Source: Paracoccaceae bacterium (GTDB taxonomy: Bacteria > Pseudomonadota > Alphaproteobacteria > Rhodobacterales > Rhodobacteraceae). From it: a DNA stretch of 64,000 nucleotides. The stretch lies in NCBI GenBank assembly GCA_027486345.1, contig JAIXPH010000064.1:1-64000 (forward strand), read 5' to 3'. This document shows positions 1 to 64,000 of the stretch, one piece after another. Every line of letters starts with the position of its first letter. Within the stretch, counting starts at the first letter, position 1. Below the pieces are notes generated by a model, which saw only the letters and a program-made list of their open reading frames with translations, ran no database searches and had not been told where the DNA came from. The position numbers were made by a program, and so were the translations under genes.

Positions 1-3000
1 CCCGTCGTCTCGCCCGTCTCGCCGCCGACCAGCAGTTCCTTGTTGCCGGTCACATAGCCCGACACATTGACCGGCCCCGTGGTCTGGGCCGAGGTGCCCG
101 ACCCGTCGTGATAGCCGACATAGCCCACGACAAAGGTGGTGTCCGAGGTCGCCGTGACCTGCACGTTGCCCCAATCGAAGCCATCGGCATTCGACACGCC
201 ATGACCCGAGGCATCGGTGAGTTCGACTTCCGGCGACAAGGGATTGCCGCTCGAATCGAAGACCCGATACATGAGCGCGTTGGTGTGGGATTGGCCATTC
301 ACCCAGACCGCGACGAAATTGCCGGACTCGCCCAAAGCCTCGATGACCGGGGGCCCGATCCACGGATGTTCCGCCGTCTGGTTGATCTGGATATCGGCCT
401 TGACGGTGAAGCCCGCATCGCCGGGGGTCTTGGTCGTGTCGATGATGCTGAAGTTCGGGTAGTCGGTACCGCCGGTGGCATTGGTTTCCACGTAGCCGAT
501 GACCACGCGGCCATTGCCCAGCGACTCGATCACGAAGTTGTCGGTGTCGTAGAAATTGCTGCCGTCCACCGCCGTGTTGCCGATGCGGAATTCATCGGTC
601 GAGGGCGTACCATCCGCGTTGAACACACGGCCTTGCAGCCACATCGAGGTGGTGTCGTCCGAGGCGCCGTTCTTGACCCAGACTGCCATGAAGCGGCCAT
701 CGTCCAGCGCGGTGATCGCGGGGGGGGATTCATAGACGGTGGTGTCGTTCTGCTGCATCTCGACATTGGCGCGCACCGTGCCGCCGTTGCTGTCGAGGAT
801 GGTGAAGACCGGCTCTTCGCCGCCCGCCTCGGCGCCGTTGCGGACATAGCCCACCACGACATTGCCGCCCGCCAGTTCCGTGACGGTGATCAGGGGCGTG
901 TCAAAGTGGTCCGACCCGTCGACCGCCCATGAGCCCACCTGGAACTCCGCACCCGCAGGGGTGCCGTCCTGATTGAAGATGCGGGCCTGAACGTCCATTT
1001 CGACGTTGTCTTCGTGCAGGCCGTTCTGGCTCCAGACAAAGAGGATGCGCCCGTCTTGCAGCACGGTCGTGACCGGCGGGGATTCGACGGCGGAATCCAC
1101 GATCGACGGGATTTCCACATTGGCGCGCAGGACGAAGCCGGGCGTTCCCGCCGCCGCCGGGTTCAGGATCGAGAAGACGGGTGTATCCTCGGCGACCTCG
1201 GCCCAGTTGCGCAGATAGCTAACCAGCACGTTGCCGTTGGGCAGCAGATCCACGGACAGGTTGTCGACGTCATAGCCATCGGTGCCATCCACGGCCCAGA
1301 GGCTGTCGAGGTTGATCTGACCGGTGGCCGGGCTGCCATCCGCATTCATGATGCGGGCGTTCAGCTTCATCACAAGGTTGTCGTCACCCTGCGCGCAATC
1401 GGACCAGATGTAGAGAATCCGCCCGTCGGCCAGCTCCACCATCTTGGGCGGGGACTGGTCGGTGGCGGTTTCGGTGTTCAACTGCACCGGATCGGGGCGC
1501 GGGAAGCCATCGGTTCCGGTGCCGCCCACGGCGGTCGTGCCGGGCTGGATGTCGTTCAGGATCAGGCGGTCATCGCCCGCCTCGCCCAGCACCGTGTCGG
1601 CGCCATTCACGCCGTTGATGGTATCGTTCCCAGCGCCGCCCCGGACCACATCGTCCACGCCATCGGCGCCATCGATGGAGTCGAACTGCGCGTCCACATA
1701 GCCCGCGCCGATGCTGTCCGCGCCCGCCGTGCCATCCACCACATCGCTGACGACAAAGCCGCCCGTCGGGTTCGAGGCGCTGATCGGACCCGAGGAGAAC
1801 ACGCCCGTGCCGCTGCCATCGTAATAGCCCACCCACGAGACGGTGAAGCTGTCATTGGTGCCGTTGTAGACGACGTTGACGTTGTCCCAGTCAAAGGCGT
1901 CATTGTTGGAAATGCCGGAGTCATTTGGCAGGGTCAGCACCATCTCGGGCGACAATCCGTTGCCGTTGACGTCGAAGACCCGGTATTTCAGTTCCATCGT
2001 ATGGGACTGGCCATCGGCCCAGACCGCCACGAAATTGCCGCTCGCCCCCAGCGCGGTGATCACCGGCGGCCCGATGCAATCGGCGTTCGGGGTGGACAGG
2101 GCGTTGATCTGCACATCCGACGTGACGGTAAAGCCCGCCTGTCCCGGTGACTTGGTGGTGTCGATGATGCTGAAGTTCGGGAATTCCGTCCCGCCCGTCG
2201 CCCCGGTCTCGACATAGCCGACGACCACGCGGCCCCCCGGCAGCGCGGTGATGGTGAAGTTGTCGGTGTCATAGCCGTCAAAACCGTCGACGGCGGAGTT
2301 ACCGATGCGGAATTCGCCGGTGGAGGGGCTGCCGTCGGCGTTGAAGATGCGACCCTGCAGGGTCATCGCGGCGTTGTTGTCGGACCCGGCCTCTTTCGAC
2401 CAGACCGCCATCCAGCGGCCATCGGCCAGCGCCACCATGGCCGGTGGCGACTCGACTCCGCCGGTATCGGTCTGCTGCATCTCGATGTTGGTGGCGATCA
2501 CGCCGCCGGTGGGGTTGAGCAGGGTGAACAGCGGCTCGTCGGTCTGGAGACCGAATTCGCCCGCCGAGCGGACATAGCCGATGACCAGATTGCCGCCCGC
2601 CAGCTTGGTGACGGTCATGTTGTCGACGTCGAAGAATTCGGTGCCGTCCACCGCCCAACCGGCGACGGAGTATTCGTTTCCGACCGGGGTGCCGTTGGGG
2701 GTGAACACCCGCGCGAACAGGTCAACCGTGTTGGTATTGTCGTTCAGCGCGTCCTTGGTCCAGACGAACAGGATATTGCCGTTATCCAGCACGGTGGTGA
2801 CGGGCGGCGATTCATAGACCGTGGTGTCATTGCTTTGGATCAGCACGTTCTGCGTGACGATGAAGCCCGCGTTGCCCGGGGCGACCGTCGGGTTGATGAT
2901 GCCGAACACCGGCTCATCCGTGCCGTCTGACGTGTTGCGCACGTAGCTGATGACGACATTGCCGTTGTTCAGCACGTCAAGGTCAAGGTTGTCCCAATCG

Positions 3001-3242
3001 TAGGCGTCCCAGCCATCGACCGCGACGAAGCTGTTGAGCGAGAATTGACCCGTCGCCGCCGTGCCGTCCGCGTTGAAGATGCGCCCCTGCACCTCCATGG
3101 AACTGCTGTTGTCCCAGGTCGCATTGTCGATCCAGATGTGCAGGATGCGCCCGTCGTTCAGGACCACCGTCTTCGGTGGCGACTGATCGCCTGCGGTGAT
3201 CGTGTTGATCGGGTCCAGCGTGGTGCTTCCGGTACCGGTCAT
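1..3242 (-). CDS. Large modular RTX-type secreted protein (C-terminus beyond left edge)
   Basis: An open minus-strand frame starts at ATG 3242, nine bases after an AGGA ribosome site, and runs off the left edge, so about 1080 N-terminal residues are visible. There is no Sec signal peptide, as expected for type I secretion. The protein is built from roughly 115-residue units sharing ESPP, DGR...VW, GRIFNADGTP.TGEF, AVDG.D.YD.DN and GYVR motifs. A block of such units starting near 3190 is repeated from about 1460, an offset of about 1.73 kb. Between the blocks (about 1565-1645) lie three RTX-like nonapeptides of GGAGNDTIN type, expected to bind calcium. The two blocks have diverged clearly at protein level, so the duplication is old. 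By family knowledge such proteins are extracellular adhesins or matrix proteins. A role with the neighbouring polysaccharide genes is inference. The secretion signal and any T1SS genes lie outside the window. Confidence 0.8.
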   Translation of the reverse strand, partial: MTGTGSTTLDPINTITAGDQSPPKTVVLNDGRILHIWIDNATWDNSSSMEVQGRIFNADGTAATGQFSLNSFVAVDGWDAYDWDNLDLDVLNNGNVVISYVRNTSDGTDEPVFGIINPTVAPGNAGFIVTQNVLIQSNDTTVYESPPVTTVLDNGNILFVWTKDALNDNTNTVDLFARVFTPNGTPVGNEYSVAGWAVDGTEFFDVDNMTVTKLAGGNLVIGYVRSAGEFGLQTDEPLFTLLNPTGGVIATNIEMQQTDTGGVESPPAMVALADGRWMAVWSKEAGSDNNAAMTLQGRIFNADGSPSTGEFRIGNSAVDGFDGYDTDNFTITALPGGRVVVGYVETGATGGTEFPNFSIIDTTKSPGQAGFTVTSDVQINALSTPNADCIGPPVITALGASGNFVAVWADGQSHTMELKYRVFDVNGNGLSPEMVLTLPNDSGISNNDAFDWDNVNVVYNGTNDSFTVSWVGYYDGSGTGVFSSGPISASNPTGGFVVSDVVDGTAGADSIGAGYVDAQFDSIDGADGVDDVVRGGAGNDTINGVNGADTVLGEAGDDRLILNDIQPGTTAVGGTGTDGFPRPDPVQLNTETATDQSPPKMVELADGRILYIWSDCAQGDDNLVMKLNARIMNADGSPATGQINLDSLWAVDGTDGYDVDNLSVDLLPNGNVLVSYLRNWAEVAEDTPVFSILNPAAAGTPGFVLRANVEIPSIVDSAVESPPVTTVLQDGRILFVWSQNGLHEDNVEMDVQARIFNQDGTPAGAEFQVGSWAVDGSDHFDTPLITVTELAGGNVVVGYVRNGAEAGGEEPVFTILDSNGGTVRANVEMQQNDTTVYESPPAITALDDGRFMAVWVKNGASDDTTSMWLQGRVFNADGTPSTDEFRIGNTAVDGSNFYDTDNFVIESLGNGRVVIGYVETNATGGTDYPNFSIIDTTKTPGDAGFTVKADIQINQTAEHPWIGPPVIEALGESGNFVAVWVNGQSHTNALMYRVFDSSGNPLSPEVELTDASGHGVSNADGFDWGNVQVTATSDTTFVVGYVGYHDGSGTSAQTTGPVNVSGYVTGNKELLVGGETGETT

Positions 3243-3359
3243 GGGCGCGTTCCTGTCATGGGGGCCGCGGAGGGGCGGCGGCCGAAGGTCACTTGGCAAA
3301 CAAAACGGGAGAGACCCCGCGCGCCGGGCGCAGCGGGGCGACGGCCGCAAAGCCGGACA

Positions 3360-3381
3360 CCCGCTTGCATCGGCAAGCGGG
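3360..3381. repeat. Perfect hairpin in RTX leader region
   Basis: Arms CCCGCTTGC and GCAAGCGGG (9 bp) enclose the loop ATCG. No T-run follows on either strand, so a simple intrinsic terminator is unlikely. Located 120-140 bases upstream of the RTX start, it may lie in the mRNA leader. Confidence 0.4.
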
Positions 3382-3733
3382 GTGGCATGGCGGTGATCAG
3401 GGTGGGGGTCCCAGCCCGCGACGGCCCCCCAGCGGGGCGGTCAGGTGGGAGGGAGGCGTTCACTCTGGACATCGGCGGCCCGGTCACTTGTCATGTTGCA
3501 CAACAAGACCTGCCGCCCACCCGAAGGGATGGATCGTGAGTGGCTGGCAGGCCATACGAGGGTTCCGGACATCCGGACGTCAGCCCAGATCACGCTCCGC
3601 CCCCACGGTCGCCATCCAAGCTGGTGTGTCATCTGACCAAACGGATGGGGTCTGTGCAGCGCGTCATCTCGATAAACGGAACGAGACGCAATGCAGGAAA
3701 GACAGCGCAGCACCTCGGAGGCGGCTTGCTACA

Positions 3734-3752
3734 ACCCCCGGTAAACGGGGGT
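3734..3752. repeat. Perfect GC hairpin upstream of RTX gene
   Basis: Arms ACCCCCG and CGGGGGT (7 bp) enclose the loop GTAAA. It could be an operator or a leader structure. No T-tract is present. Confidence 0.3.
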
Positions 3753-4009
3753 CATTCCGGCGAACTTCATTGAGTGTTAATGTTTATTGGCCTCTGGACC
3801 ACGCCACCCGACCACGACGGACCGGGTCATCCACCCTTTGGCTGTATTGGGTGGCCTTAAAGGCAGAAATCCATTGTTTCCGGAATTCGAAATAACGCGG
3901 CGTCATTTTCGCCGTCTGCGCCGCCTTGGCGGCACAGGCGCGTCGCCTCGGCCAGCCTGTCGGGCGAATCGGCGCTGTCCGATGGTGGCCGATTCGACAG
4001 GGTTGGCCC

Positions 4010-4783
4010 TCAGGTCTGGCCGTCGCCCTCGGTCGCGACGATTTCCGTCACCAGATCTCGCAGGGCATCGGCCCGGCTGCGCGAATAGCGCCACAATTCC
4101 ACCCGCAGCGACACGCCCGGCCAGCCACGCCGCGCCAAGGCGGCGGACGAGCCGTCATCATGCCACACCACCCCCTGCTGTCGCAGACGACGGATGGTGC
4201 GCGCATGGTCGCCAGACGAGATCACCTGCCGCTCCTCGGCCCCTGCCCGTTCCATGAAGGCGGTCAGGTGGCGCACCAGATCGGCGGGCACCAGATGCAA
4301 TTGCGCGGCAAGCGCGATGTCCTCATCCGTCAGCGACAGGGCCTGATCGGAGTAGCCCTGCTTGCGGGTCGTCTCGACCACCCGGAACTCGCCCCGCGCG
4401 GTGAACAGGCCCAGATCGACATGCACCGGCCCGCTGTCTGCCAGACGGGTGAAGACGGGCATCAGGGCCTCGACCTCGGGGCGGGAGACATGGGCATGGG
4501 CAAACAGGCCGGCGACGGGGGCGCAAAGCTCAAAGGCCTTGTCGCCGTGGCGCATCCGCACCCATCCCTTCTGGCGCAAGGCATCCAGCGCGCGCCAGAC
4601 CGCGCCGCGCGGAATCTCCAGCCGCGCGACAAGATCAGCCAGCGTGACCGGCCCCAGACGGCACACGCCCTCCAGCACCTCCAGCAGGCGCAGCGCGGTG
4701 CTGTCCGGCGCCTCGGCGACCGGGGACGGGCGGGCCGAGACCGGCGTTTCGACTTTGCCTTGATGCGACACTCTTACCGGCAC
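4010..4783 (-). CDS. IclR-type winged-helix transcriptional regulator
   Basis: A 257-residue protein. Residues about 28-85 read as an IclR N-terminal winged helix (LRLLEVLEG..., DLVARLEIPRGAVWRALDALRQKGWV), followed by an effector-domain-like region with MPVFTRLADSGPVHVDLGLF and a second short segment near the C-terminus. IclR proteins usually repress or activate neighbouring catabolic genes in response to a small molecule; the ligand is unknown. The only in-frame start available is GTG at 4783, with a weak ribosome site, so the N-terminus is uncertain. It is divergent from the winged-helix/TPR regulator, with about 175 bases between them, so either may control the shared promoter region. Confidence 0.7.
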   Translation of the reverse strand: MPVRVSHQGKVETPVSARPSPVAEAPDSTALRLLEVLEGVCRLGPVTLADLVARLEIPRGAVWRALDALRQKGWVRMRHGDKAFELCAPVAGLFAHAHVSRPEVEALMPVFTRLADSGPVHVDLGLFTARGEFRVVETTRKQGYSDQALSLTDEDIALAAQLHLVPADLVRHLTAFMERAGAEERQVISSGDHARTIRRLRQQGVVWHDDGSSAALARRGWPGVSLRVELWRYSRSRADALRDLVTEIVATEGDGQT

Positions 4784-4959
4784 TCCGCGCGATCACCCCA
4801 CCACAGCCCGCCCTGCCTGAGCGGCCGAGACCGTGGCAACCGTGTTGCAAAGCCGGGTGGCATGTCTATCTATACGCTGCGTGGCGCTTGTTTGCCCGCA
4901 GTTTTTTTGTGACCGACCGTTTGCCCTCGGCGATGCAGTGGACGAGGGATGTGAGCCAG

Positions 4960-6507
4960 ATGCCGCAAGATACCCCCCCTTCAGCGCCCGGCTCCCACGC
5001 GGTCCTCGGGCTGGATGACCTGCGGTGTGATCCCGTGACCGGCGCATTGGCGACCCGTACGGATGTGGTGCAGGTCGGGCCAAGGGGCGCGCGGATTCTG
5101 GCGCGGCTGCTGGAACAGCGCGGCCAGACCGTGCCGAAAGCCGACCTGATGTCGGCGGGATGGGGCGGCTACATCGTGGACGATGGCACCCTGGCCGTTG
5201 AGATCGCGTCATTGCGTGGGGCCCTGACCCGGCTTCTCGGCGGGATGGGCTGGATCGTGGCCATCCCCCACCAGGGCTATCGCCTGTCGCCCACCAGCCA
5301 TCCGACCGGTCGGAAGATGCCGGGGCGGTGGGAGATTCCGACCATCGGCGTTCTGGAGATGCAGACGGCATCGGACGAAATGACCGCCACGGCGGCGGAG
5401 GTGACCCGGACCGTGACCGCGACCTTGGCGCTGCACGCCGGCTTGTCGATCACGCCGGCCCACGTCGCCATGCTCGTCGCCGGACCCGAGGGGAACATGG
5501 CGGACCTTGGCCTGCGCTACCTGCTGCACAGCCATTTGCAGACGCAGGGCGGGCGGTGGCAGGTGTCGGTCGCGCTGCTGGAAACGGAGGGTCGCCAGCC
5601 GGTCTGGGCGCGGGAGTATGCGGGCCCCCTGCCCTTGACCCATGACCGGCAAGAGCGTCTGGCCGCCGAGGTGGTGCAGGCGCTGGACGTGCTCTTGGTG
5701 CGCGGGGATGAGGCGCGGATCGGCTATCCCCCCACCCGCAACCTGGTGGCATGGAGCCATTACATCCGGGGTCTGGGTCATGCCTATTGGCCGCGTCAGG
5801 ACATGCTCTGGGGCCATGAGGTGACCCTCGCGCTGGCCGAATGGACCAAGGCGCTGGCGATGGACCCGGACAATCCAGCGCTGCTGGCGACGGTCGGCGC
5901 AGGCCATGCCGTGCTGGCCGCCTATCCGTCGGTCGTCAGCCCCGCGCAGTCAGCGGCGGAAGCGCAGCGCCATCTGCAGGCCGCACTGGACCGTGACCCG
6001 GATCATCCGGTGGCGCTGGCCTTCCATGCAATGATGCTCTCCGAACTCGACCGTTTCGAGGTCGCCGTGGAAGTGGCCCGCCGCGCGATTCGTCTGGCAC
6101 CCCATGCCCCTGCGGTGACGGCGGTGGCGGCGGTCGCGCTCTGTGCCGCGGGTCTGCCGGAAGAGGCCATCCTTGCGATCGAGGGCACGTTGGCCGCAAC
6201 ACCCCATTTCCCGTCGATCTACAGCCCGCCCCTCGCGCGGGCCTGGCGCAGCGCGGGGCGGGTGGAGGACGCGATCCGTTTCCTCGAGGCGCTGAACCAG
6301 GAGCCGCACAAGTTTGACGGGCGCGAGCTGATCCTCGCCTATATGCAGGCCGGGCGTCATGAAGACGCGGTGAATGTGGCGACGCAGCTTTTGCTGTTGG
6401 AGCCGGGCTTCACCATTTCGGGCTGGCTGGCGACCCAGCACCGGGTGGATGCCGATGCCATCGCGCGCGATGCCGCTGCCCTGCGCGCCGTCGGTTTGCC
6501 GGAATGA
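4960..6507 (+). CDS. OmpR/CadC-type winged-helix regulator with TPR domain
   Basis: The N-terminal 100 residues form a Trans_reg_C winged helix (LDDLRCDPVTGAL, GPRGARILARLLEQRGQTVPKADLM, ending IPHQGYRLS). The remaining 400 residues are helical with TPR-like repeats (for example DNPALLATVGAGHAVLAAYP, DHPVALAFHAMMLSELDRFEVA). No transmembrane segment and no adenylate-cyclase domain are present, unlike CadC and many relatives, so this is probably a cytoplasmic one-component regulator that senses through the TPR region. I chose ATG 4960 because GAGGG lies 11 bases upstream. The frame is open back to TTG 4888, and ATG 4933 is also possible. Target genes are unknown. Confidence 0.7.
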   Translation: MPQDTPPSAPGSHAVLGLDDLRCDPVTGALATRTDVVQVGPRGARILARLLEQRGQTVPKADLMSAGWGGYIVDDGTLAVEIASLRGALTRLLGGMGWIVAIPHQGYRLSPTSHPTGRKMPGRWEIPTIGVLEMQTASDEMTATAAEVTRTVTATLALHAGLSITPAHVAMLVAGPEGNMADLGLRYLLHSHLQTQGGRWQVSVALLETEGRQPVWAREYAGPLPLTHDRQERLAAEVVQALDVLLVRGDEARIGYPPTRNLVAWSHYIRGLGHAYWPRQDMLWGHEVTLALAEWTKALAMDPDNPALLATVGAGHAVLAAYPSVVSPAQSAAEAQRHLQAALDRDPDHPVALAFHAMMLSELDRFEVAVEVARRAIRLAPHAPAVTAVAAVALCAAGLPEEAILAIEGTLAATPHFPSIYSPPLARAWRSAGRVEDAIRFLEALNQEPHKFDGRELILAYMQAGRHEDAVNVATQLLLLEPGFTISGWLATQHRVDADAIARDAAALRAVGLPE

Positions 6508-6774
6508 GAGTCCCGCGCTGACCGCCCCGCCACAGGATCGGCGCGTCTGTCCGGTTGACCCCGTTCGGGATACACGGCGCATTTCTATCCCAATGAGATA
6601 ACCTTAGGTCGGCGCGGCCCCTGTCGCGCAGCAGGTTTATGCCACCCACACCCATCCGATTGCGGGCGGGCAAGACCTCTGCCGAGGCGATTAAGCCTTT
6701 CCAGACAAAGCTATTTGCAGCGGCCTTCGGTAGCGAAGGGGCCTGTTGATCCCCTTTTGCCGCAAAGCTGAACC

Positions 6775-7239
6775 ATGTCGCCCCAACGTCTCTTTCAAAC
6801 CTTCATTCTGATTGTCTCGCTGATCCTGTCCCCTTTTCCCGGCGGCCGCGTTCACGCCCAGGGCCTTGGCGCCCTGATCATCCGAAATGATCTTGGCGGT
6901 CGGATTGACATCCGCGCGCAAGAAATCGCCCGTCTGCGCAGCGAGGGTCGCGCCGTGGAATTGCGGGGCGAGGCCTGTGTCTCTTCCTGCACGATGTATC
7001 TGGGTCTGGACAATGTCTGCGTCGATCCGCGCACGACCTTCGGCTTTCACGGGCCCAGCAGCTATGGCAAGCCGATGCCGCCGGAATACTTTGACTACTG
7101 GTCAAAGTTTCTGGCCAGCTATTACAAGAAGCCGCTCAGCGACTGGTTCCTGACAACAGCGCGCTTCGAATTGCACGACATCTACAATCTGCGTGGAAGC
7201 GAGTTGATCGAACTGGGCTACCGGCCCTGCCCGATCTAA
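6775..7239 (+). CDS. Secreted ClpP-like (COG3904-type) protein
   Basis: A 154-residue protein with a clear signal peptide (hydrophobic residues 8-20, cleavage near VHA-QG, about residue 29). The mature part contains GEACVSSCTMYLGL and FGFHGPSSYG. These match the small periplasmic ClpP/crotonase-like family that I recall as COG3904, in which a conserved SCT motif and FHGP segment occur. Whether it is proteolytic is unknown. The gene stands alone and faces convergently toward the small secreted protein at 7309-7542, with a shared hairpin between them. Confidence 0.6.
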   Translation: MSPQRLFQTFILIVSLILSPFPGGRVHAQGLGALIIRNDLGGRIDIRAQEIARLRSEGRAVELRGEACVSSCTMYLGLDNVCVDPRTTFGFHGPSSYGKPMPPEYFDYWSKFLASYYKKPLSDWFLTTARFELHDIYNLRGSELIELGYRPCPI

Positions 7240-7258
7240 GCAAGGTCTGGAAACGCAA

Positions 7259-7285
7259 TTGGGCTGCCCGATATGGACAGCCCAA
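7259..7285. terminator. Hairpin between convergent genes, likely bidirectional terminator
   Basis: TTGGGCTG (7259-7266) pairs with CAGCCCAA (7278-7285), extended by an inner CC/GG pair around the loop GATAT. On the minus strand the stem is followed by ATTGCGTTT. It sits just past the stop at 7239 and before the opposing stop at 7309. Confidence 0.5.
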
Positions 7286-7308
7286 GAGGCGCAGTAGACG
7301 GATCTGGA

Positions 7309-7542
7309 TCAGCGGGTGTTCACAACCGGCTTGCTAGGCGGGGTGACCGGAGGCACGACAACAGCAACGGTATTGTCGTCATCGCCCAGAACGAACGGCA
7401 CTGCGAAAAAGCTCACGACAACCGGAACCAACGGGAAAAAGTTGGTCGGGATCATAGTCCCAATGGGCTGGGGCGTCCCTTGAGCGAACGCCACCGACGG
7501 CGACAAGCCAGCAGCGATCAAAAGCACTTTGGCGAATTTCAT
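7309..7542 (-). CDS. Small secreted protein, unknown function (possible YjbE/GfcA-like)
   Basis: A 77-residue protein with a textbook signal peptide (MKFAKVLLIAAG..., cleavage after AFA, residue 20). A central hydrophobic stretch (about residues 34-52) is followed by an acidic DDDN turn and a Pro/Val-rich tail. AGAGG lies five bases before the ATG. It is the last gene of the yjbH-yjbF transcription unit, about 100 bases past yjbF. In the enterobacterial yjbEFGH and gfc operons a small secreted protein is also present, so an equivalent role is possible. Sequence similarity is not evident to me. Confidence 0.55.
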   Translation of the reverse strand: MKFAKVLLIAAGLSPSVAFAQGTPQPIGTMIPTNFFPLVPVVVSFFAVPFVLGDDDNTVAVVVPPVTPPSKPVVNTR

Positions 7543-7645
7543 TTTGCACCTCTATAAAAGACCTGACCTCCGTATAGCACAAGCCATACTTCCGATCAAT
7601 CTCTGACTTTAGGGTGGCTTCCGCCTGGATTGGGCCAGATCCCTG

Positions 7646-8281
7646 TCAGCGCGGCGCGCCGACAGGCACCTCGATCACCACATGGCCCGCGGCGGGGTCG
7701 ATCCACTGGCGGCTCTTGACGACATCTGCCCCCGCCTGCGTCCAATAGTCGTTCACCATTGAGGTCGATCCGCTGGAGCATGCCTCTTGCCAATGGCTTG
7801 CCGTCGATGGCTTGCCCGCACGCGTGATCTGTTCCGCAGCAGGGCCTGACATGCGGCAGGAAAACACCGTTTCCCGAACTTGGTTCTCGCCGGTCAAATG
7901 CTTGTAAAGCTTTTGATATTCGCGTGCGCCCTGCCCTGTCAGCGCGGCGCGCGTGTGGGTCGCATCGGCAATCAGCAGCGTGCGCCCGTGCCCTGCCGTG
8001 CGCACCAAGACGCCGCGATCAAGGGAAAGGCCCACGCCGTCCGGCGATTGCCAGCTTTCGACACTGCCGTTCACACCCGCCTTGCCCAGAAGCCCGGCAC
8101 TGCCTGCCGAAACGAATTCCGCGAACAGCAACGGTTGTTGTGCCTGCGAGAAATCCGTGGCCGCAAGCTGGGCCCGAATGGCCGCGACGTCCGGCCTTTG
8201 ACAGCCAGCCACGGCAAGCAGCAGCAGGCCAGACATCAGCGCCTTTGTGACGGTGCCCATCATTGCCAGAATCTCCCCCAA
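7646..8281 (-). CDS. yjbF: YjbF/GfcB-family lipoprotein
   Basis: A protein of up to 211 residues with a lipoprotein signal ending in the lipobox AVAGC (Cys about residue 27), then a domain with YSW-like repeats typical of the YjbF (GfcB/YmcC) family. Known members sit in group 4 capsule or Yjb exopolysaccharide operons and are thought to act in the outer membrane or periplasm during polysaccharide export. It overlaps the upstream yjbH-like gene by 22 bases, so the two are co-translated. ATGs at residues 7 or 8 are alternative starts. Family assignment is moderately firm because the YjbH partner is adjacent. Confidence 0.65.
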   Translation of the reverse strand: MGEILAMMGTVTKALMSGLLLLAVAGCQRPDVAAIRAQLAATDFSQAQQPLLFAEFVSAGSAGLLGKAGVNGSVESWQSPDGVGLSLDRGVLVRTAGHGRTLLIADATHTRAALTGQGAREYQKLYKHLTGENQVRETVFSCRMSGPAAEQITRAGKPSTASHWQEACSSGSTSMVNDYWTQAGADVVKSRQWIDPAAGHVVIEVPVGAPR

Positions 8282-10326
8282 CCATCGAGGAGATCGGTGT
8301 TTTTCGCCCCGCGCACCTCTTCGTACAAACGTCCCGAGACAGACAGTTTCGCGCCACCGTCGCGCTGGATCGGACGCAGCGGCACGTAATTCTTGCGTTG
8401 GGTTGGACGGCCGGTGACAAAGTCCAAGGGAATTGCCAAGGTGATGCCTTTGTCAAACGACCCTTCGCCGAAGTCAGAGAACGGCACATCCGTCAACGTG
8501 GCGAAGGCCCCGACACGCCAGCCGTTCTCGAACTCGCGGTCGAGGGACAGCGTGGCACCATAGTCCCCCGCCAGATACCGGCCGACGTCCAATTGCAGGT
8601 GATAGTCCCTGGGCAATTCGTAATAGCCCGAGACATGTCCCGTCACGATGGAATAGTCGCGCAAGCCGAAGCCCTGATTGTAATCCCGCTGCACGGCATA
8701 GTTCACTTCCGCCCCAAGGGCGTAGCGTTTGCCATCCGGCTTCCACAACACCTCGGTCGAGACGCCCGCAAACATGGGTTCAAGGTAGCCGACCGTCACC
8801 CGTCCAAACACCTGCGGCGCGGGACGGAAGAAATAGGCGGCGGTCAATTCTGTCAGCGCCGTCTCGCCCTCGCGGTCATAAAGGCTGGAGTCGGTCCGCA
8901 CGCGCGGCAGCACGGAATCCGACACGCGCTTGGATTCGCTCAGCGTGCCGATGAGCTTGCGCTCCACCCGCCCGGCGATGCGCAGACCCGGCATGGGTTC
9001 GTAGACGCCCCCCAAGGCGACGCCCAGATCCGCCCGCAACGGCGCGTCCGGGTCGAAATAGCTGGGCCGGAAATAGGGCTCCAACACGCCGCCCGTACGC
9101 GGATACCGATCCGGCAAGGGGGCGACGCTGGTCGTCGCATCGCGCAGGGTGGCGCGGGCAAGGGAAAACTCGGTCCCGTCGCGGTCGAATTCCAGTTCTT
9201 CCAGTTCGGCCCGCGAGAGCATGACCGAGGTGACCGGCATGCCGTTGCGGGCGAGGATGATCGTGAAACGCTCCACCGTGTCCGGCATCTCGCGGGTCAG
9301 GATGCGCGCGGTGCGGCCCACGGCCTGCGCGTCCAGCGAATAGCGGCTGTTGGCAATCTCGACCGTCGCGGCGGCGCCATCGACCTTCAGACCGTTCAAG
9401 GCGATCCCCTGGGTGGCAAGGGCCCGTGACAGTTGCCGGTCCAGCGGTTCTTCGGTCGGGGTCAGGGCCTGCTGGCCGCGCACCCGGACCGGCGGCGGCG
9501 CGGGATCAAAGCCTGGGCCATACTTCGGACGCTCTTTCGGGTTCATGGCGAAGGTCGCCTGCAACCCGAGTTCCGAGCCATACAGATAGCGCGCGTCCAC
9601 CGTCCACTGCGGCGTGACAGCATAAGAGAGGCCAAAGTTGAACGGCGACGCCCGGTCCAAGGTCTTGCCGTTCTGGAAGGTATAGGCGTCCGACGAGTAT
9701 TCCGCCGTCACGCGCAGGCGGTCATTGACCTGCCATTCGACCCCGCCGAAAAGTGCAGCATTACCGCGAAACCACTGGTTGCTTTCCAGATCGCCGCCCT
9801 GCCCCACGATGCGCTTGGGCCGGGTTTCCAACCCTTTGTCGATGGCCCCCAGCGGGTTGGTGAAGCCGTTATAGCTGCCAAGCCGCCCCCAGCCCATCCC
9901 GGCCGAGAAGCGCAGCGCAGGACCGACCGACTTTGTCGCCACGATATACTCGCCGCTGTAATGGCCAGTCCCAATGATGTCATTCAATCCCACCGCAAAG
10001 GCGGGAACATAGGTGCCCTCGTCCAGCAGGCGGTATTGCAGCGCGAAGCTGCGGTCATAGGTCAGGCCCGCCCCGATATAGCTGTACCGGAACGATCCCG
10101 TCAGACGCGGCGTGATCTGGAACGCCAGCGCCGTGCGGGATTCGACCTGAAACCGGCTGTGCGCGATCGACAGGTCGGCATCCGGAAAGCTGAGCGCGAC
10201 AGGCATGTCGATCATGCCGGGCATGCCATAGGCGTTGCGCCCGACAGCGAAGGGTTCGGCCAGCGCCGTGGTGGTCATCAGGGCAAGCAGAACCGCCGTC
10301 GCCTTAAATCGTGTCAGGGGCACCAT
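8260..10326 (-). CDS. yjbH: YjbH/GfcD-family outer-membrane exopolysaccharide protein
   Basis: A 688-residue protein with an N-terminal signal peptide (VLLALMTTTALA, cleavage about residue 24). Many alternating amphipathic strands with aromatic girdle residues indicate an outer-membrane beta-barrel (for example YGMPGMIDMPVA, SFRYSYIGAGLTYDRSF, and closing repeats near the C-terminus). The pattern matches YjbH (PF06082-type), a pair of barrel domains joined by a periplasmic module. The start is ATG 10326, preceded by GGAG. It is the first gene of a three-gene unit with the lipoprotein and small secreted gene, lying just downstream of the Wza-Wzb-Wzc operon. A role in exporting or shaping the same polysaccharide is inferred. 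Confidence 0.75.
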   Translation of the reverse strand: MVPLTRFKATAVLLALMTTTALAEPFAVGRNAYGMPGMIDMPVALSFPDADLSIAHSRFQVESRTALAFQITPRLTGSFRYSYIGAGLTYDRSFALQYRLLDEGTYVPAFAVGLNDIIGTGHYSGEYIVATKSVGPALRFSAGMGWGRLGSYNGFTNPLGAIDKGLETRPKRIVGQGGDLESNQWFRGNAALFGGVEWQVNDRLRVTAEYSSDAYTFQNGKTLDRASPFNFGLSYAVTPQWTVDARYLYGSELGLQATFAMNPKERPKYGPGFDPAPPPVRVRGQQALTPTEEPLDRQLSRALATQGIALNGLKVDGAAATVEIANSRYSLDAQAVGRTARILTREMPDTVERFTIILARNGMPVTSVMLSRAELEELEFDRDGTEFSLARATLRDATTSVAPLPDRYPRTGGVLEPYFRPSYFDPDAPLRADLGVALGGVYEPMPGLRIAGRVERKLIGTLSESKRVSDSVLPRVRTDSSLYDREGETALTELTAAYFFRPAPQVFGRVTVGYLEPMFAGVSTEVLWKPDGKRYALGAEVNYAVQRDYNQGFGLRDYSIVTGHVSGYYELPRDYHLQLDVGRYLAGDYGATLSLDREFENGWRVGAFATLTDVPFSDFGEGSFDKGITLAIPLDFVTGRPTQRKNYVPLRPIQRDGGAKLSVSGRLYEEVRGAKNTDLLDGWGRFWQ

Positions 10327-10456
10327 CACGCTCCATCCCGAGAATACTACTTTCGATACATTAGTTTGGAAAACGAATCACCACAATCGCCGCGTTACGA
10401 ATCGAATCAAGAAGCGCAAGACTGCGGCAGCTTTGCACGGGTCGCAGGGTCCGGGC

Positions 10457-12631
10457 TTACTTCTCTTTGTAGCTGTAGCGCCGGTTGTAGTAATAATACT
10501 TGTTCCCGTAGGACATGGAGTCGGCCACAACGCCGTTCAACACGGCCCCGGCGATCCGCCCACCTGCGGTTTCAAAGGTGCGCATCACGGCCTCGACCTC
10601 GCCCACCGCGGTCTTGCGATGGCGTACGATCATGATGGTAGCACCGACACTGCGCCCCATGATGACAGGATCGGTGACGGCAAGGGTGGGCGGCGCGTCG
10701 ATCAGGATCAGGTCGAAGTCCCGGTCCAGTTCGACCATCAGGTCACTGAAGGACTGTCGCATGATCAGTTCGGACGGGTTGGGCGGCAGCTTGCCCGTGG
10801 TGATCACCGACAGGCCCGCCACCGGACCATTGCGCAGCGCCTGCGACAGCGGCACGTCACCGGCCAGATAGTCGGCAAGGCCCGGCGCATTGCGCTCGAT
10901 GTTGAAGTATTTCCGCAGATAGCCACGGCGCAGGTCGGCGTCGATCAAACAGACCCTTTGACCTGCCTGCGCGGAGACAACGGCAAGGTTCACGGCGGTA
11001 AAGCTTTTCCCCGCCTCCGGCGCGGCGGAGGTGATCAGAACCGACCGGGTCTTGGCGTCCAGCAAGCCGAAGTGCAACGAGGTCCGCAGCGAGCGCAGCG
11101 CCTCGACCGATAGATCGGTCGGATGGTCGATGGCGAGGATGGGCAACCGGTTCCGCCCATCAGCACCGACGGCATGTTCCGTTTCCCCAACGGTCGCAAA
11201 GACCGCCAGACCCAGTTTTTCGATGTCTTCGGCGCCCTCAACACCGACATGGAACAGCCGCCGCAGCAGGACAAGACCAACGCCAAGGACTAGACCCAGC
11301 ACCCCCGCCATGGCAAGGATCAACGACTTGCGCGGCGCGATCGGCGCGGGCTGGGCAAAGGCCTGATCCAGCACCCGCACATTGCCGACAACCGAGGCCT
11401 GCACCACCTGCAATTCCTGCTGACGGCTGAGCAGCGACAGATAGACATTCTGCGCCACTTCAAGGTTGCGCGTCAGGTTGAACACTTCCTTTTGCGTCTC
11501 GGGCAGGTCCCCTGACTGGTTGCGCAACTCGTCCAATTGCTCCTGCAACTTGGCCCGGTTCTGCAACAGCGCCTGATAGGTCGGATGGTTGATGGTGAAG
11601 CGCTGCTTGTACTCTTCCTCTTGCAGGGCCAATTCGGCCAGTTTCTGCTCGATCTCGGTGACACGTCCCAGAAGGGCCTCGGTCTCGAATGTCAGATCGA
11701 CAGATTGCTGCTGCTGGCGATAGGCGTTCAGCGCGTCCTGCGCCTCGGCCACGGCGGCCTGCGATTGCGGCAGTTGACTGTTGATGAACTCAAGGCTGCG
11801 GGCGGCTTCGGCAGAACCGCGCGTCACATTCTGCTGGACATAGGTCGACAGGATCGAATCCAGCGTCGCACTGACCTCGTCCCGGTTGCTGCCGCGCAAT
11901 TCCAGCCGCAGCACCGACGATTGCCGCCCGGTTTCCGCCACGGTCAGCGCCGTGCGGAGGTTCACGACGGCTTCCTGACGGTCGGCCCGTTTCAGCGTGA
12001 ATTCCCGGTCCGGATCGCCCACGAGCAGATCGACCCGCAGGGCAAGTCCCAGCGCACTGTCGGACAGACGTTCGCGCACCCGGCCTTCGCGCGTGCTGCC
12101 GTCGGGCAGCGTCAGGCGGTAACGTTCGTTCCCCAACGCGGTCAGGATGAACTCTTTTCCGATCCAGGCTTCGGGAACCTCGAATTCGGAGACATCGATG
12201 GCTTCGGTGGCCCAAGCGTAAGGCTTGAGGAAATCAAACCCCGGCTCGGGCAGGTTCAGCACCCGCAGAAGATAGCCGATGACCGGCAGTTCGCGCGGCG
12301 CGGCCACGATGTCGAGACCGAGCTGGTCAACCGTTTCCCCCAGCACCAGACGCGAGCGGATGATCTCGACCTCGGCCAGAACGCGGCTGTCGGCGCCCCC
12401 GGTCAGATCCAGCATCTCTTTGGGCAAGGCGAGACCCGAGGCCTTTGCCTCAAGTTCGATGGTGGCATCCGCCTTGTACGTCGGGGCCGTGCTCAGCGCG
12501 ATGAAAAGGCCGATGGCAAGGCCCACGATCAGACAAAGCACGATGATCCAGCGCCCCGCGATCAATGTGCCAAGCAGGTCGCGCAGGTCGATCTCGTCGT
12601 CCTGCGAACCGATCCGCTCTGTCTTTGCCAT
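10457..12631 (-). CDS. Polysaccharide co-polymerase / bacterial tyrosine autokinase (Wzc-like)
   Basis: A 724-residue protein with the full Wzc/ExoP layout. It has a Wzz domain with a first membrane helix at about residues 26-46, a long coiled-coil periplasmic region (about 250-420) and a second helix near 430-450. The cytosolic BY-kinase has Walker A APEAGKS (about 533), Walker A' LIDADLR (about 562) and Walker B LILIDAPP (about 642). The C-terminus carries a tyrosine cluster (YGNKYYYYNRRYSYKEK), the expected autophosphorylation site. It controls chain length and couples polymerisation to export through Wza. ATG 12631 overlaps the phosphatase stop (TGATG) and has AGGGAAG upstream; the longer frame to 12661 is less likely. 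Confidence 0.92.
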   Translation of the reverse strand: MAKTERIGSQDDEIDLRDLLGTLIAGRWIIVLCLIVGLAIGLFIALSTAPTYKADATIELEAKASGLALPKEMLDLTGGADSRVLAEVEIIRSRLVLGETVDQLGLDIVAAPRELPVIGYLLRVLNLPEPGFDFLKPYAWATEAIDVSEFEVPEAWIGKEFILTALGNERYRLTLPDGSTREGRVRERLSDSALGLALRVDLLVGDPDREFTLKRADRQEAVVNLRTALTVAETGRQSSVLRLELRGSNRDEVSATLDSILSTYVQQNVTRGSAEAARSLEFINSQLPQSQAAVAEAQDALNAYRQQQQSVDLTFETEALLGRVTEIEQKLAELALQEEEYKQRFTINHPTYQALLQNRAKLQEQLDELRNQSGDLPETQKEVFNLTRNLEVAQNVYLSLLSRQQELQVVQASVVGNVRVLDQAFAQPAPIAPRKSLILAMAGVLGLVLGVGLVLLRRLFHVGVEGAEDIEKLGLAVFATVGETEHAVGADGRNRLPILAIDHPTDLSVEALRSLRTSLHFGLLDAKTRSVLITSAAPEAGKSFTAVNLAVVSAQAGQRVCLIDADLRRGYLRKYFNIERNAPGLADYLAGDVPLSQALRNGPVAGLSVITTGKLPPNPSELIMRQSFSDLMVELDRDFDLILIDAPPTLAVTDPVIMGRSVGATIMIVRHRKTAVGEVEAVMRTFETAGGRIAGAVLNGVVADSMSYGNKYYYYNRRYSYKEK

Positions 12632-13074
12632 CAACGCTTCCCTTTCAGTCGGTCCGCCCAAGCATCGGCGGCCGTAACAATTTCTTTTGCAACGGCTTTG
12701 TGCATATCCATGGACCGCTTGTACGGGTCATTTATCGCAGCGCCGCCAGACCATTGACTCATTAAAAATGTTTTTCCGGACAATTCGGGATGGGCCTGAA
12801 CGATGGACCGTCGCTGCTCAGGCTCCATCACCAGGATCAGATCATGTGCCGCGCCGATCGCGCCCGTCCATTGCCGCGCGCGATGATTGTCGAGCGAAAT
12901 GCCCAACTCCGCCGCCGCACGCGCCGCATCAGGATCGGCTTCCGAATCCACCAGCGCACCAAGTCCCGCCGAGGACACCGTCACCCCGTCCAACCGCGCG
13001 GCCAAGGCCCGCTCACCCAGAGGCGAGCGGCAGATGTTGCCAACGCACACGACAAGGACAGAGCTGATCCGCAT
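12631..13074 (-). CDS. Low-molecular-weight protein-tyrosine phosphatase (Wzb-like)
   Basis: A 147-residue protein with the P-loop signature CVGNICRS at residues 10-17 (CX5R, Cys10 nucleophile and Arg16) and a C-terminal DPYKRSMD segment carrying the general-acid Asp. It should dephosphorylate the tyrosine cluster of the adjacent kinase, as in the Wzb-Wzc pair. It lies between the Wza-like exporter (3-base gap) and the kinase (1-base overlap), a standard translationally coupled order. Confidence 0.92.
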   Translation of the reverse strand: MRISSVLVVCVGNICRSPLGERALAARLDGVTVSSAGLGALVDSEADPDAARAAAELGISLDNHRARQWTGAIGAAHDLILVMEPEQRRSIVQAHPELSGKTFLMSQWSGGAAINDPYKRSMDMHKAVAKEIVTAADAWADRLKGKR

Positions 13075-13077
13075 CGG

Positions 13078-14175
13078 TTATTCACGGGCCGCGCGCGCCG
13101 CGGTCAGGGTGGTGGAGGTCGCCGACAGGGTCGGCAAGAGCGAGGTGATCAAGGCGTTCCACTTGCTGACCGGCGCGGTGGTCACATACACCACATCCTG
13201 CGGACGCAGCGGGAAGCGCGTGCCCAAGAGGAAGGCCAGCGGCGAGCCGACATCAAGTTGGAACACCTGCACCCCATCCGCGCTGTTGCGGAACACGAAA
13301 ACGCCCCGGGCATCGGCCCGCTCTTCGACCAATCCGCCCACGCGGGTCAGCGCCTGGGTCAGGGTCACGTCATCAACCGACAGGTCGATGGTCGAGGGAT
13401 CGACGATCTGGCCCAGCAGATAGGCCTCCTCCAACTGCCGCTTGGGGACGCTGACCACATCGCCGTCGATCAGCATCGGGTTGCCCCGCCCATCGCCGCG
13501 TTCCAGAAAATCCTGCAAGTCGACGCTGTACACCTGTCCCTGACGCCGCACGATCACACGGCCCGGATCGGCGTTTTCGGACAGGCCGCCGGAGGCATCG
13601 ATGGCATCCAGCAGGGTCAGCGGCTGTTCGGTCAGGAACTGGCGGCTGGCGCTGCCCACCTCGCCGGTGACCGACACAGCCTGCGACGCGTAGGTGACGA
13701 CGCGCACGACGATCTGCGGGTCCGGGATGAAGCGCGACAGTTGCGAGACCAGATCGGCCCGGATCTCCTCGGGGGTGCGGCCCGCGGCATCGACATGGCC
13801 GATGTAGGGGTAGAAGAAGCGACCGTCGCTCTGGACGCGCAACCCGCCCTCTTCCGGCGACCGGTTGATCCCGGCGGGAGAGGTCAGTTCCGGGTGATCC
13901 CAGACCACGATGTCCAGCACGTCCCCCGTGCCCACGCGATAGACCCAATCAGCACGGCCCGGCAGGCTGGTGCCGGGGCGCGACCGCGACGGCGGGGTGC
14001 TGTAGCGGTCGATGTTGCCCGCGGTGAGCAGGATCGCGGTGACCTTCTGATCCGACGCCAGCGCCTCGTCGCGCAGCTTGTCAAGTTCGACCGGGAAGTC
14101 GGTTCGGGTCGGAACGCTACACCCCAGCAGCGCGACATTCGCGACCACAGCGACAACAGCCTTGGCAAAGTGCAT
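13078..14175 (-). CDS. Outer-membrane polysaccharide export lipoprotein (Wza/BexD-like)
   Basis: A 365-residue protein. The signal ends with the lipobox ALLGC (Cys about residue 19). A poly-export domain (YRVGTGDVLDIVVWDHPEL, GRFFYPYIGHVDAAGRT) and two SLBB-type repeats follow (VSVTGEVGSASRQF; VYLLGQIVDPSTI region). A C-terminal amphipathic segment could span the outer membrane as in Wza. It forms the export channel that works with the Wzc-like kinase. ATG 14175 follows AGGAG by eight bases; a TTG lies one codon earlier. It is the first gene of the export operon. Confidence 0.9.
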   Translation of the reverse strand: MHFAKAVVAVVANVALLGCSVPTRTDFPVELDKLRDEALASDQKVTAILLTAGNIDRYSTPPSRSRPGTSLPGRADWVYRVGTGDVLDIVVWDHPELTSPAGINRSPEEGGLRVQSDGRFFYPYIGHVDAAGRTPEEIRADLVSQLSRFIPDPQIVVRVVTYASQAVSVTGEVGSASRQFLTEQPLTLLDAIDASGGLSENADPGRVIVRRQGQVYSVDLQDFLERGDGRGNPMLIDGDVVSVPKRQLEEAYLLGQIVDPSTIDLSVDDVTLTQALTRVGGLVEERADARGVFVFRNSADGVQVFQLDVGSPLAFLLGTRFPLRPQDVVYVTTAPVSKWNALITSLLPTLSATSTTLTAARAARE

Positions 14176-14769
14176 CAAACACGCTCCTGCATCCGGTCAG
14201 GGAGCCCCCGCCGATAACCTTTAGTATGACCTTCGTATCTGCCGATCCGCCACGGATCAAGCACGTCCGCCCAAGTTTTCCCCGATTGCGACAGGGGCGC
14301 ATCAGGCGGCACGAGAAAAGCGCCACGCTCCGGGACAAAGTGCCATCACGAAAGCCGCGCGAAACTGTCCGGCAGCATTGTTTCGCATGGCGACACAATT
14401 GCCTTTTCCCAGGTCCCATGACCCTGCCGCATGACGCGGCGCATCGCCACAGCGGGCAGCCACACCTTCCCCGGCGGACAGGCCCGCCATGATGACTAAG
14501 CTATTGTATCAGGACATCAATTGGGCGTGGACCAGGGAAGGAAATGGTGCCAGTCAACCGACACCTGGGCCGCGTCTCTCGGTCAAAAGCTATCGGTTTG
14601 AGGACCAAACGATGTCAGGCACACATTCAAATTGACGTAAAAAGGCTCCATGGGTTATCTATCTGCATCAGGTAGGATTCTTTTCTGACGTTCACATTTG
14701 CGGGACAAAAACGTATAGGACTGTCTTCTAGAGTATTGTGGCTCTTATCTGCAGATTGCAGGGTGATTT
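14176..14769. other. Divergent intergenic region between export operon and dehydratase gene
   Basis: About 590 bases without a convincing gene; the short frames in it are not protein-like. The right half is A+T-richer than the surroundings and contains a good sigma70-type promoter candidate at 14632-14660. Promoters for both the Wza-Wzb-Wzc operon and the dehydratase gene should lie here. Confidence 0.45.
14632..14660 (+). promoter_or_regulatory. Candidate sigma70 promoter for the 4,6-dehydratase gene
   Basis: TTGACG (14632-14637) and TTATCT (14655-14660) are separated by exactly 17 bases, about 110 bases before the start codon at 14770. Identified by eye. Confidence 0.35.
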
Positions 14770-16704
14770 ATGGCTTCTTCGACGATCCTCCGCTTGTCAC
14801 GTCGCAGTAAGCTGCTGACGTACTTCCTCATTGACCTCGCCCTGATCCCGCTCAGCTTCTACGCCGCCTTCGCGTTGCGGTATGGCAGCTTCCGGCCGAA
14901 CCAGTTGATGCAGGATGAAGCGGTGCTGTTCGCGGCGCTCATGCTCTGTGGTGTGCTCGTTTTGTTGGGTTTCCGGCTGCCGTGGATCAAGCTGTCGGCG
15001 CTGGAAGGCCGGGCCGTCGTCCGCATTGCGGCGGGGGCAGGCACTCTGGCCGTCTGCGCGATGGTGCTCAGCAGTGTCTTCGGCTTTGTCGGTGCGCGCT
15101 CCGTCCCGATGATCTTTGGCGCGGTCTTCTTCGCCAGCGCCCTCGCGGTGCGCTTTGCCCTGCTCGTCTTTGTTGGCGTGTTGAAGGACATGACGACCCA
15201 GCGGCGCCCGGTGGTGATCTATGGCGCGGGTTCGGCGGGATTGCAGATGGCTGGCATCCTGCGCAGCTCTCCGGAAATGCGCCGCGTGGGCTTTGTCGAT
15301 GACAATACCCATCTGCAAGGCGTTCTAATGGCGGGGATGCCGGTCTATTCTCCGCGCAAGCTGAAGAAACTTGCGCAACGCGCGAACAAGCCGATGGTGA
15401 TCGTCGCCATGCCCTCCGTGCCGAAATCGCGGCAGAACGCGATTGTCGCTGACACGCGCGCGATGGGCTTTGACGTGCGCATCATGCCCTCCCACACCGA
15501 GATGATCTCGGCGCGCGGCGTGACGTCCGAATTGATGACCGTCTCCCCGGATGCCATCCTGGGGCGGGACCGCGTCCAGCTTGATATCCCGGAAATCGCC
15601 CGCGCCTATGCCGGCCGGGCCGTCATGGTGACCGGCGCTGGCGGCTCCATCGGGTCCGAACTCTGCCGCCAATTGCTGGAATGCCGCCCGGCCCGCATCA
15701 TCCTGTTCGAACAAAGCGAATATGCGCTTTACCAGATCGACATGGAAATGCAGGCGCGCGGCATGGAACTGGGCATTCCCATCGTGGCCCGGCTCGGATC
15801 GGTGGCGGACCGCGCCCGGGTCGAGACGGTCATGCGCGAGCACAAGATCGAAATCGTCCTGCACGCCGCCGCCTACAAGCATGTGCCGCTGGTCGAAGAG
15901 AATGAACTGGAAGGCGCGCGCAACAATGTCGTCGGCACGCAGATCGTTGCCGAAGTCGCGCAGGCGCTGCGCGTGGAGCGCTTCATCCTCGTCTCCACCG
16001 ACAAGGCCGTGCGCCCGACCAACATCATGGGCGCGACAAAGCGCATGGCCGAACTGGTGGTGCAGGATCTGGCCACACGCGCGCAAATGACGCGCTTTGC
16101 CATGGTGCGCTTTGGCAACGTACTGGGCTCGTCCGGGTCGGTCTTGCCGCTGTTCCAAAAGCAGATCGCGGCGGGCGGTCCCGTCACGGTCACCCATCCC
16201 GAGGTGACGCGCTTCTTCATGACCATCCCCGAGGCCGCGCGACTCGTCCTGCTCGCCGGGGCCTATTCCGAGGGTGGTGACGTCTTCGTTCTGGATATGG
16301 GCGAGCCGCGGAAGATCGTCGACATCGCACGTCAGATGATCACGCTGTCAGGACGGACGGTCCGCGATCCCCAAACCGGCCAGGGTGATATCGAGATCCG
16401 CATCACCGGACTGCGCCCCGGCGAGAAGCTGTATGAAGAACTGCTGATCGACGATGCCAGCCTCCGCGCGACGCCCCACCCGAAAATCCTGCGGGCGCAA
16501 GAGAAAAGCCTGAGCCAGATCGAGGTGGCGGCCATGCTGCGGGAGATTTCGGGATGTGTGAACTCGAATGACTCTGATCGGTTGCGTTTGGTCGTGGCCA
16601 AGGCCGTCGAGGGCTATACGCGTCCGGACGCGGACCGTGCGCCCCGCCGCATGCAACAGTCCAAGGGGGCAGCGGTTATGGATGGGTCCGTCCTGAAGCC
16701 GTGA
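14770..16704 (+). CDS. Membrane-bound nucleotide-sugar 4,6-dehydratase (CapD/WbpM/PglF/FlaA1 family)
   Basis: A 644-residue protein. Residues 15-155 contain four or five membrane helices. A CoA-binding-like Rossmann region follows (IYGAGSAGLQMAG, about 149), then the SDR catalytic domain with TGAGGSIGSE (about 287), the VSTDKAV segment (about 408) and MGATK (about 420), where Met replaces the usual Tyr of YxxxK as in WbpM/PglF. Known members convert UDP-GlcNAc to UDP-4-keto-6-deoxy-GlcNAc. With the PglE-like aminotransferase and PglD/NeuD-like acetyltransferase in this window it would give UDP-diacetylbacillosamine, the start of a UDP-route to legionaminic acid. That pathway link is inference. 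Confidence 0.88.
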   Translation: MASSTILRLSRRSKLLTYFLIDLALIPLSFYAAFALRYGSFRPNQLMQDEAVLFAALMLCGVLVLLGFRLPWIKLSALEGRAVVRIAAGAGTLAVCAMVLSSVFGFVGARSVPMIFGAVFFASALAVRFALLVFVGVLKDMTTQRRPVVIYGAGSAGLQMAGILRSSPEMRRVGFVDDNTHLQGVLMAGMPVYSPRKLKKLAQRANKPMVIVAMPSVPKSRQNAIVADTRAMGFDVRIMPSHTEMISARGVTSELMTVSPDAILGRDRVQLDIPEIARAYAGRAVMVTGAGGSIGSELCRQLLECRPARIILFEQSEYALYQIDMEMQARGMELGIPIVARLGSVADRARVETVMREHKIEIVLHAAAYKHVPLVEENELEGARNNVVGTQIVAEVAQALRVERFILVSTDKAVRPTNIMGATKRMAELVVQDLATRAQMTRFAMVRFGNVLGSSGSVLPLFQKQIAAGGPVTVTHPEVTRFFMTIPEAARLVLLAGAYSEGGDVFVLDMGEPRKIVDIARQMITLSGRTVRDPQTGQGDIEIRITGLRPGEKLYEELLIDDASLRATPHPKILRAQEKSLSQIEVAAMLREISGCVNSNDSDRLRLVVAKAVEGYTRPDADRAPRRMQQSKGAAVMDGSVLKP

Positions 16705-17103
16705 CCCTCGGCGCCGGTCAGTAAGGCGTCCGGTGAACCTTCCATCCGGTCTTTGGCAACGTGCTGCAACCGTCAGACTCCCGTCCCGCGTTTGTTAGCG
16801 TAGTTCACCGTCTTGGCCTTGGCCGTTGCACCCCGCCTCAGGCGACGCGACCCTGACTGGCATTCCGACCACTTATTGGATGTCGACCGGTGCCGACCTG
16901 AGCCGTTGCACGCCATCCAATGCTTTCGGAACACCGCCCCGTCCGTGCGACCACAAACTGAGAGAGGGCTCATCACGCCCGGCCCCACCTGCTGATCAAG
17001 CGGCAAGGGGGGCCATAAACGCATCCAGCTTAACCCGCATCGCCCATCGCATCAGTCACCGCGACCTTGTCGGGCAGATGGTTCTATTGATGGGACCTTG
17101 CCG
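16705..17103. other. Intergenic region, no gene seen
   Basis: About 400 bases between convergently transcribed genes. Reading frames here have no recognisable family character. I looked for an insertion-sequence remnant and saw neither terminal repeats nor transposase motifs. Confidence 0.4.
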
Positions 17104-17772
17104 TCAAAAACTGCTGCGCTTCAGCACCTTGAATGCGGTTTTCCAGAGGATCGTGAAGTAAAGCCCGACGGAGCGGTTGCGGTTCCACTCCGTCTCGTAG
17201 CAGCACCGTTCTGCGAGCGTCCCGTCACTCCCCATGGTGACCTGCGCCAAACCAGTGATCCCCGGCCGAAAGCGGTGCCGCTCGATCCAAAATGCAGGAT
17301 CGTAATCCGCCTCTTGTGCCGGCGTGTCGGGACGAACTCCTACCAAGGACATATCCCCCTGCAACACATTGAAAAGTTGTGGCAATTCATCCAGATGCGT
17401 TTTGCGGATTACCCGCCCGACAGCCGTAATCCGCGGGTCGTTGCGGCTGGTGGTCTTGAACCGTGCCCGCGCCGCCGCCTTGTCTTCCAGGCTGGCCGCC
17501 TGATCGACATGTCCTTTGCCAATCCCTGAGGTGTCCACCAGCATGGAACGGAACTTCAACACCGTGAAGACGCGTCCCCCCTGCCCGACACGCGGTTGTC
17601 TGAAGATCACGGGTCCCCTGTCATTCAACCAAATCGCCCCTGCAATCACAGCCATGGGCAGCGCAGCAAAGACAAGGACAAGGGCGCAAAGCGTTACATC
17701 GATAAGTCTGAACACGGGTGAGGTTCCAATCGTGACTGCCGGGAAGAAAACGTCGCCACCAAAGGCGGCCAA
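17104..17772 (-). CDS. Undecaprenyl-phosphate initiating sugar transferase
   Basis: A bacterial sugar transferase domain (PF02397 type). One N-terminal membrane helix (FRLIDVTLCALVLVFAALP) is followed by GPVIFRQPRVGQGGRVFTV-LKFRSM, then KTHLDELPQLFNVLQGDMSLVGVRP, and ends with the GITGLAQV segment. It transfers a sugar phosphate from UDP-sugar to undecaprenyl phosphate to start the repeat unit. The longest frame begins at TTG 17772; GTG 17715, which fits the usual family N-terminus, is a better candidate. It lies five bases past the 2-epimerase gene, in one unit. The substrate could be UDP-diacetylbacillosamine or another HexNAc; the sequence does not decide. Confidence 0.88.
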   Translation of the reverse strand: MAAFGGDVFFPAVTIGTSPVFRLIDVTLCALVLVFAALPMAVIAGAIWLNDRGPVIFRQPRVGQGGRVFTVLKFRSMLVDTSGIGKGHVDQAASLEDKAAARARFKTTSRNDPRITAVGRVIRKTHLDELPQLFNVLQGDMSLVGVRPDTPAQEADYDPAFWIERHRFRPGITGLAQVTMGSDGTLAERCCYETEWNRNRSVGLYFTILWKTAFKVLKRSSF

Positions 17773-17777
17773 AGCCC

Positions 17778-18914
17778 CTAAAAGCTGTTGATTTTGTTCA
17801 ACATCTCTGGGGTCAGATCCATTGCGTCAAGATGCTCCAACAATCGGCGGTCCGTCTGCCCGTCGCCGTAGAGATTGACGAAGCGGCGTGGCATGGCCAG
17901 CGCCCGGGACAGGGTGGCACGGATCGAGGCGCTTGAAATCTCGGGGCAATCCAACGTGTTCGCATTGCGAAAGCGCCCGTTCTGTCGGCTTCCGATGTTG
18001 ACACAAGGCACCTGAAAGGACGCGGACTCGATGATTCCCGAGGACGAGTTGCCGACCATAACATCACAGATTTGCAGCACATCCAGATAGTCATCCCGCG
18101 CAAGATGCGTGACGATCACGAGTCCCTCTTGCCCCTCAAGGCCGTCGATGACGGCATCGATGCTGCGCCCCCCCGCGTCAGAGTTTGGCCGGAACAGCAC
18201 CGCCTGAAGGCCCAGCCCCTGGACCGACTCCATCACCGCTTCGAACTGTGATGCCGCGATTGCGGCTTCCTGGACGACCGGGTGAAAAACGACCAGCGCG
18301 ATGGGCCGGTCTGGCGACAGGCCAAACCGCTGTGCCACCTGTACGCGGTCCGCGCGGGGACGGTCCGCGACTCCGACCAGACCGGGCGCGCCGATCACGA
18401 ACACGGTCTCTGCCGCTTCTCCCATGCGCCGCAGGCGTTCGGCGGCGTCTTCTGTAGCCGGGAAATGAATATGGGCAAGTTTGCTGATGACATGCCGGAA
18501 GCTTTCATCCAGCGTGCCGGATCGTTCCCCGCCATGGATATGGGCGACATGCAGTCCCAGATGGACCGCGGCGAGGGCGGCAGCGACCATTTCCCCCCTG
18601 TCCCCGAGAAGCAGGACGAGATCCGGCCGGTCATTTTGCCACAAGGCGGTGAAGCCCCGCAGCATGTCCGCAAGCGCAAATGCCATTTCCGCCCCAGAGC
18701 CGCCATCCACCCGCGCCTCGATCCGGGCGACGACAGGCAGATCGCTGTCCACGATGTCCTGCACCGTTTTCCCGTGGCGTTGGGAAAGGTGCTGGCCCGT
18801 GACGACCACGCCGATGTCATGCCGTCCGCTTTGCCGGACTGTTTGAAGGCTCCGCCGCACCAGGCCGAAGTCGGCACGACTGCCGGACACGTAATGGATC
18901 TTCAATTTGGACAT
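17778..18914 (-). CDS. Hydrolysing UDP-HexNAc 2-epimerase (NeuC/LegG-like)
   Basis: A 378-residue GT-B-fold protein of the NeuC family. The N-terminus reads YVSGSRADFGLVRRSL (the SRADyG hallmark), followed by LLGDRGEM, HIHGGERSGTLDESFRHVISKLAHIHFPAT and a C-terminal VGNSSSGIIESASF. Family members release UDP and give ManNAc (NeuC) or 2,4-diacetamido-2,4,6-trideoxymannose (LegG). Given the dehydratase, aminotransferase and acetyltransferase in the cluster, the LegG reaction is the better guess. ATG follows GGGGGG closely. It is divergent from the flippase gene with only 65 bases between them. Confidence 0.88.
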   Translation of the reverse strand: MSKLKIHYVSGSRADFGLVRRSLQTVRQSGRHDIGVVVTGQHLSQRHGKTVQDIVDSDLPVVARIEARVDGGSGAEMAFALADMLRGFTALWQNDRPDLVLLLGDRGEMVAAALAAVHLGLHVAHIHGGERSGTLDESFRHVISKLAHIHFPATEDAAERLRRMGEAAETVFVIGAPGLVGVADRPRADRVQVAQRFGLSPDRPIALVVFHPVVQEAAIAASQFEAVMESVQGLGLQAVLFRPNSDAGGRSIDAVIDGLEGQEGLVIVTHLARDDYLDVLQICDVMVGNSSSGIIESASFQVPCVNIGSRQNGRFRNANTLDCPEISSASIRATLSRALAMPRRFVNLYGDGQTDRRLLEHLDAMDLTPEMLNKINSF

Positions 18915-18979
18915 TCCCCCCTGAATACCGGTGGCGTGAGCACTCTATAGTGTATACGCACTGATAGGGCATAGCCAAA

Positions 18980-20512
18980 GTGGGTTTGCGAATGAAATCA
19001 GTGCTTGCCACGTCGGCATTCGTCGCGGCGCTCACCATGATCGGTCGGCTTTTGGGTTTCGGGCGGGAACTCCTCTTGGGGGCGTCGCTGGGCCCGACGG
19101 AAACTGCCGATGCCGCCATCGTCCTGCTCACGCTGCCCGATCTGTTCGTGACCTTGCTCCTTGCCGGGGGATTCAGTGCGGCGCTGATCCCTGCGCTGAA
19201 GCGTGCCGCTGTGCCGGCGCGGGTCGCCCTGACCCGTCGGGTCGGCTTTGCAACCTTTGTGTTCTTCGCCCTTCTGGCAGGCCTCCTTTCCGCCGTTCCG
19301 AGTGGGCTGGTGAACATGCTGGCGCCGGCGCTGGACATCACGCAGGTTCCGCGGTTCGGTCTGGCGTTTCTCCTTTCCGCGATCACGCTGCCGTTGGTGG
19401 CTCTGGCCGGGGTCGCTGGGGCCTATCTGAATGCCAAGGGCGTTTTCGGTGTGCCGACCCTTGGCGTGATCAGCTACAATCTGGTCCTGTGCCTCTATCT
19501 CGGCCTGATCGCATCGGCGAGCATGGGTCTGCTGGGTCTGGCTGTCGCCATCGTCATGGCGGTTCTGATCCGTCTTTCCATGCACCTGATTGCGGCGCGG
19601 GAGTTGATCGCGCCCGGACCGACGGAGGCGGTTCGCGCGGAAACGGACAGGACCATCATGGCCCGTTTTGCCATAGGTGTCGCGTCCTCTGGTCTGGTCT
19701 TCGCGGCCCCTTTGATCTTTCGCGCAATCTACGCTGCCGAAGGCGATGGTCTGCTGACGCTGTTCAACTTCGCGCAAAAGATGTTCGAGTTGCCGTCCGG
19801 CATCCTGATCGCGCCGCTTGTGCTTGTGATGCTGCCGAAACTGTCTGCTCTTGCCATCGCCGACAGCGACGCAGGCCGCGCCGAATTTGACCGCGCTTTC
19901 GTGTCGGCCATCGTTGCAGCGGTCAGCATCGCGACAAGTGCGGCCCTTGTGACCGTCATCTTTGCAGAGCCCCTTGCCGCCCTGCTGTTCCGACATGGCG
20001 TCATGACGCAGGCCAACACGGACGGGATCGCGGAACTGGTTGTCGTCTTCATCATCGGCCTGCCCTTTCTGGCCGCACAACAGATTGCGTCCGCCGCACT
20101 GAACGCGCAGGGGCGTCCCGGAACCGTCGCGCTGTCGGCAGCGATTGCACTGATCATGGCCTTGGCCCTGTGTGGCCTGCTCGCTTTGGTCGCGCCACAG
20201 CAGACCTTGCCCACGGTTTTGACCGGACCGGTCATCGGAGTCGTGCTGTTCCAGATTGTCATGGCGGTGCTGAACCTGCGCGCTCTGCCGACAGCCCGCG
20301 CACAGTTGGGCCCCATGTCGTTGAGCGTAGGACGGTCGTTGCTGCGCGCCTGCGTCGCCATCGCGCCCTTCGGCCTCTTGATGGCATACTTCGATGGACA
20401 GATCGGACGCTGGACCGGAACGGGGTTGGCGGGTGTGGCTTTCGGAACCCTCCTTCTGACGAATTTCTCAGACCTGCGTCCGATGCTTCGGATGCGGTCC
20501 GGCCAAGTCTGA
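18980..20512 (+). CDS. MurJ/MviN-family lipid flippase, candidate Wzx
   Basis: A 510-residue polytopic membrane protein with about 14 helices. The MVF family start is clear (IGRLLGFGRELLLGASLGPTETADA), and an internal Rx2-FNFAQKMFELPSGILIAPLVLVMLPKLS segment matches the conserved MurJ core. In an exopolysaccharide cluster with no other Wzx-like gene it is the natural candidate to flip the undecaprenyl-linked repeat unit. A housekeeping lipid II flippase cannot be excluded, but would normally lie elsewhere. It starts at GTG 18980 or ATG 18992. It is the first gene of a four-gene plus-strand operon. Confidence 0.8.
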   Translation: MGLRMKSVLATSAFVAALTMIGRLLGFGRELLLGASLGPTETADAAIVLLTLPDLFVTLLLAGGFSAALIPALKRAAVPARVALTRRVGFATFVFFALLAGLLSAVPSGLVNMLAPALDITQVPRFGLAFLLSAITLPLVALAGVAGAYLNAKGVFGVPTLGVISYNLVLCLYLGLIASASMGLLGLAVAIVMAVLIRLSMHLIAARELIAPGPTEAVRAETDRTIMARFAIGVASSGLVFAAPLIFRAIYAAEGDGLLTLFNFAQKMFELPSGILIAPLVLVMLPKLSALAIADSDAGRAEFDRAFVSAIVAAVSIATSAALVTVIFAEPLAALLFRHGVMTQANTDGIAELVVVFIIGLPFLAAQQIASAALNAQGRPGTVALSAAIALIMALALCGLLALVAPQQTLPTVLTGPVIGVVLFQIVMAVLNLRALPTARAQLGPMSLSVGRSLLRACVAIAPFGLLMAYFDGQIGRWTGTGLAGVAFGTLLLTNFSDLRPMLRMRSGQV

Positions 20513-20532
20513 CGGCGAAAGGAGGGTGCGCA

Positions 20533-21504
20533 ATGCCCAATCCCAATGACCAGAGCGACCCGAACAGAGGTTTGCCATCGCCCCCACAGGCGGGCCTTGT
20601 GATCGGTCAGGGCTCCATCGGCCAAAGGCACAGCAGGATTCTGGCCGAGCTTGGCCTTGCGACATGGGCCGTCAGTCGGCGGCCCTCGACCAACCCTCAG
20701 GTGCTGCCGTCCCTTTCCACGGCACTAGAGCAAGCGCGACCGAGCTATGTGGTGATCGCCAGCGCCACGGCAGAGCATCGGGGCGATCTGGCAGCGCTGG
20801 CCCACCTCGGATTTGCGGGACGTGTTCTGGTCGAAAAACCGCTGTTCAGCGCTCCGGCCCCCCTGCCCGACCATCATTTCGCAGCGCTGCATGTCGCCTA
20901 TAACTTGCGCTACCATCCCTTGGTCCAGCGCTTGCGCGAGCTGTGCCTTGAGGACCGGGTTTGCTCGGCACAAGTCTATGTCGGGCAATATCTTCCGTCT
21001 TGGCGCCCGCACAGCGATTACCGCGCCAGTTATTCCGCCCATGCCGCACAGGGCGGCGGCGTCCTGCGCGACCTCAGCCATGAGTTGGATTACCTGATGT
21101 GGCTTGTCGGGGATTGGCGTGCCGTCACGGCGGCGGGCGGACAGGTCAGCGATCTGGACATCGACAGTGACGATGTCTTCACCCTGCTGATGCGGACAGA
21201 GCGTTGCCCCCTCGTCTCTGTCCAGATGAACTATCTGGACCGCGTCGGCCGGCGCGAGATCACGATCAACACGGCCAGCCGGACATTGCGGGCGGACCTT
21301 GTGGCCAATACCCTGTGGGTGGACGGGACCGAAACCCGCTTTCCCCCGCTTGACCGTGACCTGACATATCGGAACATGCACATCGACCTTCTGCAAGCCG
21401 GGGGGGCCGCCTTGGCCTGTAGCCTTGGCGAAGGGCAGTCGGTCATGGATTTGATCGCCGCGGCAGAGGCCGCTTCATTTGGAAAAGTCTGGGTAGAAAG
21501 ATGA
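20533..21504 (+). CDS. Gfo/Idh/MocA-type NAD(P)-dependent oxidoreductase
   Basis: A 323-residue protein. The N-terminal Rossmann motif is GQGSIGQRHSRIL (residues 25-37), followed by the EKP motif of the family (VLVEKPLF, about 104). A C-terminal alpha/beta domain carries HELDYLMWLVGD. It starts at ATG 20533 with GGAGGG seven bases upstream, although the frame is open further back. Its stop overlaps the next start (ATGA). MocA-type enzymes oxidise or reduce sugar hydroxyl or keto groups. Its place beside the CMP-sugar synthetase and PtmA-like SDR suggests a modification of the nonulosonic acid or of another repeat-unit sugar. The substrate is unknown. Confidence 0.78.
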   Translation: MPNPNDQSDPNRGLPSPPQAGLVIGQGSIGQRHSRILAELGLATWAVSRRPSTNPQVLPSLSTALEQARPSYVVIASATAEHRGDLAALAHLGFAGRVLVEKPLFSAPAPLPDHHFAALHVAYNLRYHPLVQRLRELCLEDRVCSAQVYVGQYLPSWRPHSDYRASYSAHAAQGGGVLRDLSHELDYLMWLVGDWRAVTAAGGQVSDLDIDSDDVFTLLMRTERCPLVSVQMNYLDRVGRREITINTASRTLRADLVANTLWVDGTETRFPPLDRDLTYRNMHIDLLQAGGAALACSLGEGQSVMDLIAAAEAASFGKVWVER

Positions 21505-22214
21505 TCAGGTTTTGTTCGATCTGCGCGCGTGGTGGATCAAAAGGGGTCAAAGGCAAGAACATCCGTCCGCTGCTCGGGGTGCCGCTGATCGTGCATTCCA
21601 TCCGGCAAGCACGGGCCACCGGGCTGTTCGACGTCATTTCTGTCAGCAGCGACAATGACGCCATCCTCGAGGTGGCGCGGGCGGAAGGGGTGGACTTCGC
21701 CCACAAGCGCCCCGAAGCCCTGGCCACGGACACGGCGGCGAAAATCCCCGTGATCCGGCATTGCATGGAACGGACCGAGGCGGAGTCGGGCCTTCGGGCC
21801 GACATGGTGGTGGATCTGGACGCCACCTCTCCGCTGCGCGACGTGGCCGACATCACGGGCGTCGTGACCCTGATGGAGCAGAGCGGGGCAAGCAATGTCT
21901 TCACCGTCACCCCGTCGCGCCGGTCGCCCTATTTCAACATGGTCGAGATCGATGCAGAGGGTCGGCCGCGCACCTCAAAAACCCCGCCCGCGCAGGTGGT
22001 CCGTCGTCAGGATGCGCCGGCCAGCTATGACATGAACGCCTCGATCTACGCCTGGACGCGGGACACGCTTCTGGCTCAGGACAGCCTGTTCCTGCCGATG
22101 ACGCGCTGCCTGATCATGCCGGAGGAGCGGTCCTTTGACATCGACAGCGAGGTGGATTTCCGCTTTGTCGAACTGCTGATGCGGGATCGCGGCACGTCGG
22201 AGGCTGAGGCATGA
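21501..22214 (+). CDS. CMP-nonulosonate (acylneuraminate) cytidylyltransferase, NeuA/LegF/PtmB-like
   Basis: A 237-residue protein with the family N-terminus CSICARGGSKGVKGKNIRPLLG (nucleotide-binding loop), then VDLDATSPLR and the C-terminal segment ERSFDIDSEVDFRFVE typical of NeuA-like synthetases. It activates sialic, legionaminic or related acids with CTP to CMP-sugars. Overlaps of ATGA type join it to the oxidoreductase before and the SDR after. The pairing with a PtmA-like SDR resembles the Campylobacter ptm locus and favours a legionaminic-type substrate (inference). Confidence 0.9.
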   Translation: MIRFCSICARGGSKGVKGKNIRPLLGVPLIVHSIRQARATGLFDVISVSSDNDAILEVARAEGVDFAHKRPEALATDTAAKIPVIRHCMERTEAESGLRADMVVDLDATSPLRDVADITGVVTLMEQSGASNVFTVTPSRRSPYFNMVEIDAEGRPRTSKTPPAQVVRRQDAPASYDMNASIYAWTRDTLLAQDSLFLPMTRCLIMPEERSFDIDSEVDFRFVELLMRDRGTSEAEA

Positions 22215-22996
22215 CCCTGTCAGGATTTGACCTTCAGGACCGGCTGTTCTGCGTGACCGGGGGGGCGGGATTGCTGGGCAAGGTGTTTTGCACCGCCATC
22301 GCCGCCGCAGGGGGCCGGGTCATCGTGTCGGACCATGATGCCGACCGCGCCCAGGCGACGGCCGAGGCGATCAACGCGGCCCATCCCGGCCGCGCCATCG
22401 CCCGGGCGATGGACATCACCGACGAGACGAGCGTGACGGCCCTATTGTCCGATCTGCCGCGGGAGCATGGGCCGATCCATGGGCTGGTGAACAACGCCTA
22501 TCCGCGCAATGCCCGCTATGGCCGCAAGCTGGAGGAGGTGACCTATGCCGATTTTTGCGAGAACATGGCGTTGCATGCGGGGGGCTATTTCCTGACCAGC
22601 CAGAAATTCGCGGCCTATCTGGCGGCGACGGGCGGCGGCAGCATCGTGAACCTGTCCTCGATCTATGGCGTCATCGCCCCCCGGTTCGAGGTCTATGAGG
22701 GCACGCCCATGACGATGCCGGTGGAATATGCCGCGATCAAGGCGGCCGTGCTGCACCTGACACGCTATTTCGCGCAATACTACCGCAAGGCGGGGGTGCG
22801 GGTGAATGCGATCAGTCCCGGTGGCATCTTCGACAACCAGCCCGAGCCCTTTGTCCGCGCCTATGGGGCGCAGGCCGGGCAGAAGGGGATGCTGGACAAG
22901 GAGGACCTCGCCGGGACACTGGTCTACCTCTTGTCCGACGCCGCCCGCCATATGACCGGCCAGAACCTGATCGTGGATGACGGCTTCACGCTTTGA
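22211..22996 (+). CDS. PtmA-like short-chain dehydrogenase
   Basis: A 261-residue SDR with TGGAGLLGK (cofactor loop, residues 16-24), NNAYPRNARYGRKLEEVTYADFCENM, the active-site SSIYGVIAP and EYAAIKAAV (YxxxK), and the C-terminus GQNLIVDDGFTL. These segments agree closely with what I remember of Campylobacter PtmA, a flagellin glycan modification protein of the legionaminic acid locus. Its exact reaction here is unknown. It ends the plus-strand operon and overlaps the opposing Wzy-like gene by 11 bases. Confidence 0.82.
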   Translation: MTLSGFDLQDRLFCVTGGAGLLGKVFCTAIAAAGGRVIVSDHDADRAQATAEAINAAHPGRAIARAMDITDETSVTALLSDLPREHGPIHGLVNNAYPRNARYGRKLEEVTYADFCENMALHAGGYFLTSQKFAAYLAATGGGSIVNLSSIYGVIAPRFEVYEGTPMTMPVEYAAIKAAVLHLTRYFAQYYRKAGVRVNAISPGGIFDNQPEPFVRAYGAQAGQKGMLDKEDLAGTLVYLLSDAARHMTGQNLIVDDGFTL

Positions 22997-23954
22997 TGTA
23001 GCGGCGGAAGTTTGGAAGAGAGATAAGGACTAACACGGCGACCATCGACAAAACGCCAAGCCCTTCAAGGGCCAAGCCAGGCGCAGCACAGAATAGAACC
23101 CGCCGCCGCAACCGTGCGGCGGCTGTCTGGCGGAACAGGTTCCAAACCAACAGCACGGCTAAGACGATGGCGACGACGAGATAAAAGTAAAATCTGGATT
23201 GGCCTTCAGCATAGCTTACCAACAGCGTGCTTCGTTCCAAATAGTTTGCGACCACGTTACTGCTCGAACTTGATGAGACGTAACCTGCGAGGCCGCTCAC
23301 AACACCCGCAATCTTGTCCTGAAGCGAAACCAGCAAGCAATAAGCAAGAAACACGCCGAGTGTCAGTTTTGCCGCAATTTGGCTACGGCTGCGAAATGCC
23401 AGAAGCATAAGCAAGGCTTGCAGCACCGACGCGCTGCTCAAAACAGCCAAAAAACCGCCAAACAAAAGAAAAAACGCGTTTGGGCGTAGCATCAGCGCGC
23501 ATGTCAGATAGGTCATGCCAGCGCAAACCAAACAGGCGCGTAAACTGACGCCATAGGGCAAGACCAAGAAGATAAGTCCGACAATCCAAAAACCGCGGGC
23601 GGTCAGAAAATACACAAGCGGCGCAACGAGGAAGATATAGATTACATGATCTGTCAGAAAAAAAGGATTTTCTGAGTTGTTGGCCATGGGAAAGAACACC
23701 AACCACCTGAAAAAGTGCACATTGGACAAGGTGAAAGGGTCAAACGGCAAGTCCCAATAGCGAGTCTGGATGAAGACTAGCTGGTTGACGAAACCGTCTT
23801 CACCAGACACGTCTAGCAGCGAAAGAGGCTGGATCACGAAAACAAAGGAAAGTCCCAGCGCCAGCAAGAGCATTGAGATCGACAAGCCTGTCGAGACTGG
23901 AACCACCCACAGCGAGCGCTGAGGCTGTCGTCCGAGCGAAGGTGCAATGCTCAT
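22986..23954 (-). CDS. Polytopic membrane protein, candidate Wzy polymerase
   Basis: A 322-residue protein with about eight or nine membrane helices and a periplasmic loop containing FIQTRYWDLPFDPFTLSNVHFFRWLVFFP. No conserved domain is obvious. In this setting (initiating transferase, flippase, Wzc, Wza) a hydrophobic, poorly conserved protein of this kind is the usual profile of the repeat-unit polymerase Wzy. ATG 23954 overlaps the acyltransferase stop (ATGA) after an AGGA site. The base composition is visibly richer in A+T than the flanking genes, as in the neighbouring acyltransferase, which suggests acquisition or exchange of this pair. Its short length is somewhat below typical Wzy proteins. 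Confidence 0.6.
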   Translation of the reverse strand: MSIAPSLGRQPQRSLWVVPVSTGLSISMLLLALGLSFVFVIQPLSLLDVSGEDGFVNQLVFIQTRYWDLPFDPFTLSNVHFFRWLVFFPMANNSENPFFLTDHVIYIFLVAPLVYFLTARGFWIVGLIFLVLPYGVSLRACLVCAGMTYLTCALMLRPNAFFLLFGGFLAVLSSASVLQALLMLLAFRSRSQIAAKLTLGVFLAYCLLVSLQDKIAGVVSGLAGYVSSSSSSNVVANYLERSTLLVSYAEGQSRFYFYLVVAIVLAVLLVWNLFRQTAAARLRRRVLFCAAPGLALEGLGVLSMVAVLVLISLPNFRRYIKA

Positions 23955-25021
23955 TCCTGCTTTTCCTTCCCACTCAGCGCACGGCGCACCCAACGCTGCA
24001 AAGGCATCTCAATCCAACGGTAGGTGAAATATGCCACAACGCAGGACACGACGAAGAAACAGGCGAACGTGACCCCCAACGGCAAAGCGAACTTGGTGCC
24101 GATGATTGTCACTCCCTGAAACACGAACCAGTGAACAAGGTAAACAGAATAGCTGATTTCACCAAGAAATCCACTGACTCGCCTGAGAGCCTTCGGAACA
24201 TGCGCGTGATACATAACATAGACCACCGCGAAGGACACAGCCGTAAGAAAAAGATAGGCTGAGGTGGACTTCATGATGTCCACGGGAAAGATGAATGAAA
24301 AAAGGCCGACAACTCCCACAAGGACGATACCCAAGGGCAAGTTGTCACGACGTAGTGTCGGCGCATCTTTCTGAATCAGGAAACCAAAGGCAAAGAAAGG
24401 CGCAAAAACAAGCGGATTTGCGTAGAGATACCACGAGACCGGCTCAGCGAAATTTTCGGAAAGCGCAATGCCAGCATGCTGAATCGGGATCAGCGCCAAG
24501 GAGCAAACAAGGATCGTTATTTTTCGCGCATTCCCGACAAACAGCATGAGAATTGGGAACATCACATAAAACAAGATTTCAATGGCGAGCGACCAAGCCC
24601 CGACTGTATTGGACGACAGCGCCGCAGCATGAAGAGAAAAAAGGCCCGATGCAGTCAGAAGGAAGCGCGCAAAATCACTTCCATCAAAGGTGCCCGAGGA
24701 AATCACTCGCAAGACCTGCATGGCCAATGCCGTCAGAAAAAGCAGGGGCAGGATGCGCGCGATACGATTGACAAGAAAACCTTGAATGACCGTCAAATCA
24801 ATCGTGCTCTTGAACGCCTTGCCATAGCAATGAGCCATGGTGAGCGACGACAAGATGAAGAAGATATAAACAGAGAAAGTTCCCATACTTTCTATGTGCG
24901 CGGTCCCGGTCCAAAGCAGGAAGTGATAAACGATTACGCAGAGCGCACACAGTCCACGGGTAAGATCAAGGGCATGAAGGCGAACAGGTCTTGGTCCACG
25001 GCTTGTCGCTGCCCCGCTCAT
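23951..25021 (-). CDS. Acyltransferase-3 family membrane O-acyltransferase
   Basis: A 356-residue protein with about ten membrane helices and the Acyl_transf_3 hallmarks: HALDLTRGLCALCVIVYHFL (the His and R/G region at residues 16-36) and LGEISYSVYLVHWFVFQ near the C-terminus. Such enzymes acetylate or otherwise acylate polysaccharide sugars from the cytoplasmic side. No C-terminal SGNH domain is present. ATG 25021 overlaps the upstream stop (ATGA); a GTG lies three codons earlier. It shares the lower G+C content of the polymerase candidate. Confidence 0.85.
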   Translation of the reverse strand: MSGAATSRGPRPVRLHALDLTRGLCALCVIVYHFLLWTGTAHIESMGTFSVYIFFILSSLTMAHCYGKAFKSTIDLTVIQGFLVNRIARILPLLFLTALAMQVLRVISSGTFDGSDFARFLLTASGLFSLHAAALSSNTVGAWSLAIEILFYVMFPILMLFVGNARKITILVCSLALIPIQHAGIALSENFAEPVSWYLYANPLVFAPFFAFGFLIQKDAPTLRRDNLPLGIVLVGVVGLFSFIFPVDIMKSTSAYLFLTAVSFAVVYVMYHAHVPKALRRVSGFLGEISYSVYLVHWFVFQGVTIIGTKFALPLGVTFACFFVVSCVVAYFTYRWIEMPLQRWVRRALSGKEKQE

Positions 25022-26271
25022 CCAAGCCACCCCAACACGTCCTCCACAATCGCCTCTGTCGCGGTTTGGCGCAAGGGTGGTTCGGAGGGCCTTGTCCGGC
25101 GCTCTTGCAAGCGGGGCAACAGACGCTCCACCGCCGGGGCGATGTCGGGCAGGTCGGGGACAGGCACGCTCATCCCGAAGTCGCCATAGGGCGCGTCCTT
25201 GGCAAAGACCGACCGCTCCACGCTCAGCATCTGGGTGCCGGCCAGATAGGCCTGCAAGCCCACCGTCGAGGCGGTCACCACCACCAGATCCACCGCCTGC
25301 ACCAAGGCGTTCACGTCATCGGCGCGCGGGCTGGCATGGATGCGCGGTCCGGTGGCGATCTCTTGATCCTCGCTCGGGTGGCGGCGGATCACCAGTTCCA
25401 GACGCGGATCGGCCGCCACCATCGCCACGAGGTGCCGCTCCAGCGCACGCGGCAGATCGGGATCAGCGGGCAATCCGGTGTAGGGATGCAGCTTCGGCTC
25501 CGGCGTGCTGGCATAGAGCAGCGTGGTGCGCCCCCCCTGCCCCCAACCCCGCGCCGCGCGCATCGCCGCCGCCGCCGCCTTGACCTGCGGGTCATGCAGG
25601 CTGTCAAAGGCCGGGTTGCCCGTGACGCGGATATCGGCTTCGGGCCGTCCATGGCGCAGGAACATCGCCTTCACGCTCTCATCCAGCACATAGATCCGGC
25701 GGGCAAAGTTCGGCTGGGCGATCCAGCGCACCGCGTGCAAGGCAAACAGGTCCACCAGACAGGCCGAGGCAATCCCCAACTCTCCCGCCGCCTCGATCGC
25801 CGCCTGTTCCGATCGGGGCGAGTTCGTCGTCAGCACAAAGCGCGGCGCAATCCGGCTGAGCACCGACCGCATCAGGCGACGCGGATGGAAGTGCTGCCGT
25901 CCGCCATGGGCCCATGCCTCCGCCGCCGCGGCGGGACCAAGGCTCTCTTCCAGATCGCGGTAATTCAGGCCCAGATAGGCCGCCGTCTCGGAGGCGGGCA
26001 GGACCCCGTTCTGTGGCATGTCCTGCATCAGGCGCGCGGCCACGGCCTGCGTTTCCGGCTCTGCCGCCTCGGGCAGATCGGCATAGGTGAAATAGGGCAG
26101 GTCCGTCGCCGCCAGAACCGCGATGGCCGTCGTCAAGGCGAGGACGCACACCCGGACACCCCGCGCCTGCAAGGCCTTGGCCACCGGCACCACCGCTTGA
26201 ACATGCCCGCCCCCGTAGACCACGACCAGCACATCCACGGCCCCCGCCGCCGGAACCCCACGTTGTGCCAT
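25018..26271 (-). CDS. GT-B-like putative glycosyltransferase
   Basis: A 417-residue soluble protein with an N-terminal Rossmann-like start (VLVVVYGGGHVQAVVPVAKALQARGV, residues 13-39) and a C-terminal half reading TTLLYASTPEP, LELVIRRHPSE, AVDLVVVTASTVGLQAYLAGT. That order resembles the nucleotide-sugar-binding half of GT-B enzymes and of capsule or CDP-glycerol type transferases. I do not recognise the exact family. As the only non-initiating transferase candidate in the cluster it may transfer the nonulosonic acid. TGATG links it to the acetyltransferase upstream. Confidence 0.55.
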   Translation of the reverse strand: MAQRGVPAAGAVDVLVVVYGGGHVQAVVPVAKALQARGVRVCVLALTTAIAVLAATDLPYFTYADLPEAAEPETQAVAARLMQDMPQNGVLPASETAAYLGLNYRDLEESLGPAAAAEAWAHGGRQHFHPRRLMRSVLSRIAPRFVLTTNSPRSEQAAIEAAGELGIASACLVDLFALHAVRWIAQPNFARRIYVLDESVKAMFLRHGRPEADIRVTGNPAFDSLHDPQVKAAAAAMRAARGWGQGGRTTLLYASTPEPKLHPYTGLPADPDLPRALERHLVAMVAADPRLELVIRRHPSEDQEIATGPRIHASPRADDVNALVQAVDLVVVTASTVGLQAYLAGTQMLSVERSVFAKDAPYGDFGMSVPVPDLPDIAPAVERLLPRLQERRTRPSEPPLRQTATEAIVEDVLGWLG

Positions 26272-26924
26272 CACTCCGCCCCCCCCGACGCCAAGGCCTT
26301 GGCTGGCACGCCGACATAGGTGCCCGGCTGCGTGATGTCGCGGGTGACGACCGCCCCCGCCCCGATCACCGCACCAGAGGCGACCGAAATCCCCGGCAAC
26401 ACGGTGGCATTGGTGCCCAGAAACACCTGTTCACCCAAGTGCACGCCCCCCCCGATGACACTGCCCGGCGCGAGGTGGCAAAAGTCGCCCACCCTCGCAT
26501 CATGCTCCACCACGGCCCGGCTGTTGATGATCACGCCACGCCCGATCAGGGCGCCCGTATTGACCAAAGCCCCGGCCAGCACCTGACTGCCCGGCCCCGG
26601 CGCGGTTTCGGCCATGTAGACTGTCGGCTCCATGACGATCGCCAACATCCGGGCACCCAACCCCTCGGCTTCTCTTTGCAGCGCGGCGCGACGGCCATTG
26701 TCGCCAACCGTAATCAAAAGAGGATACTGCACGACATCCGCGATGGCCTGTCCGACGACGGCCATCCCCGACACGGTCGTTCCGAGGTCCCGATTGGCAT
26801 CGCCAAACAGGCAAGCTGTCTTGTGAAACCGCCAGAGTTGGGCAGCCACCACGCGCCCGTGACCGCCAGCACCGAAAAGGCACGCCACAGCCTCCATCGG
26901 TTCCGCGGGGCGAGGCTCAGACAT
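26271..26924 (-). CDS. NeuD/PglD-type sugar O/N-acetyltransferase (left-handed beta-helix)
   Basis: A 217-residue protein. An N-terminal nucleotide-like domain starts LFGAGGHGRVV (about residue 16). The C-terminal hexapeptide-repeat helix (GALVNTGALIGRGVIINSRAVVEHDARVGDF..., GVHLGEQVFLGTNATVLPGISV, GAGAVVTRDI) ends with GVPAKAL. The catalytic His is expected in VVEHDA. Relatives are PglD (acetylates UDP-4-amino-sugar to diacetylbacillosamine) and NeuD. With the PglE-like aminotransferase in the same operon, the PglD/LegH step is the likely job. ATG 26924 overlaps neuB by eight bases. Confidence 0.82.
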   Translation of the reverse strand: MSEPRPAEPMEAVACLFGAGGHGRVVAAQLWRFHKTACLFGDANRDLGTTVSGMAVVGQAIADVVQYPLLITVGDNGRRAALQREAEGLGARMLAIVMEPTVYMAETAPGPGSQVLAGALVNTGALIGRGVIINSRAVVEHDARVGDFCHLAPGSVIGGGVHLGEQVFLGTNATVLPGISVASGAVIGAGAVVTRDITQPGTYVGVPAKALASGGAE

Positions 26925-27963
26925 CCGACTCGCGCACAAGGCTGTTGCCCTGCACATCTGCCTTCAACGCGCGGCCCACGACACGGTCCATGCCATCTGG
27001 CGGCAAACCAAGGCCCGGCCGCTTTGCGGTCAGGTCCCCAGCCTCCACCACATGCCCCTGCGGCAGATCGCGGCGATAGACGAGGCTTTTGCGCGCGACC
27101 GAACGCACGTCCTTTTCGACCGCGCGGGGGCGCTTGATGCCGTCGCCCAGCCCTGCCTCCACTTTTCGCAGTACCTCGACCATGTCGGCGAAATCGTCCG
27201 GCGTCACGGAGGCGCGGTGATCCGGGCCCTCCATCGTGCGATCCAGCGTGAAGTGTTTTTCCAGAACCGCCATCCCGAGGGCACGCGCGGCAATGGCGGC
27301 ATAGGGGCCGATGGTGTGATCGGAGAAACCCACGGGACAACCAAAGGCGGATTGCATCATCGGAAGAACGCGCAGGTTCTGATCTTCAATGGCAGCCGGG
27401 TAATCGGACACGCATTGCAGCACGGCCAGCGGCACCTTGCCGCCCAACCAATCCACCGAACGGGCCACCTCGGCCAAAGAGCCCATTCCTGTCGACAACA
27501 GCATCGGCAGTCCGCTCGCGGCAGCCTGCATGAGCATCGGCTGGTTGGTCAGTTCACCCGACGCCCATTTCAGACAGACAGGTGCGAGCGAGATGACAAA
27601 CTCCAGACTGGGCGCATCAAAAGCAGTCGAGATGAAGTCAATCCCACTCACCTGACAATGGCGTTGCAGTTCCGCAAAAGCGGCAAAGGGCAATTCGTAG
27701 CGGCGCAACATGTCGGTCTGCGAGGTCGCGGCACCAAGATTTCGGCTTTGATATGCGGCTTGCGCCGCATCCGGCAGGACCAGTTCCTCGGTCCGATAAG
27801 TCTGGAACTTCACCGCATCGGCACCGGCCGCAACCGCAGCGTCGATCAGACGATGGGCCAGCGCCATGTCCCCATTATGGTTCACACCGATTTCGGCGAT
27901 GATGTAGCAGGGGTCCGCAGCCGATACTCTGCGTTGGCCGATGTGAATTGCGGGACTCGTCAT
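26917..27963 (-). CDS. Nonulosonic acid synthase (NeuB/LegI-like) with SAF domain
   Basis: A 348-residue protein. The NeuB TIM barrel shows AEIGVNHNGDMALAHRLIDAA, AGADAVKFQTY, DFISTAFD, KWASGELTN, LSTGMGSLAEV, GFSDHTIG and EKHFTLDR-MEGPDH. The C-terminal SAF (antifreeze-like) domain (about 285-348) includes RKSLVYRRDLPQGHVVE. It condenses a 2-acetamido hexose with phosphoenolpyruvate to a nine-carbon acid. The substrate is predicted as the 2,4-diacetamido trideoxymannose made by the NeuC/LegG-like enzyme. ATGA overlap with the aldolase upstream. Confidence 0.93.
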   Translation of the reverse strand: MTSPAIHIGQRRVSAADPCYIIAEIGVNHNGDMALAHRLIDAAVAAGADAVKFQTYRTEELVLPDAAQAAYQSRNLGAATSQTDMLRRYELPFAAFAELQRHCQVSGIDFISTAFDAPSLEFVISLAPVCLKWASGELTNQPMLMQAAASGLPMLLSTGMGSLAEVARSVDWLGGKVPLAVLQCVSDYPAAIEDQNLRVLPMMQSAFGCPVGFSDHTIGPYAAIAARALGMAVLEKHFTLDRTMEGPDHRASVTPDDFADMVEVLRKVEAGLGDGIKRPRAVEKDVRSVARKSLVYRRDLPQGHVVEAGDLTAKRPGLGLPPDGMDRVVGRALKADVQGNSLVRESDV

Positions 27964-28805
27964 TGGCTTGCCTTACGTAAACGGACCATCTCTGCGGCCT
28001 GGCGTATGTGATCATGCGTCGCAACGCGGTTCAATTCCAAGTCGTCGCTGGTCTGGGACTGGAACGCATCGAAGATCGCGCGCAGTTTCGCGACTTCCGA
28101 CGCAAAATCCATGGAACCGCGCAATTCGTCCAAGGTCTGCGCATTGCGATGAAAGGTCTGGGACAGGATGGCGCAGGTCGAGCCGAGGCGCACATGTTCA
28201 CCCAGCAGGATGTCCGGTGGAACGATGCCTTCCCCCGCGCGGGCGATGCCACCGATGCCGAATTCGACATCCGCCTCACGCAAGAACGCACATGGGGCTT
28301 CCAGGACGCCGTTTGCAAGCGGTTCGAACAAGAAATCGTTCTTGAGATCAAGGTGAAGGTCATTCATCCCGATATGCAAGCGACGCAGACCAACAGCAGG
28401 CACGATGTCTGGGATCGCGGCCACCGAAGCCGACGTTTCAAACAACGGCACAGGCTCGGCCCTGCCCGCGAGCAGGTCACAAAAGCGCTCAACGCTGGCA
28501 CGGTCATGGAACATCGGCAGCATCACGCCATCCGCGCCTCGCGCCACCACCTCGTCGATTTCGCGCCGTGATCCGTCGTGCAGCGGATTGACACGGACCA
28601 AGACGTAACAATCGGCCAGTGCCTCGCGCATGCGGGACACATCGTCGATGGTCTGCTTGCTTTTCCACGTCGTCAGGTGCCCCTGACGCTCCGTCTTGCC
28701 CATGAATTCCAGATCGACGAAGGCATCAATGCCGCCCACCTGTGCGACATGGCGCGCAATCTCGGTGTCATTCGACACCAGCATGAACCGCAAGGAGGCC
28801 GTCAT
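27960..28805 (-). CDS. HpcH/HpaI-type aldolase-like protein inside the nonulosonate operon
   Basis: A 281-residue TIM-barrel-like protein of the HpcH/HpaI (citrate-lyase beta/phosphopyruvate) superfamily. It has DAFVDLEFMGK, VLVRVNPLHDGSRREIDEVVARGADGVMLPMF, VPLFETSASVAAIPDI and LHIGMNDLHLDLKN. The E...D metal-binding spacing of the family (Glu of LFET, Asp of GMNDLH) is present. Known members cleave or form C-C bonds with pyruvate, oxaloacetate or acyl-CoA units. It is locked between the amidotransferase and neuB by ATGA overlaps on both sides. A role in making an unusual acyl or carboxyl decoration on the sugar is speculation. Confidence 0.7.
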   Translation of the reverse strand: MTASLRFMLVSNDTEIARHVAQVGGIDAFVDLEFMGKTERQGHLTTWKSKQTIDDVSRMREALADCYVLVRVNPLHDGSRREIDEVVARGADGVMLPMFHDRASVERFCDLLAGRAEPVPLFETSASVAAIPDIVPAVGLRRLHIGMNDLHLDLKNDFLFEPLANGVLEAPCAFLREADVEFGIGGIARAGEGIVPPDILLGEHVRLGSTCAILSQTFHRNAQTLDELRGSMDFASEVAKLRAIFDAFQSQTSDDLELNRVATHDHIRQAAEMVRLRKASQ

Positions 28806-30631
28806 GTCAGCACCAGCGGCTGCTGGGAAATGGCCCGCAAGGCATCATCTTGATCGATGAACAGTCGGAACCAGAGTTCAAGCGAGATCAAGGCGCGCAA
28901 TTGCCGGGTATAATTTGCGGTGCCGGACAGATGTGCAGCGAGCATCTCTGCCACAAAACCCGGATCGACAATGCCGCGCGCCCCAAGACGCCCATCAAGC
29001 AACATGTCGCGGCAATAGCCTGCCAGAGACGTCCGGAACCAGTCGCCCACCGGAACCGTGAACATCTGCTTCTTGCGGTACGTCAATTCCGACCCCAGCA
29101 GGGGCTGGACCGCCTTCTTGTAGATCGACTTCGTCTCGCCCCCGGTCAACTTGAGCGCACCCGGCATCTGGAATGCGAATTCCGCCATCCGGTAATCAAG
29201 GAAGGGTGACCGAACCTCTAGCGAATTGGCCATTGCCATCCGGTCCGGCTTGACCAGATTGTTCCCCGGCAACAGGACCGTGGTTTCGGCAAACAGCACG
29301 CGGTTGATGGGATCTTGCCCGTCGGCAAGGCGAACTTGACCCGCAAGCGCGCGATAGGGATCAAGGTCACCAAAGGCCGATTTGAGCGGACCGATCAGCA
29401 ATCGTTGACCTTCGTCCGCCTGCAACAAGCCGGACGACCGCACAAAACGATCTTCCCAACCCGTCTCCAGATGGTCGACACGCCCCTCGCTGAAAAAGTC
29501 GGCATACTTTTCGTAGCCGGCGAACAGCTCATCGCCGCCGTCACCGGTCAGGACCATCTTCACATCGCGGGACGCCACCGCCGACACCTGATCCATCGGC
29601 ATGAACGACACATCGCCATGCGGTTGGTCCACATGCCAGATGAACCTCGGCCACAAAGCGGCGAGGTCGGGTTCCATGTAGTTGACTTCGTGCAATGTGC
29701 CAAAGCGCTGCGAGGCAAGCCGCGCGAAGTAGGTTTCGTCATACCCGGAATTGCGAAATCCGATCGAGTAGGTGCGCACCGGGGTCTTCTGATACAAGCT
29801 CATGAAACCGACGACGGACGAACTGTCCAATCCGCCGGACAGGAACGCACCGAACTGCGCGTCCGAGCGCATCCGCAACCGCGTGGCGTCATCCAGCAGC
29901 GCCAGCAATCCGGCCTTGCCTTCGGCTTCCGTCATGTCCGGAACGGGCTTGACATCAGCCAGCGACCAATAGGCATGCAGGTCCAAGCCCGTCCGCGAAA
30001 TCCTTGCGTAGTGTCCGGGCGGAAGATGCCGGATGCCAGCGAATGCCGTCGCAGGCTGAGGAATGTAGTTCAGGGCAAGGTATTGCGCGATGGCATCATA
30101 ATCGGCCTCTGCCGGATGCCCCGCGGCCAGCAACGTCTTGATCTCGGACGCGAACCACAGGCGGCCGGTCTGGACCGATCCGCAATAATACAACGGCTTC
30201 ACACCAAGCCTGTCACGATAGAGCCAGACTTCCTCGCTGTCTCGGACATGGATTGCGATGGCAAACATGCCATTCAGTCTGCCGACGAACTCGTGCCCCC
30301 AGGTCTCGAATGCCCGCAAGAGCACTTCCGTGTCGCCGCTCGTCGAGAAGCGGCACCCCAGCTGTCGCAACTCTGCACGCAGTTCGACAAAGTTGTAGAT
30401 TTCACCGTTCTGGACCAGCGCGATATTGCCGTCATCCGAGAACAGGGGTTGGTTGCTTGCCTCGCTCAGGTCGAGGATGGACAGACGGGTGTTTCCAACC
30501 GCGGCGCGCGGCGTGGCGGCAAACCCCATGGCATCGGGCCCACGATGCCTGAGCGATGCACCCACGGCAGCCAGCGCATCATCCGAGACATTTCCAAGCG
30601 CAAAACAATAATTGCCAAAAATACCACACAT
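28802..30631 (-). CDS. Glutamine-hydrolysing asparagine-synthase-like amidotransferase
   Basis: A 609-residue protein. It starts MCGIFGNYC, so Cys2 is the class II glutaminase nucleophile, and the glutaminase domain covers about residues 2-190 (RHRGPDAMG, NGEIYN). The synthase domain has the ATP PP-loop SGGLDSSSV (about 264) and the GDGGDELFAGYEKY segment. Housekeeping AsnB makes asparagine. Homologues in O-antigen and capsule clusters (for example WbpS-like proteins) amidate uronic or nonulosonic carboxyl groups. Its place in a translationally coupled sugar operon favours the second role (inference). Confidence 0.85.
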   Translation of the reverse strand: MCGIFGNYCFALGNVSDDALAAVGASLRHRGPDAMGFAATPRAAVGNTRLSILDLSEASNQPLFSDDGNIALVQNGEIYNFVELRAELRQLGCRFSTSGDTEVLLRAFETWGHEFVGRLNGMFAIAIHVRDSEEVWLYRDRLGVKPLYYCGSVQTGRLWFASEIKTLLAAGHPAEADYDAIAQYLALNYIPQPATAFAGIRHLPPGHYARISRTGLDLHAYWSLADVKPVPDMTEAEGKAGLLALLDDATRLRMRSDAQFGAFLSGGLDSSSVVGFMSLYQKTPVRTYSIGFRNSGYDETYFARLASQRFGTLHEVNYMEPDLAALWPRFIWHVDQPHGDVSFMPMDQVSAVASRDVKMVLTGDGGDELFAGYEKYADFFSEGRVDHLETGWEDRFVRSSGLLQADEGQRLLIGPLKSAFGDLDPYRALAGQVRLADGQDPINRVLFAETTVLLPGNNLVKPDRMAMANSLEVRSPFLDYRMAEFAFQMPGALKLTGGETKSIYKKAVQPLLGSELTYRKKQMFTVPVGDWFRTSLAGYCRDMLLDGRLGARGIVDPGFVAEMLAAHLSGTANYTRQLRALISLELWFRLFIDQDDALRAISQQPLVLT

Positions 30632-30633
30632 GA

Positions 30634-32142
30634 TCAGATGCCGCCTCTATGCAAGATCTCGGTCAAATTGCCGATCACCCGGTCCTGCTGGTCTTGCGAC
30701 ATGTTCGACCCTGACGGCAGGCAAAGGGCGCGCAGGAAGAGGTTCGAGGACACGGCTTCGGTCTGGGAATGCGGAACAAACTCCGCGCTGTGCAACAAGG
30801 GCTGCATATGCAGCGGCTTCCACGACGGACGGGTCTCGATCCCCCGCTGGCTGAGCGCGCGCATGACTTGATAAGGATGCAGCCGGATATGGTCAGGATC
30901 GAAGGTCAGCACCGTCAGCCAGCGGTTGCCTTTTGCTTCGGCCCAATCCTGCTGGAAACCGATCCCAGGGATGCCCGACAGGGCGTCAAGATATCTCGCG
31001 AAGATGGCCCGACGCTGGGCCACGCGATCATGCAGCACTTCCAGCTGACCAAGGCCAACGCTGGCCAAGACATTGGACATTCGATAGTTATAGGCAATCT
31101 CAGAATGTTGATAATGATCAAAGGGATCGCGGCCCTGGGTCGATAGGTAGCGCACACGCTCGGCGATCTTCGGATCGTCGGTCACAACCGCGCCACCGCC
31201 CGAGGTCGTGATGATCTTGTTTCCGTTGAACGAGAAGACAGAGATCAAACCATGGGCACCACTGGCCCGGTTGTCGTAGAGCGCACCAAGGCTTTCCGCT
31301 GCATCTTCGATGACCGGGATGCCAAATCTGCCCGCCAAGGCCATGATCCGGTTCATTTGGGCGCTTTGGCCGTAGAGATGCACGACGATGATGGCACCGG
31401 GCAGACTGTTTGCGGCGTGGTCTTGGATCAACTGCCGTTCAAGAGCGTCTGCGGAAAGATTCCAGCTGAGCGGTTCTGCATCGATGAGAACCGGGGTCAT
31501 GCCTTCATAAAGAACGGGCTGCACCGACGCGACGAAGGTCTTGTCGGAAACGTAAATGCGCGCGTTTTTCGGCAGGTCGAGCGCCCGCAAGGCCAAATGC
31601 AGGCCCGCCGTCCCCGAAGAAACCGCCACCGCCTCACGACGGCCGCTCACTTCGGCAAGCCGACGCTCAAAGAGCGCCAGATTCGGCCCTGCTGGCGCAA
31701 TCCAGTTGGTGTCGAAGGCCTGTTGAACGTAGCGCTCCTCGGCATCTCCGATGTGCGGAGACGATAGAAGCACGGGTGCGACAACCTGATCCACGCTGCA
31801 AATGTCCACAGGCCGACCCACCTCATCCAGCAAGATGATCGAAGACACGCGATGTTCGTCGAACATGAATTTGAGTTCAGCCGGGGACGTCGAACTTGGC
31901 GCACAGACCGGCTCTCTGCCGGGAAGGTCGGACAAGGCGCTTTCGAGCGTCAGCCCCGCAAGCAGGCCCCGCCGCACATCACCGTCGGTTACAGATCTGA
32001 GAAGTTTGCCATCCGCGTTCACGACGAGGCACATCTTCGGACGGCCGCTCTCGATTTTCACCAATGCGTCACGCACAAGGTCCGAAGGCTGGAGGCATCC
32101 AACGGCAGTTCCAAATCTTGGATTCCGCACCGTGTCGATCAT
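30634..32142 (-). CDS. CBS-domain pair fused to DegT/PglE-type sugar aminotransferase
   Basis: A 502-residue protein. Residues about 10-120 form two CBS motifs (LVKIESGRPKMCLVVNADG-LLRSVTDGDVRRG; FMFDEHRVSSIILLDEVGRPVDI). Residues about 124-500 are a complete DegT/DnrJ/EryC1 PLP aminotransferase beginning PHIGDAEERYVQQAFDTNWIAP, with SSGTAGLHLAL, EDAAES-G and the Schiff-base lysine in SFNGNKIITTSGGG (about residue 309), closest by eye to PglE/EpsN. It should aminate UDP-4-keto-6-deoxy-GlcNAc. In the GDP-route, CBS pairs precede the nucleotidyltransferase PtmE/LegX; here they precede the aminotransferase and no such nucleotidyltransferase is seen. ATG 32142 has GGAG five bases upstream; a longer frame reaches 32202. 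First gene of an eight-gene operon. Confidence 0.85.
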   Translation of the reverse strand: MIDTVRNPRFGTAVGCLQPSDLVRDALVKIESGRPKMCLVVNADGKLLRSVTDGDVRRGLLAGLTLESALSDLPGREPVCAPSSTSPAELKFMFDEHRVSSIILLDEVGRPVDICSVDQVVAPVLLSSPHIGDAEERYVQQAFDTNWIAPAGPNLALFERRLAEVSGRREAVAVSSGTAGLHLALRALDLPKNARIYVSDKTFVASVQPVLYEGMTPVLIDAEPLSWNLSADALERQLIQDHAANSLPGAIIVVHLYGQSAQMNRIMALAGRFGIPVIEDAAESLGALYDNRASGAHGLISVFSFNGNKIITTSGGGAVVTDDPKIAERVRYLSTQGRDPFDHYQHSEIAYNYRMSNVLASVGLGQLEVLHDRVAQRRAIFARYLDALSGIPGIGFQQDWAEAKGNRWLTVLTFDPDHIRLHPYQVMRALSQRGIETRPSWKPLHMQPLLHSAEFVPHSQTEAVSSNLFLRALCLPSGSNMSQDQQDRVIGNLTEILHRGGI

Positions 32143-32484
32143 AACATCTCCAAAACCAAAAATACGGTCGTCAAATTCTATGCCGCCATTGAGAAGAAAC
32201 ACACTATCAAGTCAAGACCTCGTGGTCCCGGCGCTTGCCGAAAGAGGTGACGGTGGGGCGGTCAGTGTATCGGTGACATGTCCCTTGGGACACGCTGCTT
32301 TCCACTGTCAGCGGGGCAAAACACCCAAGCTATGGGCTGCACTGCAATCGGTTCCATCTTGCGGACCGCCGCCCCCGGCGGCTTTCAAACAGACCCAAAG
32401 TGCCGCAGCCCGCCATTGCCGAAAAGGCCAAACAATGCTACCGCGCAGGCTACATCTTGGAATGACATAACGGAGTGGCGGCAG
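32143..32484. other. Divergent intergenic region upstream of the aminotransferase operon and ahcY
   Basis: About 340 bases. It should hold promoters for both directions. I see a GC hairpin at 32366-32381 but no convincing S-adenosylhomocysteine or SAM riboswitch core upstream of ahcY. Confidence 0.4.
32366..32381. repeat. Perfect GC hairpin
   Basis: CCGCCG and CGGCGG enclose CCCC, followed by CTTTC on the plus strand. It is about 105 bases before the ahcY start and could be a weak terminator or leader structure. Confidence 0.3.
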
Positions 32485-33885
32485 ATGCCGAATGATTACA
32501 TTGTGAAAGACATCGCGTTTGCGGAATTCGGCCGCAAGGAACTGACCATCGCCGAGACCGAGATGCCGGGTCTGATGGCCTGCCGCGAAGAATTCGGGAC
32601 CGCCAAGCCCCTCAAGGGCGCGCGCATCGCAGGCTCGCTCCACATGACGATCCAGACCGGCGTGCTGATCGAGACGCTGGTGGCGCTGGGGGCCGATGTC
32701 CGCTGGGCCTCGTGCAACATCTTCTCGACGCAGGATCATGCGGCCGCCGCCATCGCGGCCTCGGGCACCCCGGTCTTTGCAATCAAGGGCGAAACGCTTG
32801 AGGAATACTGGGACTACACCGACCGCATCTTCCAGTTCGGCGGCGAAGGCGGCACCTGCAACATGATCCTCGACGATGGCGGGGATGCCACGCTCTACAT
32901 CCTGCTCGGCGCGCGGGTTGAGGCGGGCGAGACCGACCTGATCGCCGTCCCGACCTCGGACGAGGAAGTGTGCCTGTTCAACCAGATCAAGAAGCGGCTT
33001 GCCGCCTCGCCCGGCTGGTTCACCAAGCAGCGCGCCGCGATCAAGGGCGTCTCTGAGGAAACCACCACGGGCGTGCATCGCCTGTACGAGCTGCACAAGA
33101 AGGGCCAACTGCCCTTCCCCGCGATCAACGTGAACGACTCCGTCACCAAGTCGAAGTTCGACAACAAATATGGCTGCAAGGAATCGCTGGTGGACGGCAT
33201 CCGCCGCGCCACCGACACCATGATGGCGGGCAAAGTCGCCGTGGTCTGCGGTTACGGCGACGTGGGCAAAGGCTCTGCCGCCTCGTTGCAGGGCGCGGGT
33301 GCCCGCGTGAAGGTGACCGAGGTCGATCCGATCTGCGCGCTGCAAGCCGCGATGGACGGGTTCGAGGTCGTGCTGCTGGAGGATGTCGTCGCCTCCGCCG
33401 ACATCTTCATCACGACCACCGGCAACAAGGACGTCATCCGCATCGAGCATATCCGCGAGATGAAGGACATGGCGATCGTCGGCAACATCGGCCACTTTGA
33501 CAACGAGATTCAGGTCGCCGCGCTGAAGAACCACAAATGGACCAACATCAAGGATCAGGTGGACATGATCGAGATGCCGAATGGCAATCGCATCATCCTG
33601 CTGTCCGAAGGGCGTCTGTTGAACCTTGGCAACGCCACGGGGCATCCGTCTTTCGTGATGTCGGCCTCTTTCACCAACCAAGTGCTGGCGCAGATCGAGC
33701 TTTGGACCAAGGGCGCGGACTATGCGCCAGGCGTCTATATCCTGCCGAAGTCGCTGGATGAGAAAGTCGCCCGCCTGCATCTGAAGAAGATCGGCGTGAA
33801 GCTGACCGAGTTGCGCAAGGACCAGGCCGATTACATCGGCGTCAAGGTCGAAGGTCCGTTCAAGTCGGAACACTACCGCTACTGA
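32485..33885 (+). CDS. ahcY: S-adenosylhomocysteine hydrolase
   Basis: A 466-residue protein, the usual family length. Substrate-domain segments ([58 protein letters not shown]) and the NAD Rossmann loop [13 protein letters not shown] are all intact, ending in the C-terminal [21 protein letters not shown]. It hydrolyses S-adenosylhomocysteine to adenosine and homocysteine, relieving methyltransferase inhibition. It starts at ATG 32485; the frame is open upstream to 32278 but that extension is not family-like. A strong intrinsic terminator follows, so it is monocistronic. Confidence 0.97.
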
Positions 33886-33907
33886 TCCCCGTTTGCGGGA
33901 TGATGCC

Positions 33908-33935
33908 AAGGCCCGGTCGAAAGACCGGGCCTTTT
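33908..33935 (+). terminator. Intrinsic terminator of ahcY
   Basis: An 11-bp perfect stem, AAGGCCCGGTC and GACCGGGCCTT, around a GAAA tetraloop, with TTTT completing a short U-run (CTTTTGCTTT). It lies 22 bases after the ahcY stop. Confidence 0.9.
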
Positions 33936-34013
33936 GCTTTGCGCTTCAACTTGCTGAAATTATGGGCAACCTTCGCCTCAGGGATCGCCGAATCCCCTGC
34001 CCGAAGGACGACC

Positions 34014-35963
34014 ATGACGATGTTCCCCAAGCTCTTCTCGCCCATGACCATCCGGGGCGTGACCCTGCGCAACCGCATCATGTCCACCGGACATGACACG
34101 GTGTTGCCGACCGATGGCACGGTGAATGCGGCGCTGATCGAATATCACCGCGCGCGGGCCAAGGGGGGGGCCGGGCTGATCGTCACACAGGTGGCGGGGG
34201 TGCATGAAACCGCGCGCTACACGGCGCATCTTCTGATGGCCACCGATGACGGCTGCATCCCCGGCTATCGCGCCTTGGCCGAGGCGATCCATGCCGAGGG
34301 TTGCGCGGTCTTCTCGCAACTCTTCCATCCGGGGCGCGAGATCATGGAAAGCGCGGATGGGCTGCTGGCGGTGGCCTATGCGCCCTCAAGCGTGCCGAAC
34401 GAACGCTTCCACGTCATGCCGCGCGCCCTGCCCGAACCGTTGATCCAAGAGATCATCGCCGGTTACGCCGCCGCCGCCCGCCGGATGTGGCAGGCGGGCT
34501 TGGACGGGGTCGAAGTGGTGGCCAGCCACGGCTACCTGCCCGCGCAATTCCTGAACCCACGGGTGAACCTGCGGAGCGATGGGTGGGGCGGCGATGACAC
34601 CCGCCGCCAAAGGTTTCTGTCCGAGGTGCTGACCGCCTGCCGCGCCGCCACGGATGAGTCCTTTGTCATCGGCCTGCGCCTCAGCGCCGGAGAGCGGGAT
34701 GACGATGGCCTGACGATGGAAGAAGCGCTCACCGCCTGCCGCGCGCTGGAGCCGCTGATGGATTACATCAACCTCACCACCGGCACCTCGGCCACGGTGG
34801 GCGGTGCCGTGCATATCGCCCCGCCCATGGCCTTTGCCCCCGGTTACGTTGCGCCCGATGCCGGGACATTCAAGCGCGCGCTGCGGATTCCCGTCTTTGT
34901 CGCTGGCCGCATCAACCAACCGCAAGAGGCCGAGGCGATCCTGACCGCCGGTCGCGCCGATGTCTGTGGCATGACCCGCGCGATGATTGCCGACCCAGAG
35001 ATGCCGAAAAAGGCGCAGGCGGGGCTGGTGGACGACATCCGCGCCTGCATCGGCTGCAATCAGGCCTGCATCGGGCATTTCCATCGCGGTCTGCCGGTGT
35101 CCTGCATCCAACATCCCGAGACGGGACGGGAATTGGTTTATGGCGTGGTCACGCCCACGGAACCCAAACGCGTGATGGTCATCGGCGGCGGTCCCGCCGG
35201 GATGAAAGCCGCCGTCGCCGCCGCCAAGCGCGGGCATGAGGTGACGCTGTGGGACGCCGCGCCCCAGTTGGGCGGACAGGCGCTTTTGGCGCAATTGCTG
35301 CCAGGGCGGGCGGAGTTTGGTGGGATCGTCACCAACCTGACACGGGAACTCGAACGCGCCCAAGTGCGGGTGCGGCGCGGCGTGGCGGTGACTGCCGAAC
35401 TGGTCGCACAGGAAAAGCCCGATGCCGTGATCCTTGCCACCGGTGCCCTGCCCCGCGTGCCGGACCTTCCCACGGATGGCCAGATGCAGATCGCGACCGC
35501 GTGGGACCTGCTGCAGATCAAGGTCACGCCCGGCGCGCATGTGGTGGTGGCCGATTGGCGCTGCGACTGGATCGGCCCCGGCATCGCCCTGCGTCTGGCG
35601 CGGGACGGCCATCGCGTGACCTTGGCCGTCGCAGGCACCCATGCCGGTGAGGTCTTGCCCTTGTATGTCCGCGACACGCTGGCCGCCGAGATGCACAGCG
35701 CAGGCATCACCGTCCGGACCTATATGCGGCTGTACGGCACGGCGGGTGACACCGTGTTCCTGCAACACACCGCCAGCGGCGAAGCGGTCGAGGTGGAGGA
35801 TGTGCAGTCCGTTGTCCTAGCCCTTGGGCACACGCCCCGGGATGAATTGTCCGAGACCATCGGCGCGATGGGCATCCCGGTAAGGATGGCGGGCGATTGC
35901 CTCGCCCCCCGCACGGCGGAAGAGGCGGTGTTTGAGGGGTTGAAGGCCGGTTGGGCGGTGTGA
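34014..35963 (+). CDS. Old-yellow-enzyme/FAD oxidoreductase (2,4-dienoyl-CoA reductase / N-methylproline demethylase type)
   Basis: A 649-residue protein. The N-terminal FMN TIM barrel (FPKLFSPMTIRGVTLRNRIMSTGHDT, GVEVVASHGYLPAQFLNPRVNLRSDGWGG) is followed by a 4Fe-4S cysteine cluster CIGCNQACIGHF...SC. After it come FAD and NAD(P)-binding Rossmann folds (VMVIGGGPAGMKAAVAAAKRGHEVTLWDA, about 385). This is the FadH/trimethylamine-dehydrogenase architecture. The MSTGHDT and HETARYTAHLLMATDD segments remind me of proteins annotated as N-methylproline (stachydrine) demethylases in Rhodobacterales, but the substrate is unproven. ATG 34014 follows AAGGACG; the frame is open further upstream over the ahcY terminator. 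It stands alone. Confidence 0.82.
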   Translation: MTMFPKLFSPMTIRGVTLRNRIMSTGHDTVLPTDGTVNAALIEYHRARAKGGAGLIVTQVAGVHETARYTAHLLMATDDGCIPGYRALAEAIHAEGCAVFSQLFHPGREIMESADGLLAVAYAPSSVPNERFHVMPRALPEPLIQEIIAGYAAAARRMWQAGLDGVEVVASHGYLPAQFLNPRVNLRSDGWGGDDTRRQRFLSEVLTACRAATDESFVIGLRLSAGERDDDGLTMEEALTACRALEPLMDYINLTTGTSATVGGAVHIAPPMAFAPGYVAPDAGTFKRALRIPVFVAGRINQPQEAEAILTAGRADVCGMTRAMIADPEMPKKAQAGLVDDIRACIGCNQACIGHFHRGLPVSCIQHPETGRELVYGVVTPTEPKRVMVIGGGPAGMKAAVAAAKRGHEVTLWDAAPQLGGQALLAQLLPGRAEFGGIVTNLTRELERAQVRVRRGVAVTAELVAQEKPDAVILATGALPRVPDLPTDGQMQIATAWDLLQIKVTPGAHVVVADWRCDWIGPGIALRLARDGHRVTLAVAGTHAGEVLPLYVRDTLAAEMHSAGITVRTYMRLYGTAGDTVFLQHTASGEAVEVEDVQSVVLALGHTPRDELSETIGAMGIPVRMAGDCLAPRTAEEAVFEGLKAGWAV

Positions 35964-36025
35964 GCTCCTATTCCTAATTGGGCGGGAATGCCAATTCTTA
36001 TTAAAGATCGGCACACGTCAGCCAA

Positions 36026-36119
36026 GGGGCGCGGCCGTCACGCCGGGGTGGCTGCACGTATACGTGCGGCCGCCCCGGGGGGGCGGGACGGCCGCGCCCC
36101 GATGCTTTGGGCATCGGGG
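36026..36119. terminator. Large nested hairpin plus overlapping second hairpin between convergent genes
   Basis: The outer arms GGGGCGCGGCCGTC (36026-36039) and GACGGCCGCGCCCC (36087-36100) match perfectly over 14 bp. Inside, CCGGGG..GCACGTA (36043-36060) meets TACGTGC..CCCCGG (36061-36078) directly, with two possible G-T pairs. A second hairpin, CCCCGATGC (36097-36105) and GCATCGGGG (36111-36119), shares four bases with the outer arm, so the two folds compete. Neither has a long T-run. Location between opposing stops suggests a bidirectional transcription barrier. Confidence 0.6.
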
Positions 36120-36150
36120 CAATCCCTAGCGTTGCGCACCGAAAGGCCCA

Positions 36151-37164
36151 TCACCGCCCGTAATACTCGCGATACCACGCCACGAACTCGGCCAACCCAT
36201 CCCGGATGTCGGTGTGTGGCCGATACCCGGTCACGCGCTGCAACAGGCTGGCATCGGCCCAGGTCGCGGGCACATCGCCCATCTGCATGGGCATGTAATT
36301 GCGGATGGCCTTCTGCCCCACAGCCTCTTCGATCGCCTCAACGAAATCCAGCAGCTTCACCTTCTGCGAATTGCCGATATTGACCACCCGGTAAGGCGCG
36401 ACCGGCGAGAGACTGTCGCCTTCCTCTACCACCCCATCCACCGGGCGCATCGGCACCGCGTCGATCAAGAGCCGGATCCCGCGCACCAGATCGCCGACAT
36501 GGGTAAAATCGCGATACATCTCACCGTGGTTGTAGATGTCGATGGGCTGACCCTTCAGGATCGCATCGACAAACTTGAAATAGGCCAGATCGGGCCGCCC
36601 CCATGTGCCGTAGACCGTGAAGAAGCGGAACATGGTGGTGGGTAGTTTCCACAGATGGGCATAGACGTGACCCATGCTTTCCGTCGCCTTCTTCGTCGCG
36701 GCATAGATCGTCAGTTGCGTGTCGGCCTTGTGCGTTTCGGCATAGGGCATCTCGGTGTTCGCGCCGTAAATCGAACTGGTCGAGGCCATCAGCAGATGCC
36801 CGACCTGAAGCCGCCGCGCCGCCTCCATCACGTTGAAGGTGCCGATCACATTGCTGTCCAGATAGGCGCGCGGATTTTCAAGGCTGTAGCGCACCCCCGC
36901 TTGCGCAGCGAGGTGGATGATCACCTCTGGCGCGAAATCATCCGCCACCTGATCGAACAGCCGCTGATCCTCCAGCATGCCTTCCGTGGCCGAAAATCCC
37001 GGAGTTTGCAGCAACATCGCATGGCGGCGCTGTTTCAGCGTGACGTCATAGTAGTCCGTCATGCCGTCATAGCCATGCACGCGGAAGCCTTCGGCCAGCA
37101 AGAGGCGGGCGAGATGAAAACCGATGAATCCGGCCGTGCCGGTGATCAGAACCTTGCGAGTCAT
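36151..37164 (-). CDS. UDP-glucuronate 4-epimerase-like NAD-dependent epimerase
   Basis: A 337-residue extended SDR with TGTAGFIGFHLARLLL (residues 8-23), HLAAQAGVRYSLENPRAYLDSN, the catalytic STSSIYG and YAATKKA (YxxxK), and RFFTVYGTWGRPDLAYFKF. This set is characteristic of UDP-glucuronate 4-epimerases such as LpsL/Cap1J, which make UDP-galacturonate for lipopolysaccharide or capsule. It overlaps the phosphomannomutase gene by four bases (ATGA) and is second in that unit. Confidence 0.88.
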   Translation of the reverse strand: MTRKVLITGTAGFIGFHLARLLLAEGFRVHGYDGMTDYYDVTLKQRRHAMLLQTPGFSATEGMLEDQRLFDQVADDFAPEVIIHLAAQAGVRYSLENPRAYLDSNVIGTFNVMEAARRLQVGHLLMASTSSIYGANTEMPYAETHKADTQLTIYAATKKATESMGHVYAHLWKLPTTMFRFFTVYGTWGRPDLAYFKFVDAILKGQPIDIYNHGEMYRDFTHVGDLVRGIRLLIDAVPMRPVDGVVEEGDSLSPVAPYRVVNIGNSQKVKLLDFVEAIEEAVGQKAIRNYMPMQMGDVPATWADASLLQRVTGYRPHTDIRDGLAEFVAWYREYYGR

Positions 37165-38531
37165 GCCGCAAACCGCCGTTTCAAAACGCCCAGGACCATG
37201 GCCAGCATCGCCCGCGCCTCGGCAGGTGCGTTGGCCTCCACATAAACCCGAAACTCCGGCGCGTTGCCCGAAGGGCGCAAATGCAGCACGCGGCCCGAGG
37301 CACAGGTGACGCGCAGACCATCGGTCAGGTCTTGCGCGGCAGGAACCTCCCCCACCTCGGCCAACAGGTCGGCCAAAGCGGCGGACTTTTCGACCAACCC
37401 CGCCAAGACAGCGGCAGAGCGGTCGGTCGGCACCTCCTCGATCCGGTCCGTCGCGGTAACGCGCAGTGGCTCTGCCGCCACCAAGGCGGCAAGGCCCGTC
37501 CCCCGCGCGGCGACCAAGGGGGCGAGGATCGGCAACAGGCTGTCGCGCGTCGCCAAAGGCGCCAGCGGCCCCGCGAGCATCGCCGGGAACCCCAAGAGGA
37601 ACCCGCCGTTCGCCTCATAGCCCACCACCCGGCCCCCCACCGCCATCCCGGCAATGACGAAAGGCGAGCCGATCCGCGTGCGGATCACGCGGACGAAATG
37701 CCCTGACGCCTCAACCCCGGTGTTGGAACTGACCGGCGTCACCACGGTGTCCGCCCCCACCACCCGCGCGGTGATCTGGCCAAGGATATCGCCCGGCACC
37801 ACGGCCCCGGTCGCATCCGCCACCAAGGGACGGTCGCCATCACCATCGGTCGAGACCAGCGCATCAAGTCCATGCGCGGCCACCCATCCGGCGATCTCGC
37901 TCCGCGCCCAATCCGGCACGGCCTCGGTATCCACGGGGATAAAGGCGTCGGACCGCCCGACCTCGACTACTGCCGCGCCGAGGCCCCGCAGCGCGTCGGC
38001 CAGCACGTCCCGACTGACGGCGGAATGGGACCAGACCCCGATCCGCAGCCCCGACAAGGCCCCTGCGCCAAAGGCCGTCCGATAGCGCGCCGCCCAATCC
38101 GCTCCGGCCGTGGTGTTGCGTGCCAAAGCCCCCTGCCCACCCCGCGCGGGACGTCCCAGCGCCGAGAGGATCGCCGCCTCATCCGCCTTGGTGATCTCTC
38201 CCCCCGGCAGGTAGAATTTCAACCCGTTGCGATCCGCCGGGATGTGGCTGCCGGTCACCATCACAGCCGCCGCCCCGGCGCCCATCGCGGCCAAGGCCAG
38301 CGCAGGGGTCGGCACTGCACCGCAATCGGTGACATCCACCCCTTCGCCCCGCGCCGCGGCGATCACAACATCGGCGAACATCGGAGACGACTCCCGCAGG
38401 TCGCGCCCGACGAACAGTCCCGTTCCCACCGGACAGGCATAAAGAAAGGCCCGGACATGATCCGCCACCAGATCAGGGGTCAATTCGACGACCAATCCCC
38501 GCAAACCGCTGGTCCCGAACTTCGGTGCCAT
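37161..38531 (-). CDS. manB: Phosphomannomutase/phosphoglucomutase
   Basis: A 456-residue alpha-D-phosphohexomutase. The N-terminus is MAPKFGTSGLRG. The phosphoserine loop reads VTGSHIPADRNGLKF (Ser about residue 96), the metal loop is STDGDGDRPLVAD (about 235), the sugar loop is GYEANGGFLLG, and the phosphate loop is RPSGNAPEFRVYVEA near the C-terminus. It interconverts mannose-6- and mannose-1-phosphate and feeds the divergent ManC. ATG 38531 is preceded by GGGGAG. The same reading frame stays open far upstream over manC, but that stretch is only the antisense of manC. Confidence 0.9.
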   Translation of the reverse strand: MAPKFGTSGLRGLVVELTPDLVADHVRAFLYACPVGTGLFVGRDLRESSPMFADVVIAAARGEGVDVTDCGAVPTPALALAAMGAGAAAVMVTGSHIPADRNGLKFYLPGGEITKADEAAILSALGRPARGGQGALARNTTAGADWAARYRTAFGAGALSGLRIGVWSHSAVSRDVLADALRGLGAAVVEVGRSDAFIPVDTEAVPDWARSEIAGWVAAHGLDALVSTDGDGDRPLVADATGAVVPGDILGQITARVVGADTVVTPVSSNTGVEASGHFVRVIRTRIGSPFVIAGMAVGGRVVGYEANGGFLLGFPAMLAGPLAPLATRDSLLPILAPLVAARGTGLAALVAAEPLRVTATDRIEEVPTDRSAAVLAGLVEKSAALADLLAEVGEVPAAQDLTDGLRVTCASGRVLHLRPSGNAPEFRVYVEANAPAEARAMLAMVLGVLKRRFAA

Positions 38532-38627
38532 ACCCACTCCCCAGATGGACAAGGCTGATCCCCTTGGCCCTGCACATGGAATGCGTATAGCCTGTGGCTT
38601 GCGTGTTGGGCAATCAGTCAGGGCATC

Positions 38628-40046
38628 ATGATTCATCCGGTTATTCTGTGTGGCGGGTCGGGCACCCGTCTTTGGCCTGTGTCCCGGCAAAGCTATCCCA
38701 AACAATTCACCAAACTCACGGGCGCGCGCAGCCTGTTCCAGACCTCGGCCCTGCGCTGCCGGGCGGAGGGCTTTGCCGCCCCCCTGATCATCACCGGAGA
38801 TCCCTTCCGCTTCATCGTGATCGAACAATTGGCCGCCGTCGAAATCGCGCCGCAGGGCGTGATGATCGAACCGGCGCCGCGCAACACCGCGCCCGCAATC
38901 CTGGCCGCAGCACTGCATCTGGCGGCATGCGACCCGGATGCGGTGATGCTGGTGCTGCCATCGGACCATGTGATCCCGGATGCCGGGGCCTTCCGTCAAG
39001 CGGTGCAAAGCGCCCTGCCCCGCGCGCAGGCAGGCGACCTTGTCACCTTCGGCATCCAGCCGGACCGGGCGGAAACCGGCTATGGCTATCTGCGCCTGAC
39101 CTCTGCGCTGCAGGGCACATCCGGGCCGCAGCCACTTGCCGCCTTTGTCGAAAAGCCGGATGCCATCCGCGCCGCCGCCATGCTGGCCGACGGGATGCAT
39201 CTGTGGAACGCCGGGATCTTCCTCTTTTCCGCCCGCGCCATCCTTGACGCCTTTTCCACCCACGCGCCCGCGCTGATGCCAGCGGCCAGCGCGGCGGTCT
39301 TGGGCGCGAAGACCGATCTCGGCTTTACCCGTCTGGACCCGGCGCCTTGGGCCGATCTTCCCGACATTTCCGTCGATTACGCCATCATGGAAAAGGCCGC
39401 CAACCTTGCCGTCATGCCCTTCGCCGGGCGCTGGTCCGACCTCGGCGGGTGGGAGGCGGTCTGGCAAGAGCTTGGCCCCGACGCGGCGGGCAATGTCCTG
39501 TCCGACAGCGCCACCGCCATCGACTGCACCGACACCCTGCTGCGCTCCGAGGTGGAGGGGCTGCAACTCGTGGGAATCGGGCTTGAGAACATAATCGCCG
39601 TCGCCATGCCCGATGCCGTGCTGATCGCCCGCAAGGATCAATCCCAACGCGTCAAAGAGGCCGTCGCCGCGCTTAAGGCCAAGGGTGCCAAGCAGGCCAC
39701 CGCCTTCGCCCGCGATTTCCGGCCCTGGGGCTGGTACGAAAGCCTCGCCCTTGGCCCGCGCTTTCAGGTCAAGCGCATCGTGGTCCATCCCGGCGCGGCC
39801 CTGTCGCTGCAATCGCATCACCACCGCTCTGAACATTGGGTCGTGGTCGAAGGCACCGCCAAGGTGACGGTGAACGACGAGGTGCGCCTGATCTCGGAAA
39901 ACCAATCGGTGTACATCCCCTTGGGCGCGGTGCACCGGATGGAGAATCCGGGCAAACTGCCCATGGTGCTGATCGAGGTGCAGACCGGCAGCTATCTGGG
40001 CGAGGATGACATCGTGCGCTATCAGGACATCTACGCGCGCACCTGA
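38628..40046 (+). CDS. manC: Mannose-1-phosphate guanylyltransferase / mannose-6-phosphate isomerase
   Basis: A 472-residue bifunctional enzyme. The pyrophosphorylase signature LCGGSGTRLWPVSRQSYPKQF starts at residue 7, FVEKPD lies near 174, and the C-terminal cupin isomerase domain carries LSLQSHHHRSEHWVVVEG (metal-binding His and Glu). It supplies GDP-mannose for exopolysaccharide or LPS. Only 96 bases separate it from the divergent manB, so the two may share control. Its stop overlaps the start of the YdcF-like gene (TGATG). Confidence 0.94.
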   Translation: MIHPVILCGGSGTRLWPVSRQSYPKQFTKLTGARSLFQTSALRCRAEGFAAPLIITGDPFRFIVIEQLAAVEIAPQGVMIEPAPRNTAPAILAAALHLAACDPDAVMLVLPSDHVIPDAGAFRQAVQSALPRAQAGDLVTFGIQPDRAETGYGYLRLTSALQGTSGPQPLAAFVEKPDAIRAAAMLADGMHLWNAGIFLFSARAILDAFSTHAPALMPAASAAVLGAKTDLGFTRLDPAPWADLPDISVDYAIMEKAANLAVMPFAGRWSDLGGWEAVWQELGPDAAGNVLSDSATAIDCTDTLLRSEVEGLQLVGIGLENIIAVAMPDAVLIARKDQSQRVKEAVAALKAKGAKQATAFARDFRPWGWYESLALGPRFQVKRIVVHPGAALSLQSHHHRSEHWVVVEGTAKVTVNDEVRLISENQSVYIPLGAVHRMENPGKLPMVLIEVQTGSYLGEDDIVRYQDIYART

Positions 40047-40840
40047 TGGACACAGCGTTCTTCTTCGCGTCCAAGATCATATGGGCCGCGCTGCGCCCCG
40101 ACAGCCTGCTGATGCTGCTTCTGGCCGCCAGTTGGCTGGTCTGGCACAGGCGGCCTCGACTGGCGCGCGGCGTGTTGGGGGCCACGGTGATTGCCATGGC
40201 GGTGATCGCGGCGTGGCCGGTGCAATCGCTGCTGTTCACCCCGCTCGAGGACCGCTTTCCCCCACCCGCCGTGCCGGAGGCGGTGGCGGGCATCATCGTC
40301 CTCGGCGGGGCAGAGCTTGCCGACCTGACCGCCGCGCGTGATCAGGTGCAACTGAACGCGGGGGCCGAACGGATCACGGCGGCGATGGCCCTTGCGCTGC
40401 AACATCCCACCGCCACGGTGATCTTCAGCGGCGGCAGCGGCAATCTGCGCGGCGGGGCGGCGGGGGCGGATGTGGCGCGGCGGGTCTTCGCCGACCTCGG
40501 CCTGTCCCCTGACCGCCTGAGGCTGGAGGCCGCCTCGCGCAACACCGCCGAAAACGCCGCCATGACGCGGGCCCTGTTGACGCCCGAGGCGGGGCAGCGG
40601 TGGCTTCTGGTCACTTCGGCCTATCACATGCCGCGTGCGGTTGCCGCCTTCTGCGCGGCGGGTTGGACGGGCCTGATCCCCTACCCGGTGGATTACCGCA
40701 GCCCCGGCGATGGCGCCGGCTGGCGGTTTTCGGAAAACGCCGATGCCTTGGCGACAGCCCTGCGCGAATGGATCGGCCTTGCCGCCTACCGCTTCACCGG
40801 GCGCGCAACTGCCCCCAGCCAAGACTGTCTTTCACCGTAA
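40046..40840 (+). CDS. YdcF/SanA/ElyC-family (DUF218) membrane protein
   Basis: A 264-residue protein with two N-terminal membrane helices (residues about 20-34 and 41-62). The DUF218 domain starts at IIVLGGAE (about 85), followed by ERITAAMALALQHPTATVIFSGG, DRLRLEAASRNTAENAAMTRALL and LLVTSAYHMPRAVAAF. These are the conserved polar motifs of the family. ElyC and SanA act in envelope biogenesis in E. coli, with unclear biochemistry. Coupling to manC suggests an envelope-polysaccharide role here. Confidence 0.85.
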   Translation: MDTAFFFASKIIWAALRPDSLLMLLLAASWLVWHRRPRLARGVLGATVIAMAVIAAWPVQSLLFTPLEDRFPPPAVPEAVAGIIVLGGAELADLTAARDQVQLNAGAERITAAMALALQHPTATVIFSGGSGNLRGGAAGADVARRVFADLGLSPDRLRLEAASRNTAENAAMTRALLTPEAGQRWLLVTSAYHMPRAVAAFCAAGWTGLIPYPVDYRSPGDGAGWRFSENADALATALREWIGLAAYRFTGRATAPSQDCLSP

Positions 40841-40895
40841 CAAAAAAAGCGCCTCAGCGCCCCCCTTCCCCGTTGCTTAAATATCCCACGGGGGT

Positions 40896-40916
40896 GCGGG
40901 GGTGTGAAACCCCCGC
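40896..40916. terminator. Hairpin between convergent ydcF-like and ABC permease genes
   Basis: GCGGGGGT (40896-40903) pairs with ACCCCCGC (40909-40916) around the loop GTGAA. It lies 27 bases from the opposing permease stop, placed to end both transcripts. No clear U-run follows. Confidence 0.5.
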
Positions 40917-40943
40917 TCCTGTCCGGTCAACCCGCGCGCGGGG

Positions 40944-41759
40944 TCACTCGTCGTCGCGCGACATGCCGGCCAGCATGATCCGCTCTTTGCGCCGCCGCGA
41001 GATTTCGTACCAGATCGCAATCAGCAAGGTGATCGAGATCATGATCAGGGCCAGCGCGTTGATCGTGGGCGTGATGCCCGACCGCACCTTGGAAAACACA
41101 TAGACCGTCAGCGTATCCACCCCGCCGCGCGTGAACTGCGTGACATTGAAGTTTTCGATGGACTGGAAGAACGCCACGGCCCCCCCGGCCCCGATGGCGG
41201 GGTAAAGATGCGGCAGCAAGATCCGGCGCATGACCTGCGCATGGCTTGCCCCAAGGTCCAGCGCCGCCTCTTCCAGTGCGTTGTCAAAGGTCTGCAACCG
41301 CGCCAGAACCAGCAGCATCACCATGGCGGCAATGTAGCTGACCTGCCCCAGCACCGACAGATGCAGCCCCGGCGGCACGCCCAGCTTGTTCCACATCAGC
41401 AGGGTGGAAATGCCGATAACAGCGCCGGGGATCAGGATGGTCGAGATCATCAACCCGTAGATCACCGTGCGAATCCGGCCCGAGATCGAGTTGATCAGGA
41501 TCGCCGATGCCGTGCCGATGATGATCGAAATGACCGCCACCGCCAGCGCCACCACCATGGTGTTAAATAGTGCGACCCACATCCGCTCGTCCTGAAACAG
41601 GTCGTAGAACCAATGCAGGGTCCAACCGCGCCATGGCACGATGGAGGGCAGTTTGGAATCGTTGAACGCAGCCCCGGCCATGATCACCAAGGGGATGATC
41701 AGGTAGATCAGGAACGCGCCCATATAGAGGTGCGCCAGCGTCGTCCTCAGCTTGTGCAT
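40944..41759 (-). CDS. Polyamine-type ABC transporter permease (PotC/PotI-like)
   Basis: A 271-residue inner-membrane protein with six helices and the permease EAA loop EEAALDLGASHAQVMRRILLPHLYP (about 165-190), which contacts the ATPase. The layout and operon order (binding protein, ATPase, PotB-like, PotC-like) mark the spermidine/putrescine importer class. The actual substrate is unproven. It is the last gene of the four-gene unit, 12 bases after the PotB-like gene. Confidence 0.88.
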   Translation of the reverse strand: MHKLRTTLAHLYMGAFLIYLIIPLVIMAGAAFNDSKLPSIVPWRGWTLHWFYDLFQDERMWVALFNTMVVALAVAVISIIIGTASAILINSISGRIRTVIYGLMISTILIPGAVIGISTLLMWNKLGVPPGLHLSVLGQVSYIAAMVMLLVLARLQTFDNALEEAALDLGASHAQVMRRILLPHLYPAIGAGGAVAFFQSIENFNVTQFTRGGVDTLTVYVFSKVRSGITPTINALALIMISITLLIAIWYEISRRRKERIMLAGMSRDDE

Positions 41760-41771
41760 GGTCCCGCCCCC

Positions 41772-42695
41772 TTATTTCGCGATGTCTGACAGCTTCACGC
41801 GGAAAATCCACATGACCAAGCTGACAAAAGCGGTGCACAGGAACAACAGCAGGAAGGCATAGGCCGAGGCCGTGTTCCAATCCAGCGCGTCATTCATCCA
41901 TTGCTGGATCGTCTGGGTGAACCATTGCGACGTGGTGGAGCCAAGGATCGACGGCACCAGAAGCGACCCCGCCGACAGCATGAACACCATGACCGCACCC
42001 GAGGCGATGCCCGGCTTGGAATGCGGCAAGACGATCCGCCAATGGATGCGCCAACGCGATGCACCCAGATCCTCGGCCGCCTCGATCTGGTTGGTGTCCA
42101 GCGACGAGATGGCATTATAGATCGGGAACAGCATGAACAGGATGTAGGTATAGACCAACCCGATCAGCACCGCGTCATAGTCGGTGATCCAGCGCACCGG
42201 CTTGTCAATCAGAGACAGCGAAAGCAGCAGCGAGTTGAGCGGCCCCTTCAGCGCAAGGATGATCCACCACGCAAAGGCGCGCAGCACCTCGGACACCCAG
42301 AGCGGCACGAAGAGCAGAAGCAGAAGCGTCGGCACCGATTTCGGGTTGGCGATCTTGGCCAGATAAAAGGCGACAGGATAAGCCAGCACGAAACAGGCCA
42401 AGGTCACGGTCACCGAATACCAGATCGTCAGGAAAAAGGTCCGGATATGCACCGGCACCATGAAGGTCATGCCGAGGATCGTCGTCTCGACCGACCCGTC
42501 AAACACCTTGAGGTAGTTGTTAGGGGAATAGACATCCTTCGGTCCGCCCATCTCGACCACCGGCAGATAGGGGCGAAAACTTGATTCAAACAGCGTTATG
42601 TTGGGGATGATGACCAGCATCAGCAGCCAGAAGGCCACCAGAAGCACCATCAACCCGGTCAGTCCAACCCCGTAACGTCGGATCAGGTCTTGCAT
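41772..42695 (-). CDS. Polyamine-type ABC transporter permease (PotB/PotH-like)
   Basis: A 307-residue membrane protein with six helices and the EAA loop IEAAEDLGASRWRIHWRIVLPHSKPG (about 205-230). The long periplasmic segment after helix 1 (about 45-95) is usual for PotB. It pairs with the PotC-like permease to form the channel. The gap to the ATPase gene is 12 bases. Confidence 0.88.
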   Translation of the reverse strand: MQDLIRRYGVGLTGLMVLLVAFWLLMLVIIPNITLFESSFRPYLPVVEMGGPKDVYSPNNYLKVFDGSVETTILGMTFMVPVHIRTFFLTIWYSVTVTLACFVLAYPVAFYLAKIANPKSVPTLLLLLFVPLWVSEVLRAFAWWIILALKGPLNSLLLSLSLIDKPVRWITDYDAVLIGLVYTYILFMLFPIYNAISSLDTNQIEAAEDLGASRWRIHWRIVLPHSKPGIASGAVMVFMLSAGSLLVPSILGSTTSQWFTQTIQQWMNDALDWNTASAYAFLLLFLCTAFVSLVMWIFRVKLSDIAK

Positions 42696-42707
42696 CGCTT
42701 GCCCTCC

Positions 42708-43790
42708 TCAGCGCCGGGTTTCGGCGTCAGGCAGGATGGCGGCGCGGGCGGGATCAAAGGACATGAAGGCCGCCGAGCCGATGGCAGGCACCGTCGCCGC
42801 CCCGTCATTGCGGATTTCCGCAACCAGCGTCGTCCCCCCTGCGGCTTTGCCTTGGATCGAGATGAAGCTGCCCTCGAAGGACACTTCCGAAATCGTGACG
42901 GGGACAGAGTTTTCCGCCGCCGCCGTCAGGCTGATCGCGGTGTGTTCCGGGCGCACGAACAGCTTCACGCCCTTGCCCGTCGCCAGTGCGCCCAGACGCG
43001 CGCGGAAGGTGCCAAGCGCGGTCTCATAGCCCGCCATGCCATTGGCCGGATTGACCACGGTGCCGTCAAAAATGTTGTTCTCGCCCACGAAAGAGGCGAC
43101 GAAACCGTTGACCGGGTTGTTATAGATCTCCCGCGGATCGGCCACTTGCTGGATGCGGCCTTGGCTCATCACGCCAACACGGTCGGACATCGCCAAGGCC
43201 TCGCCCTGGTCGTGGGTGATGTAGATGAAGGTCACGCCGGTGCGCTTCTGGATGGCGCGCAACTCCGCCCGCATGTGCTGGCGCAGCTTCAGGTCCAGCG
43301 CCGACAGGGGTTCGTCCAACAGCATCACCGCCGGTTCCACCGCCAGCGCGCGGGCGATCGCCACACGTTGCCGTTGGCCGCCGGAAAGCTGGCTGGGGTA
43401 TTTGTCCGCCGCACCCGGCAGATCGACCAGACGCAGCAATTCATCGGCCCGCGCCCGGCGCTTGGCCTTGTCCACGCCCCGCACCTCCAGCCCGAAGGCG
43501 ATGTTTTCCCACACCGTCATCAAGGGGAACAGCGCAAGGTTCTGGAAGATCAGCGCCGTGGGGCGCTGGTTCGGACGCTGCCCACGCACATCCTGCCCGC
43601 CGATGCGGATGATGCCTTGCGTGGGCTCGGTGAAGCCCGAGATCATCCGCAGGATCGTGGTCTTGCCGCAGCCCGAGGGGCCGAGGAAGGAAAAGAACTC
43701 TCCGGGCTTGATGGAGACGTTCACATGATCGACGGCACGGAAGTCGCCAAAGTCGCAGACTACGTTTTCAAGATCGATTCCGGCACTCAT
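42708..43790 (-). CDS. Polyamine-type ABC transporter ATPase (PotA-like)
   Basis: A 360-residue protein with Walker A GPSGCGKTT (about 38), Q-loop FQNLALFP, signature LSGGQRQRVA (about 138), Walker B VMLLDEPLSALD and a switch His in ITHD. The C-terminal TOBE domain covers about 240-360 (KLFVRPEHTAISL). It energises the two adjacent permeases. I chose ATG 43790; the frame reaches a TTG at 43838. About 190 bases and a stable hairpin separate it from the binding-protein gene. Confidence 0.92.
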   Translation of the reverse strand: MSAGIDLENVVCDFGDFRAVDHVNVSIKPGEFFSFLGPSGCGKTTILRMISGFTEPTQGIIRIGGQDVRGQRPNQRPTALIFQNLALFPLMTVWENIAFGLEVRGVDKAKRRARADELLRLVDLPGAADKYPSQLSGGQRQRVAIARALAVEPAVMLLDEPLSALDLKLRQHMRAELRAIQKRTGVTFIYITHDQGEALAMSDRVGVMSQGRIQQVADPREIYNNPVNGFVASFVGENNIFDGTVVNPANGMAGYETALGTFRARLGALATGKGVKLFVRPEHTAISLTAAAENSVPVTISEVSFEGSFISIQGKAAGGTTLVAEIRNDGAATVPAIGSAAFMSFDPARAAILPDAETRR

Positions 43791-43939
43791 CGGCCCTGTT
43801 CCCCTGAGGTCTTTTGTTCTTTTGTTATCGTCGGCCAAAGCCGCACGCAGGTCTAGCAGGCCTGCATGTCACTGCAAAGAATAGCGCCAGTTCCCTGCCG
43901 GCGGTTGGTCCAGAAGCGACGCGATGCCCATGAAATGGA

Positions 43940-43966
43940 CTCGCCGGGTCCGATGGACCCGGCGAG
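43940..43966. promoter_or_regulatory. Intercistronic hairpin after the polyamine-binding-protein gene
   Basis: CTCGCCGGGTCC and GGACCCGGCGAG form a perfect 12-bp stem with a three-base loop, 18 bases past the stop of the binding-protein gene. No T-run follows on the minus strand. It probably protects the upstream mRNA or partially terminates, giving more binding protein than transporter. Confidence 0.6.
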
Positions 43967-43983
43967 CGCAAAGTTTCGGCAGA

Positions 43984-45093
43984 TCAGGCCGCTTTGTACT
44001 TGTCGGCATATTCCGCGCGCTTGGCGAGGAAGTCGGCCGACTGGTCCGGCCACCACCACAGATTGGCCAAGGCCGCATCGTTGAAGGTGCCGCTGTAGAA
44101 GGCCGACACTTCCGGGTCCATCAGCTCGGGTCCGCCCTTGCCGACCGGGTTCGCGCCGAACGCGGTCGCCCAGAGCGACGAACCTTCCGCCGTGGAAACC
44201 CACTTGGCGAATTCATGAGCCTGCTCGACGTTGGCGGCGTTGGCCATCAGGGTCAGACCCTGGTTCCAGGCGAAGGCGCCTTCTGCCGGGGCGACATAGC
44301 CGTAGTTGCCCTGCTTGCCCATGTTCATGCCGGTCGAATCCCAGCACAGGCCCAGCGTCGCGCCGTTGGCCAGGAAGCCAGCCTGCGCTTCGTTTTCGCC
44401 CGACCACCACTGGACCACGTTGCCCTTGGCCTTGATCGCCTCGGCCAGCGCAATGTCCCACAGTTCGGTCATCGCAGCCATGTCGGAGTAGCCATCCATC
44501 CACGGACGCGGCAGCTTGCCGGTCGCGTCCAGCCAACGGCCCATCGCGGCCAGCGCCGAGTGCGGACGCAGCACGACCTGGTTGGCCGGGTCGAACAGCG
44601 CACCCAGCGAGGGGGCCTCGCCCAGCGTGGCATTGTCCTTGTCCACGACCAGCGCTTCGGTGCCCCAGACGGACAGAACGATCAGGCGCTTGCCGTCAAT
44701 CGTCGAACGCTCACCGATGGAGCCATCGGCCATGCCGGGCAGGTAGTTGTCGAGCGCCAGCTTGGAGGTGTCCCAGCCCTGAACCAGACCGTTGGAATTC
44801 CAAGCGGCGATGCGGTCCACGGTCGGTTCATAGATGTCCATGCCGCCGGTCGAGATCATCGCCTTGGCTTCGGCGAACATGTCGTCCTGGCTCGGCATCT
44901 CTTTGAAGTTCACCTTGATGCCGGTGGCCGCTTCAAACGCCGGGATGACCTTTTCAGCCATGCCCGGATAGCCGGCCCAGCCGGTGAAGTTCAGCTCGCC
45001 CGAAGAGGCCAGCGCCTTCTTCGAGATGATCGCCGGAGCGGCCAGCGCGCCGAGCATGAGGGCAGAGCCCTTGAGCACCGAGCGGCGGTTCAT
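43984..45093 (-). CDS. Polyamine-type ABC periplasmic binding protein (PotD/PotF-like)
   Basis: A 369-residue protein. The N-terminus MNRRSVLKGSALMLGALAAPAII is a twin-arginine type signal, with cleavage near KALA-SS (about residue 29). The mature protein reads LNFTGWAGYPGMAEKVIPAFEAATGIKVNF, the usual start of PotD-class proteins (SBP_bac_8 type). It delivers substrate to the downstream transporter genes. I chose ATG 45093 because the signal begins there; the open frame extends to 45216 with no family-like sequence. Confidence 0.88.
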   Translation of the reverse strand: MNRRSVLKGSALMLGALAAPAIISKKALASSGELNFTGWAGYPGMAEKVIPAFEAATGIKVNFKEMPSQDDMFAEAKAMISTGGMDIYEPTVDRIAAWNSNGLVQGWDTSKLALDNYLPGMADGSIGERSTIDGKRLIVLSVWGTEALVVDKDNATLGEAPSLGALFDPANQVVLRPHSALAAMGRWLDATGKLPRPWMDGYSDMAAMTELWDIALAEAIKAKGNVVQWWSGENEAQAGFLANGATLGLCWDSTGMNMGKQGNYGYVAPAEGAFAWNQGLTLMANAANVEQAHEFAKWVSTAEGSSLWATAFGANPVGKGGPELMDPEVSAFYSGTFNDAALANLWWWPDQSADFLAKRAEYADKYKAA

Positions 45094-45256
45094 CAGAAGT
45101 TCTTTTTTCAAGTCAGTCTCCCGGTTTATTGCGCTTTCGGCGCTAAGTCTGCTGCGGTTCCATGACTGCCGTATGACACTGGCAATCGGAACGCTGGCGC
45201 GTTCTTTCGTGGCCAAACTCTATGCGGCAGGCGTTTGTGACGTCAAACGAATCTGA

Positions 45257-45272
45257 TTGTCTGGTCAGACAA
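45257..45272. promoter_or_regulatory. Palindromic operator candidate upstream of the transporter operon
   Basis: TTGTCTG and CAGACAA are separated by GT: a perfect two-fold symmetric site of the size bound by GntR-family dimers. It lies about 165 bases before the binding-protein start. The regulator is unknown. Confidence 0.45.
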
Positions 45273-45351
45273 GAAAAGAACTTCTTCGTCGCGATGGGGG
45301 ATAATGCCCGAAAACGCCCCTGCAGGGCGGCTGGAGCCTGCAAAAGAAACA

Positions 45352-45378
45352 GGCGGCACAATCCGTGATTGCGCCGCC
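45352..45378 (-). terminator. Terminator of the rhaD-rhaI operon
   Basis: On the minus strand GGCGGC-G-CAATC pairs with GATTG-T-GCCGCC around a three-base loop, followed by TGTTTCTTTTGC. It begins 27 bases past the rhaI stop. Confidence 0.7.
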
Positions 45379-45404
45379 CGGATCGACAAAAGATGGATCG
45401 CGGA

Positions 45405-46679
45405 TCAGACGATTCCACCGCCCGCGCCGCTGGCCTTGGGCCGCACCGCCGCGACCTGCGCGCGGTAGCCCGACGCGCGATAGGTCGCCACGGGATCGAT
45501 CGCACCGCCCGCCAGATAGCGCGCCATGGCCAGGATCGGCTCCACATCCGTGCGGAAGCCGCGTTTCAAAAGCGTCGTCGCCATCAGCGCGTCATTGCCG
45601 TCCTGTGCGCCATGCAGCGCGGCGCGGTCCACCAGCAAGGCCTGCGCGTAGGCGCGCTGTACCTCGGTGGCCGAGACCATCAGGCTTTCGATGGGATCGG
45701 TGACGTTGTGGCTTTGGTCCAGCATATGGGCCGGGGTGAAACCGGGTTTGCCCTCAGCCTCGACCAATTCGTTGAAGACGAGGAACAGCCGGTAGGGATC
45801 GATGCTGCCGGTATCCAGATCATCGTCGCCATATTTGCTGTCGTTGAAATGGAAGCCGCCCAGCTTGCCAAACTGAATCAGCCGGGCCACGATCATTTCG
45901 ATATTCACATTCGGCGCATGATGGCCAAGGTCCACCAGACAGTAGGCTTTCGGCCCCAATTCCTGCGCGATCAGGTAGTTGGTGCCCCAATCCTGCACGA
46001 CGGTCGAATAGAAGGCCGGTTCGTACATCTTGTGTTCGGTGAAGACGCGCCAATCGTCGGGTAGGCCCGCATAGACCTGACGCATCGCGTCAAGATAGCG
46101 CTCGAACTGCTTGGTAAAGTTGGATTGTCCGGGAAAGTTGGACCCATCGCCGATCCAGACCGTCAGCGCCTTGGACCCGATGCCTTGGCCGATCTCGATA
46201 CATTCCAGATTGTGTTCCACCGCCTGCGCGCGGGTGGCGGGGTCGGTGTGGGACAGACTCCCGAACTTGTAGGAATGGGCCTGCCCGGGCTGGTCCTGGA
46301 AGGTGTTGGAATTCATGGCATCAAAGCCCAGGCCCACCTCTTCGGCCTTGGCCAGCAGGTCCGCCGCCGGGGCCTTGTCCCACGGAATGTGCAGGCTGAC
46401 CGAGGGCGTCGCACGGGTGAGTTGCTGGGTCACGCCGCAATCGTCCAGCTTGTCGAAGATGTGGCGCGGCTCGCCCCCGCCCGGAAAGCGCGCAAAGCGC
46501 GTGCCGCCGGTGCCGACTCCCCAGCTCGGGACCGCCACACCGTAAGCGGCCACCTTGGCGCGGACAGTGTCGATGTTGATCCCCCGCCGGTCCAGATGTT
46601 CGCCCAAGGCATCAAAATCGGCCTGCAAGCCCTTGATGTGCTTTTCGTTTTCGGCGTCGATGATGTGTTTTTCGATCAT
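45405..46679 (-). CDS. rhaI: L-rhamnose isomerase (TIM-barrel, Rhizobium/Pseudomonas type)
   Basis: A 424-residue xylose-isomerase-like barrel with VAVPSWGVGTGGTRFARFPG, VSLHIPWDK, TVWIGDGSNFPGQ, FTEHKMYEPAFYSTVVQDWGTN, LVDLGHHAPNVNIE and FHFNDSKYGDDDLD, which carry the metal-binding Glu, Asp and His residues. It converts L-rhamnose to L-rhamnulose. GGTGAG four bases before ATG 46679 favours that start; GTG 46688 overlaps the rhaD stop. It is co-transcribed with rhaD, as I recall for the R. leguminosarum rhaDI unit. Confidence 0.93.
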   Translation of the reverse strand: MIEKHIIDAENEKHIKGLQADFDALGEHLDRRGINIDTVRAKVAAYGVAVPSWGVGTGGTRFARFPGGGEPRHIFDKLDDCGVTQQLTRATPSVSLHIPWDKAPAADLLAKAEEVGLGFDAMNSNTFQDQPGQAHSYKFGSLSHTDPATRAQAVEHNLECIEIGQGIGSKALTVWIGDGSNFPGQSNFTKQFERYLDAMRQVYAGLPDDWRVFTEHKMYEPAFYSTVVQDWGTNYLIAQELGPKAYCLVDLGHHAPNVNIEMIVARLIQFGKLGGFHFNDSKYGDDDLDTGSIDPYRLFLVFNELVEAEGKPGFTPAHMLDQSHNVTDPIESLMVSATEVQRAYAQALLVDRAALHGAQDGNDALMATTLLKRGFRTDVEPILAMARYLAGGAIDPVATYRASGYRAQVAAVRPKASGAGGGIV

Positions 46680-46684
46680 GAGGC

Positions 46685-48787
46685 TCACCGTGTGAAGGCT
46701 TGGACGTTGCCCGCGTCCACGTTCAGGATATTCCCGGTGGATTTCGCCGACTGGTCAGAGGACAGGAAATAGGCGGCTTCGGCGATGTCTTCCGGCAAGA
46801 CCGAGCGTTTCAGCATCGACCTTTGGCGATACATCTCTTCCAACCCTTCCTTGTCGGTCTTGTAGGTGCTGGCCCGTTGGTCCAGCCATTCGCCCGACCA
46901 GATCTTGGACCCGCGCAGGACGGCATCGGGGTTGACCACATTGACGCGGATGCCCGCCTCGGCCCCCTCCAGTGCCAGACAACGGGCGAGGTGAATCTCC
47001 GCCGCCTTGGCCGTGCAATAGGCGCTGGCGTTGGGGCTGGCGGCCAGACCGTTCTTGGACGCCACGAACACCACTGCCCCGCCGATCTTCTGCGCGCGGA
47101 AACACTTGAACGCCTCGCGGCTGACAAGGAAATAGCCGGTGGACAGGATGTCCATGTTCTTGTTCCACAGCGCCAGCGTCGTCTCTTCAATCGGCGCAGA
47201 GGATGCAATCCCGGCGTTAGACACCAGGATGTCCAAGCCCCCGAATTCCACTGCCGTTTGGGCAAAGGCGGCGATGACCTGCGATTCGTCGGTAACGTTC
47301 ATGGAAACCGTCCGCACCACATCCTTGCCGTGGCGCTTGGTCAGATTCTCCGCCGTCGCGGCCAAAGCCACCGCATCGATATCGGCCAGCATCACGCAGG
47401 CCCCTTCGCGCAGGAAGCGTTCAGCTGTCGCCGATCCGATCCCCCCCGCACCCCCGGTGACCAAGGCCACACGACCGGCCAGCGACTTGGGTTTGGGCAT
47501 GCGCTGAAGTTTCGCCTCTTCCAGCAGCCAATATTCGATGTCGAAGGCCTCTTGCTCCGGCAGGCCGCAATAGGTGCTGACGGTATCTGCGCCGCGCATC
47601 ACGTTGATGGCGTTGACATAAAACTCACCCGACACCCGCGCCGTCGCCTTGTCCTTGGCGAAGGTCAGCATCCCCACGCCGGGAACCAGATAGACCACGG
47701 CATTGGGATCGCGCAGCGGCGGCGAGTTGGGATGCTTGCAGCGGTCGTAATAGGCGGCATAGCCCTTGCGATAGGCCTCAACCTGCCCGGCCAATGCGGC
47801 CAAGGTGGCATCGACATCCGGGGAAGCCGGATCAAACCCCACGACCAGCGGGCAAATCTTGGTGCGCAGGAAGTGGTCCGGGCAGGACGTGCCCAGAGCC
47901 GCCAAAGGTGCCAGCTTGGCCGAATTCACAAACTCCAGCACCGCCGGTTGATCATCAAAATGGCCGACCATGTGGTGATCGCCAGAGATCATCCCCCGGA
48001 TCGCAGGCATCAGGCGGGCCGCCACCGCGCGGCGTTGATCGGCGGGCAGGCTGTCCTTGACCGCGCCGCCAAAGATCACCTTTCCGGCAGTTTCCGCCGC
48101 GAACCAATCCATCGCCTTCTGGATGATGGCGATGGTCAGTTCATAGCAGGTCTTCGCGTCGTCATCCCAGGTGAACAGGCCATGCGATTCCAGCACCACG
48201 CCCTTGGCCTTGGGGTTTTCCAGACAGAACTTTTCCAGCCACAGCCCAAGCTCATAGCCCGGCCGCTTCCACGGCAGCCAGCCGATGTCATCCCCGAAAA
48301 TCCGCGACGTCAGTTCGCGCGAATTCTGCGATGCAGCGATGGCGATGATGGCGTCAGGGTGCATGTGATCGACGTGCTTTTTCGGCACATAGGCATGCAA
48401 AGGCGTGTCGATGCTGGCCGCGCGCGCGTTCAGGTTGAAAGTGCAATGGGGCAGATAGCCCACCATCGCATCCTCCATGTGCACGCCGGTGTAGACGCCC
48501 TTCAGCGCCCGCAGCTTGTCCATGTAAAGCGTGGCAAAGCCGTCCATCTTGATGGAGCCGACATCCCCGCCCGAGCCCTTGACCCAAAGCACTTCAACCT
48601 GTTCGCCGGTCAGGGGGTCGGTCTCCATCACCTTGGCGCTGGTGTTGCCGCCGCCGTAATTGGTGATCCGCTTGTCCGAGCCCAACAGGTTCGACCGATA
48701 GAGCAGCTTTTCAGCCTCGGTCATCGCGCCTGCGCGGGCATCATCCCAAAGGTTTGCAAGCCGGGCACCGGCGGTGGCTGTGGTCAT
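46685..48787 (-). CDS. rhaD: Bifunctional rhamnulose-1-phosphate aldolase / lactaldehyde dehydrogenase
   Basis: A 700-residue fusion. Residues 1-430 form a class II aldolase (ITNYGGGNTSAKV, HPDAIIAIAAS, LESHGLFTW with metal-binding His residues). Residues about 440-700 form an SDR (GRVALVTGGAGGIGSATAERF, SNAGIASSAP, YCTAKAAE in place of YxxxK, GNILNVDAGNVQAF). It cleaves L-rhamnulose-1-phosphate to dihydroxyacetone phosphate and L-lactaldehyde and probably oxidises the latter. ATG 48787 has GGGAGG upstream. It is divergent from rhaR across a symmetric operator. Confidence 0.93.
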   Translation of the reverse strand: MTTATAGARLANLWDDARAGAMTEAEKLLYRSNLLGSDKRITNYGGGNTSAKVMETDPLTGEQVEVLWVKGSGGDVGSIKMDGFATLYMDKLRALKGVYTGVHMEDAMVGYLPHCTFNLNARAASIDTPLHAYVPKKHVDHMHPDAIIAIAASQNSRELTSRIFGDDIGWLPWKRPGYELGLWLEKFCLENPKAKGVVLESHGLFTWDDDAKTCYELTIAIIQKAMDWFAAETAGKVIFGGAVKDSLPADQRRAVAARLMPAIRGMISGDHHMVGHFDDQPAVLEFVNSAKLAPLAALGTSCPDHFLRTKICPLVVGFDPASPDVDATLAALAGQVEAYRKGYAAYYDRCKHPNSPPLRDPNAVVYLVPGVGMLTFAKDKATARVSGEFYVNAINVMRGADTVSTYCGLPEQEAFDIEYWLLEEAKLQRMPKPKSLAGRVALVTGGAGGIGSATAERFLREGACVMLADIDAVALAATAENLTKRHGKDVVRTVSMNVTDESQVIAAFAQTAVEFGGLDILVSNAGIASSAPIEETTLALWNKNMDILSTGYFLVSREAFKCFRAQKIGGAVVFVASKNGLAASPNASAYCTAKAAEIHLARCLALEGAEAGIRVNVVNPDAVLRGSKIWSGEWLDQRASTYKTDKEGLEEMYRQRSMLKRSVLPEDIAEAAYFLSSDQSAKSTGNILNVDAGNVQAFTR

Positions 48788-48852
48788 GGCATCCTCCCTT
48801 GGCGCGGACACCTCCCGCGCTTTGGTCAAGGAATGTGACCACGACGCGCTAA

Positions 48853-48925
48853 TGTCAATCAAAAACGATCATGTTCAATCATGCTGCAAGTGCAAAATGA
48901 TTAATGTGATCGAAAATGATTGACA
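48853..48925. promoter_or_regulatory. Symmetric operator array between rhaD and rhaR
   Basis: TGTCAATCA (48853-48861) and CGATCA (48866-48871) are mirrored exactly by TGATCG (48907-48912) and TGATTGACA (48917-48925) about a centre at 48889. An inner pair, TCAATCAT (48875-48882... ) and ATGATT (48897-48902), follows the same pattern with slight irregularity. The unit is CAATCA/TGATTG. It is well placed for the DeoR-type RhaR to control both the rhaDI and rhaRSTPQUK promoters. Confidence 0.65.
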
Positions 48926-48966
48926 CTGATTGGTTTCGGTGGAAGTTTTGCGACAGGGAGGACGCC

Positions 48967-49776
48967 ATGCACGAAAGCGAACGGCACAGAATCATCCTGT
49001 CTGCGGTGCAGGACCGGCCCGTTGCAACGGTGGCCGACCTCGTGGCGCTGACGGGGGCGTCAGAGGCGACGATCCGGCGCGATATCGCCACGCTTCACGT
49101 GCAGAAAAAGCTGCGCCGGGTGCGCGGCGGGGCAGAATCCATCGCGCCGCCGCAGTTTGTCGGGCTGGCAGGGCGGCCGTTTTCGGTCAACGAAACGATC
49201 AACATCGCGCAGAAACGCGCAATCGCCCGCGCGGCGGTGGAGCTGTGCGAGGATGGCGAACCGATCATCATCAACGGCGGCACCACCACATTCCAGATGG
49301 TGCACCCCCTGTCCACGCGGCGCTGTCAGGTCTTCACCAACAGCTTCCCGATTGCCGAACACCTGCTGAAGCATTCCAAGAACACCGTGCTTCTGCCCGC
49401 AGGCGCGATCTACCGCGAACAGAACATCATCCTGTCGCCCTTCGACGAGGATGGCAGCCGCCACTTCTACGCCCGCCGCATCTTCATGGGCTGCCGGGGC
49501 ATCGGCGCCTTGGGGCTGATGGAGGGGGACCCCTTGCTGGTGCAGGCCGAACAGAAGCTGATCGGTCAAGCAGATGAATTGGTGGTGCTGGCCGACAGTT
49601 CCAAATTCGCCCAACGCTCCAGCCTGATCCTGTGCGCGCTGAACCGCATCCATACCCTCATCACCGATGAACGGATTTCCGACCGCGACGCCGCCATGTG
49701 CGACGCGGCCGACATCAAACTGATCGTGGCGCAGGTCGGCGCTGCGGACAGAGGCCAAACCGCGCAGGAGGCTTGA
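48967..49776 (+). CDS. rhaR: DeoR/GlpR-family regulator of rhamnose catabolism
   Basis: A 269-residue protein with an N-terminal DeoR helix-turn-helix (ERHRIILSAVQDRPVATVADLVALTGASEATIRRDIATL) and a C-terminal sensor domain with NGGTTTFQM, MGCRGIGALGLMEGD and LVVLADSSKF. These proteins bind phosphorylated sugars, here probably rhamnulose phosphate. ATG 48967 follows GGGAGGACGCC. It is the first gene of the rhaRSTPQUK unit. Confidence 0.9.
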   Translation: MHESERHRIILSAVQDRPVATVADLVALTGASEATIRRDIATLHVQKKLRRVRGGAESIAPPQFVGLAGRPFSVNETINIAQKRAIARAAVELCEDGEPIIINGGTTTFQMVHPLSTRRCQVFTNSFPIAEHLLKHSKNTVLLPAGAIYREQNIILSPFDEDGSRHFYARRIFMGCRGIGALGLMEGDPLLVQAEQKLIGQADELVVLADSSKFAQRSSLILCALNRIHTLITDERISDRDAAMCDAADIKLIVAQVGAADRGQTAQEA

Positions 49777-49815
49777 AGGCGCGGTTCCGACTAAAAACGC
49801 TCAGGGAGGACAACA

Positions 49816-50808
49816 ATGAGCATTCTTCGCAAGGCACTGACAACGGCGGCGATGACCGTCGCACTGATGGCGGCCACCGGCGCGCATGCTGAAACCAAGC
49901 GCATCGCGCTGGTGGTCAAGGCGCTGGGGATCGGCTTCTTCGAGGCCGCGAACAAGGGCGCCGAAGAGGCCGCCAAGGAACTGGGCGATGTGGAAATCAT
50001 CTACACCGGCCCGACCGACACCACGGCCGAAGGCCAGATCGAGGTGATCAACAGCCTGATCGCGCAGGGTGTGGACGCCATCGCGATTTCTGCCAACGAC
50101 CCTGACGCCGTCGCCCCCGCCCTGCAAAAGGCGATGGAACGCGACATCACTGTGATCTCATGGGACTCGGGCGTGGCCAAGGAAGGCCGCCAGATGCACC
50201 TGAACCCGTCGTCGTCCGCGCTGATCGGCAACACGATCATCAAACTGGCGGCTGACCATATGCCCGAAGGCGGCGATGTGGCGATCCTGTCGGCCACCTC
50301 GACCTCGACCAACCAGAACATCTGGATCGAAGAGGCCACCAAGGTTCTGCCGAACTATCCGGGCGTGAACCTTGTCGCTACCGTCTATGGTGACGACCTT
50401 GCCGACAAATCCTACCGCGAAGCCCAAGGCCTGATCGCCACCTACCCGAACCTGAAGGCGATCATCGCACCGACGACCGTGGGCATCCTTGCCGCGTCGC
50501 AGGCTGTCACCGACGCTGGCAAGATCGGCGCGATCAACGTGACCGGTCTGGGTCTGCCGTCGGAAATGGCCGGGGCCGTGGCTTCGGGCGCGACCAAGTC
50601 CTTCGCGATCTGGAACCCGATTGATCTGGGCTATGCCGCCACCATGCTGGCCTACAACATCTCGAACGGTGCCAAGGCTGAGCCGGGCGCATCGATCCCG
50701 ATGGGCCGTATGGGCGCTGCCACGCTGGACGACAACAACGAAGCGGCCATGTCGGACCCCTTCACCTATGACGCGTCGAACATCGAACAGTTCAAGTCGA
50801 TCTTCTGA
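49816..50808 (+). CDS. rhaS: L-rhamnose ABC transporter binding protein
   Basis: A 330-residue protein. The signal peptide is cleaved near AHA-ET (residue 25). A Peripla_BP_4 fold follows (KRIALVVKALGIGFFEAANKGAEEAAKELG, GVDAIAISANDPDAVAPAL, VISWDSGV). It captures the sugar in the periplasm. GGGAGG lies upstream. The gene sits 39 bases after rhaR, and a perfect hairpin follows before rhaT. Confidence 0.9.
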   Translation: MSILRKALTTAAMTVALMAATGAHAETKRIALVVKALGIGFFEAANKGAEEAAKELGDVEIIYTGPTDTTAEGQIEVINSLIAQGVDAIAISANDPDAVAPALQKAMERDITVISWDSGVAKEGRQMHLNPSSSALIGNTIIKLAADHMPEGGDVAILSATSTSTNQNIWIEEATKVLPNYPGVNLVATVYGDDLADKSYREAQGLIATYPNLKAIIAPTTVGILAASQAVTDAGKIGAINVTGLGLPSEMAGAVASGATKSFAIWNPIDLGYAATMLAYNISNGAKAEPGASIPMGRMGAATLDDNNEAAMSDPFTYDASNIEQFKSIF

Positions 50809-50819
50809 TTGACCGAACC

Positions 50820-50844
50820 GGGCCGCACCGCCTTGGTGCGGCCC
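50820..50844. promoter_or_regulatory. Intercistronic hairpin between rhaS and rhaT
   Basis: GGGCCGCACC and GGTGCGGCCC form a perfect 10-bp stem around GCCTT, 11 bases after the rhaS stop. There is no U-run, so mRNA stabilisation or partial termination is more likely than full termination. Confidence 0.6.
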
Positions 50845-50879
50845 ACCCCTATTCCCCTTTCAGACGACCGGACACCGCC

Positions 50880-52400
50880 ATGACCGTCGCCCAATCGCCC
50901 GCCCCGCAGCCCGTGCTGCGCCTGTCGGGCATTTCCAAATCCTTTCCCGGCGTGCGTGCGCTGTCGGATGTGCAACTTGAGTTGCACGCAGGCGAAGTCA
51001 CCGCCCTGATCGGCGAAAACGGCGCAGGCAAATCCACCATCGTCAAGGTGTTGACCGGGATCTACCAGCCCGACGCGGGCGTGATCGAGGTGGCGGGACA
51101 AGCCACGACCTTTCCCACCGCCGACGCCGCCGCGCGAGCGGGTGTCACGGCGATCCATCAGGAAACCGTGCTGTTTGACGAATTGACCGTCGCCGAGAAC
51201 ATCTTTCTGGGCCATGCGCCGCGCACCCGCTTTGGCCTGATCGACTGGGCGGCGATGGAGGCGCAGTCGCGTGAGCTGTTGGCGCGCATCGGCGCGACGC
51301 TGAACCCCCGCGCCGTGCTGCGCGATCTGGGGATTGCGTCCAAGCATCTGGTGGCCATCGCCCGCGCCCTGTCCATCGACGCCCGCGTGGTGATCATGGA
51401 CGAACCGACGGCTGCGCTGAGCCACAAGGAAATCCACGAGCTTTACGATCTGGTCGAACGGCTGAAGGCCGAGGGCAAGGCGATCCTCTTCATTTCCCAC
51501 AAGTTCGATGAGATTTTCCAGATTGCCGACCGCTACACCGTGTTCCGCGATGGCCAGTTCATCGGCGCAGGCCGGATGGCGGATGTGACCGAAGGGCAGT
51601 TGGTGCAGATGATGGTGGGTCGGTCGGTCGATCAGATATTCCCCGCCCGCACGCGCAACATCGGTGCCCCGGTCCTGACGGTGTCCGGCTACAGCCACCC
51701 CACCGAATTCGCCGATATCGGCTTCACCCTGCACAAGGGCGAAATCCTTGGCTTTTACGGCCTCGTCGGCGCGGGCCGGTCCGAGGTGATGCAATCTCTC
51801 TTCGGCATCACCGCCCCGTCGAAAGGGGCGTGTCGCATCGGGGAACGTGTCATTGCCATCCGGTCCACCGCGCAAGCCATCGATGAGGGCATCGTCTATG
51901 TTCCTGAGGATCGCGGCAAACAGGGCGCGGTCAAGGGCCTGCCGATCTTTCAGAACATCACGCTGCCCAGCCTTGGGCGGATGAATACCTCTGGCTTTCT
52001 GAACATGGCGCGAGAGTTCAAATTGGCCCGCGACTACACCCAACGGCTGGACCTGCGGGCGGCGTCTCTGGATCAGGATGTGGGGCTGCTGTCGGGGGGA
52101 AATCAGCAAAAGGTGGTCATCGCCAAATGGTTGGCAACCAAACCTCGCGTGATCATCCTGGATGAGCCGACCAAGGGCATCGACATCGGATCGAAGGCCG
52201 CCGTGCATGAATTCATGGCCGAACTGGCTGCCGAAGGTCTGGCGGTCATCATGGTCTCCAGCGAAATCCCCGAAATCCTTGGCATGTCGGACCGCGTGAT
52301 CGTCATGCGCGAAGGCCGCATTGCCGCAGAACTGACAGGCCCCGACATGACGCCCGAACGCCTTGTCCGCGCCGCCGCCGGCATCCCGGAGGCCGCATGA
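50880..52400 (+). CDS. rhaT: L-rhamnose ABC transporter ATPase (tandem domains)
   Basis: A 506-residue protein with two ABC halves, as in RbsA/XylG. The first has Walker A GENGAGKST (about 46) and VIMDEPTAALS. The degenerate second has GLVGAGRSE (about 295), signature LSGGNQQKVVIAKWL and VIILDEPTKGID. It powers uptake with the two following permeases. The stop overlaps the next start (ATGA). Confidence 0.92.
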   Translation: MTVAQSPAPQPVLRLSGISKSFPGVRALSDVQLELHAGEVTALIGENGAGKSTIVKVLTGIYQPDAGVIEVAGQATTFPTADAAARAGVTAIHQETVLFDELTVAENIFLGHAPRTRFGLIDWAAMEAQSRELLARIGATLNPRAVLRDLGIASKHLVAIARALSIDARVVIMDEPTAALSHKEIHELYDLVERLKAEGKAILFISHKFDEIFQIADRYTVFRDGQFIGAGRMADVTEGQLVQMMVGRSVDQIFPARTRNIGAPVLTVSGYSHPTEFADIGFTLHKGEILGFYGLVGAGRSEVMQSLFGITAPSKGACRIGERVIAIRSTAQAIDEGIVYVPEDRGKQGAVKGLPIFQNITLPSLGRMNTSGFLNMAREFKLARDYTQRLDLRAASLDQDVGLLSGGNQQKVVIAKWLATKPRVIILDEPTKGIDIGSKAAVHEFMAELAAEGLAVIMVSSEIPEILGMSDRVIVMREGRIAAELTGPDMTPERLVRAAAGIPEAA

Positions 52401-53371
52401 CATCCTTTCTGAAATCGCGTGAGGCGCTGCTGGCGCTGGCCATCCTTGTGCTGCTGGCGATGATCGCCAGCCGTTTCCCGGCCTTTGTCGAACCGGCGAG
52501 CCTTGCCAATGTCTTCAACGACACGGCCCCCCTGATGATCCTCGCCTTGGGTCAGATGGTGGTGATCCTGACCAAATGCATCGACCTGTCGGTGGCGGCC
52601 AATCTGGCACTGTCGGGGATGGTCGCGGCTTTGCTCAATGGCATGGGCGTGCCGCTGCCCTTGATCCTGCTGATCGTGCTGGCGCTTGGCGCGGCCTTGG
52701 GGGCGGTGAATGGCCTTCTGGTGTGGAAAGTGGGCATCCCGTCCATCGTCGTCACCCTTGGCACCATGACCATCTTTCGCGGCATCATCTTCCTGATGAC
52801 CGATGGCGCATGGGTGAATGCCCATCAGATGAGCGATGAATTCAAAGCCCTGCCGCGCCATGTGATCCTTGGCCTGCCCGTGATGGCATGGGTCGCCGTC
52901 GTCGTGATCGCGCTGTTCGCCGTGTTCCTGACTCGGACGCCGCTTGGCCGCAGCTTCTATGCCGTGGGCGGCAATCCCCATGCGGCGGTCTACACGGGCC
53001 TTGATGTCGGGCGCACGCAGGCGATTGCCTTTGTGATCTCTGGCACCTTGGCCGCGCTGACGGGGTATCTGTGGGTGGCACGCTACGCCGTGGCCTATGT
53101 CGATATCGCGGGCGGGTTTGAACTCGATGTGGTCGCCGCCTGCGTGATCGGCGGCATCGCCATCGCCGGGGGGGCGGGCACTGTGGGGGGCGCTGTCCTT
53201 GGGGCGCTGTTCCTGGGCGTCATCAAGAACGCGCTGCCGGTTGTTGGCATCTCGCCCTTCTGGCAACTGGCGATCTCTGGCTCTGCCATCATCCTTGCCG
53301 TGGCCTTCAACGCCCGCCAAGGCCGCAAGGCCGGACGCATCATCCTGAAATCGGCGGAGGCAGGCGCATGA
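52397..53371 (+). CDS. rhaP: L-rhamnose ABC transporter permease 1
   Basis: A 324-residue BPD_transp_2 permease with about nine or ten helices. Family segments are LALGQMVVILTKCIDLSVAAN, GIPSIVVTLGTMTIFRGI and GGIAIAGGAGTVGGAVLGALFLG. It pairs with rhaQ to form the channel. ATGA overlaps on both sides. Confidence 0.9.
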   Translation: MTSFLKSREALLALAILVLLAMIASRFPAFVEPASLANVFNDTAPLMILALGQMVVILTKCIDLSVAANLALSGMVAALLNGMGVPLPLILLIVLALGAALGAVNGLLVWKVGIPSIVVTLGTMTIFRGIIFLMTDGAWVNAHQMSDEFKALPRHVILGLPVMAWVAVVVIALFAVFLTRTPLGRSFYAVGGNPHAAVYTGLDVGRTQAIAFVISGTLAALTGYLWVARYAVAYVDIAGGFELDVVAACVIGGIAIAGGAGTVGGAVLGALFLGVIKNALPVVGISPFWQLAISGSAIILAVAFNARQGRKAGRIILKSAEAGA

Positions 53372-54360
53372 CCACCAAACCCACCCCCCGCGTGATCCCC
53401 GACCGCCTGACCAGCCCGCTGTCCCGTGCGCTGCGGTCATGGGAGGCGCTGCTGTTCGCCGTCGCCGTGGCGGTGTTCATCGCCAATTCCTTCGCCTCGC
53501 CCTATTTCCTGAATGCGTGGAACCTCAGCGACGCCACCTTCAACTTCACCGAAAAGGCGATGATCGCCTTTGCCATGGCACTGCTGATCATCGCGGGCGA
53601 GATTGACCTTTCGGTCGCCTCGATCATCGCCTTGGCCTCAACTGTCATGGGCCTTGTGATGACGGCGGGATTCGGCACGCCGGAAATCGTGCTGGCCGGT
53701 CTGGCCACAGGTCTGGCCTGCGGCGCGCTGAACGGGTTTTTCGTGGCGCGATTGGGCCTGCCCTCCATCGTCGTGACCATCGGCACCATGAGCCTGTTTC
53801 GCGGCATCAGCTATATCGTCTTGGGCGATCAGGCGTTCACCGGCTATCCCAAGGATTTCGCCTATTTCGGGCAGGGCTATGTCTGGTGGGTGTTCAGTTT
53901 TGAACTGGTCCTCTTTGCCGTGCTGGCAATCGGGTTCTACATCCTGTTGCATCGCACCAACTTTGGCCGCGCGGTCTATGCCATCGGCAACAACCCCACG
54001 GCGGCGCTGTTTTCGGGCATCCGGGTAGAACGGGTGCGCTTTATCCTGTTCCTTCTGACGGGTCTGATGTCGGGGATTGCGGCGGTCTGCCTGACCTCGC
54101 GCCTTGGCTCCACCCGCCCCTCCATCGCCACGGGGATGGAGCTGGAGGTGGTCACGATGGTCGTTCTTGGCGGGGTCAGTATCCTTGGCGGATCGGGCAG
54201 CATTCCCGGAGTCGTCCTCGCCGCGATCATCATGGGACTGGTCACATTCGGCTTTGGGCTGTTGAATGTCCCGGGGATCGTGATGTCGATCTTCCTTGGC
54301 CTTTTGCTGATCGGCACCATCGCCCTGCCGCGACTGGCCAAGGGATTGCGGAGGGGATGA
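53368..54360 (+). CDS. rhaQ: L-rhamnose ABC transporter permease 2
   Basis: A 330-residue BPD_transp_2 permease with about nine helices. Family segments are [46 protein letters not shown] and [23 protein letters not shown]. It partners rhaP. The stop overlaps the mutarotase start. Confidence 0.9.
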
Positions 54361-54674
54361 TGGAAAAATACGTCTTCAAGATGCAGCTCCATCCGGGGAT
54401 GGAGGCGGAGTATAAGCGCCGCCACGATGAGATCTGGCCTGAGTTGGTCGTGCTGCTGAAAGAGGCAGGCATCAGCGATTATTCCATCCATCTGGACCCC
54501 GAGACGCTGATCCTGTTCGGCGTGCTGTGGAGGCGGGCGGATCACGGCATGGACGCCCTGCCCGCCCATCCGGTGATGCAGCGATGGTGGGCGCATATGG
54601 CCGACATCATGGCAACGAAGCCCGACAACGAACCCATCGCCACCCCACTTGTGCCGCTGTTCCATCTGCCATGA
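54357..54674 (+). CDS. rhaU: L-rhamnose mutarotase
   Basis: A 105-residue protein of the RhaM/RhaU family. It has [24 protein letters not shown] (with the catalytic-site His of [11 protein letters not shown]), [19 protein letters not shown] and [15 protein letters not shown]. It speeds alpha/beta interconversion of L-rhamnose. Starts at 54357 or 54360 (ATGATG), overlapping rhaQ; its stop overlaps rhaK (ATGA). Confidence 0.92.
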
Positions 54675-56032
54675 CCGCGCCGCACCATATCGCCGTCATC
54701 GACATCGGCAAGACCAACGCAAAGCTCGCGCTGGTCGATCTTGCCGCGCGCACGGAGATTGCCGTGACGACGCGGCCCAACACCGTGCTGCCCGGCCCGC
54801 CCTATCCACATTTCGACACGGACGGCCATTGGGAGTTCCTGCTGGACGCCTTGGCGCGGTTTCAGGCAGAGTTCGGCATCGACGCCATTTCCATCACCAC
54901 GCACGGGGCGAGTGGCACGCTGCTGGCGGCGGACGGATCGCTGGCCGCGCCCGTGATTGATTACGAATGCGACGGCCCAGAGACGGTTGCCGCAGAGTAT
55001 GACGCCCTGCGACCCCCGTTTGCCGAGACGGGATCGCCCCGCCTGCCCGCAGGCCAGAATGTCGGCGCGCAAATCCATTGGCAGTTCCATATTGACCCCA
55101 CGCTGTCGGATCGCGTGGCCTATCTGGTGACCTACCCGCAATACTGGGGGCATCGTCTGACAGGCCGCTTGGCGACGGATGTCACCTCCATCGGGTGTCA
55201 CACCGATCTGTGGAACCCTTGGACGGGGCAGCCGTCCTCGCTCGTGGCGAAGCTGGGACTGACGGGCAAGATCGCGCCCACGCTGAAATCGGGCGATATC
55301 CTTGGCCCCATCCTGCCCGAGATTGCCGCGCGCTGTGGGCTGGACCCTGCCACCCCGGTCACTTGCGGCATCCATGACAGCAACGCCTCGCTCCTGCCGC
55401 ATCTGATCGACCGGACGGGGGCGTTTTCGGTCGTCTCGACCGGCACATGGGTGGTGATGCTGGCGGTAGGCGGGGAGGCCGTCACGCTGGACCCAGACCG
55501 CGACACGCTGGTGAATGTGAATGCCTTTGGCCAACCCACCCCATCCGCCCGCTTCATGGGCGGGCGGGAGTATGAGGTGATCCGCCACGGCCGCGCGCCC
55601 GTTGCCACTCTGACCGATGAGCGCTTCGTTCTGGAAACCGGAACGATGATGCTTCCCGCCGTCCAGCACGGCAGCGGTCCTTTCCCGCATCGCTCGATGT
55701 CATGGCTTGGCCCCGACCGCAGCGATGCTTCTGAGGAGGTGGCGCTTGGCTTTTACCTCGCGCTGATGACGGCGGAGTCGCTTTCGATGATCGGCGCGCA
55801 AGGCCCGGTGATCGTCGAAGGCCCATTCGCGCAAAACCCGTTCTTCCGCCGCATGCTGCGCGCGGCGACGGGGCGGCAAGTGTTGGTGTCGCAAACCCGC
55901 ACGGGCACGGCGATTGGCGCGGCGCTGCTTTACGCCGACAAGGCCCCCACCCCACCGAGCATGGCCGAAGAACCCGACCCCGGCCCTGCCCATGCCACCT
56001 ATGCGGCGCAGTGGCGGGCGGCGGTGGGTTAA
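54671..56032 (+). CDS. rhaK: FGGY-family rhamnulokinase
   Basis: A 453-residue kinase with the N-terminal phosphate loop [42 protein letters not shown], and the C-terminal-half signature [13 protein letters not shown] and [17 protein letters not shown]. It phosphorylates L-rhamnulose for the RhaD aldolase. In R. leguminosarum, as I recall, this kinase is also required for transport activity. ATG 54671 overlaps the mutarotase. The stop TAA shares GTTAAC with the opposing GntR-gene stop. Confidence 0.88.
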
Positions 56033-56763
56033 CCTGCGGCCCCTTTGGGCAAAGTCACCTTGCCCAGATAATTGTGCTGCATGAAGTCGATGAAATTGTG
56101 CTGGAACTGGCGGGTATGGGCATGGGCCAGATGATCCGCCCGCTCCACATCACGCTGACGAATGGCGTCGAGCATCTCTTCATGCTCATCGGTCAGCAAA
56201 AGCCCTCCCTGCCCCTTTTCCAGAAACTCGAAATGCAGGTGCAGCATCCGCCGCCCCTGATTGAGCAGGCGGTCATAAAACGCCGACAGGTAAGGGTTCC
56301 GCCCCGCATGGGCGATGGCCATGTGAAAGGCGCGGTTCGCCTCGGACATGGCCAGATGGTTGCGGGTTTTCACCGCCGCCACAAAATCGCGCTGGCGTTT
56401 GGCGATGGTGGCCAGATCGGTTTCCGTCCGCAATTCAGCCGCAAGACGGGTGTTCATGCGTTGGGCAATGTCCAAGGCTTCGACGTATTTCGGGAAACTT
56501 TGGATATCGATCGGGGCCACGATGGTGGAGCGGTTGGCGAGTGTCACCACCAACTCCTCTCCCGCCAGTCGGATCAACGCCTCGCGCACCGGTGAGCGGG
56601 ACATGCCAAAACGCTCCGCCAAGGTGGTTTCATCCAAGAGCGCGCCGGGGGCCAAGGCCAGCGACAAAATCTCATCCCGCAGCGAGTCATAGGCAAAGCG
56701 CACACCGCTGCCCTTGGCGCGTTTGGGTTCCACCTCGTCAGGGGGGGGGATGGTTGGCGGCAT
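56029..56763 (-). CDS. GntR-family (FadR/FCD) transcriptional regulator
   Basis: A 244-residue protein. The GntR winged helix reads FAYDSLRDEILSLALAPGALLDETTLAERFGMSRSPVREALIRL (residues about 22-66) and the FCD effector domain follows, with metal-binding His residues in SEANRAFHMAIAHAG and DEHEEML. It is divergent from the DapA-like gene with about 145 bases between, so it is the likely local repressor of the hydroxyproline-type operon. ATG 56763 follows GGAAAGACCGCC; the frame extends to a TTG at 56790. Confidence 0.88.
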   Translation of the reverse strand: MPPTIPPPDEVEPKRAKGSGVRFAYDSLRDEILSLALAPGALLDETTLAERFGMSRSPVREALIRLAGEELVVTLANRSTIVAPIDIQSFPKYVEALDIAQRMNTRLAAELRTETDLATIAKRQRDFVAAVKTRNHLAMSEANRAFHMAIAHAGRNPYLSAFYDRLLNQGRRMLHLHFEFLEKGQGGLLLTDEHEEMLDAIRQRDVERADHLAHAHTRQFQHNFIDFMQHNYLGKVTLPKGAAG

Positions 56764-56812
56764 GGCGGTCTTTCCGGCTGGGCGGGTCAAGCCTAGCGGC
56801 GATGTGCTTTCA

Positions 56813-56859
56813 TGTCGACACAGGATATTTTGCGATTGACCTGTCGGCTAGGTGTCGGC
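56813..56859. promoter_or_regulatory. Candidate operator in the GntR/DapA-like divergent promoter
   Basis: The palindrome TGTCGACA (56813-56820) is followed by two direct TGTCGGC copies (56842-56848 and 56853-56859), spaced one helical turn apart. Related half-sites in this small region suggest binding by the divergent GntR protein. Confidence 0.35.
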
Positions 56860-56908
56860 AAGGTCCGGGTCAAAGCCCCGCCGTCGCGGCGCATGCACAG
56901 GTGATCCC

Positions 56909-57793
56909 ATGCTGAATCTTCAGGGCGTGATGCCCGCCCTTGTGACGCCCTTTGATGCCGCCGGGGCCATCGACTTTGCCGCGCTTGGCCGCCACATGAC
57001 CGCCCTGCGCGCGGCGGGTGTGTCGGGCTGGGTGCCCTGCGGATCATCGGGCGAATACAACCTGATGAGCGATGCCGAACGCGACGCCGTCTTGGCCTTC
57101 GTCAAGGACTTCGCGCTGCCGGGGGAAACCCTGATCGCCGGGACCAACGCGCCCTCCACCGCGGGCGTCATCGCCAATACGGCGCGGGCCAAGGCGATGG
57201 GTTATCACGCGGTGCTGTTGGCCGTGCCCTTCTACACCAAGCCGACACAGGCCGAAATCATCCGCCATTTCAATGCGGTCACCGCGGCGACGGAGATGGA
57301 TGTGGTGCTCTACTCCTATCCCGGCAAAGACGGGGTCGAGATCGGGTATGAGGCGTTGGATGCCCTCGCCGACAATCCGCGCATCATCGGGATCAAGGAA
57401 TCCTCGGGCGTCATGCAGCGCGCGATTGGCATCTCCACCCGCTATGCGGGGCGGGTGCAACTGGTGTCAGGCTCGGACGATATCGCATGGGACTTCATGC
57501 ACTGGGGCGCGGATAGCTGGATCTGTGGCCCGGCCAATTGCATGGCCAAGCCGGTGTGCGAGATGGACGCCGCCTTCCGCGCGGGGGATCATGCCCGCGC
57601 CAAGTCGATCATGACGGCGATCTGGCCCGCGATGAACGTGCTGGAGTCTGGCAAGTTCGTGCAGAAACTGAAATATGGCTGCGAATTGCAGGGCAATCCG
57701 GTGGGGGAGTGCCGCCTGCCCTTTGGCCCGCTGACCGATGCTGAAAAGGCCGAATTCGCCGCCGCGATGCAGCCAATTCTGAACTGGTCATGA
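56909..57793 (+). CDS. DapA-family lyase/deaminase, likely pyrroline-4-hydroxy-2-carboxylate deaminase
   Basis: A 294-residue DHDPS/NAL-family barrel with GVMPALVTPFDAAGAIDFAAL, PCGSSGEYNLMSDAER (the GTTGE-like loop), VVLYSYPGKDGVEIG and the Schiff-base lysine in IIGIKESSG (about residue 165). The downstream D-amino-acid dehydrogenase and proline-racemase-family genes point to deamination of the pyrroline formed from cis-4-hydroxy-D-proline (LhpC role). A sugar-acid lyase remains possible. ATG 56909 follows GGTGAT. ATGA overlap with the next gene. Confidence 0.78.
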   Translation: MLNLQGVMPALVTPFDAAGAIDFAALGRHMTALRAAGVSGWVPCGSSGEYNLMSDAERDAVLAFVKDFALPGETLIAGTNAPSTAGVIANTARAKAMGYHAVLLAVPFYTKPTQAEIIRHFNAVTAATEMDVVLYSYPGKDGVEIGYEALDALADNPRIIGIKESSGVMQRAIGISTRYAGRVQLVSGSDDIAWDFMHWGADSWICGPANCMAKPVCEMDAAFRAGDHARAKSIMTAIWPAMNVLESGKFVQKLKYGCELQGNPVGECRLPFGPLTDAEKAEFAAAMQPILNWS

Positions 57794-59022
57794 CGACGGT
57801 TGTCATCGGCGCAGGCATCATCGGCACGGCCATCGCGCATGATCTGCAAAAGCGCGGGCGGCAGGTGGTGCTGCTGGACCGGGACGCGCCGGGACGGGGG
57901 GCGTCATTCGGCAATATGGCCTCGATTGCCGTGACCGAATTCATGCCCGCCTCGCGCCCGGCGGTCTGGCGGCAAATCCCCGGCTGGATGCTGGACCCCG
58001 AAGGTCCGGTGCGGGTGCGCCCGTCCTATATGCCGCGCCTTGTGCCGTGGTTTTTGCGCTTCATCGCGGCCTCGCGTCCCGCCAAACTGCGGGAGCTAGA
58101 GGCGCAGGGGGCGGCGCTTTGCGCGCGGTCTTTGAGTGATACGCTGGATTTGCTGCGCGAGACGGGGCTGAGCGATCAGATCAGCGACGAAGGCTGTCTC
58201 TCGCTTTACACCGATGAGGCAGAGTTCAAGGCCGACCGCGTTCATATCGACATCCTTGAACGCTTCGGCGTCGCGCATGAGGTGATCGGGCGGCAGGCCA
58301 TCAAGGCGTTGGAGCCGGAACTGTCCGACAAGATCGGTCTGGCCGTGCTATTCCCGAACAATCGGTCGATGAAAGACCCCTACCGGCTGGTGCTGGCCTT
58401 GGCCGACCGCTTCACCGCCTTGGGCGGGCGGATCGAACGCGGCGAGGCGGTGAGGTTTGTCAGGAATGACCGCATCCGCGAGGTCGTGCTGAAAGACGGT
58501 CGCCGTCTGGCGGCGGAGGAGGTGGTGATCTGCGCCGGGGCCTATAGCGGCACACTCGCCAAGGATTTGGGCGAGCCGATCCCGCTGGAGACCGAGCGCG
58601 GCTATCACACCCAGATCATGGCCCCCGGCCTGTCGATGAAGCATTCGATCATCTGGCCCGCCCGCGCCTTTATGGTCACCCCCACCGCTGGCGGCATCCG
58701 CGTTGGCGGCACGGTGGAGATGGCGGGATTGGACGCCGCCCCCGATTACCGCCGCAGCAAAGTTACGGTCAAGCGCGCCAAGGAAGCGCTGCCCAACCTG
58801 CAAGTTGAGCAGGCCACCGAATGGATGGGCCACCGCCCCGCCCTGCCCGATACGGTGCCGATCCTGTCGGCTTCTGCCCGCACGAAAGGGGTTTTCTATG
58901 CCACCGGTCATGGCCATCTTGGCCTGACCTATGCCGCCACCACGGCACGGCTGATGGGGGAGTTGGTGACCGGGGCAAAACCGTCCTTGAACCTGCACCC
59001 CTACCGCATCGACCGTTTCTGA
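57790..59022 (+). CDS. FAD-dependent D-amino-acid (hydroxy-D-proline) dehydrogenase, DadA-like
   Basis: A 410-residue DAO-family flavoprotein. The N-terminal FAD motif is VVIGAGIIGTAIAHDLQKRGRQVVLLDRD and the C-terminal FAD-binding segment is GVFYATGHGHLGLTYAATTARLMGEL. It probably oxidises cis-4-hydroxy-D-proline to the pyrroline used by the DapA-like enzyme, passing electrons to the respiratory chain. It is translationally coupled to that gene. Confidence 0.82.
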   Translation: MTTVVIGAGIIGTAIAHDLQKRGRQVVLLDRDAPGRGASFGNMASIAVTEFMPASRPAVWRQIPGWMLDPEGPVRVRPSYMPRLVPWFLRFIAASRPAKLRELEAQGAALCARSLSDTLDLLRETGLSDQISDEGCLSLYTDEAEFKADRVHIDILERFGVAHEVIGRQAIKALEPELSDKIGLAVLFPNNRSMKDPYRLVLALADRFTALGGRIERGEAVRFVRNDRIREVVLKDGRRLAAEEVVICAGAYSGTLAKDLGEPIPLETERGYHTQIMAPGLSMKHSIIWPARAFMVTPTAGGIRVGGTVEMAGLDAAPDYRRSKVTVKRAKEALPNLQVEQATEWMGHRPALPDTVPILSASARTKGVFYATGHGHLGLTYAATTARLMGELVTGAKPSLNLHPYRIDRF

Positions 59023-59032
59023 AAGGACCGCC

Positions 59033-60049
59033 ATGCGCTTTGCCCGCACCCTGCAAACCGTCGATGTCCATTGCGCGGGCGAGATCGGGCGCGTCATCAC
59101 AGGGGGCGTCTTGAACATCCCCGGTGCGACGATGGCCGAGAAACTGCTGCACCTGAACACGGTGGATGACAGCTTGCGGCGGTGGTTGTGTTCGGAACCG
59201 CGCTCTGGCCCTGCCGGGTCGTTCTGCCTGCTGCTGCCCGCCTGCGATCCGGCGGCGGATGTCGGGCTGATCGTGCTGCAACCCGATCAGGCGCATGCGA
59301 TGTCAGGCTCAAACGCCATGTGCGCGACGACGGCCCTGCTGGAAACCGGGATGATCCCGATGGTGGAACCCGTGAGCGTGGTGACTTTCGACACCGCTGC
59401 CGGGTTGGTGAAGGCGACGGCCACCTGTCAGGGCGGCAAGGTGGTCAAGGTCACGCTGGACATGCCGCCGTCTTTTGTCACGCGCCAAGATGCGGTGATT
59501 GAGACGCCAGAATGGGGCACGCTGCGCTATGACCTGTGCTTCGGCGGGGTGTTTTATGCGCTGGTGGATGTGGATCAGATCGGCCTGACGATCACGCCGG
59601 AGAATGCCCGCGCCTTGGCGATGACCGGGGTGGACCTGCGCAACCGCATCGCGGCGGTGGAGCCTGCCTTGCACCCCACGACGCCCGCGCTGCACGGTCT
59701 GGCATATGTCATGTTCCGTGCGCGCGAAGCGGATGGCAGCTTGCGGACCTGCACCACCTTGCGCCCCGGTCGGGTGGACCGCTCGCCTTGTGGGACGGGG
59801 TCGAATTCCAACATGGCCTCGGCCCATGCGCGCGGTCGCGTCAGGCCGGGGGATGTGGTGACCTCGCGTTCCATCATCGGGGGGGAGTTTGTGACGGAGT
59901 TTGTCGCGGAGACCACCGTTGGCCCCTATCCGGCCACGCAAAACCGCGTCTCGGGTCAGGCGTGGATATATGGGATCAGCCAGATCGGGCTGGACCCGAG
60001 CGATCCGTTCCCGCAGGGGTTCACGCTGTCGGACACTTGGGGAAGTTGA
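59033..60049 (+). CDS. Proline-racemase-family hydroxyproline epimerase/dehydratase with Ser/Cys active site
   Basis: A 338-residue protein. The first active-site loop is AMSGSNAMC (Ser91 in the catalytic position normally held by Cys) and the second is DRSPCGTGSNSN (Cys253). Cys/Cys members are 4-hydroxyproline 2-epimerases or proline racemases, and Cys/Thr members are trans-3-hydroxyproline dehydratases. Ser/Cys members have been reported with dehydratase and weak epimerase activities. The operon needs an epimerase to feed the D-amino-acid dehydrogenase, but the residue pair leaves dehydratase activity open. TGATG overlap with the next gene. Confidence 0.85.
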   Translation: MRFARTLQTVDVHCAGEIGRVITGGVLNIPGATMAEKLLHLNTVDDSLRRWLCSEPRSGPAGSFCLLLPACDPAADVGLIVLQPDQAHAMSGSNAMCATTALLETGMIPMVEPVSVVTFDTAAGLVKATATCQGGKVVKVTLDMPPSFVTRQDAVIETPEWGTLRYDLCFGGVFYALVDVDQIGLTITPENARALAMTGVDLRNRIAAVEPALHPTTPALHGLAYVMFRAREADGSLRTCTTLRPGRVDRSPCGTGSNSNMASAHARGRVRPGDVVTSRSIIGGEFVTEFVAETTVGPYPATQNRVSGQAWIYGISQIGLDPSDPFPQGFTLSDTWGS

Positions 60050-60795
60050 TGCTTTACGGCCAGACCATCCTTGTGACCGGGGCCACCGGGGCGATTGGGC
60101 GGGCGATCTGCCTTGCCTTGGCGCAAGACGGGGCAAAAGTGCTGATCCATTACAGCCGCAACCGCGCGGCGGCAGAGGGTCTTCTGGCAGATATCAACGG
60201 CCAAGGCGCGATCCTCTGCGCCGACCTCTCTGACCCGGCCGCGCCCGAACAGCTTTGGGCCGAGGCCACGGCCCTTGGCCCCGTCACTGGCCTTGTCAAC
60301 AACGCAGGCATCCGCTCTGAAGTCTCCATCGACGCCCCCATGCAAGATTGGCAATCCGTCTGGGCGCGGGAGTTTCGGGTGAATTTTCTGGCCGCCGCAG
60401 ACCTGACCAAATGTGCGATCCAGAGCTTTCGCGCGCAAGGCGGCGGGCGGATCGTCAATATGGCCAGCCGTGCGGGGCAGCGGGGCTATACCTCAAGCTC
60501 CATGGCCTATGGTGCCTCAAAAGCCGCGCTGATCAACCTGACCAAATCCGTCGCACAAAGCCACGGGGCCGAGGGCATCACCGCCATCGCCATTGCACCG
60601 GGTTGGGTGCGGACCGAGATGGCGGAAAGCTACATCGCCCAGTATGGCGAGGCAGCGGCGCTGGCGGGCATCCCAATCGGGCGGATGGCGAGCCCACAGG
60701 AGATCGGGGAATTGACCGCCTTTCTGTTTCGTCCGACACAGATGTCGATGAACGGGGCGGTGCTGGATGTGAACGGCGGCAGCTATCTGCGCTAA
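60049..60795 (+). CDS. Short-chain dehydrogenase/reductase
   Basis: A 248-residue classical SDR with TGATGAIGRAICLAL (cofactor loop), LVNNAGIRSE, active-site Ser in NMASRAGQRGY, YGASKAALINL (YxxxK) and GAVLDVNGGSYLR at the C-terminus. ILIHYSRN after the second strand suggests NADP preference. It starts at ATG 60049, overlapping the racemase-family stop. The substrate is unknown; the operon context suggests a step in the same catabolic route. Confidence 0.8.
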   Translation: MLYGQTILVTGATGAIGRAICLALAQDGAKVLIHYSRNRAAAEGLLADINGQGAILCADLSDPAAPEQLWAEATALGPVTGLVNNAGIRSEVSIDAPMQDWQSVWAREFRVNFLAAADLTKCAIQSFRAQGGGRIVNMASRAGQRGYTSSSMAYGASKAALINLTKSVAQSHGAEGITAIAIAPGWVRTEMAESYIAQYGEAAALAGIPIGRMASPQEIGELTAFLFRPTQMSMNGAVLDVNGGSYLR

Positions 60796-60805
60796 GGGGG
60801 TGACT

Positions 60806-61558
60806 ATGCGTTTCCAAGACAAGACAGTGATCGTGACAGGCGGCGCGGGCGGCATCGGAGCGGCGATTGCCAGCCGCTTTGCGTCCGAAGGCGCGCAGGT
60901 GATCGTCACCGACGTGAACGGCGACGGGGCGGAGACTGTCGCGGACGGCATTCGCGCCACCGGGGGCCGGGCGCGCGCCTTTGCCGCCGATATCTCGACC
61001 GCCGAAGGCTGCCAGTCGATCATCGCCGATGTGATGGCGACCGAAGCCCGGATCGACGTGCTGTGCAACAACGCGGGCCTGATGCGGCGTGGTAATATCC
61101 TGTCGATCACGGCAGAGGATTGGCGTCTGTCCTTTGCCGTCAACATCGATGCCATGTTCCACACCTGCGCCGCAGCGCTTCCGCATATGATCGCGGGCGG
61201 CGGCGGGGCGATTGTCAACACCGCCTCGCAATGGGGGCTGCATCCGGCACCCAACCACATCGCCTATAACGTGACCAAGGCAGCGGTGGCGAGTTTCACC
61301 CAGAACCTTGGCCGCGATTACGCGCCGCAGAAAATCCGCGTCAATGCCGTTTGCCCGGGCGAAATCCACACGCCCATGCTGGAATCGGGCGTCAAACGCT
61401 CGGGCCGCACGATGGCGGATCTGGACAAGCTGGTGCCCTATGGCCGCGTCGGCAGACCCGAAGAGGTGGCCGCCTTGGTGGCCTTCCTTGCCAGCGAGGA
61501 GGCCGCGTTCATGTGCGGATCGCTGGTGGAAATCACCGGGGCGCAGGCGGTGGCCTGA
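60806..61558 (+). CDS. Short-chain dehydrogenase/reductase
   Basis: A 250-residue SDR with TGGAGGIGAAIASRF, VIVTDVNGDG (acidic residue after strand 2, NAD-type), CNNAGLMRRG, NTASQWGLHP, YNVTKAAVASF (YxxxK) and a C-terminal GSLVEITGAQAVA. AAGGGGG five bases before ATG 60806 favours that start over GTG 60800. It lies 10 bases after the previous SDR, ending the operon. The substrate is unknown. Confidence 0.8.
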   Translation: MRFQDKTVIVTGGAGGIGAAIASRFASEGAQVIVTDVNGDGAETVADGIRATGGRARAFAADISTAEGCQSIIADVMATEARIDVLCNNAGLMRRGNILSITAEDWRLSFAVNIDAMFHTCAAALPHMIAGGGGAIVNTASQWGLHPAPNHIAYNVTKAAVASFTQNLGRDYAPQKIRVNAVCPGEIHTPMLESGVKRSGRTMADLDKLVPYGRVGRPEEVAALVAFLASEEAAFMCGSLVEITGAQAVA

Positions 61559-61579
61559 CCCCATCGGCTGGGGGACCGA

Positions 61580-62509
61580 TCACGCCGCTTGCGAAAGATC
61601 GGTCGACTCTGCCTCGATCCGGGCGCGGACGATGCCGTAGCGCCAGCGCTGGCCGGTGCTTTCGACGCGGCTTTGATAGAACAACGTCAGATCGGTTCCA
61701 TCGACCACCACGGTCGAATGGCCATTTTCGCCCACACCGTCCGGCATCAAGACGGGGCCAAGGCTGTGATACGGCCCCTCGACCCGTTCGGCGGTGGCAA
61801 AGAAGACGCGCTGCCGCGTGCCGCGCTGGCCTTCGGGCAAGAAGCAGGTGGCGTTCAGCATCACCCGCCCGTCGGGCAGTTCCACGAGTTGCGGCCCCTC
61901 CAGCCCCCATTCGTAATCGGGCTGGTCCTTGGCATTGTGGTGGGGGATGTCCTCATGCCCCAGAATCCGTCCCATGCGCTGCCATGGGCCGAACCATGTG
62001 TTCGACAGGCTGCGGGCCAGAAACACCTCGGGCTGCGGGACGCGGTCGAATTCGGGCATGGCGGAATAGACGATGTATTTCTGCCCGCCAATCACCGCCG
62101 GGTGCGGGTCATAGATGCCATGCTCTTCGGTCCCTTCCAGCGCGGCAAAGGCCGAGGGCAGCGCCACCCATGTGAACCCGTCATTGGAGACCAGATGTTC
62201 GCACCGCCCGCCCGCACGCATGAATTCAGTCTGGATGTACATGTGGAACACCCCGCCTTCGAACACCACGCCCGGTGCTGCGACGCCCGATCCGCTGACC
62301 GGAAGCAGGATCAGCGGTTCCTGCTGCCAAGGCCCCTCAAGCGCCGGGGCGGTGGCGTGATAGACCAGCCATGTTTCCGAGGTCACCGTGCCGCCAGAGC
62401 CGAAGATGTGCCAGCGCGCGCCATCCCAGACCGGGCACGGGTCCTTCACATCATCCAGACCCTGCGGCTGGAACAGCGGAAAGCGGTTTTCAGCGAATGT
62501 CAGTCTCAT
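61580..62509 (-). CDS. Five-bladed beta-propeller glycosidase-like protein (GH43/GH32 type)
   Basis: A 309-residue cytoplasmic protein with propeller repeats: DVKDPCPVWDGARWHIFGSGG near the N-terminus (the catalytic-base-like Asp after DV), SETWLVYHA, GVVFEGGVFHMYIQ, GIYDPHPAVIGGQKYIVYSA, EGPQLVELPDGRVMLNATCF, and HSTVVVDGTDLTLFYQ. The arrangement resembles the GH43 and GH130 clan, but I cannot assign a family. ATG 62509 follows GGGACAGGGCC. No signal peptide. It converges with the SDR operon. Confidence 0.6.
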   Translation of the reverse strand: MRLTFAENRFPLFQPQGLDDVKDPCPVWDGARWHIFGSGGTVTSETWLVYHATAPALEGPWQQEPLILLPVSGSGVAAPGVVFEGGVFHMYIQTEFMRAGGRCEHLVSNDGFTWVALPSAFAALEGTEEHGIYDPHPAVIGGQKYIVYSAMPEFDRVPQPEVFLARSLSNTWFGPWQRMGRILGHEDIPHHNAKDQPDYEWGLEGPQLVELPDGRVMLNATCFLPEGQRGTRQRVFFATAERVEGPYHSLGPVLMPDGVGENGHSTVVVDGTDLTLFYQSRVESTGQRWRYGIVRARIEAESTDLSQAA

Positions 62510-62689
62510 GGCCCTGTCCCCGGGATACCCGGCCCCTCGGTTTGAGTGCGGCAATCGCGTTTTGCGCCGCTGCCTGACATGTGACACAACCCACGGGAGA
62601 ATCTCAATGCTCCCTAGGGATGGGGCGGGCCATCATTCCGCAGGGGTGACCCGGAAGTCGCACTCCGGCCCATCATTCCCGCGACAAGG

Positions 62690-64000
62690 TCAGTCCGTCG
62701 AGAAATGCAACTCGACCTGCATGCCGCCCTCGGTCCGCCGCACCAGACGCCCGCCGATCTGTTCCACCAGCGCGTCGATGATCGCACTGCCCGAACGGCG
62801 CGAGACACCCTCGGTCAGACCGATCCCGTCATCACCGATCTTCAGCATCACGCCCCCCGCCTCGCGCTGCAAAAGCAGGTGGATCACCCCGCCCTGGCGC
62901 CCCGGAAAGGCGTGTTTGACGGCATTGGTGATCAACTCCGCCGCGATGACGGCCAAGGGGGTGATCCGGTCCGGCCCCAAGAGGATGCCCGGCTGCAGAT
63001 CGCAGCGCACGGTGATGCCGCTTTCCTGCGGCACGACAGCCGGGCTTGCGGCGATGTCCGACAACATGGCGGCGAAATCGACATGGACCGCGTCCTTGGC
63101 TTGATGCATCAGGTCGTGCACATGGCTGATCGCCCCGATCCGCGCCTTGAGGGCGTCAGCGTCCAGCCCCTTGCCCCCGCGCAGTTGCAGATTGATGAGC
63201 GAGACGACCAGCGCCAGATTGTTCTTCACGCGGTGGTTCGTCTCGCGCATCAGGTGGATGCGCTGCTCGGCCAGACGCTCGGCGGATACGGCGCGCTCGC
63301 GAATCTTCTCGCGCGCGAAACGGTCGGCCAGCGAATGCCCGATCCGCTGGGCCGTGACCCAGAGAAATAACCCCATCAGGGCGAAGAGCGCCAGAATCGG
63401 CAGACCTTGCCGCGCGAATTCCCGCCAGACCAGCGCCTTCGGGACCCCGAAATTGGCAAAGAACGGCAAGGCCTTGCCCCAGCGAAAGCCATAGATGCGC
63501 GTGACGCGATCCGTCACCGCCGTCGCCTCGAAGGCGCCGGAGGGGCTGATCTGGGGATAGCGGCGACCGGGGACGTTCTCGGGCAGCAGCATCGGGGAGG
63601 CATCGAAATTCCGCAGCATCAGCATGCCGTCGCTGCGCGCAATCGAGGCGGCCTCGCCCTCGCGCACGGCGATGCCCTTGAGGAAACTCTGCACGAGGCC
63701 GGTGTCCAGCACCGACAGGGCGATCGCCTGCCCGCCGGGCACGTGGATCGGCGAAGAGATCAGGAACACATCCTTGCCGACCTGCCCGACCTGCCCCTCG
63801 GCCACCTCGCGACCGATCCACAGCGGTGCACCGGCAGACAGGGCATCGATGTGATCCTGCGGCAGGGCACTTGGCCCGTTCAGCGCGCTGTCGGACAGGA
63901 CGGCCCCGGCGCTGGACAGCACCTGCACCCGCATCAGCGATTGCTGCGCGCCCACGAGCGCTGACAGAAAGCCCCGAAACTCGGGCGTGGAGGCAAAGCC
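62690..64000 (-). CDS. HisKA_2/HWE-type sensor histidine kinase (N-terminus beyond right edge)
   Basis: About 436 C-terminal residues are visible; the frame stays open to the right edge. An extracytoplasmic sensor region (Cache-like, with GFLSALVGAQQSLMRVQVLSSAG) is followed by a membrane helix (GLPILALFALMGLFLWVTAQRIG). A coiled-coil linker and the phosphoacceptor box RETNHRVKNNLALV come next, then a HATPase_c domain with AELITNAVKHAF (N-box) and GDDGIGL (G1 box). This HRxKN pattern marks the HisKA_2 class common in alphaproteobacterial general stress and light sensing. Its response-regulator partner is not in the window. Confidence 0.88.
   Translation of the reverse strand, partial: GFASTPEFRGFLSALVGAQQSLMRVQVLSSAGAVLSDSALNGPSALPQDHIDALSAGAPLWIGREVAEGQVGQVGKDVFLISSPIHVPGGQAIALSVLDTGLVQSFLKGIAVREGEAASIARSDGMLMLRNFDASPMLLPENVPGRRYPQISPSGAFEATAVTDRVTRIYGFRWGKALPFFANFGVPKALVWREFARQGLPILALFALMGLFLWVTAQRIGHSLADRFAREKIRERAVSAERLAEQRIHLMRETNHRVKNNLALVVSLINLQLRGGKGLDADALKARIGAISHVHDLMHQAKDAVHVDFAAMLSDIAASPAVVPQESGITVRCDLQPGILLGPDRITPLAVIAAELITNAVKHAFPGRQGGVIHLLLQREAGGVMLKIGDDGIGLTEGVSRRSGSAIIDALVEQIGGRLVRRTEGGMQVELHFSTD

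Follow-up and report, generated by a model that had tools for sequence, protein, structure and literature searches.

A CBS-domain pair fused to a LegC/PglE-like aminotransferase in nonulosonate loci: a candidate sensor of the pathway's end product

A protein of 502 residues in which a pair of CBS repeats directly precedes a complete aminotransferase of the DegT type was found in a nonulosonate locus of a Paracoccaceae bacterium (contig JAIXPH010000064.1, positions 1 to 64,000; this whole stretch of 64,000 nucleotides is referred to here as the window). The architecture was confirmed to be real and far above chance. The preliminary description had allowed for two genes being run together by a frameshift or by faulty assembly; this was ruled out, since homologues with the same two parts occur in many independent genomes (24 non-redundant fusions, all from Pseudomonadota). 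The parts of the fusion are of known kinds; a wider, testable rule may stand behind their combination. We give an even chance to the reading that the CBS pair senses a CMP-nonulosonate and throttles the aminotransferase of a UDP-linked route, the ligand and the direction of the effect being putative. This suggests, as a testable idea, that synthesis may be shut off by the activated sugar in which it ends. If true, a sensor module recurring on early steps of different CMP-ulosonate pathways would reduce bacterial control of the flux into sialic-acid-like surface sugars to a single, simple and testable rule, and would help in the production of CMP-nonulosonates in vitro. Among the matches listed in open-licence full text, no description of a CBS-aminotransferase fusion in nonulosonate synthesis was found, nor any open-licence paper combining CBS domain, aminotransferase and legionaminic.

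The fusion protein and the operon that it opens

The preliminary description gave no strand; the fusion gene is on the minus strand and runs as a single open frame from an ATG at 32142 to a stop at 30634 (Table 1). Reading the plus strand from 30634 meets stops; an alternative GTG start is possible at 32202. AlphaFold2 modelled the whole protein with a mean pLDDT of 89.2 and a pTM of 0.80, and a linker between the CBS and aminotransferase parts is nearly absent. The coordinates first given are correct, and the order of domains first described, a CBS pair and then a complete DegT-type aminotransferase, was confirmed.

Table 1. Features of the fusion gene and its surroundings (window positions)
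Feature	Coordinates	Strand	Basis or remarks
CBS-pair/DegT aminotransferase fusion, 502 aa	30634..32142	(-)	open frame, Pfam, AlphaFold2
CBS pair, residues about 16-122	31777..32097	(-)	fusion profile, AlphaFold2 model
Putative ligand site of CBS1, RSVTDGDVRR, residues 49-58	31969..31998	(-)	conservation, motif shared with KpsF and PtmE
DegT/LegC/PglE-like aminotransferase domain, residues about 124-499	30646..31773	(-)	Pfam, PDB matches
K309 codon	31216-31218	(-)	in SFNGNKII
Asparagine-synthase-type amidotransferase (AsnB), next gene after the fusion	28802..30631	(-)	Pfam, NCBIfam; 2-nt gap
HpcH/HpaI aldolase-like protein	27960..28805	(-)	Pfam 27.7 bits, cut-off 25
NeuB nonulosonate synthase	26917..27963	(-)	Pfam 273.9 bits; NCBIfam 385.1, just under equivalog cut-off 399.65
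NeuD/PglD-type acetyltransferase	26271..26957	(-)	NCBIfam 179.8 bits, cut-off 160.8
Glycosyltransferase-like protein, end of overlapping run	25018..26274	(-)	no Pfam match; weak NCBIfam only; 4-nt overlap
NeuC-type UDP-GlcNAc 2-epimerase	17778..18914	(-)	358.5 bits, cut-off 235.9
WbpM/PglF-type nucleotide-sugar dehydratase (function by family)	14770..16704	(+)	PF02719 404.9 bits; PseB model 178.7, under cut-off 407.75
Gfo/Idh-type oxidoreductase (start approximate)	20527..21504	(+)	Pfam
CMP-nonulosonate synthetase-like (NeuA/PseF-like)	21501..22214	(+)	Pfam 70.2 bits; PseF 126.9, cut-off 205.7
PtmA-like short-chain dehydrogenase (SDR)	22211..22996	(+)	FlagModPtmA 214.7, cut-off 350

The aminotransferase half matched Pfam DegT_DnrJ_EryC1 over residues 131-493 (303.8 bits). 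Its nearest solved structures by sequence were 1o61 (E 4.3e-73; titled 'aminotransferase') and 4ztc (E 3.1e-72), both of which we take to be PglE; when the PDB was searched with the whole protein, every match started at residue 118 or later and none extended into the CBS part. Besides the DegT fold, the protein has a lysine in the conserved SFNGNK motif: K309, presumably the PLP lysine, is invariant across 23 aligned fusions, all 23 of which matched Pfam DegT and 22 of which matched Pfam CBS (E 0.001). The best NCBIfam model was LegC (TIGR04181), whose 338.4 bits fall below the equivalog cut-off of 420; one of the other fusions, L049, passes it with 488.5 bits. The window protein thus shares with PglE/LegC the whole aminotransferase domain, the lysine motif and a context of dehydratase, NeuD, NeuC and NeuB, but differs in its CBS part, unmatched in those structures, and in its score under the LegC cut-off. 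It is probably the C4 aminotransferase of a UDP-linked route to a sugar of the legionaminic-acid (5,7-diamino nonulosonate) type, the activity and the exact sugar being predicted.

The fusion gene opens a tightly packed operon that continues with AsnB, the HpcH-like protein, NeuB, NeuD and the glycosyltransferase-like protein, separated by +2, -4, -4, -41 and -4 nt, in that order. The entry enzyme of the GDP route to legionaminate is the CBS-nucleotidyltransferase PtmE; it combines CBS with an NTP_transferase domain, a combination that the window locus lacks. As first described, PtmE is absent from the locus: the rest of the window gave no match at E 1, and of the matches in the genome apart from the fusion gene the best was 44% over 64 residues, to the catalytic part, in a 308-aa frame. 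The gene set of the UDP route without PtmE (dehydratase, aminotransferase, NeuD-type protein, NeuC, NeuB and CMP-synthetase) is present in the window, as assigned by family and with several genes under their equivalog cut-offs. From its genes the route looks UDP-linked and legionaminate-like, with the exact product conjectural, and with a WbpM-type dehydratase present, PtmE would not be expected. Two papers describe both UDP-linked and GDP-linked nonulosonate (legionaminate) routes (PMC6137143, PMC7439481); the second has legionaminate made through the UDP route in Bacillus subtilis, and its text does not contain the word CBS. PtmE is named in PMC7371886.

The genes for AsnB and the HpcH-like protein (27960-30631) also adjoin CBS-aminotransferase genes that have no NeuB nearby (L126, L260). 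The Gfo/Idh, CMP-synthetase and SDR genes (20527-22996) recur in the same order beside a PtmE gene at L148:12174-14619; in the window they stand without PtmE.

Occurrence of the fusion, its tie to NeuB and its origins

Of 18 other genomes of the window's genus, 2 had a fusion, as had at least 6 of the 385 genomes of a sample of the class (the window's own included); 37 of the 385 gave a match at E 1e-60. A scan with one genome per species contained 14 fusions among its best 80 loci, from Amphritea, Caulobacterales, Methyloversatilis, Agrobacterium, Burkholderiales, Ramlibacter, Legionella worsleiensis, Devosia, Minwuia and further taxa. The fusion is also present on plasmids, three of them from Rhodobacterales and one from Azospirillum; in the plasmid search, 11 of 748 records covered at least 80% of the query, and 4 of these 11 were examined. 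The non-redundant set excludes L001, L005, L023, L030 and L126 as already represented; L087 was also left out of the CBS count. The preliminary description had named an architecture both common and insensitive to nucleotides as telling against its idea; the first half of this was found, in that the fusion is not unique.

In a Sinorhizobium fredii plasmid (NZ_CP029452.1, 1145759-1147048), a 32% match to query residues 37-499 reaches into the CBS part and is perhaps another fusion. The loci L022 and L023 are the fusion locus on plasmids of Pseudohalocynthiibacter and Roseovarius; a recent transfer is suggested because the two plasmids, from different genera, have mostly identical protein accessions. 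Beside this fusion lie genes for HisH, a HisF-like cyclase subunit and an N-acetyl sugar amidotransferase.

Fusion loci show a recurrent order, neuA-neuB-neuC-neuD-[CBS-aminotransferase], followed in several by a WbpM-type dehydratase. Among the best 80 loci of the species scan, counting only those of at least 12 kb, NeuB lay alongside 12 of 13 fused genes as against none of 57 unfused ones (Fisher p 1.2e-12, a value that ignores kinship). Kinship confounds this tie, the fused genes all being from Pseudomonadota and the unfused mostly from Bacillota and others. In the thirteenth fused locus (L126) the first 130 residues are identical to those of a protein from genome G118, which has NeuB elsewhere. 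L126 is one of four fused loci without a nearby NeuB, the others being L258 (an 8-kb contig) and L259 and L260 (of the genus of G118); the genomes of all four (G118 standing in for that of L126) have NeuB elsewhere, and NeuB was found in nine of nine genomes queried, one of them with a CBS remnant only.

Alphaproteobacterial neighbourhoods of 18-19 kb around an unfused gene had no NeuB (four of four, L032-L035). In G010, a genome of the window's genus that is 95% complete, the unfused aminotransferase adjoins NeuD and a dehydratase 79% identical to that of the window, and no NeuB match was obtained at E 1e-40. Thirteen alphaproteobacterial genomes with unfused near relatives comprised seven with NeuB somewhere and six with none; in G051 and G045 the unfused aminotransferase is close to NeuB. 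It is only among near relatives that the fusion tracks nonulosonate synthesis. LegC-type aminotransferases at a greater distance are unfused in NeuB loci and mostly beside PtmE.

A tree built from 86 aminotransferase domains allowed a single clade for the 22 main fusions (AU p 0.555); a single origin for all 24 was rejected (AU p 2e-51). The trees, in which KpsF and crowded unfused rows had been thinned, suggest that fusion took place at least three times: since the 24 do not form one clade, the Azospirillum fusion (L025) and the LegC-type L049 look separate, unless the domain is often gained and lost. A tree of 62 CBS modules (119 columns) placed the 22 main-lineage modules together and apart from those of PtmE (support 91/87, not starred), with L049 nearest the PtmE modules by path and L025 on a long branch of unsure place. 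The preliminary description had the CBS module move to the aminotransferase. Its kinship with the modules of PtmE and KpsF agrees with this, but an origin from PtmE is not shown for the main lineage of 22 fusions, because its modules group apart from PtmE's; such a move appears likelier for L049, judging by its path to the PtmE modules.

The CBS pair and its relatives on other enzymes

Pfam recognised CBS in the window protein with 31.9 bits (cut-off 24), best over residues 71-119; the first repeat alone was weak (18.8 bits). A profile of related fusions spanned the pair with 127.8 bits (the window's own sequence being among its rows), and the CBS part, modelled alone by AlphaFold2, gave two CBS repeats in one module (mean pLDDT 89.8). 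Over 20 main-lineage rows (L025, L049 and L038 were left out), the columns of RSVTDGDVRR had a mean identity of 0.84, versus 0.32 for the rest of the module. The motif is kept in CBS1 only, CBS2 of the window protein being without it, and outside the motif the window CBS is divergent (22-34% identity).

A TDGDxRR-like motif is common to PtmE, a CBS-NeuB fusion (SDGDFRR), CBS-GHMP kinases and KpsF, the exceptions among the modules compared being L049 (AGLDARR), one PtmE (YDGDIRR) and one KpsF (L226). Of the 10 CBS proteins in the window's genome, two carry it, namely KpsF (TDGDLRR) and the fusion, and the other 8 do not. The KpsF model TIGR00393 matched the CBS part of the window protein (24.5 bits) as well as L064, L049, L025 and one PtmE; its positions 169-261 alone matched the window protein, at residues 17-109, and Pfam found no SIS catalytic domain there. 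When the CBS model was compared by Foldseek with the KpsF-type CBS structures 3k2v and 4o9k, which we take to contain CMP-Kdo, a TM of 0.73 was obtained, several IMPDH, GMPR and MgtE entries standing above these two in order of E-value. KpsF/KdsD is the entry enzyme of the synthesis of Kdo, a CMP-ulosonate pathway. The arabinose-5-phosphate isomerases KpsF/GutQ/KdsD thus bear the same kind of CBS pair with its motif, but join it to a SIS catalytic domain (PMC10448790), and their catalysis is unrelated to that of the window protein. Judged from these likenesses, the window CBS pair is related to the pairs of PtmE and KpsF.

PtmE has a related N-terminal CBS pair, stands in the same kind of locus with one CBS protein per locus examined, and carries the motif as [T/S]DGDxRR, like the window fusion (with Y in one of 24); unlike the fusion, its catalytic domain is NTP_transferase. 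A sample of the phylum that did not include the window's own genome had NeuB in at least 147 of 398 genomes, among the matches listed (to about E 5e-87), and 80 NeuB neighbourhoods were inspected: 66 chosen so as to give about one per genus, and 14 more picked in some cases for a long NeuB frame (L208, L209) and in others as more loci of sampled genera or genomes. One CBS protein of the shared kind was present in 26 of these, two in none, and none in 54. The first 66 held 22 of the PtmE type and one aminotransferase fusion (L193); the further 14 held one CBS-NeuB protein (L209) and two CBS-GHMP kinases (L214 and L221, of one genus). Domain names of the 26 were assigned by Pfam for nine, by similarity to the PtmE of L160 for sixteen and, for L221, by CBS similarity to L214. 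A strong LegC/PglE-like aminotransferase occurred in 11 neighbourhoods, in nine with PtmE, in one as the fusion and in one without CBS (a 6.6-kb contig). All 24 fused loci contained exactly one CBS protein, some being short and L030 only half a locus. None of the 24 had a good PtmE match, the sole PtmE-like nucleotidyltransferase match being one of 25% at the far end of L078. This exclusivity of fusion and PtmE is partly explained by the fact that the UDP route needs no PtmE.

The CBS-NeuB protein (L209:8072-10405, minus strand, genome G446) is 778 aa long and combines the same kind of CBS pair with NeuB, SAF and a xylose-isomerase-like domain. The kinases (L214:7379-8899, plus strand; L221:10110-11630, minus strand; genus g285) consist of a CBS pair and a GHMP kinase, the gene adjoining NeuB in L214.

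What the CBS pair may sense

In the proposed mechanism, the N-terminal Bateman module would be an allosteric switch on the C4 aminotransferase. CBS1 would bind a CMP-nonulosonate, or a close CMP species, through its T-D-G-D-x-R-R site, and the bound end product would slow the aminotransferase, which would catalyse the first soluble step dedicated to the pathway once the dehydratase has acted; other glycans may draw on the same UDP-GlcNAc and dehydratase. A common sensor would thus be placed early in each pathway, on the isomerase for Kdo, on PtmE in the GDP route and on the aminotransferase in the UDP route. Counting for such a CMP-nonulosonate sensor, which we hold to be an evenly balanced proposition, are the tie to NeuB, the repeated fusion, the single CBS protein per locus, the motif and the kinship with KpsF. 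Counting against it are the 54 of 80 NeuB neighbourhoods without such a CBS protein; the NeuB-linked LegC-type aminotransferases, mostly unfused (10 of the 11 surveyed, nine of them with PtmE in the locus); the adenine nucleotides for which CBS pairs are best known; the Foldseek order; the confounding by kinship; the divergent window CBS, with no motif in CBS2; AGLDARR in L049; the part of the exclusivity with PtmE that the route accounts for; the AsnB and HpcH-like genes, for which the mechanism gives no place; the UDP route of B. subtilis; and the unfused genes of G051 and G045. More tentatively, and with somewhat less than even confidence, we propose that this kind of CBS pair (R-x-x-T-D-G-D-x-R-R or close) is a general CMP-ulosonate sensor repeatedly placed on early pathway enzymes, its carriers being KpsF/KdsD, PtmE, the present aminotransferase and further NeuB and GHMP kinase, all under the same end-product feedback.

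The preliminary description had the aminotransferase respond to an adenine or cytidine nucleotide, such as ATP or a CMP-sugar. Its feedback idea gains partial support, for the CMP-sugar, which would fit better than ATP because of the kinship with the CBS pair of KpsF and the pathway itself; binding and feedback stay conjectural. Adenine nucleotides are the best-known ligands of CBS pairs, and the top Foldseek matches include nucleotide-bound IMPDH, MgtE and AcuB, as would suit a sensor of energy state or of nucleotides in general that ties amination to ATP, ADP or AMP. We nonetheless consider that rather unlikely: the genome's 8 other CBS proteins lack [T/S]DGDxRR, which KpsF has, and among near relatives the fusion tracks NeuB, not the aminotransferase reaction as such. 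CBS pairs also often dimerise, and a module that sets the oligomeric state or gathers pathway enzymes, without any regulatory ligand, would be in keeping with the tightly packed operon and the near absence of a linker; the strongest conservation of the module, however, falls in the ligand-site motif, and modules of this kind are joined to four further types of catalytic domain (nucleotidyltransferase, NeuB, GHMP kinase and KpsF), so that a purely structural role seems unlikely.

A sensor of the substrate or of a UDP-sugar intermediate, working by feed-forward or substrate inhibition and not through the CMP end product, would likewise act at an early step, and uridine and cytidine sugars are alike. 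The pathways of KpsF and PtmE, which carry the same kind of CBS, nevertheless share a CMP-ulosonate product class and not a UDP-sugar intermediate, and we regard this explanation as very unlikely. Hardly credible is a joining error or a functionless passenger domain, given the 24 non-redundant fusions in independent genomes and the conserved motif, even though the window CBS is divergent and L061 (G164), a sister of the Azospirillum fusion, keeps only an N-terminal CBS remnant of 13 bits without the TDGD motif. The idea that the degenerate CBS of L061 goes with loss of NeuB was weakened, since NeuB lies about 20 kb from it on the same contig.
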